The notes under the pieces were generated by a model. The model was not told where the DNA came from. It worked only from the letters and a program-made list of their open reading frames with translations, and did no database searches. A program made the position numbers and the translations under genes. From NCBI RefSeq assembly GCF_025602895.1, contig NW_026516237.1, forward strand, positions 310,001 through 374,000: DNA of 64,000 nt, written 5' to 3'. The DNA comes from Polychytrium aggregatum. Its lineage: Eukaryota > Chytridiomycota > Chytridiomycetes > Polychytriales. Shown piece by piece: positions 1 to 64,000 of this stretch (the stretch's first letter is position 1; the number at the start of each line of letters is the position of its first letter).

Positions 1-1068
1 GTCATCCTCAGCCAAGGTCACGGGCGCAGAAATCAACCCCACCACCCTCTTGACGTGCTCAGGATGTAAGCTCAAGCTCCATCCATCGTGCGTCGAAATA
101 GACGACCCCGTGATCGTTGCCAAAGTGCAGACCTACGACTGGCACTGCAGCAACTGCAAGATGTGCACCGTGTGCCACGAGGCCGGGGACGAGGCCCAGC
201 TCCTGTTTTGCGATACATGCGATCGTGGATACCACATGTACTGTCTATCGCCGCCCTTGGATGGCCTCCCCGAAGGTAATCTCGATCGAAGCGTGCGATG
301 TATCTGGATCGACGCTTCCTCTACAAAGCCGCCGAGACACCATCAAGCAATGCTGACTGCGGCCTATGCGCTTTTCCTTGTCCATTCGATGACTCCATGC
401 AGGGCAATGGCTGTGTGAGCAGTGCGCCCTCTGTATCTCATGTAGCAAGCGCTCCACCACCAACTACGAGCAGTACAAGCATGTCCTCGGATCGCTATCC
501 AGCCAAGATTCGTCGTATGCCGCCTCCGGCAACTCTGGGTTCAAGTTTTATGTCTGTAGCTACTGCTCCGATTGCTTCGAGCACTTTACTGCCAACAAAT
601 ACTGCCCGTTCTGCATGAAGATCTCTGCCCCCGACAACGAAGACGTTGCAATGGCCCACTGTGGAAGCTGCGCTAGGTGGGTGGTGGCCCGCACTCGAAT
701 CCGACCTGATAACGGCATGAGTGGGGACGCGAAAGGATATCAGGAGCGGGCGGCTTTCCACAGAGCAGCAGCAGTAGCACCGACCACGGACTCTATGAAC
801 TTTTTTTGACTAACATGTTGTTCTTGCCGCCTACGATGGCAGGTGGGTCCATGCTGACTGCGATCCGAACTTGACCGAAGCCCGGTACACCGCTCTGGTC
901 GAAGGCACTGGTCCGGCATATACATGTTCTCTCTGCGATACCAAGAAAGTCCGCGGATTCGCCAAGGACCGAGCAACCACCACAGGCGTCACCCATCGGA
1001 TCCTCGAGTCGCAGGGCCGAACGATAGTTGCCCCGCCGCTGTCACAGGATCGTGTGGGTGGTGTTTGA
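1..1068 (+). CDS. Multi-PHD-finger protein, C-terminal part (5' end outside window)
   Basis: Three exons are visible: 1-275, 403-676 and 843-1068. Both introns are GT-AG and keep frame; the second has a CTAAC branch-like motif. The first exon gives the end of one PHD finger (CSGC, HPSC, HCSNC), followed directly by a second canonical one (CTVC, LLFCDTC, RGYHMYC). That finger is completed across intron 1 by GQWLCEQC. A further Cys/His-rich block with CPFC, HCGSC, WVHADC and CSLC resembles an extended PHD. Tandem PHD fingers of the DPF/MLL kind read histone H3 tail modifications, so a nuclear chromatin role is likely. The protein ends at TGA 1066-1068. The missing N-terminus prevents assignment to a complex. 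Translation upstream of about position 30 is uncertain. Confidence 0.82.
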
Positions 1069-1309
1069 GAGATGCCATCCAAGGCTGCGACTGGTGGTTG
1101 ATAGATCATTTGCGCTGGGGAGGGGGCGCTCATCAACATAGTTTCCACATGCTCCGTATATCCGTACGTATCTTTGCAAGTGTGCGGCGGATCCCGGCAG
1201 ACAGCCCCGTGGTTTCCGATATTGCATCGCTGGAATGTCGCCTCGCGACGGCGAGGGACTCAAAATGCCGCTCGTTGGTGGCTGGCGCGTTGATCTCCCT
1301 GTCCTCGAG

Positions 1310-2257
1310 ATGCCCACCTCCGTCTATCTCGAGATCGGCATCGGCTCCAAGGCCGAATACGAGCACCAGCTGGCAGCTTACCATCGGGCCTGCAAGTTTA
1401 TCAGCGAGTCCGCCGCCATCTATGGCCATGACCCACAGGCGGCCCCCGAGGCGCTGCTGGGGACAGAAGCTATCGATATACTCGGCGAGGCCTATTCCTC
1501 CGATCCCAGCCGGGCATCCCAGGTCCGAATCCTGTCCCTCTTCGATGCTGTGACTGACTCATCGAGAGTGGATCCCATCTGTAGATTCAATCCGTGTGCG
1601 CTCCGAGTGACTTTGATGCATCCAGCAAGTCGGGAAGCCGTCAGCAATCCGGATGATCCACCGCCCGATGCTGATCTACCCTTGCTTCCGTTCTGACATG
1701 TACCCGCTCGGTGCTTACCGCTCCATCAGGGGCCGCTGCGATTCGAGCCGGTACCTCCATACTCTGCGGGCCGGCTGATCATCGAGCTGTTCGCAGACCT
1801 CTGTCCCAAGACCGTCGATAACTTTGTTGCCCTTTGCACTGGAAGCAAAGGCTTCTGCAAGGCGGCCAAGGCCAAGCCAATGCACTTTGCCGCCAACCCC
1901 ATCCACCGGGTCGTCAAGGATTTTGTGATGCAGGGCGGCGACATTACCCGAGGCGACGGCTCCGGCGGAGAGTCCATATACGGGCCAACCTTCAACGACG
2001 AGAAGGCTGGCCTCAAGATCAAATGCGACGACGTCGGATACGTGGGCATGGCCAACTCGGGCAAGAACACCAACTCGAGCCAGTTTTTTATAACTCTGTC
2101 GGACGACCCATCAAAGTATGCAAAGATGAACGGCAAGCATGTTGTCTTTGGACGGGTTGTCGAAGGCGTCTCGATCCTGCGCACGATCAACGAGCTTGGT
2201 ACTGTTGGGGGCACCCCTGCCGACAGCATCGTCATTATTGATTCCGGGGCGCTGTAG
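1310..2257 (+). CDS. Cyclophilin-type peptidyl-prolyl isomerase with N-terminal extension
   Basis: Two exons, 1310-1522 and 1730-2257, join in phase 0 and encode 246 residues. The second exon is a cyclophilin fold: GRLIIELFADLCPKTVDNF at the start, then FHR-like IHRVVKDFVMQGGD, GESIYGPTFNDE, VGYVGMANSG, NSSQFFIT and HVVFGRVVEG. The catalytic-type Arg (HRV), the QGGD loop and the SQFFIT strand are all present. The tryptophan used for cyclosporin binding is not obvious: the position usually holding WLDGKHVVFG reads MNGKHVVFG here. About 70 residues precede the fold and look helical; PPIL6-like cyclophilins also carry an N-terminal extension, but I cannot claim orthology. I chose ATG 1310 because the upstream in-frame ATGs precede low-quality sequence. 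It starts 242 bp after the PHD gene on the same strand. Confidence 0.85.
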
Positions 2258-2945
2258 CAGTCAGATATGGATCGAGAGGAAGCGATTCTTGTCCTTCTTG
2301 GGCCCAAGGCACATGGCGTATTTGATGGAGCGGCCCTGCGAGGTGGCCGTGACGACAGCGACTGTTGGTTGTGCAGATGATTCGACTGAGGTCTGGTGGG
2401 AATCGAGTGGGAATCGAGAATGAAGAGCGAGATGCCGGGGACCACGGGGTCCTGATGGATAGTGTACTGCAGTTGTAAACGAGTGCACAATAAAGAAAGG
2501 AAAGTAATTTCTTGTCCTCCTGGCCTTCGTCCTCTGGCCCATTGCCCACTGCCAACTTGATACTCCCTCTTCTACGGTCAACGACATTATTGCCTATATT
2601 ACCACTGCCCATTGCCTCCGGCACAAACCATCCAAACCATCCAATCCATCACATTCCGTAACTATCACGCTATCGACGCCTCAAGACATTCCTGCCCATC
2701 CATGGCACATCCAATCCATCCGAGTCTTCGCTACAACGGTCATTGTGGTCGGGTTTGAGCGCAAATTTGGCGGCGGCAGAGGCGGACCCATGCCCAAATT
2801 CACACGGCATATGGTCACTGTATTCGATAATTCGTATGCAATACATTCCAATTGTACCTGCGTACTTCTCACACTACTTGCGGAACCACTTGAACAGTCC
2901 CTTCGGTCTGGCATGTTCTTGGGCGATTCGGGTCTCTTCTGCTAT
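2258..2945. other. Intergenic region between two convergent genes
   Basis: No conserved coding signal is seen on either strand. The open frames here lack domain signatures and have erratic composition. The region should hold the 3' ends of the cyclophilin (+) and the STAND gene (-). Short CCAATCCATC-like repeats occur around 2630-2715 without clear function. Confidence 0.5.
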
Positions 2946-5900
2946 TCAGGCTTCTTCTATTCGGGCTTGCTCATCGACGAGTCGGGCATCTTCTGCGGCA
3001 CTTGCTCTCGATTCTTCGAAAGCCGCTGTTATGGCTGGTTTGGCTTCGATGTACCTGGCAACCTCGGCTCGGGTCGCAAGAGTGTTGAGGTAGATTGGCT
3101 GTGGAGGCAGGAGTGTTACTTGGGTGCAGTGGAGGTGGGTCAAGGGTAGCTGGACTTACCAGGTTGATGACGAGGCGGATGGGCAAAGCATGGGTCCAAT
3201 AAACAAACCCGCCAGATGGGGTGAAGATACGATGCCACCAAACACCAAAGAGAGAATGTGGGATTTTGGTGGAATGGCTGCCGTGGCGAATCCACTGAGG
3301 AGAATCATCGATAATAGTCCACTGGGATAATGAATTCGAGCCAGATGCGGCAATTAAACTGGAAGCATCTTTGTCGGAACGAATCCACTCGTCACCTCGA
3401 CGGGCCCAGATAATTTGATTGCTCCGGCCATCTCGAGACAGAATTGAGTTGCCATCCGGCGAGATCGCCACGGAGGTCACAAAGGTTGTGTGTCCTTCGA
3501 GGGTGTGCTTAAGTTGGCCTGTGGCAGCATCCCACAACTTGATGGTATGGTCACTAGAGCCAGAGACGATCCACTTGCCATCGGGCGAGATGGCCACGGA
3601 GGTCACCCTGTTTGTGTGTCCCTCGAGAGTGTGTTTCAATTGCCCAGTGGTAGAATCCCACACCCCGATTGTCCGGTCTTCAGAACCAGAGGCAATCCAC
3701 TTTCCATCGGGCGAGATCACCACGGAGGTCACACCCAGTGTGTGTCCCTCGAGAGCGTGCTTCACCTGGCCTGTGGCGGCATCCCACAACTTGATGGTGT
3801 CGTCTCCAGAGCCAGAGACAATCCACTTGCCATCGGGTGAGATCGCCACGGAGAACACCGTGTCTGTGTGTCCCTCGAGAGTGAGCTTCACCTGGCCAGT
3901 GGCGGCATCCCACAATTTGATTGCCTTGTCAGCCGAGCTAGATGCAATCCACTTGCCATCGGGCGAGATCGCCACTGAGAGTACATAGTGTGTGTGTCCC
4001 TCGAGGGTGTGCTTCACCTGGCCTGTGGTAGAATCCCACACCCTGATTGTCCGGTCTTCAGAACCAGAGATAATCCAATTACCATCGGGCGAGATCACCA
4101 CGGAGGTCACACCCAGTGTGTGTCCCTCGAGAGCGTGCTTCACCTGGCCTGTGGCGGCATCCCACAACTTGATGGTCGTGTCCCAAGAACCAGAGACAAT
4201 CCACTTGCCATCGGGCGAGATCGCCACGGAGAACACATTCCATGTGTGTCCCTCGAGGGTGTGTTTCAATTGCCCAGTGGTAGAATCCCACACCCCGATT
4301 GTCCGGTCTTCAGAACCAGAGGCAATCCACTTTCCATCGGGCGAGATCACCACGGAGGTCACACCCAGTGTGTGTCCCTCGAGAGCGTGCTTCACCTGGC
4401 CTGTGGCGGCATCCCACAACTTGATGGTGTCGTCTCCAGAGCCAGAGACAATCCACTTGCCATCGGGTGAGATCGCCACGGAGAACACCGTGTCTGTGTG
4501 TCCCTCGAGAGTGAGCTTCACCTGGCCTGTGGTGGCATCCCACACCTTGATGGTGTTGTCATCAGAGCCAGAGGCAATCCATTTGCCATTGGGCGAGATC
4601 GCCACGGAGAACACACGGTATGCATGGCCAGTGAGTGTCATCTCACACGGATCCCAGGTGGGTGCTGGACCGGCTGTGACCAGGAACGGGATCTTGTCCT
4701 CGAGTCGGTCGGCATATGTCTTGTAGATCGCCGTCTCCTTCGGTGTGAATGCATATCCCGAGTTGTACACCTGTGGTGCACTCGCGATGATCGGGTCGGC
4801 AAACTCGCGGATGAATCGATACGTGTCCTTGACCAGTTCCTTCGTGGTGTCGTCGATGATGGTGCTGGGTGCCTTGGCGATCACTCCTCGAAGCACAGCC
4901 AGTTGCTCGATGATCGGCTTGACCACATATGTGAGCGACCCACACTCGAGCCAGAAGAACACATGCGTCTTGACGAACCGAGTGAGCACCGCAGCCACAT
5001 CGACCATCTCGGCCGACTGCCACACCGGACTCGACTCGGCCTCTCCGTCCACACACCACACAAAGTGTGTGATCCAGTGGGCGACGCTGTATCGCAGCGA
5101 CGGCGTGATCGTGGCTGCGACCCTGTCCTCGAGGTCAGCGATCTTGTCGTGAAAGTCGTAGATATCGCAGATGTTGATCACTGGCTCGTGCGAGAGGATC
5201 ACTCCGAGACATCCCTTGGCAAACACCGTGTGGAACGAGGTCGACACATGCCACGGATGGCCAGTCGATGCGTCGCCGAGGAGATAGTCCACCACCGACT
5301 TGTGGTTGAACTTGACCTCGGTGTTGGTGGACTGGCTGCCTCGGGGATCCAGTCCATTGGCACCAGGATCGAGGACCAGACTGAGGCTCTTGAGACACTC
5401 GCGAACGACCCCGATCTCGAGTCCAAACACATCGGCGATGATCTGTGTTGTCAGGATCGACTGGGCCGTGGCGATCGCCGACACCACCGTGACCAGCTCG
5501 GCCGGGTGGCTCGATTGCGAGTGGATCTTGGCGAATGTCTTGTGGTACAGTCCCTTGAGATCCACCGACGAGTCGTTGATTTCTCGGATCATCTCGAGGG
5601 TCAGTGTCCGTGGCTCGTGTGCTGCGTCGCTCTCCTCGCACGGAGTCGATCCAGGCTCGGGAGTCTCTAGCTCGTGCTCGACGGTGTTGAGGATCAGGTT
5701 GATCCACACGAATGTCTTGGACTGGTCCAGCAGCACCGAGATCGCCTGGGTGCGGTCCGACTCACTGAGGCTGGGATGGTCCCTGAGACGATGGTCGATG
5801 AACACCCGGAGGTCGCGGATGTTGTCTTCGCTCGACGGCTCGATCGTCGTGGTCGGCACTCCTCGGAAGGCATCCCTGATGTCGGCCTCGGGGCGGGACG

Positions 5901-8204
5901 TCAGCAGCAGCTTGATCCGGGACTCGTCCTTCAGCTGCGTGAGTCGCCAGGCCAGGAGCGACAGGATCTCGTCGCGCGGATGGCACTCGTCCAGTCCATC
6001 GACCATCACCACGACGGCTCCCTTGGGCCGGTACTGGCCAAGAGCCTCGAGTGGATCCTCAACCAAGGCCTTGAACAGGTCCGGGATGCTCATCTTGTCG
6101 AGATCGTCCTTGGAGTGGCCAACGTCGAGGAGCCGACGGCCGATCGGTGCGTACCAGCGACACAGTCCATATGCGATCGTGGTCAGCAGGATGCGGGGGT
6201 TGTTCTTGCGGGTGTCGTTGTACTTGAGGAACAGCGATGTCGCCAGCTGGTCCCGACCAAGCAGGATGTTGGCGATCTGGGCGGCAGCGACGGACTTGCC
6301 GACACCGGCGACGGCATTGACCCACAGGACCCGGTCGGCGTTGTCGTCGTCGTCGGCCCAGGCAGTGACATGGTCAAACAGCCACTGGCGGGTTCCCTCG
6401 ACATACAGATCCTCGAGCGCCTTCCTGTCGGGGTCAAAGTCGATGGGATCGAGCAGGACGCGGAGCTGCGAGTCTTCGTCGGCAGCGAGGACGATGGGTC
6501 GGCTCTGGTGGTAGAGGATGCCCTCGGCGATGGCCCTCTCGGTCTTGGCCACAAGCACTCGGATGTACGGAGAGAGCCTGTGTGGTGGCGGGGGATGGAC
6601 GAGTGCGAAAGGGAATGGGGTCAGTTGGATGTGGTCAGATGGATGTGCAGCAAGGTGAGGCGATGTGTATGGTGTCGTGTGGTGTTGTGAGAGAAGTCTG
6701 ATGCAGCATGGTGCGCATGGCATTGATGGTGCACATGGCATTGATGGTGTGCATGGCGTGCAGGATGTTGCGATCACGCATGACAGCAATGCAGCAGAAA
6801 TGGCTTGCCATCGATGGGATGACAGCAGCCACCCACCTCATCACCGCTGTCCCATCGGCTGCATTGAACTGCTGGAGAGCCAGGACATCTCGGATGGTCT
6901 GGCGGATCGACACGGGCTTGCCGTCGACGAGGGGACTCAGATCGTGGCAGGGCGGCTCGTCGGGAAAGTCGTCGGGGTTGGGGAAGTACTTGGAAGCATA
7001 GGTCTGGTTGTTGATGATGCGGGTCGACCACATGTAGACGGGCTGGACGGTCACCGGGCGGCCGGTGGTGGCCGACTCTCGCATCCGACGCAGGGCATGC
7101 TGGACCTGAGTGTGGTGTGAGTGTGAGTGTGAGTGTGAGTGTGAGTGTGAGTGTGAGTGTGAGTGTGAGTGTGAGTGTGAGTGTGAGTGTGAGTGTGAGT
7201 GTGAGTGTCAGGGACTATCGAGTGCAAGTGCATCGACATGGATGCTCGGCCAACCGCTCGCTTGCTCACCTCCAGGAACTGGTTGTCTGGCTTGAGGTGT
7301 GCCTCGCGGGTGCGGCTCAGTCCCCGCTCCGACAGAACCAGCACAATGACCTGCGAGTTGACCAGGCCGTTGATGAAGCCCGTCTCCCAGTTCATGGCAT
7401 CGACGAGACACAGCTGGTCGAGGTACGGACACAGGTTCTTGTCGTATTGGCTGGACGACTTGAGGGCGGCGTAGAGCTTGATTGCGGGCATCTCGTCGCT
7501 GAAGACTCGATAGCTGGGCAAAGAGGCGATGGTCAGTGGGCACTCTGGATGTCGGTGTTGCCAGTGCAGACATGGACATGGATTGATGACCAACCGGCTG
7601 GAGTGCAGACACCCCATACTGCACCACAGACATCGCCGTACCTGATGAACACCTCGTGGTCCCTGTTGCCCAGCTGGCACTTCCATCCCCTCGTCAGCGG
7701 AGGCGGTCTGTATCGGACCACAGGGAGAACAGCGCTCTCGCTGCCATCGGGTGTCTTGGATGGCGGTGGCTCGCTCTTGTGGACGACAACAGGCGGCTCG
7801 GTGTTCTGGCGCTGGGCTCGCTGGATCTTCTTGATGGCGCCGAGCTTGAGCCCGATCTGCTTCATCTCTGGCTCGGTCAGAGAGAGGACCTGGACAGGCA
7901 GCCGTTGTTCAGCAACAATGTCTGGATGGCCAGGGGCATCGACGGCCGCAGTGTCGGCGACATTCCGTCACCAGCATGGACACCGTCCAACCATCGAGTG
8001 CATCATGCCATCGGCGACAGAGCCAAGCAACCCACCAGGTCGGTGCTGTCGATCTCGTGGTCGACCAGGAGGGTCTTGTTCCTGGCGAGATCGTGCTTGT
8101 CCAGGAAGGCATCAAAGTCTGGCACAAGGGTCAGCAGCAGACATTGTCGTCACCTGCCATCGGTGATGCATCATCAACAGAGTCTCACCTGTGGCTGCAG
8201 ACAT
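2946..8204 (-). CDS. SAM-TIR-NACHT-WD40 STAND/NLR-like protein
   Basis: Seven exons (8204-8189, 8118-8036, 7889-7642, 7513-7270, 7105-6837, 6577-3160, 3098-2946) give an unbroken 1476-residue frame. All boundaries are GT-AG and all phases agree. Residues 5 to about 55 form a SAM-like helix bundle (FDAFLDKHDL, LTEPEMKQIGLKLGAIKKI). A TIR domain starts near residue 111: box 1 HEVFISYRVF is created by splicing, followed by NWETGFINGLVNS and VIVLVLSERGL. A NACHT-type P-loop ATPase follows, with Walker A AGVGKS (about 378-382) and Walker B VVVMVDGLDE (about 479-484). After about 450 helical residues come nine complete WD40 repeats and one decayed repeat, from about residue 935. The layout is that of an animal/fungal NLR-type sensor: WD ligand recognition, ATP-driven oligomerisation, and a TIR effector that may cleave NAD. 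The glutamate of NWETGF is a candidate catalytic residue (inference). Cytosolic location is expected. Confidence 0.88.
3430..4640 (-). repeat. Tandem 126-bp WD40-coding repeats, nearly identical
   Basis: Nine to ten 42-codon units make up the 3' part of the STAND gene. Segments about 630 bp apart (around 3630-3896 and 4260-4526) appear identical for roughly 265 bp, which implies recent duplication or gene conversion. Within each unit the conserved skeleton is GHT..V.SV.ISPDGKWI.SGS.D.TI..WD..TGQ. Differences concentrate just after GHT and after SGS, the surface positions of the propeller. Confidence 0.9.
7111..7208. repeat. (TGTGAG)n microsatellite in an intron
   Basis: About 15-16 perfect hexamer units lie inside intron 7106-7269 of the SAM-TIR-NACHT-WD40 gene. 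The acceptor pyrimidine tract abuts the repeat on the coding strand as (CTCACA)n, so its length could influence splicing. Confidence 0.93.
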
Positions 8205-8920
8205 GGCACGCTGGCTGCTGGATGGGATGTGCGGACGGATCGATGAAAGAATCGATGGAAAGCTGGATGGGCTGGAGGTTGACAGATGGAGACGAGGGAG
8301 AGGCACCGAACATTGGGCCAAGCGGAAAGGGCGTGCCAAGTGGGCGACCAAGCACCGCCCCCGTTCGGAATCGAGAACGTGACAACCCAGAGCGAGCTTG
8401 CGATGGTGGCAGTGGACGGAGAGATGCAGGGTGGCGAGGACAGGGACGGCGATACATGTGTGTATGGAGCCATAGCACCCACGATAACCATGAATCCATG
8501 CAGCGTGGGATGGGGCGGTGGGATTGCTGAGGTGTGGGGACAGGGACCAGACATGGTGCTGTCGATGCCAGGAGACAACGACACCAAATCAACGCAGCTC
8601 GGCGCATCGCCATGTGTGCCATGTCTTGATCCTGTCTCGTCATGATCGTTGCATCACTCATCATGGTCGTAGCATCACTCGTTCTGTCAACTCCCGCCTG
8701 TGTCGATGGCCGTCCTCGGTTTCAATCGTCGTCTCTCGTTGCATCCAACTCGTCTGCAGCGCCACTAACTCGCTTGCCCATGATCACACCGATGCCAGAT
8801 AGATCCCTCTGGATTGGACATGCACCTCAGTGGCAGGACGTTGACCAAAGATCCCTGTGGTCCGGGCACTTCCATGCAAGATTAGGGGCGGTGATCGCTC
8901 TGCCACCGCATCGCCTGTCT

Positions 8921-8929
8921 GATATAAAC
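8921..8929 (+). promoter_or_regulatory. TATA-like element upstream of the secreted-protein gene
   Basis: GATATAAAC lies about 130 bp upstream of ATG 9055. The rest of 8205-9054, between the divergent STAND and secreted-protein genes, shows no coding signal. Confidence 0.35.
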
Positions 8930-9054
8930 CTGGCATCAATTCCTCACCACCACGCCTCACAGCCAAACCCGCTCAAACACCGCTCCAGCCTCCATTCGGC
9001 CGCCCACATACCACTTTCTGATTCCCTCGTTTTGCGCACATCTCCATCGTCACC

Positions 9055-9707
9055 ATGAAGTCCATCATGCTCATCTGCGTCTCGGCCGCTGCCTTCCTCG
9101 CTGTTGCTCGCGCTGCCCCCTTCTTTGATCTTTCCCAGCTTGATTCGCACGGCTCCAGCTGTGCCTGGCCTGGCCACTGCGAGGTGCCTCGTGCAACAAC
9201 TACAACGACTGCTCTGGTGAGCTGATTTGCTCCAAGGGCAAGTGTGCCAAGAAGGATGACTACTGCTCCTGGAAGGGCCACTGCGAGGGTGCTTCTTGCA
9301 GCAGCGAGCACGACTGCTCCGACGATCTCGTCTGCACCAAGGACAAGTGCGCCAAGCCTTCCTGGAAGTCCTCTGCTGCTGTCGAGGGCTCGACCTCTGA
9401 CGATAGCTGTGGGAACAACATCCGTAAGTATCACCGAAGGTTGGCCGAGCCACATCCCCTTTCTGGCTTGCATATTCGGCTGCTTCTCTGACCCAGCTTG
9501 CTCACCGATATCTTCATCCGACCTGTCTCAGCCGTCTCCACCTATACCGAGTGTACCTACCTCCGTGCTGAGCTCAAGAAGCTGTTCTGCCAGGATGGTG
9601 GCTCCGATCGTGTCTTCGCCTGCATGAACGCCGTCGACCACTCCGCCGACCAGTGTGTCAAGGCCGTCGACGACCACAAGACCTTCTGCTTTCCCCGGCA
9701 CTATTAG
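9055..9707 (+). CDS. Small secreted cysteine-rich protein, with an apparent 1-nt frameshift
   Basis: The frame opens with a clear signal peptide (MKSIMLICVSAAAFLAVARA) and then a C-W-P/K-GHCE module. At about 9183-9187 the sequence reads GAGGTGCC, where the second copy of the same module (9287-9295) reads GAGGGTGCT. One missing G stops the frame at once. Restoring it in thought continues through C..N.YNDCSGELICSKGKC, a second GHCEGASC module and CTKDKCAKPSW, to a GTAAGT donor at 9424. The second exon (9532-9707) adds a Cys-containing domain ending HY-stop. Two short EGF/dickkopf-like modules are secreted. Function is unknown. The break may be a sequencing error, a recent pseudogene or a polymorphism. 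The exon/intron phase (1) is intact, which favours a gene that was functional until recently. Confidence 0.6.
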
Positions 9708-10467
9708 GCACTCCGGCACGAGACTGGGCTGAGCTTTCCCGACTCTGTTTGGTTGCGGCCGGCTTCTTCGCCCTCCCCCATTTTTGTACATTAGTCTCGC
9801 TGCACACAGCCGCAGCGGCCTGTCCACAGCAAGTGGCAAGTTGCTGCTGGCGGCGTCCCTCGCTCGTTGGACTAGTCCACCATCAGCCAAGAGCCATGAG
9901 GGTTCTGAAACGCATGGCACTCCATGCGCTTGAAGACTTTGGGGAGGGTGGTAGGACATGGCGCGGACAGGCATCGCCCTTGGAGGAGACTCTGTTGTTA
10001 TATCTACACTTTGAATGACTCAGTCAGCAGGAAGTGAGTCGCTGGTAGGTGTGAGGTTAACTGTCCATTTCTGGCTCTCGAGATTCTCGAAATCCAGATT
10101 GTTAATGCGATTGTACACTCAAACTCCGAAAAACCTCACCATCTGTGATCAGAACTGGATATCTCCTTTCATATCGAGAAACTTCATGGCGCTTACATCA
10201 ACGCTGGTTACATTGGCCGAGGACCAGGGCGATCGTTCTTGGTGATAGACTATGTATGAGCTGAAAGTCCCGGTCAGGAACGACAGTATAATTTTGTAAT
10301 TTTGGGATGGTCCGAAGCCGGGATGCGACCCTCACCCCATGACCCCAGGGAGTGCCGACATTCCTCGGGCTCTTGGCCCCAAAAAATGCGCATTCAATAT
10401 TTTCAAAATTTTCCAGAGCCGCTTTTATTTTTACAACGTTATCTGAAATATCGAATTGGTTAGTGTT
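9708..10467. other. Intergenic region, lower GC
   Basis: No gene is seen. From about 10020 the sequence is noticeably AT-richer than its neighbours, which fits decayed repetitive DNA next to the transposon remnant. Confidence 0.4.
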
Positions 10468-10725
10468 CCAACAAAAAAATGGGACGCAGGAGGCGCCAAG
10501 CGGCCGTCGACAGGATGTGCAAGGCCGTCCTGGAGCACGCCTCGGAGGAGAACAATGTGGTGATCACCTCTGGCAATGCTTCATGGCTTCAAGGCAAGGG
10601 CTATGCATCCAGTCCCAGGAGGCAGCGGCTTGTCAAGTACTTTGAGCAGTGCAGGTCGATTGTGGAGACCGTAGAGCGACCGGTGGTCTTCACTCGGAAG
10701 CTGCCAAAGTGTCTGTTTGAGAACC
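10468..10725 (+). mobile_element. Deletion derivative of the Fanzor-bearing mariner element
   Basis: It begins with CCAACAAAAAAATGGGAC, close to the transposase-side terminus of the element at 44.5 kb (CCAATAAAAAACGGGAC). It then jumps to Fanzor coding sequence: VDRMCKAVL, GNASW, QGKGYASSPRRQR, YFEQ, matching 47.60-47.76 kb. A second internal deletion removes the zinc-finger and RuvC-III region, and the sequence resumes at CRSIVE and FTRKLPK. The ORF across the junction (10479-10799) is fortuitous and lacks catalytic motifs. Similarity fades just after the CTGCCAAAGTG motif that ends the full copy. No 3' terminus is visible. Confidence 0.85.
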
Positions 10726-11075
10726 AATATGCGAGCCCAGGTGATTCTCGAACTATGAACATCAACCTCTGCCCCATCATATCTCATCCCAGGCCATAGC
10801 ATTTGAAATGATCAGACTTCCGCACCGAATGCCACCGAATATCCCAAACCAGAGATACTTAATAGCAGGCAAATAAGATCATCCCCACAGCTATACTGGA
10901 TCCGTCAGATTAGATATAGGTGGGTGGCTGACAATCCTACACTAATTACACATGTATATTTGGAACTGCCAAACAGCAGCCAACACTCGAACATTGGCAT
11001 GCTCTGTTTCGGTGTGAACAATGTGGTGCTATCGTTGGCGACAAATTTCCCGGCTCTCCCAATGGCTGGCCCGGA
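10726..11075. other. Intergenic region
   Basis: AT-richer sequence between the transposon derivative and the 3' end of the Sel1 gene. I see no gene or structured element. Confidence 0.4.
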
Positions 11076-12423
11076 CTACAAGAGCTGCCCTTCGATCAGG
11101 TCGATTGCATCCAGCATCTGCTCCTCGGACGCACTGACGCCCAGACTGCTGGCGAGTCGCTGCCACAACGCTCTGGCTTTCTCGGGATCCCGAGCACATC
11201 CATAACCCTTCCAGAAGCACACCAGAAGCTGCGGGGCTCGGTTGCTGCAATCGTCGGCGGCCATTGACCCCAGGCCCGTCGATCGTTCCCACAGCTCGAC
11301 AGCTCTCGATCGGTCCGTCGCTGCACCCACTCCTCCCCACAGGCAGTCACCCAGAGCCGCCATCGAGTTTGGGCATCCGCCATCGGCGCCTTCCTTGTAG
11401 CATCGAACTGCTAGAGCCAGCTCCGCATCGGCGGTGTGACGGTAACCATCGCCGATTTCTTTGAGGGTCGGTGCTGTCGAGCCTTTCTGGGCTGCCCGAT
11501 AGCAGAGTTCGAGTACCTGGCGATCGCCTGCTCCACCTGGGACGGTTATCGTTCCGTCTTGCAGCAACGAGGCCGCCCGAAGGTACCCACGGAAGTTTCC
11601 GAGCTCGCCGGATTTGACGAAGCTGTCGAGTGCCTGTTGCATCTGGAGGCCATTCTTTTGTCTGTCGGCCAGCAGCAACTCGGCCCAGTCAAAGACGCAG
11701 GCGGCATCATCGAGCTTGGCTGCCAGGGCAACAAAGAGCCGGTACTTGTCGGCTATTCGGCTGGCAAGGGATGCAGCGACCTTGGGTGGGCGGTGGCCTG
11801 AGGTGCTCCGAGTGTCAAGATACATTTGCCGATAGATGGCCGCAGCTCCCGCGACGGCCGAGGGATCGCCTTCGAGCGCCGCCTTCTCTAAGAGCGGGAG
11901 CAGAGTCCTTGCATGCACCACTGAGTCATCTGGAGGATCGTCGATGTCGTGGTCGCTCTCCATCGCTGCCACGAGAGACTTGATGAGCCTCGGTTGCAGG
12001 GACTCTAGCAGATAAAAGAGACTGGGAACATCGCCATGGTCGGCGAGGGCAAGACGTAGATTGAAAAGATAGGCTCGGTGTCGTCTAATGTCGTCGTCAT
12101 TTGCTTCCTGGCCATCTATGCTTTGAGGGGAGGAAGCGATGAGTTCACGAGAGCCGCGTGGGATACCATCAACGGCAGATGGACTCGATCTCACCTGCTG
12201 GAGCTGCTTCCTGATGCATCTGGGAGCAGTAGTGATACTCGTAGTACTCGACGAGCAACCGAGCGCACTGCACATCGAACGGACTAATGCCAAACGCCTC
12301 GAGGGCCTCTATGGCTTGCTGATGCTGGTCGGTTTGCCACAGAGCTTGGGCATACGGAAGCAGGAGACGCTGGTTGCCACACTCGACAGCAGCAGCAAGA
12401 TCGCGGATGCATTCTTGATCCAT
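11076..12423 (-). CDS. Sel1-like-repeat (TPR-related) protein
   Basis: Exon 1 (12423-12195, starting MDQECIRDL) ends in phase 1 at a GTGAGA donor. Exon 2 is best started near 12103, giving about 418 residues. Helical pairs of the Sel1 type recur: AALEGDPSAVAGAAAIYRQMY, ELCYRAAQKGSTAPTLKEIGDGY, LAVRCYKEGADGGCPNSMAALGDCLWGG, AVELWERSTGLGSM, and APQLLVCFWKGYGCARDPEKARALW. Such alpha-solenoids are scaffolds, for example in chitin synthase regulation or ERAD; nothing here points to one partner. There is no signal peptide. The intron acceptor is weak, so the exon 2 start could move by a few codons. Confidence 0.75.
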
Positions 12424-12549
12424 GAGGGTTGCTGACGAAGATTTGCCTTGATCCAAAGATATGCAAATGCGGTGCGATGTACGCATTCAAGCAAGCAGCA
12501 CACGATTGGAATGATGCGAGGGATAGCAGGCTTTGCTGGCTGAGTCATT

Positions 12550-12573
12550 CTCAGGCCCATGCTCAGGCCCATA

Positions 12574-12606
<33 letters not shown>
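12550..12606. repeat. CAGGCT/CAGGCC hexamer repeat
   Basis: About nine imperfect-to-perfect 6-bp units lie in the 358-bp gap between the Sel1 gene start and the HisRS stop. It is probably a simple-sequence expansion in the upstream region of the Sel1 gene. Confidence 0.85.
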
Positions 12607-12781
12607 TTCAATCCCTCAAGTCAATCATGCCCAGCCACATGGACATCCAGCCCCACCGGTTCTGAACGGGCAGTGTTGGACGCGGGTACTTCGGTGTATT
12701 GAGCCGCAAAGCTCGGCATACCCAAAATTACACTATGAGGGTGTGTCCTTCAGGGCAGCGTGTGGCCGGCCGCACAAGCCA

Positions 12782-15700
12782 TTACCAACCGCCAACAACC
12801 GGGCCAAAGTAGGCACGCTCCTCAGCAGCGACCCAGTCCTTGGGGGTCGGGGGCTGGGGCTGTGACGATCCAGCGGCGGTGTGGGTCTCAATCTTGATCG
12901 AGCGGGGAGCGACAGCAGCAGCAGCAGGCTGGGCTCCAGATTGCTTTTCGGTAGCCTTGGACGAGTTGTCGACCTTGCAGGCAGTAGAGACTGGTCCAAA
13001 GGCGGAAGCACCCCAGGAGGGAGGGTATGAGGCACTGGCAGGGCTGCTGGGGCCGTAGTAAGCCCGCTCATGGGCGGCAACAAACTCGAGTCCAGAGGGG
13101 CCGTGGTGAGCAGCCTGGGTCACAATGCTGCGGACACCAGAAGCAGGGCCGGTCAGAGGCGACTTGGGGGCGGCGCCCTTGCCTTTGGCCTTGGGAGCAG
13201 CAGCAGCAGCAGCAGGAGCAGGAGCAGCAGGAGCAGCCTTGGCTGAAACAAAGGCCTCGTTAGGGCTGTCCTCCAGGCGGCGCTTGATCTCGGCCACCAT
13301 CTCAACTCGCTTGATCGTAACACCGCCGCCCTGCTCGCTGTCCTTGGCTCGCATATCCTTGAGCTTCACGATGCCTTCCTTGACCTCGCTCTCGCCGATG
13401 ATGATCGCAAGCGGAATCTGGTCCTTATCGCAGGCTGTCCACTGAGCCTGCAGCTTTGGCTTGGCCTTGTGCATAAAGTCGGCCTTGATGTCGGCGTCCC
13501 AGAGCTCCTTGCAAATACGCATGCGCTCCTCGAGCTGGCCGTCTCCAACACCGATAACGTAGACCTGGGTCTGGTTGGCCTTGACCTGCTTGATGTTGAG
13601 CTTGCGCATCAAGATCGAGAAAACTCGCTCGACACCGATACTGACACCGACACAGGGAATCTTCTGGCCGCCAGAGAACATGCCAACAAGCTCGTCGTAG
13701 CGACCACCTGCAGCGATGGATCCAGTGCCGCTCGACTCATCGTCCTCTGTTGTAAGGCAGCGGGGCCGGCCATGTTAGTGATCGCGGTCGGGCAGCCATT
13801 GATTGAAATTGCGCTCGGCGCCATGCTAATCGGCTTCACATCAGCGCCTATTGGAGTATGCTGGTAGAACACGCGGCGAAGGCCGGGCAAAGCACTCAGA
13901 CTCAGTCGAGGGCGTCACCGATGACTCACTGTTCATCGAGGCATTGAAGACGGCTTCGTAAATCACGCCAGTGTAGTAGTCCAAACCACGGGCCAGACTG
14001 AGATCGAAGATGATCTAGGGATGGGCAAGTGGCAGATCACGGATGCGCAGGTGGCAGGCCATGGATGCGCTGTCAGCTTCGAATGATCGCTGGGCTGTGG
14101 AAGCACGGGGCACTGTCCAAGCGGGCCCACCCACATCAGATGCAAGCCAAGCAAACGGCAGCACATCTTGATTGCAAAGCCAGACGTACCCTGTCGCTGA
14201 TGCCGAAAATGTCGAGGAACCTGAAGAGCTGGCGCATGTCCTTGATGCCAGCAGAAGCCCTTGAGTTGCTTGACAGTCCTGGGTCGTTTGCCAGGATCTC
14301 GCAGAGCTCTGCGCCACCCTTGAGCTTGACGTACTCCCCGATGCGATCGGCAACGGCGGGATCCAGGCCCTTCTCCTGAGTCATTTCCTTGCGGACATCC
14401 TCCCAGGACATCTTGTCCAGCTTGTCGACGGCCGAGGAAATGGGTCGAATTTTCTCAGCGGGGACGCCGCAGACCTCGAACATGCCGTCCAGGATCTTGC
14501 GGTGGTTCATCTGCGCAGTGGCCGTCGAAACCGATGCATTAGCGATTCCGATACAGCCAATGTAATGATCGGCCTGCTTTACAAAGGAGACAATGCCCTC
14601 AGGGCTCCCCAGGCACACTGGAAGCCGAAACACATGTTTTACATGCACTGCATCGCACGCGATCCCTCCCACAGTCCCAAAGTACGCCACGTCTTACCTT
14701 GACGGTAAAGTCGCCGACATCCAGTTGAGTCAGGATCTCCACCATGACTTTGACGACCTCGGCATCCGGGATCATGGGGTCGAAAGTGCCGGCAATGTCA
14801 AAGTCCTGGACGGCCCGAAGCAGGGAGGGGGGAGATGGAAAACAAAGCATGAGTCAGGCTGCTGTGGGTGTGGCGTTGGCATGGCTCGATATGACAGCAA
14901 GTCAGACGGACACATACGCATTGATAGAACTCGCGCATGCGACCCTTGGTAACGGAGGGTTGGTCGCGGCGGTAGACCTTGGCGATCTGGTAGCGCTTAA
15001 TGGTGGGATACTCCTTGCTGTTCATGGCCAGGAATCGGGCAAATGGAACCTGCGAGCCAAGGATGCGGTCTTCAGATGACAGCTCAATCCGGCAGCGGAC
15101 ACGACGATCACGATCGTGGCTTGCCATGACAAGGGCGACGCCTCCATCAAGCTCGGGGAGACTGCATCGTGACAACGGCAATGACGGCACGGTCGCGTTG
15201 TGCGAAGGGAAACTCACGGTCAAATCGTAGCGCAACGAACACAGCTCGCCGCCTTGGTCCTGAAGATCGTAGATGAGCTTGCTGTCCTCGCCGTACTTGC
15301 CCGAGAGGATTTCCTGCAGGCAACGAAGGGTGAGACTGATAGAAAAAGTGGTGCCCAAAGTGGTGCAGACATGTGGCGGACAGGGCTGCTGATACTGCAG
15401 CTTGACTGCCTCTGACCTCCAAAGCGTGGTGGGCAGTGGAATCACGGCACAATCACGGCACAATCACGGCATAACGGCAGCATGGCCACAATATCGAGGC
15501 AATGATTGCATCGAGTAGCGCGCCATACCTTGAGCTCAAAAACAGGCGTGTCGATGGTGATGCCGCCGTGGCGTTTGAAGCACTGGGTAATCGTCGAGAA
15601 GATCTTTTCTCGGACAGCCATTTCCTTGTCGGTGTAGTCCTTGGTGCCCTGGATGTTTGGATAGCGCACGATCAGCGACGGGCAAGTGCCGGTCGGTCAG

Positions 15701-16172
15701 TTCGTGCGTTGACAGGAGGCGGCGAGCAAGGACGCAAGGCATTCGCCAATCCAACGATCCCGAATGCCAGTGTCGTTCCAGTGACACTCGTCCGGTCTTT
15801 GGGGACGAGTGGGGTCGCGGGCACGAGAACCAGCATTACCTTGGGCACTTTCAGGGTGAACTTCTTGCTTTGGTCGCCGTCCTCACCAAGGCTCTTCTTT
15901 TGTTCCTGCAGGGCTTTCAGCACCTCGATCTGTGCATCGATTTCTTCCTTGGGGGCCTTGCGCTGTTTCAGGGCCTTCATGGCGTCCTGGGCCTCCTTGA
16001 TGCGGACCTGGATGTCCTCGGCGGTGGTCATGGTTGAGTAGATACGCGAGTGGATGGCTGGGATAGCGGGTGGCTGGAGACGGGGCAGCAGAGACGGCGT
16101 GCGGGGAAGCGGGAGTCTTTGCACGGGAAACAGAGGACGTCCGATCAGAGGCAGCCAGCGGCCTTTTATCAT
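12782..16172 (-). CDS. Histidyl-tRNA synthetase, likely dual cytosolic/mitochondrial
   Basis: Eight exons (16172-15840, 15648-15529, 15313-15218, 15049-14918, 14805-14698, 14510-14190, 14014-13930, 13746-12782) give 719 residues in a consistent frame. Residues 1-47 are Arg/Pro/Leu-rich with no acidic residue, like a mitochondrial presequence. A second ATG at 16031 begins directly at a WHEP helix pair (MTTAEDIQ...EALKALQEQ-like). This is the two-start design known for yeast HTS1. Class II motifs follow: [41 protein letters not shown], and the His-specific ARGLDYYTG and AGGRYDELV, then the anticodon-binding domain. The last 150 residues are extra: an Ala/Pro linker and two copies of a motif, [12 protein letters not shown] and [12 protein letters not shown]. 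The 506-bp spacer to the divergent PPT1 gene is probably a shared promoter. Confidence 0.92.
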
Positions 16173-16678
16173 GAACACCGATGTCGATGATTGCAGAACG
16201 GCTGGAGGGCAGGGCAGCCTGGATCTGGGCAATCGGATATCACAGAGGGAGCAAAAAAACGGAGCGAGGCGAGGCGAGGGCGCGGCGAGGCCACGGGCGA
16301 GAGCACACCGAGAGCGGCGTCTCGCCCGGCGGCTGTGTGAGTGTGCGCAGCCGACTGCGCAGCGCACCGCCACAGCATGGCTCTGGCTGAGTGGCTCAAT
16401 CGGCCGGCGGGGAAGTGACCAGACCAGAGTCGATGGCATTGCGATGGCCGGCCAGCCGATGGAAGTGATAGCCGGAGCAGTCGACTGGCGCGGCTATCAT
16501 CTGTCTTGCGGCTGCGATGCTCCATGCCTCTCGTCTGCGCCCATGTTGCGGCTGGCCTCCAAAGCCGCTGTCTTGGTGGAGAATCTCCGCCGAGCCAGGG
16601 CAACCCGCCACCCTGGTCAGCACAGAGGCCCGTCGCGCTTCTCTCCGATCTGGCCTTCGATCAAGCAATCGGACAACG

Positions 16679-18781
16679 ATGAACGCTGCGCTGCGAATCC
16701 TATCCCTCTGTGTGGGGCTGTTGCTGTGCATTGCAGCGTCCCAAGGTATAGGCGTCGTGCAGTCATGGACCCTTGCCGCCCCTCGCTGCCTTTTGCCCTG
16801 GGTGCCAGCTCTGAACTAACATGGCTGTTCTCTATCGTTTCCCTTTGGTCCTCCCGTCGGCCTCCGCAGCTGTTTACACTCCAGGTGAGCCGCGGTCCGG
16901 GTGATCTTCATCGCAAACCTCGCAATGCATTCGGCTGATCCGCGCTATTGTCTCCGTGTTCAGTTGTCATTTGGCACGGCATGGGCGACTCTTGTTGTGG
17001 AGGGTAAGTGGTTCAAATCAGGAAGGCAAAGCGTCTGCCCCTCCCCTATCGATCGTCAAGGCCACCAAAGACCAGCCGTCTGACCCAGGCGATTCCGGTC
17101 TCAGCATCCTTGATCTGGCGGCCCAGTTGCAAGAACGCTTGCCGGGCGTATATGTGTATTCTGTCCGCATTGGGGCGTCCGAAGACGAAGACAGGGACCA
17201 CGGCTATTTCGATGTCATCAGCCGCCAGGTGGGGCAACGGCTGACAGTTTCTCAGCGTCGGCTGTGGTGTGAACGTGATCGCTGCTATTTCTACCTGCCA
17301 ATTAAGTTGCGGAAGGAGCGTGCACGATCTTGCGATCTCCGTGGCTCGCATACTGACCTGGAGCCGCATCCTCAGGTGGATGAAGTTTGTGAGCAACTCA
17401 AGAGCGACCCGCTCCTTTCGAGTGGCTTCAATGCCATCGGCTTCAGCCAGGTATTGTGCCTTGGTTCGCTTTGCTTTCTTGGCGGTGCTTTCGAGGCTGG
17501 CCCCGCCGATTCTGACCCCTCGCCTGGATTTAGGGTGGCTTGTTGATGCGAGCCTATGTCGAGAAATGCGATGGCCCGGCAGTACGCAACCTCATCACCA
17601 TGGGCTCGCCACATGGTGGGATCGCCCACTTTCCGGGATGCATGGGCAAGGATACTGCCAAGTGCGAACTGGCTCGCTCGCTTCTGCTTCGGGGCGCCTA
17701 CATCCCCTGGATCCAGAACCGGGTGGTCCAGGCGCAGTACTACAGGGTATGTCGGTGTGATGACTCCGTCGGTCTGTGCTTCGCCTGCGTGTCTGCAGAT
17801 GGCTCAGATGACGCAGATGACGCAGATAACGCAGATAATGCAAGGAATCCATTGGGGACTACTGGTGCGAGCGACAGCGACGGCCCTCGCTGGCCCGCCA
17901 GCGATTTGCTCATGTTTTGTTGGATCGATATGCAGGACCCGCGCAACATCAAGCTTTATCTGGAGCGCAATATCTTCCTTCCCTACGTCAATAATGAGTT
18001 GGTAGGACCCACTGAGTATTGTTCTCTTTGCGCTCGTGCATAACCCCGCCTCAACTGGCTCGGCAACGTTCTGCGTTGGAAGTATCTGCTCAGTATCGTG
18101 TTTATCGCAACAGAACCAAAACAAGCAGTACGCCGACCGTCTCAAGTCACTGCATAACTTGGTGTTGGTCCGCTTCGAGCCCGACGACATGGTTGTGCCC
18201 AGAGATTCGGCTGTGAGTGGCTGCATGTTTGCCCCACTCGATGATCCGACTGCTTTGCGGAGCCGCCAGCTGTGACATGGAGAGACATTTCAGCTTTGTC
18301 CTGTCGGCGTTGGCGTTGGCTCGCAGCCCGCCGCAAGTGGCTGATTTCTTGCATCGGAATACTTGATCAGTGGTTTGCCAATCTCGACAAGGACGGCGCT
18401 GTGGTTCCGCTTGAGCAGCAAGATCTGTGGACCGAGGTGAGTAGCTCGCCATAACCAAGCACAGGGTTGAGTGGAGGGCTAACCGGCGTTCTGCATGGTC
18501 ATCCCGTCAGGATCGCCTTGGGCTCCGCTTCTTGAACGACAACGGTCGACTACATTTCCTGACAGCACCTGGCCCACATGTAAGTTTCCGGCGTGCTGGT
18601 CAAGCCGTTCTCGGGCATCGACGAGTGTTTGCTGTGACGGCGGGGGCTGAAGTTCATATATTCTGTGTCTGCCTGCCCCTCCCAGATGAACGGCACTGCC
18701 GATTACATTCTGAATGTGATTCTCGAGCCATTCTTGGACAACGAGCTCGCGAAGGACCCCGTGCTGGTGCTCCAGCAGTAG
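16679..18781 (+). CDS. Palmitoyl-protein thioesterase (PPT1 family)
   Basis: Eleven short exons (16679-16745, 16870-16884, 16964-17003, 17105-17228, 17376-17450, 17534-17746, 17936-18001, 18114-18212, 18371-18436, 18511-18579, 18686-18781) sum to 930 nt, or 309 residues, close to the 306 of human PPT1. A signal peptide (LSLCVGLLLCIAASQ) precedes VVIWHGMGDSCC. The nucleophile elbow GFSQG is split by intron 5, with Ser near residue 106. The acid is in EPDDMVV and the His in APGPH. Other family blocks include ERLPGVYVYS, GCMGKD, NRVVQAQYYR, FLPYVNNE, and DLWTEDRLGLR. The enzyme removes S-acyl groups from proteins in the lysosome/vacuole. Exon 2 is only 15 nt. Confidence 0.93.
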
Positions 18782-18912
18782 CATGGACAACGGCATCCGC
18801 ACCCAACTTTCATACTTGGTGGCGCAGGGCCTGGGACGAACGTTGGGGTGTGTGTATATATGATATCAGAATATACATTCGGCCTGACTACGGCAGTTTA
18901 GCAAGACATGCT

Positions 18913-21862
18913 CTAGTCTGTCTCTGGGTCCGTTTGTTGCATCACAATGCTCTCGACGACCTCCTCCAGCTCCTCGCACCGCGCCCTCCATCGCTCGTTT
19001 TCGAGCCGCAGCAACCCGACTTGCACGAGCGCATCGTTGTAGCGCTCCAGCAACTCATGTGCCTCATTGACTTGGTTCCGACCGATACCAAGACTGCTCC
19101 GAGCGATCAGTTGCTTCATTTCGTTGTTGATCTGGATTTGATACGCAACCTGGTCTTCTAGCCCAGCACATACGTTCTGTAGCTCGGTGTATTGAACAGC
19201 CAGCTTCTTGAGTTTTGCTCTGATCTTGTCGGCTTCGGTGGTGGACTTGTCGTCTCGGCCACCAGCCTCCAAGTTCCGAGAGCTCCCTTGCGGGGAGAGC
19301 TGCAGCGGCGTGGCTGGAGGTTGTGTCGCGACGTGGCTGCCTTCACCCGATTCGAGGACCTCCTCAAGCATCTGCGATGGTTCACCCGTCGTCGAAGCCG
19401 AGGCCGAGGATCGTGTCTCCAAGTTGGACAGTAGCTCGGCCTTGATGGTGCTGATTCGTGTGAAGGCCATCATGGGATCGGTCTGAGTGCCAGCATCGGT
19501 CGACCTGTGCGAATCTGTCGGACGAGACGCATCCTGGGCGGCGGGGGTCTCCTCAGGCGGGCTTGGATCGCTTCCAAAGCTGGGAGATGCTGCGGATTTC
19601 TTGGTAGGCTGTTCTTCCATCAGCCTGATGAGCTTGTCGTGTTGCTTGGCGATGATGGCCTCGGAGGAATCAATCACGGCCTGGAGCCTCACGACCTTCT
19701 CTTTCATCATGGCCATCCATTCGGCAAGCCACTCATCTAGAACTACTCGCTCGGGATCAAACTTGCTTCCAGGCTCGACGGCAATCTGCCACAGACGATA
19801 GAGCCGGTCCTCGGTCGTAGCATTGTGACTGTGGAAGCGCTTGACTTCGGTCAGGAGAGCCTCCTCTTTGAGCTTGCTTGTGTACCGAAGCCGCTCGGTG
19901 GCATCGTTGAGCTTGGTGATTTCCTCGGCCTGATCGGAAATCCGTCGCTCAAGTATCTCGGTGTTGTGCACGGCCGTCTTGAGGGTCTCGATCAGCATCG
20001 CCTGTTCCCGAGCCTGCACTTGATACAGCGATACCTCGTCGGCAAGCTGGCGGCATTTGGCGTTGAGAGCAGCAAAAACCTCGGCAGTGGTTGCGTCCTT
20101 GCCTTGCAGCAACAGCGAGCCATAGTCCACTTGGGCTCGACGGAGCACCTGGATCTCGTGTTTGAGGCTATCTTCACGGAGAGCAGAGTCTTCCAGTTGA
20201 GCATCCCTGTGTCGAATAATCTCGCCGAGCTCGCTGACCCTGTGCACAAGCATATCGTGCTTTTCTTGCAGGCTTGCAAGACTCGCTAAAGCGCTGGACG
20301 TCTGCAGCGTTTCTTCATTGGGGTCGTTAGTGTCGACTGGCGATGTGTTGGTCGATTTGGTAGTCTCGACGGCCATCGTGCGCTCAGTGGCCTGCAGGAC
20401 AGCATCTTCGTAGAGGGCCTTCCAGTGGGTGCATTCGCCTTGGGTCTCGCCCAAGACTCGTCGGACTCGGGCCAGTTCCTGCTGTACGACATCGATGTCG
20501 TCGAGAAGAATGTCCCCATTCTGAGCCCGACCAAGTGCCGATCCACGCGAAGCCAATCCGGTCGGTGGGGTCTCTCCCTGCCGCTCGTGGTCGGATATCT
20601 GCTGCTGGAGTGAAGCAATCTGGACGGTGAGGCGGTCGACATCCGATTGCGAGGGAAGCTTGAGCATAAATTCCGTCAGCCGGGCAAATTCATTGTCTCT
20701 CTGGATGAGCTGCTCGCGGAGGTACTCGATCTCGTGTGCCTCTTCCTGCGAATCGACGATGTATCGGCGAGGAGGAGCCACGATTGGCCCCATGACTAGA
20801 TCAGCACGGACGAGATCGACTGGATCGACTGGATCGACTGAATCGGCTGGATTGACTGAATCGACTGGATCGACTGAATCGACTGCTCTCGACTGCTCGA
20901 TTGATGGCACCGCAGCCTGGTCTTCGTGCTCTGAGACTTTGGTATCGAATGGAGCTTCGTCTCTTGGCTCTGGTTGCTGCGTGGGCTGCATGTTGCTGGG
21001 CTTAGTGACGGTACCGCTGGCAGGCGGTGACCCAGAGTCGGATGCATATTCAAGCCCCCGGACGACCAGGAGGCTCTGCAAATAACCGATGGCGGTCGCG
21101 ATGTCTATTCCAACGTCCGAGTGGCTCTGTGGATCAATGGCGGTTAGCGGCGGATCAGTCGACCGAGAGTCAAACCCATCGACCCGCCGAGCGACTGCGA
21201 TTCATTGTCGGTTGAAACCTACATCAACGCCTCTGGAGGGATCAAGCGAGTCGATGGCGGTCTTGACCTGCCATTTGGACAGCAAGAGATGTGTGTCGCG
21301 GCAACGAAAGTGGTGAGTTTGAATCGAGTCAACCCGCTGTCCAGCACCCCATTATAAGCCCAACTGCGACCAAGAGTTGCGCATTCACAACATGCACGAC
21401 GCAGCCACTGGATCAGAGGCCAAGCCAGCCCCGGTTCGTTGTACGCCACTGCAAACTCGGACCAGCGCAATCCTATGTGCGCCTACCGAGAAATAGATCG
21501 GCAGCTCGGCTCTGGGACTCAGCTCGGAGAGGTCGGCTGTGCCGTTTGTGCTGTCCAAGGCCCTAAGCAGCGACAAGATGGCAGCAAGGGTCGGTAAGCA
21601 GCGGAAGGACGTCGGGCCATGGCCTGGCAGTGTTTCCAAGGTCAGAGCGGTAGCTGCAGCAGGAAGGCGACCGAGCGTACAGAGCTGGTTCTCTGCTCGG
21701 ATTCTGCAGCTCAAGCAAGCCTGCGAGCGAAGGGGCCCGGTCAGACTGGTGCCGGGACTTGTATTTCAAGAAGGTGGACTTGGCATGGGCTTTCTGCGAG
21801 TCCTTGAACTGCCTGAGCTTCTTGCGGGCCAGCTCCAGCTTCTGCAGACGGTCAGGATCCAT
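18913..21862 (-). CDS. Long coiled-coil protein, golgin-like N-terminus
   Basis: The main exon (about 21150-18913) encodes over 700 residues of heptad-rich helix with breaks: EIEYLREQLIQRDNEFARL, LQQQISDHERQ, MLVHRVSELGEIIRHRD, and a C-terminal coil ending NERWRARCEELEEVVESI. An earlier exon probably starts at 21862 with MDPDRLQKLELARKKLRQFK. That basic helix resembles the N-terminus of GM130-type golgins. A short middle exon (VKTAIDSLDPSRGVD, about 21247) joins at a GTAGGT donor to SHSDVGIDIATAIGYLQ. The link between the first two exons is not resolved. Near residue 75 of the main exon a DSVDPVDSVNPADSVDP repeat reflects a 9-bp GACTGGATC tandem in the DNA. A Golgi tether or centrosomal scaffold is plausible. 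The name is inference. Confidence 0.6.
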
Positions 21863-22070
21863 GATGTTGACTCTGGACAACAGATCTAAGAAGATGCAGC
21901 AGATCTAAGAAGATGCAGCAGTTGCGAGCGACTTCGATATCCAGCGGGGCGATGACGACCAAGCCGGCCGATGCGGCCAGGGCGGCCGAGAGGGCCACGA
22001 CAAGGCCGCGCAGCCACAGCGCCGGCGCGGATCTGCTCTGTCCTGATCTCTGCCCATCCGCGCTGCATCC

Positions 22071-24235
22071 ATGAAACAGAACCCCAAGCCCGCACCCGCC
22101 CGGGCCGCCGACCGACCTGCCGAGCGGCCGCCCAAGTCGCTGGTCCTGCTCGTCCGCAACATCCCGGACTTTATCGTCAAGGACGCAGCCTTCTTTGGCC
22201 ACTATGGCGCCATCAGCGCTCGCAGGGCCGGCAAGATGGTATGCGCCTGGATCGCCCATGCGGCTCGCAGATGCGGTCGCCGAGCCCAGACCTCGGCCGC
22301 ACAGGCAGCAAGCACGCATGCAAGCACGTAGATCTGCAGCTGATCCAGTCGCTCGTCCTCCAATTATCACCAATCCGCAGAAAAATGCCCTCTTCCTCAC
22401 CTTCCGGGACCAGTCGCGGGCGGACCTCGCGCTCACGCAGATTCCGAATCTGCAGGTCTTCAGCAAAGCCCTGAAGGTGGACTACGCCCGCCCCAGAGAA
22501 GGACCAGCCGATCCGAGCGAGCAGATATTGTAGGTCAAATGTCGCCGAGTCCTTGGCCCCGATATCCCGCCGCCGCCTCGGTCCGGGTGGATCAACTGGA
22601 CAGCCCTGCATGTGGGAATTGTCTCTGCTCACAATCGCTCGATTTTGATGCCGTAGACACATCACACCAATAGAGGATGTGCCGCCCCAACCTGCGCCGA
22701 TTGCGCCGCATCTCGGGTGAGAATCGACAGCCTCATCAAGGCATCTGCTCGTCCTCGATCTGGCCTCGAGCGAATCGGATCGTATGCGATGCTGTCAAGC
22801 GGCATACGATCAGGCTTTGTCCGGCCTCGCGGGCCGCAAGGACGCTCCATGAGTGGCAAATACGATAACGCTGTCCAAGCTCGAGCACGGCCCGACCGGG
22901 ATAGCATCGCTGATTGACAGGTTTTTCCATGGCGTCTGCATCCTGCGTGGTCAGGATACATTACTCCGCCCCACCAAATCTTTGCTACAAGTATCCCCCA
23001 CCGACACCCGAGATCATCAAGAATATTGCGCACGCCATTGCATCCGTTCCGAATCTATATGTCCAGGTCCTGCACTTGATGAACAAACTCAACCTCCCTC
23101 CGCCATTCACTGCTGCTGCCGCTTCGGTTGGTATCATGAAGTCGAGCCTGTAGCACGCAGTTGAGCATACCATCACTGCCGACGCCTGTAGCCCATACTC
23201 ACTGCAATCTACGATAGGCGGACTGGAGCGCTGACACATTGGCAGCCTCTAGCCAGGCCAAGCGGAAGCGAGATCCACTCCTTGCCAGTGACGAGTCAGA
23301 GCTGGAATCGGATGACGAGGCCCCGACCGGACGAGCAACCCTCGCTTCAAAGAAGTCCAAGGAGGATCCCGCTGCAAAATCAGCTACAAAGCCAACCACA
23401 AAACTACCCTCGACACCCAGCGCGCACTTGGACGACGTTTCAAGCAAAGCTATGCCCGAGTCGGTACCGCATGTGCCGACTGGCCTGCTCCCAGCGAATC
23501 CTGGCGCAATAACCGTGCCTTCCACCAAGCAGCCGGATGATCTCGACAGCATTCCCCTCGAGACAGTGTCTCAGCAGGAGCTGGACGAGAACCGCATATC
23601 CCATGACGGTAAAATCGGATGCCTGTTGCCAGCGCACACTATCGCGCGCCCTGGTGTCTAACTTCCTCTGTCGCTCGCTCTCAGAGATTCTGAACATCCC
23701 CTCGTTCCGGAACTATCAAAGAGGCGCACCGTCCGCGACGCTCTATATCAAGAATTTAGACCACAAGCAGGTCCGGGCCAAGGACCTGGAGTACCTCTTT
23801 GGCCGATATTTCCCAAACTTCTCGTCCATGAAGAGGTAAACCGGCCTCGGCGGTGAAGAACTCAGATGTCCTGGCCATTCCCCGTAATTCCAGGAAACGC
23901 TAACCGCTGAGTCCTTTGATCGCCCCAGAGACCTTGAAATCCGCCTCATGACGGAGGGGCGGATGAAAGGACAAGCATTCGTCAAGTTCCCTAGCATCGA
24001 GCTTTCTACTCGGGCACTCGATGATGTGCACGGCTACGTCCTCCACGACAAACCCATAGTCATAGTACGTGTCCGGTCCAAAGCGCAAAGTCAGTCGATG
24101 TGAATCGCACTGCCGCCAATGCATCCACTGTTGCTGGATCTGCCCGCGCTGCTCGGCTGCAGCGATCCAAGTATCCAAACACCCAACCCACTAACGTGAT
24201 ATTGCCATCATTAGCAATTTGGCAAAGCCGGCTAA
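22071..24235 (+). CDS. RNPC3: U11/U12 snRNP 65 kDa protein homologue (two RRMs, minor spliceosome)
   Basis: Eight exons (22071-22238, 22381-22529, 22657-22716, 22955-23130, 23246-23608, 23685-23835, 23929-24064, 24215-24235) sum to 1224 nt, or 407 residues. RRM1 (from about residue 23) has LLVRNIPDFIVKD and NALFLTFRDQSRADLAL. The centre carries the family signature PAPIAPHLG..YPPPTPEIIKNI and VLHLMNKLNLPPPF, then an acidic/Ser region and QQELDENRISHDE. RRM2 (about 319-400) has ATLYIKNL, DLEYLFGRYF, DLEIRLMTEGRMKGQAFVKF and GYVLHDKPIV. In RNPC3 the second RRM binds the U12 snRNA 3' stem-loop and the N-terminus contacts the U11 side. Its presence implies that U12-type introns exist in this genome. 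The gene starts 208 bp from the divergent coiled-coil gene. Confidence 0.93.
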
Positions 24236-24680
24236 GGGAGCCCGCCTGAGCACCTCAAAGCCGATGCATCGCAAGCGCCACAGGCCTGTTTTGTATTTAC
24301 TGATGAACTGCAAGTCGCGATACACTCCATTCGCGAAACACTGCGATGGCCGCCAGGCACTTCATCTCGCTGTCTTTCAATCGACTCGGCCGCTGGATTG
24401 GATGCCCCAAGCAAATCGAGGCATGCCCCGGAACTGAAGAATATATGCATCGCTCGTGGATCAACCGACATCCGGGAGCTAGTCAGTCGAAGATCCGTCG
24501 ATGGCTGGGTCTCTTGAGAACTCGATTCACGGTGCTCGAACCGGCCGACCGATGCTGTACCCCAAGCGCGGCATTCGACACACTCGACGTGCACAAGCAA
24601 GTTCGTCGTAGCTCATCGTCGGTGTCCTGTCATTCAAATGACAGGACACCACGCACTTGGAGCCGTACATCGGCGCCATT
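24236..24680. other. Convergent 3' region of RNPC3 and the alginate-lyase-like gene
   Basis: No coding signal beyond shadow frames. It contains a perfect hairpin, listed separately. Confidence 0.45.
24621..24650. repeat. Perfect 13-bp inverted repeat (hairpin)
   Basis: The arms GGTGTCCTGTCAT and ATGACAGGACACC are separated by TCAA. It lies 31 bp beyond the stop of the minus-strand alginate-lyase-like gene, within its 3' flank. Confidence 0.9.
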
Positions 24681-26301
24681 TCAGCCAAGTAAAATGCAAT
24701 ACAAGACGGCCAAAGCCACGGCATACGTCCACTTGGAGCATACTCCACGGGTACCACGGGCCCGAGCGCTGCTCTTGGTTGGGTTGTCGAACGAGGCATA
24801 TGGCGACCAAAGCCGCATCGGGTTCCAGATCTGGGGCTTTTGCTGGAGTTGATTGGCGGCTTTGATCAGGCTGCTGTCCTTGTAAATAACGTAGGCTTGC
24901 TTGAGGAGCGAAATGACGGTGGCTGGATTGAAGTCACCCGAGTTGGCAGCCGGCCAGCCCGTCCCGTTGACGAGGGCATAGGTCGTCAGGTGGTTCAGTG
25001 CCACCAGCACCAGCGGAGGAGTGCCCGGGGAACGCTTGAAGTCAAATAGACTGAGGTTGGTGGAGCGCATGAGCTGTCCCAAGACAAACAAGCCCTGGAG
25101 GTTGAAGCCAGAATAGTACCAGCTCGTGGGACGCTGCATCTCCAAAGGCTGCGAGCCATCGTCCATGATTTGTGCAAGGATGCGTGGAAATGTGTATGTC
25201 TGGATATAGTGCTCGACTGCAGCGGTCCGGTTCATGAGGAGCATGAGCGATACCACTTGCACATCGTACCAAGTGCCTTGATTGTTGAGCTGATGCTTTG
25301 TAACGTTGCCTCGGGGGGAGGACTGCAGCCAGTCGAGGAAGCTGCTTTGCCAGTGAATAAAGGGATCGATCACCTGCGCGCAAGTGGTTTCTGGGGCCGT
25401 CCGCAGCAGCTGGAAGCCGTCAATGAGCATGTAGACGTTTGAGTAGTCTGGCAGTCGGTGCAACAGAGCAGGCCATCGAGCCGACCGGGGGAGCGGGTGT
25501 GGGTGTAAAGAAGGCCAAAACCAAGAGTCAGTTACCGAGCGACATCAAATATGCACAGTTATGGAGCCCAGACCGGCAGAAGAACTGACCCAAAGGGAGG
25601 ATCAAGACAACAGAGTAGCCAACGGATGACCAGTATCGACAGTCAGCTTCCACGGCCCAAGCGACCCTACCGAGCAAACCACCGCTACTTCCTGTGAGCT
25701 TGATTTGCTGCGTTCCAATGACCCAGTTCTCGTAGTTCATGTTGGGGTTCATTCTCGTGCTGTTGTTGACAAACCATGCGGCCAGGCGACGACAGCCCTG
25801 GGCGGCATAAGAGGTGTTGCCGGTAAAGAAGTAAGCCAGTCCGGTGTCGAAGACATCGTTGATGACCAGCTTCAGATAGGGCGGATCCGACGACAGCCAG
25901 ACCTCGGGGTTGACATATCCATCGTAACGGATGTATCTTCCCGTCGGATCCGAGACGTTTGGCCAGAAGTACCGGGCGAGGGAGTAGAAATCGTGCGGAC
26001 TGTTGGACGGGGCCAGAATGGAGTTGTTGACGACCGAGTAGACGCGCTGATCGAAAATGGACTGGATCGAGCGGCGGACGACTCGGTGGATTGCAGAGAG
26101 CAGTTCCTTGCGTCCCCGCATGTAAAAATCACGGTTGTACCAGAGCTGCTGCGGGTCCAGGTAGAAGGTTTGGATGGCATCTTTGGTGGGTCGACCGACC
26201 GAGTCGACTGGAAAGGTGAGCGATAGCGCCAGCGGGCAGCAGAGCAGCACCAGCAAGAGGAGGTAGATATGGCTCTGCAGCCGGGACGAGGAGCGCATCA
26301 T
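24681..26301 (-). CDS. Alginate-lyase-family (PF05426-type) secreted protein, probably GPI-anchored
   Basis: Two exons, 26301-25671 and 25447-24681, join in phase 1 (SSGGLL|DYSNVYM) to give 465 residues. The N-terminus has a strong signal or anchor segment (IYLLLLVLLCCPLALS). Family blocks are DFYSLARYFWPNVSDPTGRYIRYDG, VNPEVW, LAYFFTGNTSYAAQGCRRLAAWFVN, STRMNPNMNYENWVIG, and later NNQGTWYDVQVVSL. They match the alpha/alpha-toroid of alginate lyases and related fungal proteins. Many N-X-S/T sites fit an exported glycoprotein. The C-terminus (small residues, then WTYAVALAVLYCILLG) looks like a GPI-attachment signal. The substrate may be alginate or another uronate polymer of algal or fungal walls; the sequence cannot decide. 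Confidence 0.82.
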
Positions 26302-27054
26302 TTTGAGCTGCTGCTGCTGCTGTTGAACCAGCCTGCCGACGCAGCCGGGCCGAGAGCGACCCAGGTATGTATATCGGCGGCCATCGCGGCAACATGCCGC
26401 CAAAAAGCCGGCGATGCTTGGATCCCGACGGCAAACGAAGCCACTGGCGGGCCATGTTCCTGAAGAGAGCAAGCCGGCCAAGACGCAAGCAAAGACGCAA
26501 GCAAAGCGAAGGGGTTCGATGATCAAGAGGCCGTCTGCATTCGATGTGTCTCCAATGGCATATTTGGACACATGGTGGATCACACAGTCGGCCTTCTCAG
26601 AGAAAAGCAGGGACTGTTCCGTTCCTTTTCTGGACTGACTATATTGAAGTTTGAATACACCCCTTTGCATGGCCATGGCTTTCTTCCGGATCCTCGATCC
26701 CCGAAACGGTGCGCTGCAATTCAGTGACTCGATCCGCCAGCCTGTGCAGGGTCGCCATCAGTGTTGGTGTCCAAACACACCTTCAGTCAATTTCACATCA
26801 ATACAGCCGGTACAAGGATCTCGGTATACCAGCCGATCGACACCAGCAACAACACGGAACCATCGCACAGCCGCGGCCATGATTTCACCGAACGGAATCC
26901 GTGTATCCGGTCCGCTATTGCTGCAGAGAGCCCAGGGTCGCCCTCAGCGAGGGCAGTGTTCTGATGGGGGGCTGCGGCCTGCATCAACTGTGTCAGATTT
27001 GGAACTTGGGGGGGGGGTGCTGGGCAGTGAATGGTTCAGTTCGTCGGCAAACAC
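26302..27054. other. Intergenic region
   Basis: Between the 5' end of the alginate-lyase-like gene and the 3' end of PTPS I see no supported gene. A run of ten G occurs near 27008-27017. Confidence 0.4.
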
Positions 27055-28173
27055 TCATAGCTGGTGCTCCCCTCGATAGATGGCAGTGTTGTTCCGGGTT
27101 TCCTCGACCCGGACTTCATGGAGATGCGCCTGCGCCGGAATCCTTGGCTCGAGCATCTCCCAAATGTATATGGCAATGTTTTCGGCCGTACTAGAAGGCG
27201 GTGGACAGCGAGCAAGTGCAATTGTGAGCAAATGTGCGACGGGATTTCGGCTCCAGCGGCTAGCCGAGCGACAAAATGCAGAGCAATTGGCTGCAACAGC
27301 ACCGAGAGGCTACTCCAAGAACAATCGGCAGCTGCGAGAAGATGCAGCGATGCGAAAGGTCGGCGACATGAATGCCGTCAATGTCCTCCAGCGACTGCCG
27401 ATCGCCCCAGTGCGTCGTCCTCCCTCTGCGGCTCCCGTCAACACACCTTGGCCGGGTCTTGAAATACAAGACATCCATATCCTGAAGCAGCAAGAATCGA
27501 ATGGATCAGCCCCAGCTTGCGAGGCGATAGATGAGATCGGAGCACCAACAGCCTGGAGGATCAAGCACTCAGCGGAGGAAAACGAGACCCGAAGCGGAGG
27601 GTGCTCGTACCAGATGACGGTGATCGAGGTCCTTCAGAACATCTTTCATGGCGATTTTGAGATCAGTGATGTTCATCACCATGCCGGTGAGCGGATCGAC
27701 CTGGGAGAGGCGTCGGACAGAAAGCATCGGAAGTCGTTGTTCATGAGCAACTGGTTGCAGGGAGGACGAGGCAAACAAGCAGCAAGCAAATGGCAATCCA
27801 TGAGGGTGCGGGCTGGTCTCCCGCCGAGAGACCTATACTCACCATGCCCTTGACGGTGACCTCAACTGCCAAAGGATCGCCAGAGGAGAGTGTCAGAAAA
27901 CAGCAGCTCGGGCCGAAGCGTGCGTGTGGTGCGGATGTCGATTTCTCAGAGCCTCGGCTGGCTCCACCACCAACCAGCTATGCAGCGACCCGTGCAGTAC
28001 GATGCGATTGAGGTGCATCCGCCTGGGTCCTCACCGTCGTAGTTGTGACCGTGGCCGTGGATGTGATTGCATTTGCCAAAGATGCGCTGGTTCTCTTCGT
28101 CGGATAGAGCCGGCGCATGCAGCCGGTGGGCGGCCGAAAACGACTCTCGCCGGGTGATGTAGACGATGGGCAT
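27055..28173 (-). CDS. 6-pyruvoyl-tetrahydropterin synthase
   Basis: Five exons (28173-28035, 27865-27843, 27700-27611, 27481-27447, 27190-27055) sum to 423 nt and give 140 residues, the normal family length. The zinc ligands are in SAAHRL and HIHGHGHNY, with the catalytic Cys in GKCNH. Then come [43 protein letters not shown], and the end [18 protein letters not shown]. The Glu of VEETRNN fits the substrate-anchoring position. The enzyme makes 6-pyruvoyl-tetrahydropterin from dihydroneopterin triphosphate in tetrahydrobiopterin synthesis. Exon 2 is 23 nt and exon 4 is 35 nt, so automated annotation may miss this gene; no single ORF covers more than a third of it. Confidence 0.93.
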
Positions 28174-28735
28174 GTCGCGGTGGATCTGAGGAGCAAGCCG
28201 ATGAGAGAGCCGGGCAGGAGGCGATCCTATCCGGGAGCGCTTGCAATGTGCGGGAGGGCAGCCCGACGAGGGGGAGAGGTGTTCTGATATATCCGCCGGA
28301 GCATCCTGGAGCAGGCCTTGCGGAAGAGTCGCAAGCCGGCCCAGCGACCCCAATCAGCAAGGCCAGAGGCCCATTGTCCGTCCCAGAGCGCCGGGGCGAT
28401 CCCGGGGTGGTCGGGAGCGGGTTTTGGCAGATCCCAGGGCTTCAGGCGGATCTGGTTGTTCGACAGAGGAGGAGCCACCCGCCGCAGAGCCCAGGGACGC
28501 CGCCGCCTGCTGTCTGTGATATCGGGCGGCGCTGCGCCTGGGCCCAGAACAGCGTTGCATCGGTCGACCAAGCGCACTGTGATTGATCGGCACGATGCAG
28601 ATGTTGCCATTTATTCTGGGTCACTCGCATGGGGACCCTCATCATTGCGGGGTGAGCAGGAGGAGAATCGGCGACATGTCTCGAGCAGTCCGCATGTCCC
28701 AAACAGCCGACATGACTGCAGGCCGCTTCGTCCTC
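28174..28735. other. Intergenic region, GC-rich
   Basis: GC-rich spacer between two minus-strand genes. Overlapping open frames on both strands are compositional and show no domain signature. Confidence 0.4.
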
Positions 28736-31700
28736 TTATTTGAGATGCGTCTTGGCCAGCTGCATTCGCTGTCGCTCCAAGATCTGCTTCTCGCTGACCT
28801 CCTCCAGACCCTGGGGCTTGCGGGCGGCTTTGCCTTGGACAGATGGCTTCTGCGTCCCCTGGCGCTCCTGCGAGCTCTGCTGCTCAATGTCCTCCATCAT
28901 CATATGGGTCAGGTTGGAGGCCTCAAAGGATGTGATGCCCGCGACCTCGGCGTCGCCGCCATCGATGATCTCCGAGATCCAGCCAGCTGTCAGCTCCGCA
29001 ATCTGTCGGGCCTCCGGAAGGAACGACATCATCAACAGGAAGGCATGCGACATGCCGTCCAGGATCTTGGTCTTGACCATGTCACCGGGGTCTTTGCTGA
29101 AGATGTGATTCTGGAACTCTTCAATGTCGATCTCAAGGTCGCCAAGCAGGATCTTGGTCTGCGGCAACGAGTCGTCGTCGCTGTCCTCGTCCTCGTCATC
29201 GTCGCCATTCAAGCCCACACGCTCGAAAGTGCGGCCGACCTTGCCAGAAGACTCGGACGACTCGGACGATCCTGTGGATGCAGGAGCCCGGCCTGTTGCA
29301 GTCTTGGAATGGGCATGCGGTCTGCCAGCATTGACCACCAGATCGCCGAGGCGGGTTTTGACCGACTCCCACTCCTTGCGGGCCTTCTGCTTGGCCTGTC
29401 GCAGCCGCCCGCCAAAGATCACAGTGTCATCGACGAACGGATCCTTTTCACCGCAGATCAAGAAGGTCTTCGGGAAGCGAGCCAGGATCGAGTCCGGAGC
29501 CACGATCGGACTCAGATAGTAGTCTTCATCAAAGTTGGGCGGGCTCGGGGAGCCTCCGAGGTACATCAGAGCCATGGCTCGCATCACTGTCGCAATTGGG
29601 GGGACAATGATGGATCAGTCTCGGCTGCAAGGGCAGTGCCGACGACTATGCTCAAGCAGTTGTGGGTATCATCGGCTCGTCCAGGTACTCGCTGGTACGA
29701 AGGAAGGGATGCGCTTGCGCAGGAGGGGCCAACTTACTCTCAGGGGCCAACAGCCGATCGGTAAAGTATGACATTCGAGAAGTCATCGAGAGTGACTTTG
29801 GCACCATGGCATGCTGCTTGCGGGGTTGTGATCGCCACAGGGACCGCCACAGACTGGTGCGGCTCTGCTGGACCTTGTTGCTGAAAACATCGATACGCTT
29901 GGGGGCTGGCGGCACAGCCAAGGGCGAGAAAGCGTCCATGGTTTCCTTGGCCTGAACCAACGACTGCATCGAGAGTGACATTTTGGACTCTGCGCGGATG
30001 AGACCAAGCTGCTCCTGCGGCATCCAGCAGGCCAGATCAAAGCTGAGGCACGGATAGATGAGAATGAGTCCCGAGGGCGGACGGACAGGAATGTCCTTGC
30101 TTTCGAGGCACTTGATGACCACAGAGGCAGCCAGGTTTCCACCTCTGGAGAGATGTTGATGCCCCGTGGTTTTGAGCGGAAGTGCACAGGGATGTGGACA
30201 AGATTAGTAAATTAAACTGGATTCACCTGCCGAGGTAGCAAACGCCGAGCTGAGTGGGGACACTTACGCCGAGTCGCCAACAATCATCACCTTGATGGGT
30301 GGCTTCATCTTTCCCCTCTTTCCGTTCCCGTCGACCTCGAACCAGCCCTCCAGGCCGACAATTTCGCCGTTGGACTCGGTAATCGTTCTATAGGCATCGA
30401 AGCACTCCTCCAGGGCCCAGGGATAAGGAGATCCCGGTGCCTTGCCGTAGTCGATGCTGACAACGGGAATCTTGGTTTTGCGTGCCCACACCGAGACATA
30501 ATCGTCATGGCATTTGGGTCCCATCGAAACGAACCCGCCTCCAGGGACTTGCAAGATCAGCGAAGTACATTTCTTGAGTTCCTCGGGCGCTCCGTCAAAG
30601 TAAAGACGCACCGTGATCGGGCCCAATTTGGTGCCCGGGAACGAGCTCACGGACGGCGGAGTGGGTCGGGGGATGGTAATGTCTCTGCGGATGGGCAAAT
30701 ATCCACGCTGGGGATAGGCCAGGAGCCGGAGGATCGGGTTGAGGGATTTTTCCCACGAGGTTCGCATCATCTCGACACTACACAGCGCTCGGAACTTGCG
30801 GACCTACGACACGCATGGATTTCGAGGATGGAATGGCACGCGGGACGATTGTACGAATGGCAAGTGCAATGTGTTGAAACAGGAAACTGTCAGCGCCGCG
30901 CAACTGGGGGTGCAGCTGGTCGCCCTCAGGTCAAGCGACGGCGCGCTGCCGCTGCTGCCACCGACCAAGCGTAAGAGCTTTTGTGGCATCGGAGCAGCAT
31001 TGCAAGAGCCTTTGGATCGCGTACCTTTTCGTCAGCAGCGTCAGGGAAGAACATGTACATGGCCGAGAACGCAACCGAACAGAAATCGCGGAGGGGCTTG
31101 AATGGGATCTTCATGGCCGTGAGAAATCCTGCATCCAGACAGGTCAGGACCCAGGTGGCCCGATAAAAGTTGCGGGTATACTGGAAGAGCAAGGGAGGTG
31201 CAAATGGAGGATCAGTAGCCGATGGGATGAGGCGGACTTGATGCAGTTGGCTGCCAATTGTGGTGTCAGGCTGAGTGGCAAGGGCGAGTGAGACACGCAC
31301 CATTCTCGCCAAGGGCTCCGGGGCTGAGAGAAGCGTTTGGAGACGACGACGAATTGCACAGATTTTTTGCATTTTGGATCAAAGTGCCATCGAAAGTGGG
31401 AAGAGACCGAGGAAGTGGGCAGTGCAAGGGATGGATGTGAGATAGCCGATTCGGAGAATCCGGAAGATGCCGCCTGCCGTCAATCCTTCTCCAATGCACG
31501 AGAGCTCGACGAGTTGTTGGGCTTACCATTCAGAAAGCACAGCAGGAAGGTGTGGTTCAGCAGGTAAAGTGCAAAGAGCGTCCCGAGAACAATCTTCCAG
31601 GGTGGGAACCGTGCTGAGACGGACAAATGGTATGGGTGAGAAATCAAGCGAGTCTACGACAATAGCAAATATGCATATGCCGGATGGTGTGAACCGAATC

Positions 31701-31817
31701 CGGGCGTTAATCGCGGCGTTTATACATACCGAGTCGCTTATTGATTTTATCCAAAACAGGCCACGAGGGGCTCTGTTTCAGTGCGGCGAATCTGTGGTCA
31801 GAATTGGAGACGGGCAT
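28736..31817 (-). CDS. Hormone-sensitive-lipase-like alpha/beta hydrolase, membrane-anchored
   Basis: Well-supported exons are 31817-31730, 31613-31527, 31180-31025, 30803-30268, 30144-29738 and 29586-28736. One or two further small exons between 31470 and 31295 are unresolved. The N-terminus reads RFPPWKIVLGTLFALYLLNHTF, a likely membrane segment. The hydrolase core has VPGGGFVSMGP (oxyanion loop, Pro instead of the usual His of HGGG) and VSIDYGKAPGSPYPWALEE. GDSAGGNLAAS is created across an intron. The acid is in CGEKDPFVDD and the His in DGMSHAF. A Ser/Asp-rich insert (SSESSESSGK, DDDEDEDSDDDS) separates acid and His, where mammalian HSL has its regulatory module. Neutral acylglycerol or sterol ester hydrolysis is likely. 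Confidence 0.83.
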
Positions 31818-32679
31818 CGTGGCCCGATCGAGTGAATGTGAAGCGATGGGTTGAGATGAGCCGAGGTGGTCGGGGTATGATGATGTTGCGGATAGCCAAA
31901 GCATCGTCGCAAGCAGGATAGTAGCTTCTGCAGCCAAGAAGACAAAGCAGCAATGCCCTTGAGGCACTCACGTCAGCGAAGCAAGGATAAGTACTTCGAG
32001 CCGCTTGAGGCCAGGCGAAGGCCGGCCGAGAATATGGTCGAGCATGGCAAGGGCAATCTGGGGGCTGGATGCGTATGTGGCTGGATCCGTGAACAGATAC
32101 ACTGTCGTGGAGGCGGCTCTGTAGAAGTCAATAGCGGGAAATGAAGGATGCAGGCAAGAATCCGCGGCTGGATCTGCGAGCGGCTTGCTGGGCGAATGTC
32201 AATCGGATGATTTTGGATCGATCGCCAGATCAGGCTGCGACAGCGGATGAGGCTGTCGGTACGTCTGCTGGAACCAGCAAAGCCAAGGAGGAGCAGGAGG
32301 AGCAGGAGGCAGCGGCCGGGGAGGAATGCAGGGGTGGCCCAGGGACGGTCGGCCGGTCGACCAAGTCGTCTCGCCTCGCCTGGTCCGCTTGGTCTGACGG
32401 AGTTTGGAAGCACACGTGAATTCGCTATCCTTTCACGTGCGGCGCCGTGTCGGCTGATTGCCAGTCGGCACGTGGGCATGAACTGGCATGAACTGGCATG
32501 AACTGGCATGAAACTCGGCTCGCTCAACAGAAGCGGGGCCAACGTGGGCGGCTCATTGATGGGAAGCGATCGAGAGGTTGTGGCAGAAGGTGCGTGGCTC
32601 GCGGCGGGCCTGTTGCACTGACCAACTTGCCCGCATTGATGCCATGCGCGGCGTCACGAGTGGACAACTATGTGCACTC
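31818..32679. other. Intergenic region
   Basis: No supported gene. A 189-codon minus-strand frame (31973-32542) is Ser/Arg/Leu-rich and not protein-like. Confidence 0.4.
32479..32513. repeat. Short tandem repeat, 10-bp unit AACTGGCATG
   Basis: Three complete units and partial copies at both ends lie in the intergenic region. Confidence 0.9.
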
Positions 32680-32951
32680 TATTCAGAAAACGGGATACTG
32701 CCCGTTCCATGGACATGTCGCATGTGATGAGCTTGCGTCCAATGGAGACACATGCAATTCAACAGATCACCTCGGAGTGCCAGCGGTGAATGGTGCTCTT
32801 GGACAGACTGAATATGGAGGCAGCGTTTCTCAGGCTGTGGATGATGGCGTAGCACCGCATCACAGAATGGCCATGGCCGGCGCACGATGCTTTGAAGCAA
32901 CAAGCCATTTGATCAACGACCAAAATTCAGAGTGTCCCGTTTTTTGTTGTA
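32680..32951 (-). mobile_element. Internally deleted Tc1/mariner element (MITE-like, 272 bp)
   Basis: The element is bounded by TA at 32680-32681 and 32950-32951. One end reads TATTCAGAAAACGGGATA. The other, on the minus strand, reads CAACAAAAAACGGGACAC. Between them, on the minus strand, lies a decayed N-terminal part of the transposase at 44.6 kb: RCYAIIHSLRNAASIFSLSKSTIHRWH versus RCYALIHSLRKVASIFSVSKSTIHRWH, described here only as a near match. The catalytic domain is absent. Polarity agrees with the large copy: the CAACAAAAAACGGGAC end is on the transposase 5' side and the TATTCAG end on the 3' side. Confidence 0.88.
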
Positions 32952-33286
32952 TTGGAACGCCTGTATTCAGGATCCAGAACGAATGCGGCCATCGATCTCA
33001 AAAACAGGTTGTCCTGTTTGGATGTGAGCGCGCTGCAGTCAAGACAGCGCCGGCAAGGGGAGGAGGAGGAAAAGGAGGCGGAGGAGCTAGTTTCAAGAAT
33101 TGGAAGCAATGGAATACAGCTATGAGTGAGGAACGATTGAGCAAAGAGAAGGACGAGAAAAGTGGGTGGGGCGTCGTCGTCGGCGGAGTAGGAGGAGCGC
33201 GGGCGGTGTGTGTCAGAGACAAGGGCGGGCAGCGACACCAAGCAGATCAGCTTGGTCCAAAAGAAGAGACATCACGCCAAGCGGGT

Positions 33287-36200
33287 CTATTTGCTTCCTT
33301 TCAGGAAGTTCTTTCGAATCAGCACAAGGATCTTGTTCACGCTGAGCTGGACGTACTCGAGATCGAGGAGCTCGACGCCCATTTTCTGCTTCTCCAGCAG
33401 ATCATCGAGCTTCAAATCCATCTCGAGAATCGGTGTGGTACGTCCCTTAAAGTTGAGGGTGATGACGAACGTCCCGGACACTGGCGAGATGATGTTGAAG
33501 AAGATTTGCGAGCGTCTGCGGGTGGTGGTTGCGATCATCAGCAAGATTAGGACGGTCATTGGTCATTGAGGGTCAAGCAATCTACGTTCCAGCAAGAATC
33601 CCAGGACCCTCTTTCGCGGCCAACCATGCAAATGGGCACATTGCGCTCGCCGACTCAGTTGCTCGGCACCGACTCAAAAAAGCACCCGTCCGTGCCCGTC
33701 AGCACCGGCACAGCGACTGCTACGCCTCGGAGGACGCACCTGTTTTCGGGAATGTTGCTCTCGACAATGACGCCGTCCTTCTCGAGCTGGGTGTGTGAGA
33801 TTGTGATCGGGCCTTGGACCGAGGGCTTGGCCGTTTTCTGGATGCCACTCTGCATGCGCACGTTCTGGAGATAGGTCTTGTAGCTCTCGAGCTGGTTTCG
33901 CAGGTAGTTGTTGTGGTCCAAGATGGTCTTGAAGACAATCTCCAGACTGCCGATTTCCTTGTTGATGGTTTCGCGCAGGTTACCGAGGTGCTCGAGCTCC
34001 TGCTTGATCTCCTCAATAATGAGCTTGTGGCCATCCTTGGGGTCGATCACGCCAAGTTCCTCGAGCTGACGCAGCAGCTCGCGTGCCTTCAGGCCCTTCT
34101 TCATCAGCGTCTGGTCTCTGGACGAGGCAGCGTTGTCGGCGGCCTTGAGAAGAGTAAATCCAGGCATGTGGATGAGGTTGGGCAGGGTACGGAGGATGTG
34201 CACAAAGTGCGCCTTGGTGTCCATATAGATGAGATCCGTCTGGGTAAGCTCGCCGTCGCCCAGGGTCGAGAGCGTATCATTGATGGGCGTCTCCCAGCGG
34301 CTGAAGAGAGGCAGAATAATTGATTTGTTCTCGCTGCGTGAGACCTGAGCAGGAGCAGGGCCCAGATCTTCCAAACAGACCCGGAGGTGGTGCTTAGGGT
34401 TTGGGGCCTGCAAGAGAGAGAGCGAGAGGCGTACGCGACAGTGAGTTTGACTGGGCGAGTGTGGTGCATTGAACAGGCCGCGGCGATGCGCTCAGTTGGG
34501 CTACTGGCGCATATGATATCGGTGTCTCTGCGACTGATCAGGATCGTACCAAGGCATCAAGATGTTGCAGCAGGAGCGCATGAGTGTTGTAGATTTCATT
34601 CAAGTTGATGTGGAGCTGGATTTCCTTTTTCGAAAGGGCAATGTACTGCTCCATCTGTGCAACAAGACAGGACAGGCGTCAGAAACCTGCTTCGCTTTTG
34701 TCGAATCGACTCGATAAAGGAGGGAACTGTGTGGCAAAACGCAAAATGCAAAATGCAAAATGCAAAATGCAAAATGCAAAATGCAAAATGCAAAATGCAA
34801 AATGCAAAATGCAAAATGTAGTAGCATTGCCCCTCTCCCAGCTCAGGGAGTGGAAGAGAGAGCACCCCCGAGGTTGGTCACTCTTTCGGTCTCTGCACGC
34901 TGGCAAGCGAGACCCACCTCCAAGGCCTCGAAAAAGTCGGGCACGTCACACAGATCCAGGAGGAACTTGTTGATGCTGGCGCGGTTCTCTTCCACAAAAG
35001 GATTCAGCTCGAGCATGTAGGGCTCCTTGGAATACGTGGCCTTGTTCGCTACGTTCTGGAGCATCTTGGCAACAAGAGTCAGGGTGCGGCGGGGGTGCTT
35101 CTGGGGGGTGCTCTCGACGAGCATGTATGCTTGAGGAGTGACGATCGAGGGGTTGACGAAACGCAGCATGAAAAAGCCGCCGATGAGCGTGCAAAGGTTT
35201 TCATCGGTAGCATCAGGGAATTTTCTCTGGAGCAGGCAAGCAGAGGTACCGAGTCGACACCGAGTCAGTGGATGGGCTGAGACATTACAAGACGGTGGTC
35301 AAAACATCAGCGCAGAAGCACCGAGGGAGCAGAGCGTCTATCGCAACGGCGCACCTTGGTCAGCGACTTGATCTGCTTGCAAATCCAGCGGATACCATAG
35401 GGCACCTGCTCGATCGAGTCGATGATGGTCGCCAGGAACGAGTTGGCGACATCCGTGAGGGTCTTGTGTCTTGGAGCAAGAATGGCCTTGACATCGGGGT
35501 TTGCCGCAGCGGCTTCCATGGTGAGACCTCGGGGGAGGTTGCAAGGCTCGCCGGTGGTGGTCTCGATATCGATGATCATTTGCTCGTAAACCTTGAGAGG
35601 GTTGATTTCGAGGTCAAGCCCGACCGACTCGATGACGTGGTTGATACGCTCCGAGAGAACAGTTTTCAGATAAGTTTGACCAGGGCCGCGCCTTGCAAAG
35701 AGAAGATGAAGAGCGCCGATATACGTCGGTTTGATATCCAACCGCAGTGAGTCAACAGAATTAGCATACGAACAGCATCCATGACAAAAACAGAGTTGAA
35801 TTTGATGCGTTGCTGTTGCACCCATTTCAAAGCAGTGATGATGAATGCATGGCTCGGGGCGGTGAAGATTGAGAGGAGGTCCAAGACATTACAGCACAGG
35901 ATTATAGCGATACGGACAAATGAGACAGACAACTACGTCTGGCAGAGGATGATGCCTACCGTGTGTATGTGGTCATCATGCGCGAGACAGGAGTGTTGGC
36001 ACGCATGAGGTTACCAAAGTCGGCAGCGGTCTCGAATTGGTGAGCAAGGACATTCTACGTGGTGGACGCACGAATCACCAGTGTCGGGCCAACGATTGAT
36101 CAAGTATGAAATGGAGTCAATGCGCGCCCCGATGAGCGAAGGTGGCATGGCCAAAGAGAAAGCGTGTGAGGGGAGCGGCAAGTCGGCGTTGCCGCCCAGT

Positions 36201-37382
36201 TGCAGAGAAGGCCGGCCGAGAGACGAACCAAGCCACTGCACCAAACGGATGTTGGATAGTCAGGAGCGGAACCAACCTGAAACATGCTGAGCAGCAGAAA
36301 CTCTTCACGCGATTCATACTGGTTTCCGTAGATAGTGAACATGACGGTCTGGAGAAGAGTGTCAATCTCCGAGAGACTGACCAATCGAGCCAGGACAGCA
36401 ATGTGCCGAGGCTCGGACTGCAGAAGGAAGAAGAGGTTGCCGTAGAGCTGGGGAGAGAACGGAGAGATCGAGTCAGCATATACGTATCAACGCATTCCAT
36501 CCAGAGTCTATCGGAGCCGAGGGCTACCTGGCGGCGGCGGTCATCGGGAAGACTTCCTTCGACAGCCTCAGCTTCTTCCAAGGCGCTGGCAACTTCTTGT
36601 TGCTGTTGTGGATACGACCGTTGGCCCAGATACATGGATCGAACAGAGATGGCCACGTGGGATGGGTGCGCATGAGTACAACAGCCATCACAAGCGGTAA
36701 ATCAAAGGCTCTGGCGGCGACCGGCAGAGACAAGCACAGAGCGGCGGCGATTCATGGGGGGGAGCGCAAGGGGAGCACGTCTGGGATCAAGCCTGATTGC
36801 CCCCCACAGACGAGCGCTCGCTCACTGCGCTCCATGGCAATGTGGCCACAGGAATGAGAGGGCCTCCCGTCACAGACAACCTCTTGATGCCCGCAAGAAG
36901 CTCTTGACGCACCTCATCCAAGGCCATCCGGTTTTGAATCAGGAGGGCAATGCGGCTATCGAGATAGCGAACATCTCGCTCGAGCAAAAAGTTTCGCTTG
37001 GACTGAGACGAGATGCGACCTTTCAGCTCACGGAGCTTGCGCTGGGCTAGTGACGTTCAGGGTGCAGCGCAATCGTGGTCAGCGAGGATTGGGAAGATAC
37101 AGGCCCAAGCAGGCCGCCGCAACCCGCACGCCAGCGAGGAGAGGGATGCACCAGCATCGGAGCCAAAGGAGCAGGAAAGGCACCTTTGGTCAGGGCATCA
37201 TCGACCTCGGCATCGTTCTCGGAGGCGAGCGATAGAAGGGCAGCCATGGATATCCTCTTGTCGCCCATCGCCTTGGAGCCGCCCGCCAACTTGGCGGCCT
37301 CGGCCGAGGCGAACTTGGCGCTGGGGCGCCGAAAGAGGGGCGAGTTGACGTTGGGGACGGAGGGCCGCCTCGGGGTGTTCAT
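33287..37382 (-). CDS. Ras GTPase-activating protein of the gap1/IQGAP type, without CH or IQ domains
   Basis: A multi-exon gene starts at 37382 ([11 protein letters not shown]) and stops at 33287. Clear exons include 37382-37184, 37046 onward ([30 protein letters not shown]), about 36460-36285 ([40 protein letters not shown]), about 35700-35357 ([24 protein letters not shown]), about 35230-34917 ([32 protein letters not shown]), and 34650-33710 (helical). The last exon ends [23 protein letters not shown]. The catalytic Arg-finger region is probably around the YESREE block; FLR(L)-type FVNPSIV matches the RasGAP core. The C-terminus is the RasGAP_C domain. No calponin-homology or IQ motif is seen, so it resembles fission yeast gap1/sar1, which down-regulates Ras. 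Exact exon edges in 36.5-36.9 kb are uncertain. Confidence 0.83.
34738..34817. repeat. (GCAAAAT)n heptamer minisatellite in an intron
   Basis: About 11 perfect 7-bp units lie within the Ras-GAP intron between the exons at 34.65 and 34.92 kb. Confidence 0.94.
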
Positions 37383-38008
37383 TTCCAGGACGGGCGAATC
37401 AGAGATGGTCCAGGAGAGGGATGTCGATGGCCGAGCCGAGCTGAGCGAAGACGGGTTGGATCGATGCTGGATTGGACAGGAGGAAGTTGGCAGGCAGGCC
37501 AAGGCGGAAAGACAGATCAAGACCACGGGCGATGTGGGAATCAGCGAAGGCCAAGCTGGCAAGCTGACAAGCTGGCAGGAAAGCAAGCCGACCTGCTAAA
37601 AACGGACGGCCGCGTGTGCTGTGTGCCTGGCGGCCGATGGCGCCACAATCTGTGTCGATTGTGACTGCGTCCGTGTCTGGTCTGCAGTCTCCTTGCTTGT
37701 GCCGTTCCCAACAGCGCACAGTCTCTGTACCATGCCCGTCTGTGTGTGTGCGGCCGGTGCGACCATTTGTGATACAAACCGCTTCCGCCACACAACAACT
37801 GCCTGCCCGCTGTGTTCCCATCAACAGCCGCTTTGGGAAAGCCGGCAACACAGCGCGCGCCAGCAATCCCGATACAGCAGTGGCTGTCGGCTGCTGCTGT
37901 CTGAGTAGGGTCACGCGACCAGGAAATCGTCAAGGAAGAGCAGGATCGAGCCTACAGGATCGAGCCGACAAGGCAAAACCAAACCAACATCGCTGTGTGC
38001 ACGCAAAA
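37383..38008. other. Intergenic region upstream of the Ras-GAP gene
   Basis: No gene is seen. TGTGTG-rich and CAAGCTGG-type short repeats are present. Confidence 0.4.
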
Positions 38009-38079
38009 TGCATGGTCCGGGAATCGAACCCGGGTCTGCCGCGTGGCAGGCGGCAATTCTACCACTGGACCAACCATGC
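38009..38079 (-). tRNA. tRNA-Gly(GCC)
   Basis: The reverse complement folds as a 71-nt tRNA. The acceptor stem GCATGGT pairs with ACCATGC, with discriminator A. The D arm contains GGTCCAGTGGTAGAAT, the anticodon loop is CTGCCAC with anticodon GCC, and the T arm is CCCGGGTTCGATTCCCGG with a perfect stem. There is no intron. Confidence 0.96.
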
Positions 38080-38178
38080 GATGATGGGAGTCTCACTATT
38101 TGCGATCCAGAGCATACCGAGCTCTTTACAGCACCAAACGAGAATCACACACCCCAAACCACCAATCCCTCCTTCTTT

Positions 38179-39435
38179 ATGACCCGCAACCATCACCAGG
38201 ACCCTGGGGACATGGAAATGGACCCAGGACCCTCAGGAATGACCTTGAGACCCAGAAAAAATCAGAACAACCAACCAGCCGAGCCTCCCCAGCCCATCCC
38301 TCCCCCAGGACAACCTGGAGCCCAGATCGTCACCGCTGCCGCCGACACCAGAACTAACAGAGCCACTAACGACGCTACCCATCCCCAGACACCCAGCAAG
38401 GATGGCAATATCGCTGTCAAGAAGCGAAAGGCGCCTGAAGACACCACCAACCCCGAAACCGACCTCCCCCAACCCGAACACGACAAGCATCACCCACCTG
38501 AACTCGATTTCAACCAACTCATCCACGATCTCTACGGTGACTCGCCCAGCCTCCCCAACCCACGCTCCGTGGAGAAGGAGAAGGCATGGGCCTTGACTAT
38601 TATCGAGAAAATCAAGAACAATACCCTTAACGACTCGGACTTCAGCAGCATCCCCACGAACCACATCACCTACCGCCGCTTCCGCTTCGCGATGGCCATC
38701 CTGGCCAGCAGCGTCCGCTGCCCGAATTGCGTGGAAGCCCATGGAATCTCCAAGTGGCAAATTGACAACACCAACCAGGTCATCATGTGCACCCGCATCA
38801 TCCGCAGCCCCGACACCACCCACCGCGTGGAAAAATGCGGAAAATGTTACGACCCGCTGAGCTTCTGGGGACTCATGACCCGCAAGGATCGAGTTTCCAG
38901 AGAAATCTTGGACATAAAGCACCTGATCACCAACATCAAGACGATTGTCAACCGCGTGTGCGCAGACCGGGCCCCGGTGGAGACCGACCCGGAGGACAGA
39001 CTCCGCATCCCCGACGTCGAGGAACCCCTCGGAAAGGCAAAGAACATCCTCAAGCAGGCCGAGCAAATCAACGATGACAGTGAGACCCCTGTGCAACGTC
39101 TCAAGGCTCTGCTCGAAGAAGCCGTTGCCAGCATGCATGTCCTCGCCGAGAAGACCGAGAACGCCATAAAGGCACTCGCCGAAGGGGCCGGGGCTGTCGC
39201 CAAACCCAAGTCCTTCTCCGAGGCTGTCAAGAAAGGACTCACCGCCGCCAAGATTGCAGCCAACCAGGACAACACTGCCAAGAAGCTCGCTCTGCTCGAC
39301 AAGATTCGCTCTGAGGCCAGCGAGGAGAAGAAAACCGAAGCGATCGCAGCTGTCCTGCGCAACAGGAACCCGTACACCGGCAAATGGCTTGGCAACAGAG
39401 TCGCCACCCCATACAGGATGATCAATGCTGTCTGA
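38179..39435 (+). CDS. Intronless 418-residue protein, possible retroelement ORF1-like
   Basis: One continuous frame opens at ATG 38179, only 99 bp from the tRNA-Gly gene. The N-terminal 120 residues are Pro/Asn/Thr-rich and basic. A globular core follows with VRCPNCVEAHG, IMCTRIIRS and VEKCGKCYDP, a possible zinc-binding set. The C-terminal half is a charged helix (KNILKQAEQIND, RLKALLEEAVASM, KKLALLDKIRSEASEEKKTEA). I recognise no host family. Lack of introns in an intron-dense genome, position between tRNA genes, and the combination of low complexity, zinc knuckle and coiled coil suggest an ORF1/gag-like protein of a non-LTR element whose reverse transcriptase is missing. A host intronless gene remains possible. 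Confidence 0.5.
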   Translation: MTRNHHQDPGDMEMDPGPSGMTLRPRKNQNNQPAEPPQPIPPPGQPGAQIVTAAADTRTNRATNDATHPQTPSKDGNIAVKKRKAPEDTTNPETDLPQPEHDKHHPPELDFNQLIHDLYGDSPSLPNPRSVEKEKAWALTIIEKIKNNTLNDSDFSSIPTNHITYRRFRFAMAILASSVRCPNCVEAHGISKWQIDNTNQVIMCTRIIRSPDTTHRVEKCGKCYDPLSFWGLMTRKDRVSREILDIKHLITNIKTIVNRVCADRAPVETDPEDRLRIPDVEEPLGKAKNILKQAEQINDDSETPVQRLKALLEEAVASMHVLAEKTENAIKALAEGAGAVAKPKSFSEAVKKGLTAAKIAANQDNTAKKLALLDKIRSEASEEKKTEAIAAVLRNRNPYTGKWLGNRVATPYRMINAV

Positions 39436-40015
39436 CCGACCTGTAGCCAGACTTGGGTATGCCCTGGATGTAGACCCACTCGGCCTCATCCATCTTTTTC
39501 TTCAGCTGGCCCTCGTGATCTCGATGCCACCGTCGAGTCTGCGTGATATTTTTATTTTATTTGTAGAGCCTGTTATTGTTTTGACCCCGTCAGTCATATT
39601 ACATATAATAACACAATTTCCATATCGGTGGCTCAGTTCCAATTGTATGTGCTTGTAGCTTGGATGTCCAACTATTACATCTTGCGTCGTTCGCAGTGGC
39701 TTTGGTCGCCAGGTCGGTGGAGCATTAGCCGAGAGGAAAGAGGCGACCCTATCAATTGTATCGAGCTCTGTCATTCGGTTACCCTGCACTCTCACCAGCC
39801 GGTCACCGGTGATTTCCGATTGTTGGGTGAGTGTTGGGTGTTTGAGAGGTTTGTTGGTTCGACTGGGCGAAGGCTGCTGTCCCCACCCAAGTACGCCTCG
39901 ACAATGTCCTCGAGAACGGCTGAAATCCTGGTCAATGCAAATGAGATTTACCGCACCAGCCTTTGTCTCTCGTCTTGCCACCAGCAAAGTTCTACAGGGT
40001 TGTGCAGCATTTCCT

Positions 40016-40042
40016 CGTATTGATATTGATATTGATATTGTA
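40016..40042. repeat. (TTGATA)n short tandem repeat
   Basis: About four units lie just upstream of the tRNA-Arg gene. It could be the terminal simple repeat of a non-LTR insertion that also contains the 38.2-39.4 kb ORF. The intervening 39436-40015 is AT-richer and shows no gene. Confidence 0.7.
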
Positions 40043-40078
40043 AAAATCATGATGTCTTTTTTCGAGCTCTTCATCAAC

Positions 40079-40151
40079 GGCCGCATGGCCAAATGGATAA
40101 GGCGCTTGACTACGAATCAAGAGATTCCAGGTTCGACCCCTGGTGTGGTCG
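40079..40151 (+). tRNA. tRNA-Arg(ACG), copy 1
   Basis: A 73-nt tRNA. Acceptor GGCCGCA pairs with TGTGGTC (two G-U pairs), the D arm is TGGCCAAATGGATAAGGCG, the anticodon stem-loop is CTTGACTACGAATCAAG with anticodon ACG, and the T arm is CCAGGTTCGACCCCTGG. A T-rich Pol III terminator (TTTCTTTTTGTTTTTG) follows. Confidence 0.96.
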
Positions 40152-40875
40152 TTTCTTTTTGTTTTTGTTTTCCGTCTTCCTCGCTTTCTCTCCATTCTTT
40201 CGCTTCCATGAGCCATTCGGATTGGATTGTCATCCCATTCTTTCACAGCCTATTCATCGGCACCGTCGCCTTCCAATTTATTTTAATCGCACAAATGAAC
40301 CAACTCCGTCGCTGGAGTGGCTGATGCATCAAACAGATTATGCATGAAATGCAGCCCTAGAGACCGCCACAATCGGAGAAAATGACTCTCTGGTTCACAA
40401 CAGGATGCTAGTTTGTCGCTTGTGGCGAGGAATAAAGGAGCGGCATACCAGGTCGAGCTGAGCAGAGGTAGTGCCTGCGAGGTGCATCGACCAGAGTCCA
40501 TGTAACGTACGAACGACCTGTGGCAGCGTTGCGGCTGATCGATTGGAGCTTCAGATCCCATGTGACGGTCAACTGAAACGCTGTGCAGAGGCGAAGGCAA
40601 TTTGACTGTCACCCTTTGACTGTCTTCCATACCCTGATACAACCGTGCCTATGCGACCAGTCGTCTGGAGCGACTAAACAATCCCCTCATCTGTGAGCGG
40701 ATGTGTTGCCATGGATAGATGGACCGGGCAATATCCTGGTGAGCCTTGTAGACGACAACGGATTGGTGAAGCAACTCAAGCGAGCGGTATCTGCGGCGCC
40801 CATTGTTCACAGTCGCGATGGCTGAAGGCTGTCCGTTGTATTAAATGCATAGATATCGCCCCAATGGCACTTTGA

Positions 40876-42806
40876 TCATTTGATTTGATGCAGTTCGTTG
40901 ATCAACATGTACCGCGACGAGGCCAGATACAGGTATCGGAACCAAACCAACTGACTGCGATGCCGAAACATGGCTCGAAATCCCTTCTGTACGTGCCACG
41001 GTGGTGCTACAACTACAAGCGGCTGCCCGCTGTATCGGCTGTTGGGCCCCTCGTCAGTCGAGATTTGCGGTTGCGATCTGAGCCAAGCCAGCAGAGTAGT
41101 CGGAATCAAGTCCAAGACAGAAGTGTACTTCCGCGCCAGAGAGATCGAGTCAAGGGAAAATGCCAAGACAGATGAAGCAGTGGTTGCTTGAGCTTGGTCT
41201 GAGGTTGGGTCTGGGACTGCACCGGACCTGATCAGCTTGCTAGATTCATGCGGGTAGTGGTGCCGAAAAATGCAGCCGACGTCGCGATTAGTCGGTCGAT
41301 ACAGAGTATATGGCATGGGTATTTCAGCCCAGACTCCAAGCACCAAACGGCTGATCTTGCGACTCGCACTGGCATGCAGTGACAGCCATGCATCTCGCAC
41401 GCAACGGTGGAGATGCGAGTCCGGCCATCGGTACCGGCATGGCCAAAGCACGCCGCAGCTTGGTATCCTCGTCATTATACTGTTTGAAGCCGAGTTTGCT
41501 TACCGCACGCCATGGAAAGCAGATCGGTGGTTGGGATGGTTGGTGATTCCGAATTGGTCGAATGTGACGATCTATGTGTGCGAAGCGGCAGTCGACCGGC
41601 ATAGGTTGGCATGCCAGTTCATTGGTTGGGGTCATTGTTGAATCCGTGATCAACATTGTATGAATTTCATCGATGGGTGTCATGGTTAGTCGGTCATCAG
41701 TGTGAATCGAATCCGTCGACGACAGCGCTCACGAAGTAACTTGGATGGCCCGTCCATCGAACAGCATGGTTGTAGGCAGCATCGTTGTAGGCAGCATACT
41801 CACAACGTCAATGTTATGGTGCGAGACCTGTAGCCGGATCGCCTCAGCAACGATGTCAGCGTCCCACATATCATGTGGATGATCTTGTATGCGACTGACC
41901 ATGATCGTTACAACACCAACGGGATACAAAGAAACTATTAGGCTGAAATGGCCTCATCACAGTGTCGCCATTGAGAGGCGGTATGTGGTCGCTCGTTGAC
42001 CTGGATGCCCTTGGACGGGCCCCATCTGCCTCGGCAAACGCAACGGCCGAACGAGCCATGCGACCATGGCGATCCAAGCAACGGAGCAAGTCCAGCATTC
42101 AGCCCAGCAGAACGCAACAAACCTATCTTCTAGCACGGTGACATGGCTTGGACTGATGCCAAGCTCGGAAGCTGAATCCACCAGCTCCTTCTTGCGGATC
42201 GACCCGAGACCATCGTAGTTGCCTGTGTCGGCCCGGCGTGGAGGGGACCACCACGAATGGTGCCGAGGGAGAGAGGAGCATCTAAGCTAGCTGAGCGGCC
42301 AAACTGTGCAGCCAGGTATATCTATATGCTGTTTCTATGAGGCGGGAGTGATTCGAGCAAGCCGATCAAATCATCCAGCCTTCCAAAATTGACTCAATTG
42401 CTTGACTCAACAGGAATCGGCAATAGGTCAAACGTCGCATAAACTCGCTTTGTGCGGGATCGTGCGATGAATTACCGCTGCTGAGGCAAAGCAGGAAGAC
42501 CTTGTCGGCGTTGGACGATGTCAGGGCCGTGATGGTAGGGCCAAAGAACATGCATTCGTCGTCCGGATGAGCGACAACCACAAGAACGCGAGGATAGGGA
42601 GAGGCCGACGCATAGCCATTAGATTGCTGCGACGCACGAGGTTCGTTGGGCGAGGTTGAAGACCTCTGGTGAGCAAGTGAATGTGGATCCGAAGGGGAGC
42701 AAACCGAGGCGAATAGCGGTGGCGAGGGGAGCATGACAAGATAGCCATAGAGCGAAAGCGCAGGAAGGATGACAAACAGCAGTATCGCCGACGAAACAGA
42801 GATCAT
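40876..42806 (-). CDS. PIGL: N-acetylglucosaminyl-phosphatidylinositol de-N-acetylase
   Basis: Exons 42806-42476, 42222-42123, 41894-41804 and 41571-41504 are firm. One or two later exons end at stop 40876. The N-terminus is a membrane anchor (ISVSSAILLFVILPALSLYGY). Then come the metal and catalytic motif VVVAHPDDECMFFGPT, LLCLSSGNYDGLGSIRKKEL (formed by splicing), GISPSHVTVLED, QDHPHDMWDADIVAEAI, and VTFDQFGITNHPNHRSAFHGV, which supplies the second metal-binding His set. The C-terminus reads LARKYTSVLD and MFRHRSQLVWFRYLYLASSRYM. PIG-L performs the second step of GPI-anchor synthesis on the cytosolic face of the ER. The exon joining HGVR to the last exon is not resolved. Confidence 0.9.
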
Positions 42807-42990
42807 GATGGTGCAGGTGTGAAGTATACCAAGATCGAGAGCAGGGCGAAGAAGGAGGCTACGAAGGTGGAGTGAGGGTTTAACAACGCGGTGAAATCCA
42901 GATGGTCGAATGGACAACCGTCCGGAGAGTTGGATGAGGAGAGTGTGGAGAGAAAGCGAGGAAGACGGGAAACAAAAAACAAAAAACAAA

Positions 42991-43063
42991 CGACCACACC
43001 AGGGGTCGAACCTGGAATCTCTTGATTCGTAGTCAAGCGCCTTATCCATTTGGCCATGCGGCC
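42991..43063 (-). tRNA. tRNA-Arg(ACG), copy 2 (inverted)
   Basis: The reverse complement is identical over 73 nt to the copy at 40079-40151. Its 3' flank (T/G-rich terminator followed by CGTCTTCCTCGCTTTCTCTCC) also matches, so the duplicated unit extends about 50 bp beyond the tRNA. It lies 185 bp upstream of the PIG-L start codon. Confidence 0.96.
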
Positions 43064-43754
43064 GCATTGCTTGGTGTTACACAAGCATACTATCTGGCTA
43101 TTTTCATCAACCACATTGCTGATGGAATATGGTTCTGCACCAAACTGGCCCCGCTGGGACTGCATCGTCCGTGGATCACCACTATCAGCCAAACTGCCGC
43201 TCGTGCGGATGGAATATGGAGGGAGTTTGGCAGATGCGCGGTGCTCAATCGGCGGGGAAAGCCTCGTCGATTTGACAGCTTCCTATGGCGATATACTCTC
43301 AAGCGAGGAGGTCCCGGCTGCGGCATTGAGATCCCCGTATCCACGGAAACGGGTCCCACTCCAATCGGTTGTCATCAGCGCTCCGCATATTATTGGCTCA
43401 CCTCTCCGGTAGGATGTTGTCTCGCAAGCCGACCATGCCCCACAAGGGAAGCTAACACGATCGGGGGAGGTGTCGGCAAAGAGATCCTGGGTGCCGGTCG
43501 GTGCTGACAGAAAATCGCATTCTCGGATCTGGTTGTCGCTCAGCCGCCTCTCTCTCGCTTGGCCATGGCGACGCGGTTTGCCCACGACCGCCATGCCCGC
43601 CACGGCGAGTTGACCCCAGCCAAACAGCCTGGATTTGTCACAAGCGGCCATCGGATCCCAAGGGACTGGGACATGCTCTGCCGAGCCAACCGATTGAAAA
43701 GACCCTGCATTCCGCGTCGTCGTCACCATCTCAACAGACGCCCTCCTCCGCAAC
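43064..43754. other. Upstream region of the methyltransferase gene
   Basis: No supported gene or RNA. Open frames have no recognisable domain. Confidence 0.4.
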
Positions 43755-44375
43755 ATGAGCACTACCGCCTCCTTCTGGGACGAGCGCTTCCAGCCCAATG
43801 CTGGATTCGCCTACGGCCGCGCCCCAAACGACTTCCTTGTCGAAGCAGCTCGCCGCCTCAAGCCCAACTCCAAGATCCTTTCGCTCGCCGAGGGCGAAGG
43901 CCGCAACGCAATCTATCTGGCTCAGCAAGGCCACTCGGTTCACTGCGTCGACTTTTCCCGGGTCGGTCTCGCCAAGACGGACGAGTGGGCTCAGCAACTC
44001 GGGCTATCGTCCCTGATCACCACCGAGTTTGGCGATCTGGCCATCTACAATCTCGGAGAGGGTGAATGGGACGCGATTGTCTCGATCTGGTGCCATCTGC
44101 CCGCCGACATCCGTAAACGGGTCCATCATGACGCCGAGCGAGCTCTCAAGCCCCAGGGTGTTGTCATCCTGGAGGCCTACACCCCAAACAATATTGGCCG
44201 TGGTACCGGCGGCCCGCGCGAGCCCGAAATGTGCATGGACACTGCAACCCTGCGTGGGGATTTTGCTGGTCTAAGCATCGAATATCTCGAGGAAAAGGAG
44301 CGAGAGATTGTCGAGGGAGGCTACCACAGCGGCCTCTCTGCGACTGTTCAGCTGATCGCTCGACGAATCCAATGA
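43755..44375 (+). CDS. Class I SAM-dependent methyltransferase, bacterial-like
   Basis: A single uninterrupted frame of 206 residues. FWDERF and YGRAPNDFL precede the SAM motif I ILSLAEGEGRNAIYLA. Then come VHCVDFS (acidic ribose-binding end of strand 2), ITTEFGDLA, WDAIVSIWCHLP (motif IV region), and GVVILEAYTPNNIGRGTGGP. The substrate is unknown. The pattern LAEGEGRNA...CHLP...LEAY...TGGP is common in a bacterial methyltransferase group sometimes labelled TehB-like. Absence of introns, compactness and that bacterial pattern suggest horizontal acquisition (inference). It sits immediately next to the Fanzor-mariner insertion. Confidence 0.85.
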   Translation: MSTTASFWDERFQPNAGFAYGRAPNDFLVEAARRLKPNSKILSLAEGEGRNAIYLAQQGHSVHCVDFSRVGLAKTDEWAQQLGLSSLITTEFGDLAIYNLGEGEWDAIVSIWCHLPADIRKRVHHDAERALKPQGVVILEAYTPNNIGRGTGGPREPEMCMDTATLRGDFAGLSIEYLEEKEREIVEGGYHSGLSATVQLIARRIQ

Positions 44376-44525
44376 GCCATCAATGCAGCCCGCGAAGGAC
44401 AAAATGAGACCGTGTGCATATGGCCGCTGCACCAAACATGGACATGAAGCCCGGCGGTTCACAGGCCGCATGGTCATTGTTTTTCGGTCCTGGTCGGCCA
44501 TTGTTTCGTGTTTTGTTTACAGGCA

Positions 44526-44546
44526 ATCCAATAAAAAACGGGACAC
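44526..44546 (+). repeat. Element 5' terminus (transposase side)
   Basis: ATCCAATAAAAAACGGGACAC. The same core recurs inverted at 32933-32955 and, with one change (ATGGGAC), at 10468-10485. Confidence 0.75.
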
Positions 44547-44603
44547 CCGGGTTTTTGACCATTCATCGAATATTTTGTTACCCAATGTTATCGCGCGCTG
44601 GCC

Positions 44604-45410
44604 ATGACCATTCGCCACACATCCGACTTTCGCACCGCCGCATTGCGATGCTACGCCCTCATCCATAGCCTGCGTAAGGTCGCCTCCATCTTCAGTGTGT
44701 CCAAGAGCACCATCCATCGATGGCACCGAGGATGCAAGCTGGATGACCCATCCCGGGTCCCAGCTCGCAGATCCACTTTCTTCGAGCAGGCATCTCCAGT
44801 CATTCGCACCCTGATTGAACAGGACCCGTTCCAGACTGGGCCTGTGTTGCGATGCAAGCTCGAGTCCATCCTCCAGAGGAAAGTATCACTCACACTCTGC
44901 CACACTGCCATCCACCGAGCAGGTCTCTCACACAAGAGGGCAACACACCTCTACAAGTCCAAGCGACTGGATGAGCGAGTGGCACAGTTCAGGGACCAGG
45001 TCCGCTCCATCGACCCACGACGATTCGTTTTTGTCGACGAGACAGGGATCAGGAGATCCATTTTCCCTCTCTACGGATACTCGCCGAAGGGTGCTCCGCT
45101 TCGCCAGCGCAATCACATGAAACACAAGTCTGTCTCGGCTGCATTTGCCATCAACCACTCTGGTGTGCTGCATCGCATGTACATCCCCACATCATTCAAG
45201 ACACACTCGATGGTCGAGTTCTTTGAGCGAGCGACCTTCCCAGACGACTCTGTGGTTGTGATGGACAATGTCAGCATGCACAAGACAAGGGCTGTCCTGG
45301 ACTGCATCGAGCGCCGAGGATGGTCAGTGATCTTCACCCCACCTGCCTCACCCGACTTCAATCCCATCGAGAACTTCTTTGGAGTTGAGTCCCCACCGAT
45401 TTGGGGTTGA
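44604..45410 (+). pseudogene. Tc1/mariner DD34E transposase, C-terminally truncated
   Basis: The N-terminal helix-turn-helix (RCYALIHSLRKVASIF, SKSTIHRWH) is followed by a linker and the DDE domain. D1 is in FVFVDETGIRRS (about residue 145), D2 in VVVMDNVSMHK, and the Glu in SPDFNPIENFF, with 34 residues between D2 and E. The normal family C-terminus after NPIENFF (usually 30-60 more residues) is missing. The frame runs into VESPPIWG and stops at the start of the 21-bp repeat array before the Fanzor gene. All three catalytic residues survive, so activity is uncertain. The junction marks where the Fanzor cassette replaced the transposase 3' end. Confidence 0.85.
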
Positions 45411-45443
45411 GTTCCTCCAATTTGGAGTTGAGCTCCCCAATCA
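45381..45443. repeat. Three 21-bp imperfect direct repeats at the transposase-Fanzor junction
   Basis: Units at 45381-45401, 45402-45422 and 45423-45443 follow the consensus TGGAGTTGAGTCCCC.CCAATT. They occupy exactly the junction between the truncated transposase and the Fanzor upstream region. Confidence 0.85.
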
Positions 45444-45679
45444 CGCCGCCATTCTCACGCTCACATCCCTGGCTTGAACCTCTCGGCGATTTTTGAACAG
45501 GGTCACTTCCCCAACCAGCCCGCGCAGACGGGCTCCTGCTCTCGGGTATAAATGCCACATCTTCGTCCTGCTGCTTTCTTCCCTCATCTCGCCTTGATCG
45601 GATCATCGCGCTATTGTACGATAAAAAAGTCTCTGCTCTGACCAGTACCACTGGCAGGCATCCAGCATTCTCTGTCCCC

Positions 45680-48051
45680 ATGCCTCCGAAGCTTAAGGGT
45701 GCCGGTGATGGCCAGCCTCGGCCACCCAGGCCCAAGAAAGCCAAGTCACAGTCGGAGCCTGTCTCTGGTTCGTATTCTGACCCCACGCATGCTTGTTCGT
45801 CTGTTGCTCCGTTGCTCACCACCACTGCTTCTGCAGATCCAATGGATGTCGATCCCACCGAGCCTGGTCCATCTACTTCCTCGAGTACCGGCAAGCGATG
45901 TCGCCAGTGCGATGGCACCGATCACGAACGTTGCAACACCAGCAAATGTCCCAAATACCGGCCCCTCAAGAGCTCCGTCGTCCCACTCGTGGATGGAAGG
46001 TCATCCGCCCCTCAGTTCAGCTGCTTCAAGCAGACGATGGATGGCTGTTGTCTCAATCCCGCTCTCCGCGACAAGATCCAGGCCACCGTCGAGGCCATGA
46101 CCCAGATCCAGTTCGAGGCATCCAGGCTGCTCAACCTGCACATCCTCCGGTGCATCGAGCAGGATCTTCCCGTCCCCGTCATCTCCAAGTCCACCCCTGC
46201 TTTCATCCGCCAATGCTTCAAGATCGTCCAGGACGGTGCCCTCTCCCCGACCGGGGACAATGAGAAATACAACGAGCATCTGGTCGCTTCCTTTCGCGAC
46301 TACCAGACCACTCGGCACGCAGACCTGCCTCCGGCCCCTCGTCTGCCTGATGGTGCTCACAGTCAGCTTCTCACACTGGCTGTCAATGCCTATGCCACCA
46401 ACTGCACCACCCACCTCGACCTGGCCTACTGGCGACTCCTTCGCCGCTTCTGCGCTGCCGTCTTCCCAGCCAACAAGCACAAGCACGACGCCATCGAGGT
46501 CTGTCTCGAGCTCTTCGAGAAACCGGACTCGACTCCACCCAAGGCCGATCTCGAGTTCCTCTATCCCGAGTTTAGCCACATCCTGGACGAGTTTCGGTAC
46601 AGCAGCGACCAGGACCGCTTCCGGGCCCTCCATCGCCTCTCACACCATGTGGGAATCCTCGCCCGAGACAAGATGGTCGACAATGTCCACAAGTGGATCG
46701 ACTGTGACATGCCCGCCCTCCGAGTCACCGAGCTGCAGCGCCAGGCCAAGCTGGACGAGCTCACTGCCCGAGGCATTCCCTCCGACGACAAGAGGTTCAC
46801 CACGGCCAAGTCGGAGCTCGGCACCACCAAGTCCAAGATCAACAAGCTGGCCGCCAGGATCAACTGGGCCCTCAAGCAGCTCTCTCTCGACACTCCTCCG
46901 GCCGTGTGCACGATGGTTCCTCTGTGCACTGCCACGGCCAAGTATGTCAAGATCGACACCGTCACTCTCTGGGAGCTCCTGGGTCCAAAGAAGCGCCTTG
47001 GACTCACCCGGGACAAGCTCAAGGAAGAAGGTGATGACGGCATCAACAACCAGGATCGTCTCTGGCGCAGTTGCTTCAAGCTGCGTAGTTCCCTCTTCCA
47101 AGAGCGGGACGTGAACAAGAAGCTGTTCAACTACGAGATCAGCACCGATGGTATCGGATGCACCATCGGTCTCGTCAAGTTTCTGCCTCGAACCGATCAC
47201 ACCGAGACCACCACACCCGTCAAGACTACCGAGCAGCGTATCCAGGCCCACATCGGCAACCCAGACCCCAACCGTACCACTTGGATTGGCATCGATCCTG
47301 GAGTCGGCTCCATCTTCACGGCGGTCATCCAAGCACCGGGCCACCAAGACGAGGTGGTCTCGTTCTCGAATGGCCACTACCAGCACATGTGTGGCCATAC
47401 GTCCAATACTGAGCGGCACAACACCATGAAGTATCGACTCGGCATCGAGACCTGGATGTCGACCACCCCCTCGCCCAAGGTGTCGTCCTCGGAAGCCTTC
47501 AAGGTCCATCTCACCCATGTCCTGCAACCGGAGCTGCGAGTGCAGCTCGACTTCCACCTTGGCAAGAAGGCCCGTCACCATCGATTCACAGGCCACAAGA
47601 GGCGCCAAGTGGCCGTCGACAGGATGTGCAAGGCCGTCCTGAAGCACGCCCCGATACGGACCGATGTGGTGATCGCCTTTGGCAATGCGTCATGGCGACA
47701 GGGCAAGGGCTATGCATCCAGCCCTCGGAGGCAGCGGTTTGCTCGGTACTTTGAGCAATTCGAGCACCACCGACGCCGTCCCAATCACCATCATGGAAGT
47801 GTCAAGGTAGTCTCGGCGAACGAGTTCAACACCTCGCAAGTGTGCTCCAAGTGCCTGGAGCCAGTTCGGTTGGAAGGACTCGATGCGCCCAGTGTTGCGA
47901 ATTCCCATTTGTCAGGAGCTGCAAGAAACCCAGCTGCCGGACAGTGTGGAATCGCGACGTCAATGCGGCGCGCAACATGATCACAGTATGCAGGTCGATT
48001 GTGGAGATCGGAGAGCGACCGGCGGTCTTCACTCGGAGGCTGCCAAAGTGA
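45680..48051 (+). pseudogene. Fanzor (eukaryotic TnpB-like RNA-guided nuclease), one frameshift near the C-terminus
   Basis: The frame from ATG 45680 to TGA 47980 covers 766 codons, but the genuine C-terminus lies in another frame ending at 48051. A basic NLS-like RPPRPKKAK sits near the start. A knuckle CRQCDGTDHERCNTSKC follows, then a long helical region, FNYEISTDG, and RuvC-I TWIGIDPGVGS (Asp about residue 539). The RuvC-II region is DVVIAFGNASW, lacking the usual Glu. An alternative Glu occurs about 47 residues later in ANEFNTSQVCSKC (about residue 715). Fanzors are described as using such a relocated Glu. From about 47865 the homologous sequence shifts frame: CKKPSC and RuvC-III TVWNRDVNAARN (Asp codon 47956-47958), ending FTRRLPK. 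A net 1-nt loss between about 47862 and 47890 explains this. I chose ATG 45680 because the earlier frame start is not ATG. Confidence 0.88.
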
Positions 48052-48120
48052 TCTGTTTTATTTCTTGTGGCTTTGCTTGACGCAAGCACAGCACATACTA
48101 CCTGTTCATGGAAACGGCTA

Positions 48121-48145
48121 TATTGTCCCGTTTTTTTTCTGAATA
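48121..48145 (-). repeat. Element 3' terminus
   Basis: Read on the minus strand: TATTCAG, A8, CGGGACAATA. It matches the TATTCAGAAAACGGGATA end of the 272-bp derivative at 32680. Confidence 0.75.
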
Positions 48146-48149
48146 AAGT

Positions 48150-48248
48150 GTAGGGAACCTCGTCTTGAATACACCCGGTCGATCTCCTGTGGCGACGGCC
48201 CAATAGCATACCGAGATTGTGTTCTTGGCTGTGCTGATGTCTCGGTGT
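48150..48248 (-). pseudogene. Second, divergent Fanzor C-terminal fragment in opposite orientation
   Basis: The minus strand reads HRDISTAKNTISV, then GDRPGVFKTRFP. This parallels NRDVNAARNMITV ... GERPAVFTRRLP of the Fanzor on the plus strand. It keeps the RuvC-III Asp but nothing upstream of it. Its 3' side runs straight into the TATTCAG terminus, so two Fanzor 3' ends face each other across one element end. The fragment is too divergent at DNA level to be a simple inverted duplicate of its neighbour. Confidence 0.65.
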
Positions 48249-48746
48249 GGGAGCGTGGTGGATGGATTCAACCTTCTAGACAGTTCCATAATTCTCTATA
48301 TCAAGATACTCGGCCTTCTTGATTCGACTGGCTTCCAAGCACTATAGGCACACAGTTTGGTCATGGTAGCGGTGGCCTGGTGCCTTTATTCAGCACCAGA
48401 AAACAATAAAAATCCCGACTCAAGCTAATGTGTCCCGTTCGTTTTGTGGCCTAGCCTCCCTTACTACCTATGCTGCTGTTCCTGCTGCTCCTGCTGTATC
48501 TGCTGGCTTGAGCCGAGGTTGCAATAAACCTTCGGTCAAACGATTTCACAAACGCCGCTGCTTGATCACAGCCATCGAAGGTTATGTTGACTTGAGGGTG
48601 ACTGCGGTAGAGCAGCTTGACCCGATCCTCATCTTGCAGGAGCAGGTTATGAGTATCAATCGGAGGAAGCACAAAGGGCTGGATTATAGAGTCGCGAGAA
48701 GCACTTAGTCGCTGCTATTGATTGCGCTCGAGGAAGTCTCCCCCGG
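48249..48746. other. Region between transposon and receptor gene
   Basis: A further CGGGACACA-like terminus (minus strand, about 48410-48425) hints at another decayed element. A minus-strand frame 48451-48672 (DTHNLLLQDEDRVKLLYR) might be a last receptor exon, but I cannot join it. Confidence 0.35.
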
Positions 48747-51700
48747 CTAATATACTTGGTATCGAGATTTGGTCCAGATGACTATTGCCGAATCCTGATC
48801 CTGATCGATCCTGATCGATCCGATTACCGACCCACATCGCAGGCCATCGTGGACAAAGTGCATGTCATGGCACCGAATCGTTGGCGGGGGCCCTACCTCG
48901 TTCTTTGGCTTCTCCGAATTGTGTGGTACATTGTGGGGGCAAGCGACTATTGTCGAGTCAACCACCCAAACGTGGAGCTTTCCAAGTTCGACTACATTTC
49001 CGTCTCGTTTGCAGATGCCAATGTTCAACGCGCTGTGACGAGCTGTCCGCGCCAGATCAACCGAGTTCTGGCCGACCTTCAACCTATTGACACCGGTGCT
49101 AACCCACTGCTCCTCAAGTCCAGCTTCTCCTGGGCTTCTCCAAATAGTCATGGCAATGGAGACCAGAATAGGCGCCGCCACAGTCGTTGGGATCAGCAAG
49201 TGTGCGACCACCCGAAAAATGAAAATGAACGAGAGCATGGCTGGGATATACATCAGTGTGCCGAGGATCCCTGTCAGGGCAACCAGGTGGCTGGCGTGGC
49301 GTGAAAAATCGAGTGCGCCGTCGATACGACGTGCATGTGTCAGCTGCGAATGCATAACGACAGAGTCGAGTGGCTCGTCACCACTCGGCCGCTGAGCAGT
49401 TCGTGTGGTCTTATGTGTCTATCGTGTGCAAGCCAGCTGCATTTGCAGCACTCACCTGAGGGAGATCAGAAACAGAGTGGCGTGGGTCCTGGAGTAAACA
49501 GCAAGTCCGGTAAGAAATGTGATCAGTGCGGACGATCGAGAACGGCGAGGATTGCATTCCCGGAGATGTTCGGCAACTGATGGACCGCCGGTAAGCTCGA
49601 GCGCTGCTCTCTTGGCCAGCGCGCGGATGACCTACTTCAATATCGGTGTCTCTGCCATGATCATGATGTTTCGCACAGTCCAGCCAGTCAACACGACCAT
49701 GAGGGCGATGTAGATCCCAAGTTCAACGAACCACCCCGATGACTGCTCGCACATTGTATAGACCGTCAAGTTTGCCACCGGGACATCGACGGCAACGGGC
49801 GGATTCAAAGATATGCCGATTGTGGCGAGGATCTATTGGGAGAGCAGTCAATTGATGGAAACGGGCAGCTTTGTAAAAATGGCCCAGCCCCGATGGTGAG
49901 TGAGAGGACATTGTCGGGATGTGCACTCACCCATCCGGCCATGACCACAGAGGCGACCACAGGCCAGCCAGGCCGGGACATGACCGACCGCCGGGATATG
50001 CCGTTCTGTCGACACGGCGCCACACGGGCCAGCTCTGAGCCATGAGTTATCCAAGATACGGCAAAGTGTCATGCATAACAATGCAATGCACGGCAGTGCC
50101 AAACCATATCGGGACGGGGACGATGATCAGAGGATGAAGCCACATGGCGCTGTGCTGGGATAACACCACATGTGCATGATCTCGATCGTCCGCGAGCACA
50201 CTTACTGAGCGTTGTCGTCCAAAGTGAGCTGTGGCGATATGCGATCCCGTCAGAACACTTCTTCGACAGCTGACTCAGTCACCACGGCCGCCGTGTTCGG
50301 CCTCCGTGAGCCAGTACACCGCGCTCTTCGCCTACCTCATGGAGACGCCGAATGCAGCCATGGTCAGGTACGTCATCAAAGCACACTTGGTTGTCGTTGG
50401 TAGGCCAATTTGCAGGAACAGCACTCCGTATCCTATCGCGGATGCCACTAGATCTGTGGCAATGCTTGCTCGTCAGCACATCGATGCTTCCTGCAGCCCT
50501 TTGGTGTTGGTGTGATCGAGCTCCGCCACCTCATTTCTGCCGACTTACTTAATCTTGCCACTTCGATCGGCACAACCTCTGTCTGCGGAGTGTATCTCCA
50601 TGTCAGACCCAGCACCACCACGGCAGCCAGTATGAAACAGAGCGCCACCGCCAGCGCCGGCGCCATCCGAGTCAGTGTTTCGTTTGCTCGCGTAATCGGT
50701 GGATAGTCGACCGGGATGGTAAAGTCTGTCGCAGTATTTGCAGATCCAAGCACCGTCAGTAAGCGACACTCGGTGATCTCTGTGACCGCTCCAAACAACG
50801 GCAAGCCGACGCGCTGAGGCAATAGTCTCGAGCTGCAAGTGATTGCCAACATGTAGCAAAGCCAAAATCGGGCACGATGAATGTGCGTGGATAGGGCAAT
50901 GCCTAGCACGGGGGCCCGCTGCTTGCATGCTCGAAGGGCATCACCATCGACTGAATCGCATTATTCAAGGCCATCTCTCCATAGCTTGTGCTGGTCATAC
51001 CTGTCGAGTTAAAGTAGATGGAAAACACATCGCGGAGCGTCATCCCGTCTTGGAAGGAAGCTTGCTCAAGCCCGGCCGAGAAGTTGCCATTCATAAAAAT
51101 CGTCAGGATAACCACGCCGGATGTGAGAGTATTCTAAAGAGATCCAAGAGATTCAGCATTGTTTCATCAAGGCGGTCTTTTGTCAGAAGAGACTCACCAA
51201 CATAATATGGAGACCGCTGTGAATGTTGGATAAGGTGAGTCCCATTCCATGGCTTGGATGACACACCAACCCAACTCCACCGCACTATCAACGACTCGCC
51301 ATCGACCCAGACCCGGAGCGGTGCTTACCCGGATTGGGAGTTCCCAAGCTCTGTCATGGAGGAGATCGCAGATCAGCGACGAGTTTGGCGGCCACAGGCA
51401 AGCGACCGCCATATCGGTTCAAGCGTCGGCGAACACCGTCGTCGTCTCACCGTCATAGACCAACATGCCGCATGACCCCATCTTGTCGACCGAAAACGTC
51501 GACGGCTTTGTCAAAGCCGGGTCGAGCTGCCGCTGGGCGATCGTTGACAGCGTGACGCTTGACGGATGCTCGCGCAGAAGCTGGATGGTCCGTCGGGATC
51601 AAGCATTGGTGGGGCGGATGGAGGTGCACGTGCGAGTCGTCGGGTGTTTGTTGATGAGTTGTATATCTGATTGCAGTCAACTCCATCGCAGCATTATCCA

Positions 51701-54700
51701 CGCAGACATTCACCACATACCTGGTCGTATCCATACAGCATCGACAGCGCACAATCATATGCCATCCTGGAGCGCCAGAGCAATCGGATGGCGGATCAGA
51801 GTCTGGCCTTTGGGCGATCGCTCACAGTGTCGCTTAGCAAGGCATCCATCCCATGTCATGCGTCCAAATACTTCTTGCGCTTCATTGGCGCGAGTGAATC
51901 AGTCGTCGAACCGTGCCAAATCAAAGTCACTACTTACGGCATCACTACATGACCTCCACCTAAGGGATAGTTCAGTGGGCGCTGCCCGTATGTCGACCAA
52001 GTCTGGTTGAACTGCAACCACACCGGGTTGTTGGGAAAGTAGCTCACCGGGCCGTCCCTGTTCATGTGCGAGTAGCAAATTCAGCACGCCGTCGTTGCAT
52101 TTCCAAAAGTAAGATGCGGCTCCAGTCCACTCAGACGATCAATGAACACATAGCCACATCGGTAGTCATGGCGGCCAATCTGCTTATAATTTCTGTTCAC
52201 GGGCGGGATGCAGGACTCGCTTGGCCATAAACTAGACCCTCAATATCATCAGGAGTACGAGACGTGCATGCGAAACTCACAATCCGAATACTCTGCAGCG
52301 ACAGAGAGTGCAATTTGAGTCAGTCGATGTTAGCCTTGGCTCCTCCATGTCCATACCGCCTTCACTGCATGTCCCTTGTCAGCTCAGATGTCGTGGACAT
52401 CCCTGAAAGGTCACTCACGGGTTAAAATCCGATGCTGTCACGTTGCGGCCAAGATAGAAGCTTGCTGCTCTGTTTGCTGGGTCTTCGAAGAAGGACGCAT
52501 ACGTCGGGAGATCATATGGCTGTGCTGCCACAAACCACACGTACTCTAGACTCGTTAGACCTGCTTTGCTGTGAACAGAGGGCCGGTCAGTTGATCGTGG
52601 TTGATCAGGTATAAACCCAACACCGGGATGTTGAGCGACATAACACTATGCGCGGAATCTAGGAAGCGAGTGACTCACAGTGCCTATGAGGAGAGTTGAT
52701 GGGGCCGAGCGTCCAGTTGGATTCGTGTTTGTCCATGAGAGCAAGCCCGGAATATGAGTGAATTCCGGTCGAAGCACTACATCGTATACACCGAGAATCG
52801 AGTGCATCTGGGTTCGAGTGCATCTGGGGTCAAGTGCATCTGGGTTCGAGTATGCTTGATAGTCGCTTCGTTCTCTGGCACTGCGACTGAGATACCTGCA
52901 AGTACAACGCAGACACTGCATCCGTAAACGCCAAGACGATGAATATCCGGCCATTCGTGGCCTTCATTCGATTCACGGGAGTCACAAAGTCGTTGTCGGC
53001 CAGCGCGGGCGAATCGCCGCAGTATATGTAGATGGTGTCGAGGATGTCGATTCGGTTGTGTGCAGCCCTCTGAACAAAGCCGCCAAAGAACAGGAAGCCA
53101 TATCCGTCATTGTTTTGGCACTGGTGTGGAGTGGCACCCAAGCCAATGCCGGGCCGAGGATCGAGAATGTATGGTGTCAGTTGGCTATGCCAATCCCAGC
53201 ACAGAAGCACCCGCCATGCACGGCAGAGCAGTTGCAGCCCCACTGCCGTCGACTCACCGAAACAACCAGAACCACCTTGGTCCAGCCCATCGACACAACC
53301 CAGTCGGCGACACCTGTTCGCGACAAGAGGCAGCGTCATAGTGTGAGATTAAGCGGGATTCGTGAACGAGCTGTGTCGAGTGAATCACACCTGCGCCAGC
53401 AAGTTCGGCCTTGCCGATGGTCCGGAAGAAGGTTGGATATGTTGTCTTGTCGTCGAACTGGTGGGTTGCATCAACAATCAGAGCACATCAGAGCATGTTG
53501 GAGCATGTTGGAGCAACATGGGCGATCGAACGCCCTCAACAAGTCCCTGTTGATAGGCAGTGCCATGCGACAGCTCATGAGTGCGACAGCCAAGTCATTA
53601 CCATGTCGTCAAACACCAAGGGAGAGCAGTACTGGGGACAGAACGGGATCATGTCAGTAAGCCGAAATCTCAATTGATCTCGCCGTCGATACGGCATTCG
53701 CAGGCCCGACGTGCCATTCTTACTGGAACATTGAATTTGCCGGCCATCATGGCTTCGGCCGATGCCGTCAGGGTCCCGGGATTGATAACATCGGTGGTGT
53801 CGCCTATGTCGTCGTTCGAGCTGGATGCATTAACGAGGCTGCCCGAGGTGCCAGTGGCGAGGATAAAGCCTCCGCAGACAGCATATTCAGATGCGAGCAT
53901 CACTGACCAATGAACCCGGCGTATCTGTTGAGAAAGACGGCGTTCTGAGCGGCAAGATACTGGATGCAAGGTTGGTAAGGCACAATGTTTACTGTCAGGT
54001 GCGTAGAGGTCAGCCCAGAGATTGTGGATGCAGCTGGCAGTGCGGGGAGGCTCAAAGCAGCAGCAAATTGCTATCGAGAGCCAGCCGCCATCAAACAGCG
54101 CGGTTGCAACCCAGCCAAGTACTCATGTGCTCAGCAAGGATGATTAGGTACCGCATTCGCGATCTGGCCTGCACTCGTTGGGCTGAACATGTCGATAGCT
54201 TCGACAACCACGCGCTGGTGTTGGGTAGTAGTGATCGGCGAGGGTTGCAGGTGGACATGCAAATGGAGAGGTGCAGTGCGATAGACGGTTAGAGGGCAAG
54301 ATTACGACCACGCTGATTGTAAAGCCTTCAACAGGCACTCACGATATCGGGCAAGAGCGTGTTGCTGCTCAAGGACGAAGCATTGGCGATGATCGTTGGG
54401 ATTGCCCGTGGTTGGTCGATGTGGTATCATGAAACAGGAATGGTGGATATGTGGAGCAATGGGCAGTGTGGCGCGTGTGAGTATATGCTTCACGATCGCA
54501 TCACCAGGACTCAGAATCGTGTCGATAGCGATGCTATGCAGGATACGACTGAAGAAACACAATCAAGTTCCAGCGACCACCATGATGGGCAGCCACCCTC
54601 GACCCAGACAAACACCCACTTGGCATTGAATAGATCAGCGGCCGCCTGGACCGAGAGAAACCTGGGTGGAGACATAGAGCACCAGATGATTCGTGAGCGA

Positions 54701-54984
54701 TGCGGCCCACAAGAGCGAGAAGTGTTGGCTCCATGGTCGATTGCTGCATCGGCTTACAGTTCGACGGCAGACTCGAGACCATTGGCGTAGCCGTTGTCGT
54801 CGAGAACCACAGGCGACGTGAACCAGCCAAAGACGCCCAGGGTCAGAACGCGCGTTGTCTGGTTCTTGGTGGGATAGAGAGGATAGGCCGGGGGATACGA
54901 TTGATAGAGCGGGTTTGTTCCATTGAACACAGCCCAGACGAGCGGCACGGCGGCGAGGACACTGAGGACCAGCTGGACCCTCAT
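48747..54984 (-). CDS. Family 3 (GABA-B/glutamate-like) 7TM receptor with periplasmic-binding-like ectodomain
   Basis: A long gene of about 20 short exons, only part of which I could join. It starts at 54984 with a signal peptide (MRVQLVLSVLAAVPLVWA), then LTLGVFGWFTSPVVLDDNGY and GLESAVEL. Ligand-domain exons include VVEAIDMFSPTSAGQ (54.2 kb), QNAVFLNRYAGF (53.9 kb), ASEYAVCGGFILATGTS (53.8 kb), TTYPTFFRTIGKAEL (53.4 kb), VADWVVSMGWTKVVLVVS (53.3 kb), NGRIFIVLAFTDAVSALY (52.95 kb), SLEYVWFVAAQPYD (52.5 kb) and NNPVWLQFNQTWSTYG (52.0 kb). Membrane exons: ALAVALCFILAAVVVLG (TM1, 50.65 kb), AIGYGVLFLQIGLPTTTKC (50.4 kb), FVELGIYIALMVVLTGW (TM5, 49.7 kb), and LVALTGILGTLMYIPAMLSFIFIF (49.25 kb). 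It should bind a small extracellular ligand and signal through G proteins, or be a related orphan. The 3' end is approximate. Confidence 0.68.
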
Positions 54985-55738
54985 CTCAAGAGCCAAGAAG
55001 GTCGATTTTCCGGAAGGGCCTTTCCTTGGCTACGGGCTGCGATGAAAGTTGGGAGTTAGTCAAATGGATGAATGAAATCGTTCTGAAGGGAATGGGGGTG
55101 CTAATTCCCCGATGGGGTTCAGTCGGCTCCTGGGTCCTGGCTGGTGATTGGTGATGGTGGACAACTGGATTGGCTGAATTGAATATTGGATCGATGGTAT
55201 GGGAGTCTGCGAATGATAGCGACCAAACTGCGGATCTACGCAGCTGTACACGAGCCAGCGCGAACTTCCCAGCCCGAGCGCAATAATGTGAAGATGCAGG
55301 GACGATCATGCGCTGTCGCTGGTCGGGTGTTTGTGATGATGCACATGCCCCCGCTCAAGCCACATGTGCGACGACGGTGCCACCGATGCTTGACACAGGA
55401 AGGGGCGACACAGGGGCCACACAGACAGGGGGCCAGGGACAAAGGCACAGAGTCAACAGAGGCGCGACAACGCACAGCCCAACACGGGCGCGCACCCGCC
55501 AGCCACAAACGCACACGGCAAACAAGCCGCACAGTCCACACAGGCTGTGCCGGGCGCGCACCACCCAAACGCGCCCGACGTCGCACCCGCACCCGCGCCC
55601 GCTCTTGGCCCGGCCTTTCGCTTTCTCGCTTCGGTCGTCGCTCTGGCTCGCGGATCGTCTTGCGCTTCTGTCGCTGCTCCTGCCGCTTGTCCATCTGCTC
55701 GTCGAACAGCCTGCCCAGCCCTGACGGCCACCGCTACG
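54985..55738. other. Divergent upstream region of receptor and Cas1p genes
   Basis: No gene is seen. The CAGCC/GCGC-rich stretch 55380-55720 produces open frames on both strands that lack domain features. It probably holds both promoters. Confidence 0.4.
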
Positions 55739-58700
55739 ATGGTTGCCGAGGTCTCGTCGATGGCTTCTCCGTCTGCCGCTGCCATCACCCTGCCCCAGGC
55801 CTTTTTTGCCCTCATCTGGATCCTCGTCGTTCTCTTTTATGCCGCAAACACAATCGGCTGCTGGCTGCGACCCGGCAGCGAACACACCCAATACAGACAA
55901 GTCCCGCCTGCCGGCGATGCGGACAAGGACGATGCCCTCGAGGCCCAGGACAACTCCGAGGAAAACCCTGCCAACGTCGCCGACTCGCCTCGTTCCGCCA
56001 GTCCGGTCTCTTTCCACTTCACCAAGACCGCCTCGGTCTGCCGCTCGGTCATCCTTCTGGGACTCCTTCTGTTTTTCTTTTACGCTGGCGACGTTGCCCA
56101 CTGGTTCCCCCGGGGCCTGCGGGTCTATTCGCGGGACATCTTCCTCTTTGTGTATGTCCTGATCTTCCTGGCCGCCATTCTGTCGCTGGAGCTGACACCA
56201 GAAACCCAGAAGAACGCTGATCAGATCCTGAATCGTCATCAAACCGAGGAATGGAAGGGCTGGATGCAGGTGAGCTTCCTATGCCATGTCCGCGATTTGG
56301 ATAGGGATTGCATCGCTTTTGTCTTGTTTCTGGGCAGATCGTGCCCTGTCTCCGGGCAGCTCCACAGGGCAATCGCCATCTGCACCGGTCACAGCCCAGT
56401 TGCAACCAGCCTGTTTGCTGTCTGGATCGGCTCAATCATCAGCACCATCGACGCCATGGACACCACTAGGACCGTCGGCTCTCTGAGCACCTTGGGCATC
56501 ATCGACGGCGCATACGTTATTCGGTCGCTTGGCCCCATGCGTGGCTGTATGCGTGGCTGTATGCTTGGCAAGCTGTTGACCAGCTCTCACCAACGGCCCA
56601 TCTTGACGGACAGGTCGGATTCCTGCTCTACCACTACTTCCGCGCTTCGGAGACGTACAACACCATCCGAATCTTCATTGCCTGCTACGTCTGGATGACG
56701 GGCTTTGGAAACTTTTCGTACTTTTATATCCGTAAGGATTACAGTCTCAAGCGTCTCTTCAAGATGCTCTTCCGTCTGAACTTCCTGGTCGCTGTGATCT
56801 GCGTCGTGACCTCGAACGAGTACATGCTGGTAATGTGTCTGGGCGCCGCATCTCAACCCGGATCCCGTCTCGTTGGTCTACAAACTCGGTGATTCTGCTA
56901 CCGACAATGGATGGAGTGTTGGGCGATTCCCACATCGGCCTCAACTCTTGACCGCCGTCCTCGCCGCAGCATGCGGCATTCGAGTCCATTGTGCTAACAT
57001 TGTGGTTTTTACACTTGGTCGTCTGTGCATTGCCTCTCGTGCATTGACGAAACGACTGCCGCACCACCCACAGTACTACATCTGTCCCATGCATACCTTC
57101 TGGTTCCTGTCGGTATACGTCTTTATGGCCATCAAGAGCGAGTGGAACTACGATCGCCGCATCTACATCAAGTTCATCGTCTATTTCCTGACTGTGGTTC
57201 TGCTCTGGGAGATTCCCGCTGTCGGCGAGTTTGTCTTCTCGATCTTTGGACCGTACTCTCCCCTCCCGATTCTCGCATACAAGAACAGCCTGAAGGAGTG
57301 GATGTTCCGCTCTGGTCTCGACCGGTACATGACGCTGCTCGGAATGTAAGTGGCCGTTGTTTGCATGTAGCGTGGGCTCTCACGACTCGTATGCGACCCA
57401 ATGGCTTTGAGCATGGCAAACCCGCCAGCAACGATACAACCGAGGGGCAGGCGAGCTGTCTTCCGGCTCGAGGATGCACCCCACAAACGCGTTTGGAACG
57501 GGCTTTCCATTTTGGATTGTGGGATTGTGTGCCGCGATACACCTTTCGCTGCGGCTGGCCCAAAGCAGCCTGTATGCTACCAGTGAAACACAGCACTGTG
57601 CATATCTAAGTGGTCGTGTTCAACAGCACCAGCGATACTAACTGTTTCCTGTCCTCTAATATAGGCTCTGTGCTTTCTTCTATCCCATGTTCGACTCGTT
57701 CATCCGACACCTTGAAATGAAGACTGGCTCGTTTCAGGATATCATCAAGGGGCACATGATCAAGATCACTATTTTGGTTGCGGCTCTCATCCCGACTGTT
57801 ACATGGGCGTCGCATATTCTGCTAGCCATGAACAAGATCGACTACAACAAGCTCCATCCTGTATGTGGCCTGATTGTCCACCATCGACTTTGCAACCTTG
57901 CCGAGCCGCATTCTTTGCCTGCAGTGCATGCCGCTCACTTGGCTGTATTCTCATCTGCCTTTGTTGTTGTAGTACTTGGCCTTTATCCCGATTCTGTTGT
58001 AAGTTGCCCATACCGGCTTGTTGGGGCAGACACAATTCTCGCCGCTGCATTGGGATGGCTATGTTTATGCCTGATGTCCTGAAATTGAGTGCATCCGCTC
58101 ATGCCAAGCATATCTGTGACGTGGGGGCCCTTTGCATGCCTTGGTCGATCTGACGGAGGACGTCTCTCGGTACGCCAAGCTAATCCTGTGTCGCCATAAC
58201 TCTCCTGGCGCCTGGCTATCTCCTACAGCTTCATATACGTGCGAAACATCACCCCGCTTCTCCGCCGCGTCAATCTGCACATGTTTGCCTGGTGTGGCCG
58301 CATCACCCTGGAGACATACATTGCTCAGGTATACCGGTACTTCGTGCAGCTTGACCTCCTTTGTCCGACGCGCCTCAGGACGATTCGCAGATTGATTTGC
58401 AAAGTAGTGGGCTGGGCAATCCGCACCTCGCACGCACCTCTGCACCTCTGCACATGGACTACTGTTCATTCTTTCGTCATCCGCTCTCGCACTCACCCAC
58501 CGCATCGATGTCTCGTCCGCGCATTAGCATCACATCTGGCTCCAAGACAATGCCAAGTCGCTTCTTGTGTACCCTCCGCTTGCCAACTATCCAATGCTGA
58601 ACTTTATGTTCGCAACAGCCGTCTATTTGCTGGTCTCGGAGCTGCTGTTCCAGATCACCAATGTTCTCAGCGACGAGCTGTTTGGCACGCGCGATCCCAA

Positions 58701-58827
58701 GGGCACCAAGGGCCTCTGGGGCTGGATTCACGACACACCCATGAGTCAGGCAAAGTGGATCACGATCGGCATCTGGACGATTGCCACTCTGGTGACTTTG
58801 ATTCTCTCCAATATTCTCAGACTCTGA
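55739..58827 (+). CDS. Cas1p-type 10-TM O-acyltransferase (CASD1-like)
   Basis: Seven exons (55739-56269, 56614-56829, 57074-57345, 57665-57860, 57973-57998, 58229-58328, 58528-58827) sum to 1641 nt, or 546 residues. A first membrane segment ([19 protein letters not shown]) and a luminal or cytosolic acidic stretch precede the conserved block [26 protein letters not shown]. Then come [74 protein letters not shown], and [18 protein letters not shown]. These are the signatures of the Cas1p domain, which O-acetylates glycans in the Golgi (glucuronoxylomannan in Cryptococcus, sialic acid by CASD1). The separate N-terminal SGNH hydrolase-like part of CASD1 is absent here. Exon 5 is only 26 nt. A start at ATG 55760 is also possible. 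Confidence 0.92.
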
Positions 58828-59208
58828 AGGGGTTCCTTCCCCCTCCCCTCCGCAGAACGGCATTTGGGGGCCGTTATTTTGAATAGATTCATTCACCCCC
58901 CCAATACCATGGCTCCGCGTGCAATCTCATTCATGGCAAGCAGCGACACGTCAGGATCAGTACAGGCCATCCATACAGCCGTCAGGCCGCGGCTTGTTCG
59001 CAAGTGTATTGCTTCGTTGCCCAGGGGACGGGTCCATTCTCCTCAACACCCCCATGCAAGCTTGGTGCCCGTTCGTTGTGGAGCGACGTACCCCAATACA
59101 GAAAGGATATGGATGTCGCAATCTTGATGGTCGTCGCCGCGACCTTGAATGGTGTTGGTTCATTCCGAGCTGATGACTGGGTACTGGGCGGGAAGTCCTG
59201 CGGCGCGC

Positions 59209-60428
59209 CTAGTCGCTGGATGCTCCAGGCTTGGCCCCTCGACCTCTTCCTCGTCCACGACCTTGAGATATGGGCGGCGTCGGAAGGCGTTTTAGAAATG
59301 ATAGGTAGGGTGAGATGCAAAATGGTGTGGTCAGTCCCAAACGCATCCGACTGTCGGTGGGCCGCCTTCTCTCGAGTGTCCCTATCGCTGAGGGACCCAC
59401 CTCGTCCACGACCCCGGCTGCTGCCTCGCTTCGTGCCCGAGTCTTCGTTGCCTTCATCCTTTTCTTCCTCACTTGATTCTTCCTTGAGGCCAGGATCTTT
59501 GCGCGGCCGCTTGACGCTCCCCGAGGCTTGAGTGGCGGCGCCAGCATCATCGACTTTTACGTTCGGCTCCGATGCATCGGGGATATTGGCGACGATGTCT
59601 CGGAGAAAGTCAAACTTTTCTTCGTTCAGGATCGTTTTTTTCCTTTGCATGGCAAGTGATACGTGGGGAAATGACGATAGTGAGCGTAAGCGAGTGGGGC
59701 CGTGCTCGTTGCAATCCTTCGAGGTCGGATCAGATCAGATCGAATGAGGTTGGATCAGATGCTAGTGAGGTCCAAGTTCAGTCCGGATGAGAATTCGACC
59801 TCGAAGGATTGCCGTCGGACATGCAAACATCCGCCCGCCTGGGCTAGAGAGGACGACGATCGTACAGATGCGAAACCGTCATCTTGCGCGAGGATCTCGA
59901 TCGGGTTTCCTTCAAGGTTTCATCGATGATGGACTGCAAGAAAAGCTCAAGTGCCTTGGCTGATAGGGTCCATCCATGGTTCCGTCCAAGACGTCGTTCG
60001 TCATGGGAGGGTCGTTAGCCGTCGGTATCGTTGGCGGGATGGTTTCATACGGAATTGCATATTCGCGTCGGCAGTGAGCAAGGGCGGCGAATGAAGAGAG
60101 TCAATGAGCGATTGGATTACAACCAAGAATTGCGGCCCTCGGCCATTGGATGTGAGCCTGCCCACGACCGTCGGACGCATTATCAGGACATAAGCAGGAG
60201 CTGCTTCCGTTTACCGACGCTCTGCGCCGGATTGCCGGTCAAGATCAAAGATCGTCTGTGGGAGTCCGGAGCATCGGCCAAGGCATCGCCAACGATCGAG
60301 AGTCGAGAGGAACGATAGCTACATATCAAGACAGGCGTTACTTGCGCGACCTTGCCAATATCTTCGTCGGCCCGCATGATCTTTTTGATGCGGGCAACAG
60401 GGAACTTGGTCTTGTACTTTTTCCTCAT
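59209..60428 (-). CDS. Negative cofactor 2 alpha (DRAP1/Bur6-like) histone-fold repressor
   Basis: Four exons (60428-60323, 59959-59866, 59642-59401, 59261-59209) sum to 495 nt, or 164 residues. The histone fold reads [38 protein letters not shown] and [24 protein letters not shown], matching NC2-alpha/DRAP1 throughout. The tail is acidic ([16 protein letters not shown]) and then Arg-Gly-rich (RGRGRG, continued by exon 4). NC2-alpha pairs with NC2-beta on TBP-bound DNA and controls TFIIA/TFIIB entry. The RG-rich end is unusual for the family and arises from a (CGTGGACGAG)-type repeat. Confidence 0.92.
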
Positions 60429-60962
60429 CTTGGATGGGCAGCAGAGGAGGGGGTGAGGGAAGGCGACAGCGGCGATCGCAGCTGGTTGGGGGGTTGAGCT
60501 GATGGAGGGCGAGGCGGACGGGTATCGATCGGTGCGGCTGGAGTCTCCTCGTCGGTCTGGGCACAGGCTGCTCTTGTCGATATCGGGTTTTGGATGCTGT
60601 CAGGATGCCGCCTGGGCGCTGGGGCAGATCGATGGCAACCGACTGCGGGGCAGGCGATGGGGGTGGTTCGCGGCGGATATCGACTGATCTCTCTCGCGCT
60701 CTCGCCTGCCCTCGACTGCTCTCGTCCTTGGTTGTTACTGCTCAGCGACTCCCGGCAGTGTCGGAATCGCACTCGGGCGACACTCCGGGGGCAGAGATCG
60801 GCCGGATCATGGCCGCGGCCGCATCGGCACTGCAATTCCCGGCTGGGATGCATTCTCGGCTGTCGGCAGAGAGCATATCAACTGACAGCGAGTAGCGAGC
60901 CCGGTGGGCAAGTCCGCGCCCCAGGATCGCGAATGTCCTTTGGCCTTGCTCCCCATCTGCCC

Positions 60963-61030
60963 CATCGACTCATCGACTCATCGACTCATCGACTCATCGA
61001 CTCATCGACTCATCGACTCATCGACTCGTC
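60963..61030. repeat. Tandem 10-bp repeat CATCGACTCA
   Basis: About six and a half near-perfect units lie 70-140 bp upstream of the Ski2 start codon, within the divergent NC2-alpha/Ski2 promoter region (60429-61100). No other gene is seen in that region. Confidence 0.92.
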
Positions 61031-61100
61031 TGCCCTATCGATCTCATCGACTTGGCTGTCCGTCTGAGAACTCGATCCGTCGCCGGCCTCCATCAATTCA

Positions 61101-64000
61101 ATGGCTGCACCAATCTTTGACGAGCTCAAGCGTCTCGAGGCCAAAGCCCTTGTCCCGCCTCCAGACTCGGCTGCCGAGCCACCCTTTGATCTGCTCGATG
61201 TCGGCAACGCCGGCCAGGCGCTCCTCTTCAGATCGGTTCCTCCGGGATCTGATCCGCTCCAGGCTTTGCGTGCCAGTATTTCCACAGCGCTACCCCACGG
61301 CCTGGCCAGCTCCTCGAGCGATGACTACAAGGCCGATCTGGAAAGCCGATATCTTCGACCCAGAACGACATTTGCTCACCAGCAACTGGATCACTGCCAG
61401 AGGTTCGTCCGTGACGGGCGGGTTTGCTCTGCCCGAACCTGAGCGCTGGCTTCATCGACATCCCCAGCTGCTTCTCTCTGTTTGCCCATCGCTTACACAT
61501 TCACCTCCATCTTTGCATCTGTGGCTGCATCGGTGCTTGCGTGTGGAATCATTTTCCCGGCCGCGCCTGGGAACCTGGAACCTGCCTTCAAGACTCTTTC
61601 AGCGCGATGTCGATCTTGCGTCGTTGATCCAACCCGACCTCACTCTGTCGAGGTCCAAGTATGATCTGCACAGATCCATCTTGACTGGCGACATCAATCT
61701 CGACGGTTTTACCGAGGTCCGCATCACTCTCCTCTGCTCTGTGCTCCAGTCTATCAGCAGCGGTTGCACTGCGGCAGACAGCGTTCATGGACCTCTTGGC
61801 TGTCGGTATTCAGTCGTCGTCTTACCGCCCGCTCCTCGACTCACTCTCCGGTTTTCGTCGTCCTGCCGCTGACAGACGATATACTGTGATTCGAGCTTGA
61901 CAGCCCAGAACTCCACTTCCATGAACCGCGCACCTTCGGCGTATAGCAGTTTTGTTCGAGGCAGCACTTCTCATATTCCCTTTACGCCCGGTGGTCTCGA
62001 CACTCCCCGGTCTGCCAGCGGCAATGTCGATGTCGATGTCGATGTCGATGTCGATGTCGAGGACGGAGTACCAGACCTGTTTGCGGAGCTCAGAGTCGCT
62101 CCCCCTGGCCTTGAGCGTGGTCTGCATTTCGATGGTGAGCACCCATCTCTCCATCTGATCTTGCTGTGACCGTGGATGCTTGCTGGCCGCTCTCAGCGGT
62201 TGTCACCAGGAAGGAATGGCAGTTTGTCGCTTAGTTATAGCGTTCCAACCCTCACTGAAATACTCTCCACAATCAGACCATATTGCCGGCTCCAATCAGC
62301 TCGACATCGACGCTATCGATATCCAGGATATACTTGGAGCACCTGGACGAGTGGTCCGCGTGGTAAGCGCAGCGCCTCCCTCCTGCGTCTCCAGCTACGG
62401 TTTCTTGCAGCCTCTAACTATCGGCGGGTCATCCCCTTCCGCCTCTAGTCCAACAAGACCGCTTCAGCTCTGGACGGACAAACCGCAGACGCAGATCAGA
62501 GCGGCTCCCAATCTCAAGAGGTGGACCAGATTCTTGGCGATGAGGTGCGTCGAACCAGACAGGTCCTCGATCGACCGAGTACTCGCTCTTTGTTCACAGT
62601 AGCCTCTAACATTGGTGCATCCTCAGCTAAACACCATCATCAAGGTCGCCCAAGCAAAGACCCTCGAGGCCCAGCGGGAGTGGGCACATATCGTAGACAT
62701 CAACGAGGGCTTCCCCAACTTTTACGAGCTCGTGCCTGACCTCGCGTATCCGGTCCGTTACTCTGCTGCTTCAACTCGGGCTGACCGTCGTTGAATCTTT
62801 GAGTCTTTGCAGCGCTCTGTCTGTCTCGTCTGGGTTCTCACTTGGCGTGGCGTCTGATATTCATGTGTCCAAACAGTTCCCGTTCGAGCTCGATGTCTTC
62901 CAGAAGCAGGCTGTATATCATCTCGAGAAGGGCGACTCGGTGTTTGTCGCAGCCCACACTTCTGCTGGCAAGACTGTGGTGGCCGAGTATGCGATAGCCT
63001 TGGCCCAGAAGCACATGACCAAGTGAGTTGTTTCGCCAGATCAGCCAGAAACCGAATGCTGTCACGTTCAGTTGTCTGGTTGGCTGGTCCGACGCGCTGC
63101 TCAAGCATTGCCAAGCTTCGCGGAGGATATCGGCTACAGCAAAGTAGTGTTTGCATTTATCGATGGCCCGGAATCCTCGGCATTGTCTGTGGATATTTGT
63201 TTCGGGCTGGTCGGTCTGCGATGCATCGTTTATTGTACCAATCATCGCTTGGACATGGTACCTTGGCCATATTCTCTTCCTGCGATTTTGCGTGGCAGGG
63301 CCATCTACACTTCTCCCATCAAGGCCTTGTCGAATCAAAAGTTCCGCGACTTCAAGCGCACCTACGACGACGTGGGCATCCTCACGGGCGACGTGCAGAT
63401 TCGCCCCGAGGCCTCCTGTCTCGTCATGACCACCGAGATTCTTAGGAGCATGCTATATCGCGGTGCCGACATCATCCGTGATGTTGAGTTTGTCATTTTT
63501 GATGAAGTACACTATGTCAACGACATTGAGGTCGGTATCGACGCTCTTTATGCCGAGCTGCATCGTCCTTGCTCCGGCTACCGATAGAATCTCTGTTGGA
63601 TCCTTGCGATCCCGAGGAGCGGAAAGCAGTACTGACATGTTGGCATCCCGCCCACTTCAGCGCGGCGTGGTTTGGGAGGAAGTCATCATCATGCTTCCAG
63701 ATCACATCACCCTCATTCTACTGTCAGCCACCGTGCCGAATACCAAAGAGTTTGCCGACTGGGTTGGGTGAGTGTTTTACACGGGCAATGACTGCAACGC
63801 CTTTTGTCCTCGAAAGTCACCCGTGTCTACTCTACTTGCTCGCCCTTTCTGTCTCTCCCCGACGCACCGGCGTCTAATGGCGTTGCTCCCCCCCCCTCTC
63901 TCATGCCAGGCGCACCAAAAAGAAGAACATCTATGTTATCTCGACACTCAAGCGACCAGTTCCGCTCGAGCATTACCTCTATGTCGAGAAGGAGATCTAC
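61101..64000 (+). CDS. Ski2-like (SKIV2L) DExH RNA helicase, 5' part; continues past the window
   Basis: The gene starts at ATG 61101 ([17 protein letters not shown]) and runs through many small exons to the window end. The N-terminal arm has [37 protein letters not shown], and HIPFTPGG, which is the Ski3/Ski8-contact region of Ski2 proteins. The exon from 62876 holds [33 protein letters not shown] (Q-motif-like segment and motif I). The next (about 63299) has [41 protein letters not shown] and motif [11 protein letters not shown]. Then come [19 protein letters not shown] (motif III, SAT) and [12 protein letters not shown] with [10 protein letters not shown]. Ski2 feeds RNA to the cytoplasmic exosome. 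Motifs IV-VI and the arch domain lie beyond position 64000. Confidence 0.92.
62024..62061. repeat. (GATGTC)n repeat coding for Asp-Val
   Basis: Six hexamer units lie inside the Ski2 N-terminal exon. They encode [11 protein letters not shown] after the FTPGG motif and are probably length-variable. Confidence 0.92.

Follow-up and report, generated by a model that had tools for sequence, protein, structure and literature searches.

A Tc1/mariner transposon of Polychytrium aggregatum, which carries a DD34E transposase and a Fanzor nuclease, bears one-sided scars: left tips that depart from the consensus often match, in register, the DNA beyond the same copy's own right end. The left–right polarity of these scars is clear, and the Fanzor is the putative cutter. 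We tentatively read them, at a little under even probability, as fossil traces of homing that a eukaryotic Fanzor, guided by RNA, carried out in its natural host: emptied sites would be cut 3′ of a TTA TAM and the element copied back, and transposase, nuclease, guide-RNA region, and ghosts would be parts of a single family that was active recently. The overall architecture (transposase and Fanzor in one element) is of an already known kind; for the repair signature, no precedent was found in the portions of the literature consulted.

Structure and ends of the element

The window, that is, the whole stretch of 64,000 nucleotides analysed, contains one of hundreds of copies of this transposon. 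The original prediction placed a Fanzor and a DD34E transposase between two motif-sharing termini at 44526–48145. The two genes indeed form one TA-flanked element, supported by co-ending copies, and the predicted ends are real; the true element, 44520–48150 (3,631 bp) between TA duplications, extends 6 bp further to the left and 5 bp further to the right than was predicted. The features in the window are as follows.

44518–44519, no strand: left TA target-site duplication, with T before it (TTA, proposed TAM-like motif)
44520–48150, plus strand: whole transposon copy, 3,631 bp
44520–44527, plus strand: left tip CAGGCAAT, overwritten by target sequence in some other copies
44528–44545, plus strand: conserved inner left end, CCAATAAAAAACGGGACA
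44604–45410, plus strand: truncated DD34E transposase ORF, 268 aa and stop (complete form, 310 aa)
45382–45422, plus strand: scar of the subfamily's loss of the transposase C-terminus, approximately 40 bp here versus approximately 145 bp in copy L036
45680–47980, plus strand: Fanzor1-like ORF of 766 aa, with a C-terminus changed in this copy by a zinc-finger-region frameshift
48052–48150, plus strand: native Fanzor stop to right end, 99 bp; candidate scaffold for a guide RNA (analogy with Spu-1)
48124–48150, minus strand: right terminal inverted repeat, reading CACTTTATTCAG...AAAAACGGGACA on the minus strand
48151–48152, no strand: right TA target-site duplication
32675–32963, minus strand: older miniature relative, approximately 289 bp, with the transposase N-terminus joined to the Fanzor-stop region

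Exact matches to AAAAACGGGACA occur in the window at 44534–44545 (plus), 48124–48135 (minus), and 32933–32944 (minus); allowing 1 mismatch added no window sites, and the mean in 100 shuffles was 0.17. This motif and an initial CA are common to both terminal inverted repeats, and the outer bases differ. The tips are unlike outside the common motif, as had been noted, with the left tip far more variable than the right. A TA stands immediately 5′ of the left end in 39 of 39 fetched copies, the left end being absent from the 40th (L028), and immediately 3′ of the ...AAAGTG right end in 39 of 40; the right tip ends in TG in 40/40 and in GTG in 39/40. The TA duplication and co-ending copies that had been proposed as a test of the boundaries were thus both found, with other genome copies ending at the same points. 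A search for empty sites had also been proposed, and the pre-insertion relatives of 2 sites fit a single TA. The matches listed by the first empty-site query, made with 14 sites, were taken up by relatives of the L001 and L005 sites, inside other repeats, and the empty relatives come from these 2 sites.

The derivative previously noted at 32.7 kb has the 2 ends of the element, identical in type and order, on the minus strand. Its right TA appears to have decayed to TG.

Transposase and Fanzor genes

Pattern counts across the genome gave 247 Fanzor-core matches and 276 matches to the transposase C-terminus, and complete copies are common by these counts. A complete copy encodes a 310-aa DD34E transposase (seen in full in L036 and L039) followed by an intact 790-aa Fanzor. 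The proposal that the Fanzor cassette replaced the transposase 3′ end was wrong: in L036 and L039 the reading frame extends to ...NPIENFFGIVKHQYRK...MRFWG-stop and is followed by the same intergenic DNA. The window copy derives from such a complete form by deletion: its transposase C-terminus is gone and its Fanzor is frameshifted; its native Fanzor stop lies in a different frame at 48049–48051, and intact copies exist elsewhere. Nor do the 2 genes usually occur separately: at 42 of the 46 transposase C-terminus sites in the zero-mismatch lists for contigs C1–C134, a same-strand Fanzor core follows approximately 1.9 kb downstream. The best 40 copies were dropped as a sample of the family, being nearest to the window copy and over-representing the deleted-transposase class.

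The window transposase ORF matches PF13358 (DDE_3, Tc1/mariner-type) at 8e-22, and the complete 310-aa protein does so at 1.4e-20. Residues D145, D221, and E256, with 34 residues between the last 2, have the DD34E spacing. Transposase relatives at E ≤ 0.001 numbered 33 (identity 27–39%). Among 39 copies, dN/dS was 0.31 for the Fanzor and 0.23 for the transposase.

The Fanzor matches PF07282 at 2.5e-8, above the cut-off. The Fanzor1 definition in the consulted part of its source is D-X(125,275)-[TS][TS]-X-X-C4 zinc finger-X(5,50)-RD (PMC3627910), and the protein has D539, a gap of 178, TS at 718–719, a C4 finger, and RD at 759–760, although other D residues besides D539 also fit the loose gap. 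DPG marks Fanzor1, TnpB having D-hydrophobic-G instead (PMC10711439), and GIDPG, which includes D539, is invariant in 8 aligned intact copies. At the alternative RuvC glutamate position, VVIAFGN (residues 663–669) contains no acid; E715, before the TS, is a candidate by eye. The sole PDB match of the Fanzor was SpuFz1, at the C-terminus only (sequence match, E 0.045), and an AlphaFold model built from 8 near-identical sequences was unusable (mean pLDDT 34.7). A protein search with the intact Fanzor scored 7,993 candidates and returned none at E ≤ 0.001, and relatives sought in viral contigs were confirmed for neither the Fanzor nor the transposase.

The 99-bp right-end region is retained in the ghost derivatives. 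By analogy, the last approximately 99 nt together with the flank past the right end may form a guide RNA. RNAalifold on 14 right ends (16 minus 2 unparsed) gave no convincing structure, with a weak consensus (−0.87).

Target bias and one-sided overwriting of the left tip

At 75 of 79 independent sites the left TA follows a T, whereas across the window 13.6% of all TA dinucleotides do so; the mirror base, A after the right TA, is not favoured (5/35). TTA may be the TAM of the Fanzor. Two overwritten copies, L120 and C168:490664, stand at ATA rather than TTA.

Among 8 stretches of the element compared, nucleotide diversity is highest at positions 1–10 (pi 0.117). A changed terminal base was found at 39 places at left ends versus 2 at right ends, by a search pattern that could detect in-register cases only; the search anchors are similarly frequent at both ends (44 and 43 of 58 fetched copies). 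We compared left tips with right flanks at 51 independent sites that were not tip-selected, comprising the 40 full copies minus L028 and the second contigs of sites (L032, L033, L024, and L038), and 20 ghosts minus L113 and L130, in which an end was unfound, and L124 and L126 (second contigs). The summed match was 63 versus a shuffled mean of 34 (0/20,000 shuffles). Without the 3 most questionable copies (L116, whose tip start was moved one base by hand, L016, and L027) it was 41 versus 31.7 (119/20,000). Two of the 5 clear cases in this set, L016 and L027, adjoin the left end of an older element, by eye, and their tips may therefore come from recombination with that neighbour.

A prospective set was chosen on the left tip alone. 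Of the 39 places, 20 were tried, already-seen places and apparent second contigs being omitted; right ends were found for 12, from which C124:259944 (right flank that of L016) and C156 (site that of C223) were dropped. The 10 remaining sites gave 32 versus 7.3 (0/20,000), and the 8 with an intact right TA gave 27 versus 7.1 (5/20,000). The other 2, C52 and C124:162027, have a right TA that reads CA, and their flank was taken after the CA; C52 matches its own flank only with the TA read as decayed to CA. Three of the 10 variants (C2, C386, and C124:162027) match their own flank by 0–1 nt. All 11 in-register variant tracts of at least 2 nt, which exclude the off-register L116 and inherited-tip copies such as L030 and L034, end on a base that fits the consensus tip. 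Two further tests are uninformative: (i) a shuffle among 36 consensus-tip copies (33 and 3) gave 23 versus 23.0, because their tips are alike; and (ii) the converse comparison, of right tips with left flanks, gave 0/51, since the fixed T makes a mismatch inevitable.

Different occupants at the same site

In 7 pairs of copies at the same site in 2 near-identical contigs, the elements differ by 2.3% (510/21,799) and their flanks by 0.1% (10/9,857); the ends tend to agree and the interiors differ. In the first 4 pairs, both alleles of 196 of the 226 differences are present in other fetched copies. The two occupants differ in length by more than 10 bp in 8 of 12 pairs, in one of which a 308-bp ghost faces a 3.6-kb copy. 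Of 12 sites checked for an empty allele (40 of 44 candidates scored), 9 had a second contig with matching flanks (8 with both flanks seen and 1 with the left only), all occupied and none empty, an outcome that shared descent would produce equally.

Agreeing ends with differing interiors would also be expected of mis-assembled repeats of approximately 96% identity, the same-site differences then being assembly or polishing artefacts and the element an ordinary Fanzor-mariner. We regard this as very unlikely: a control of 17 pairs of old relatives showed 1 difference in 3,303 and one gap, 354,306 bases were read without any N, contigs reach up to 1.6 Mb, the size differences in 8 of 12 pairs speak against it, and the tip overwriting is independent of contig pairs.

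Origin of the left-tip scars

We consider it about an even proposition that breaks arise to the right of the TAM-like TTA at emptied sites and are healed by copying the element back, through homing by the Fanzor. The Tc1/mariner DD34E transposase would move the element, mostly into TTA sites, and duplicate the TA; the downstream gene encodes the Fanzor1-type nuclease, with the last approximately 99 nt and the flank beyond the right end as putative guide. After excision, or opposite an empty allele, the empty site would consist of TTA and the right flank, and the flank-guided Fanzor would cut to the right of TTA. Repair would copy a template that bears the element. On the left, the broken end would read flank, TTA, and target, and its target stretch could remain base-paired with the left tip and replace the bases of that tip in register; the right junction would remain exact. 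Template switching during copying may yield internal deletions, ghost derivatives, and mosaic interiors. Guide-matched homing to new sites was rejected as unsupported: the right flanks of 58 copies are alike (at least 14 of 20 bases) only in 6 same-site pairs, and with no right-flank start common to unrelated sites such homing is not seen.

The transposase alone might suffice if excision breaks were gap-repaired with template switching between the empty homologue and element-bearing templates, leaving the Fanzor as a passenger. Breaks left by DNA transposons are well known to undergo gap repair, the deletion derivatives and the mosaic interiors agree with this model, and ectopic conversion, requiring just breaks and many copies, could turn over interiors without a Fanzor. 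A TA break is symmetric, however, so right tips should change as often as left ones, which disagrees with 39 places versus 2; nor does this account by itself explain the T at −3 on the left side alone, for which a transposase with an asymmetric target preference would be a possible cause. We judge it rather unlikely. One-sided variation without a Fanzor would also follow if the transposase attached the right end at TA and the left end were then joined at variable positions by microhomology repair of the host, giving apparent duplications of 4–11 bp. L028 lacks a left end, and off-register tips exist at 8 places (tips only) and in L116; yet the 11 tabulated tracts lie in exact register and end on a tip-fitting base, and left truncation is rare (1 of 40 copies), which makes this route improbable, although the pattern search for changed tips could detect in-register cases only. 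Fanzor homing remains our preferred reading.

Relation to known systems and implications

The logic proposed for Fanzor homing is shared with IS200/IS605 TnpB retention and plasmid gene drive, in elements that, to our knowledge, make no TA duplication. In the part of the preprint consulted, it is proposed that the guide keeps a record of where the element inserted, that the junction left by excision is cut next to the TAM, and that the element then returns through homologous repair (PMC11870625); unlike the present family, these are bacterial insertion sequences with peel-and-paste transposition and without a DDE-type transposase (PMC11870625). KolobokP likewise combines a DDE transposase with a second, homing-type nuclease, but belongs to another superfamily, with a DDD/E transposase and a His-Me homing endonuclease rather than an RNA-guided RuvC (PMC9587614, in part).

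SPu-1/SpuFz1 of Spizellomyces punctatus, in the consulted portions of its accounts (PMC3627910, PMC10432273), shares the flanking TA, inverted repeats, a Fanzor1, bases conserved ahead of the left repeat (CA versus T here), ghost loci that retain the right-end RNA region, and approximately 75–90 nt from the stop to the right repeat or end. In Spu-1, CA before the repeat, a CATA TAM, ghosts, and an 88–90-nt RNA are described (PMC10432273). Its authors report no transposase between the Spu-1 repeats, whereas here it lies in the same element, and the SpuFz1 TAM was measured, whereas TTA is predicted. The Fanzor1-Tc/mariner elements PUl-1 and PGv-1 (Bao and Jurka 2013, PMC3627910) unite a Mariner transposase and a Fanzor1, and PUl-4 exemplifies relatives that have a Fanzor alone between Mariner ends, flanked by TA duplications; PGv-1, unlike our family, is described as single-copy, with a GIY-YIG nuclease as third gene. 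The consulted portion of that account mentions neither tip overwriting nor same-site turnover.

The role of Fanzor activity was stated as unknown in the consulted part of the 2023 characterisation paper (PMC10432273). The present family makes it testable, with an in-element transposase, intact Fanzors, hundreds of insertions whose TAM is predicted, and ghosts; left-tip overwriting is a quantitative scar that would be expected to vanish without the nuclease. If the Fanzor is the cutter, TnpB-style cut-and-copy retention would reach beyond the insertion sequences of bacteria to DDE transposons of eukaryotes, and the one-sided scars would be a natural clue to the purpose of Fanzors.

Boundaries and copies of the element

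The 12-mer AAAAACGGGACA occurs at both ends of the region 44526..48145 and once at 32.9 kb, far more often than expected by chance. Between the ends of this window copy lie a truncated transposase ORF (DDE_3, 8e-22) and a Fanzor/TnpB-type ORF whose frame is broken in the zinc-finger region. The assembly (64.7 Mb, 418 contigs) was searched with the element; out of 1,235 first-look candidates, the best 40 went on to scoring and all of these were fetched (copies designated by L-numbers). A TA lies directly outside the element on the left in all 39 fetched copies possessing a left end and on the right in 39 of the 40. Because the fetched copies co-end with TA directly outside, we assign the element as follows:

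44520-48150, window copy of the element, bounded by the shared ends of the fetched copies and the flanking TA

The original prediction, which placed the element at 44526..48145 and named a TA duplication and co-ending copies as the check on its bounds, had located real shared ends, and both features are present; its bounds fell 5–6 bp short at each end. Pre-insertion relatives fit a single TA, both those of the T-rich L005 site (five, nearly identical) and those of the window's own site (seven, diverged). Pattern counts over the genome, allowing up to 3 mismatches, gave 433 left ends, 276 transposase C-termini, 247 Fanzor cores, and 51 miniature-form junctions (reversed-pattern controls all 0); many sites are represented twice, on near-identical contigs that are either haplotypes or duplications, so that these counts are not counts of independent insertions. 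Three tRNA genes lie 5' of the element, at distances of about 1.5 to 6.5 kb (window 38009-38079, 40079-40151, and 42991-43063). Window 48380-48445, just 3' of the element, contains ATTCAG and TGTCCCGTTCGTTTTG motifs and may be a decayed terminus belonging to another relative.

Gene architecture and miniature derivatives

An intact Fanzor copy scores above the PF07282 cut-off (2.5e-8), and both the DPG signature and the zinc-finger/RD pattern are present in it. SpuFz1 was the sole solved-structure match up to E 1, over the C-terminus only (E 0.31 with a single sequence, 0.045 with a profile). The combination of Fanzor1 with a mariner transposase is already known, according to excerpts of Bao and Jurka 2013 (PMC3627910). 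In zero-mismatch lists for contigs C1–C134, a Fanzor core lies downstream of 42 of 46 transposase C-termini, which upholds the placing of both genes in one element, and a transposase C-terminus lies upstream of 42 of 97 Fanzor cores. Counted by hand, the Fanzor frame stays open for 790 aa or more up to the native stop in 29 of the 40 fetched copies; over 39 copies, Fanzor has a dN/dS of 0.31 and the transposase one of 0.23.

Transposase C-terminal DNA is kept in five fetched copies, L036–L040 (L037 and L038 represent one site), and the complete 310-aa transposase is readable in L036 and L039, with D145, D221, and E256 of L036 forming the DD34E triad. Since the DNA 3' of the complete transposase stop is the same as the intergenic DNA of the window copy, the 3' end of the window copy's transposase was removed by deletion, and not replaced by the Fanzor cassette as had been proposed. 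Recurrent internal transposase deletions occur at element positions about 105–230, 109–352, and 656–783 (in L029, L030, L031, L034, L037, L038, L060, and others); the 656–783 deletion is present in just one of the two contigs at two sites (L001/L032 and L014/L033).

The ghost form, a miniature derivative of about 308 bp, consists of the left ~97 bp and the right ~215 bp of the element, the right part comprising the Fanzor gene end and the stretch from the Fanzor stop to the right end. The 32.7-kb relative in the window (about 32675-32963, minus strand) is an older derivative resembling the ghost.

Variant left tips match the target

The consensus left tip, that is, the first bases after the left TA, is CAGGCAAT, followed by CCAATAAAAAACGGG. 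Several copies have other left tips, and these match the DNA 3' of their own right TA (9 nt in L016 and L027, 5 in L127, and 4 in L116 and L120). In a set of 51 independent sites chosen without regard to their tips, the summed match was 63 against a shuffled mean of 34, a sum reached in 0 of 20,000 shuffles. The signal is carried by the 15 copies whose tip start departs from the consensus (40 against 9.9); in the other 36 the tips are alike, which makes shuffling uninformative there. The position of the L116 tip had been adjusted manually, and both L016 and L027 adjoin older left ends; without these three, the sum was 41 against 31.7 (119 of 20,000 shuffles). A prospective set was drawn from 39 places where the tip begins with a base other than C: 20 were tried, the right end was found for 12, and 10 independent sites were kept. 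Their matches were 7, 5, 5, 5, 4, 3, 2, 1, 0, and 0 (sum 32 against 7.3; 0 of 20,000 shuffles), and the 8 sites with an intact right TA gave 27 against 7.1 (5 of 20,000). All 11 in-register variant tracts of at least 2 nt terminate on a base fitting the consensus tip, for which the share expected without a homology requirement is estimated at about 0.44.

The right flank starts with CA, which is also the start of the left tip, in 12 of the 51 sites, compared with 8.8% of window TA sites (binomial p 0.0013). By eye, L016, L027, and L031 each lie directly before the left end of an apparent older relative in the same orientation, with right flanks running on towards CGGGAC; this arrangement seems to occur more often than expected from random insertion at TTA.

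The changes are confined largely to one side. Equivalent searches found a changed terminal base at 39 places on left ends (including second contigs and a few older relatives) versus 2 on right ends (both with the same letters and probably representing a single site in two contigs), and the search anchors are similarly frequent in fetched copies (left 44/58, right 43/58). The left tip has a diversity of 0.117, compared with 0.047 for the intergenic region, 0.028 for the 3' noncoding region, and 0.017 for the right tip; for Fanzor, dS is 0.095.

Of 79 independent sites, 75 have T immediately before the left TA and 4 have A; by comparison, 13.6% of the TA dinucleotides of the window follow a T. 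On the right there is no matching preference for the mirror base A (5/35), and in older relatives T before the left TA is common, not universal (by eye). In Spu-1, CA precedes the left repeat and the measured target-adjacent motif (TAM) is CATA, as given in excerpts of PMC10432273; by analogy, the TAM here is predicted to be TTA, with ATA tolerated. The same bias would also arise if the transposase itself had an asymmetric preference for targets.

Different occupants at one site

Copies occupying one site in two contigs were aligned in seven pairs. Flank differences number 10 in 9,857 positions and element differences 510 in 21,799 aligned positions, as read from assembled contigs in which the repeats are ~96% identical. 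The differences are patchy along the element; of the 226 in the first four pairs, 196 have both alleles in other fetched copies, a mark of gene conversion. The window's region is present in two near-identical contigs, C279 and C409, which show 1 difference in 1,800 in the element flanks and none over 299 bp of the 32.7-kb relative; their element copies are separated by 74 substitutions and by 135 gap positions, most of them in a single internal deletion. In a control set of 17 paired old relatives, one gap and 1 difference in 3,303 positions were found; this control is biased to identity, its pairs having been recognised partly by equal search scores, and consists of diverged, short repeats with fewer conversion partners.

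Twelve sites were also queried (best 40 of 44 candidates). For nine, a second contig sharing the flanks was found (both flanks in eight, the left only in one), and all nine second contigs were occupied, with no empty site among them. Sizes taken by hand from coordinates differ by more than 10 bp in 8 of 12 pairs (8 queried and 4 aligned), one of them 3,629 versus 308 bp, which was confirmed separately. At two further sites, an apparent ghost faces a longer copy: in C156 versus C223, with the same overwritten tip and both flanks alike, and in L122 versus L051, matched on the left flank only.

Proposed origin of the breaks

Among the matches listed in a search of open-access literature on Fanzor elements, TnpB retention, and mariner tips or longer duplications, the titles and abstract openings reported no tip overwriting or same-site turnover for Fanzor elements. 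We propose that an empty site would be cut to the right of TTA, and that the left side of the break would hold target sequence past TTA and the right side would be exactly restored. Gap repair of excision breaks made by the transposase alone, with Fanzor as a passenger, is a rather unlikely account, because a transposase break at TA is symmetric whereas the scars are one-sided; the breaks are for this reason taken to be polarised. It is quite improbable that insertion was led by the right end, with host repair joining the left end variably.

The proposed cut right of TTA would have the geometry of Fanzor and TnpB cleavage: in excerpts of PMC10432273, the TAM of SpuFz1 is followed by the target, which is cut after bases 16–17 and 20–21. 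A cut-and-copy model of retention is described for bacteria in excerpts of PMC11870625. For the Polychytrium aggregatum element, the polarity gives roughly an even chance that Fanzor, with a guide RNA as a putative component, is the maker of the polarised breaks.
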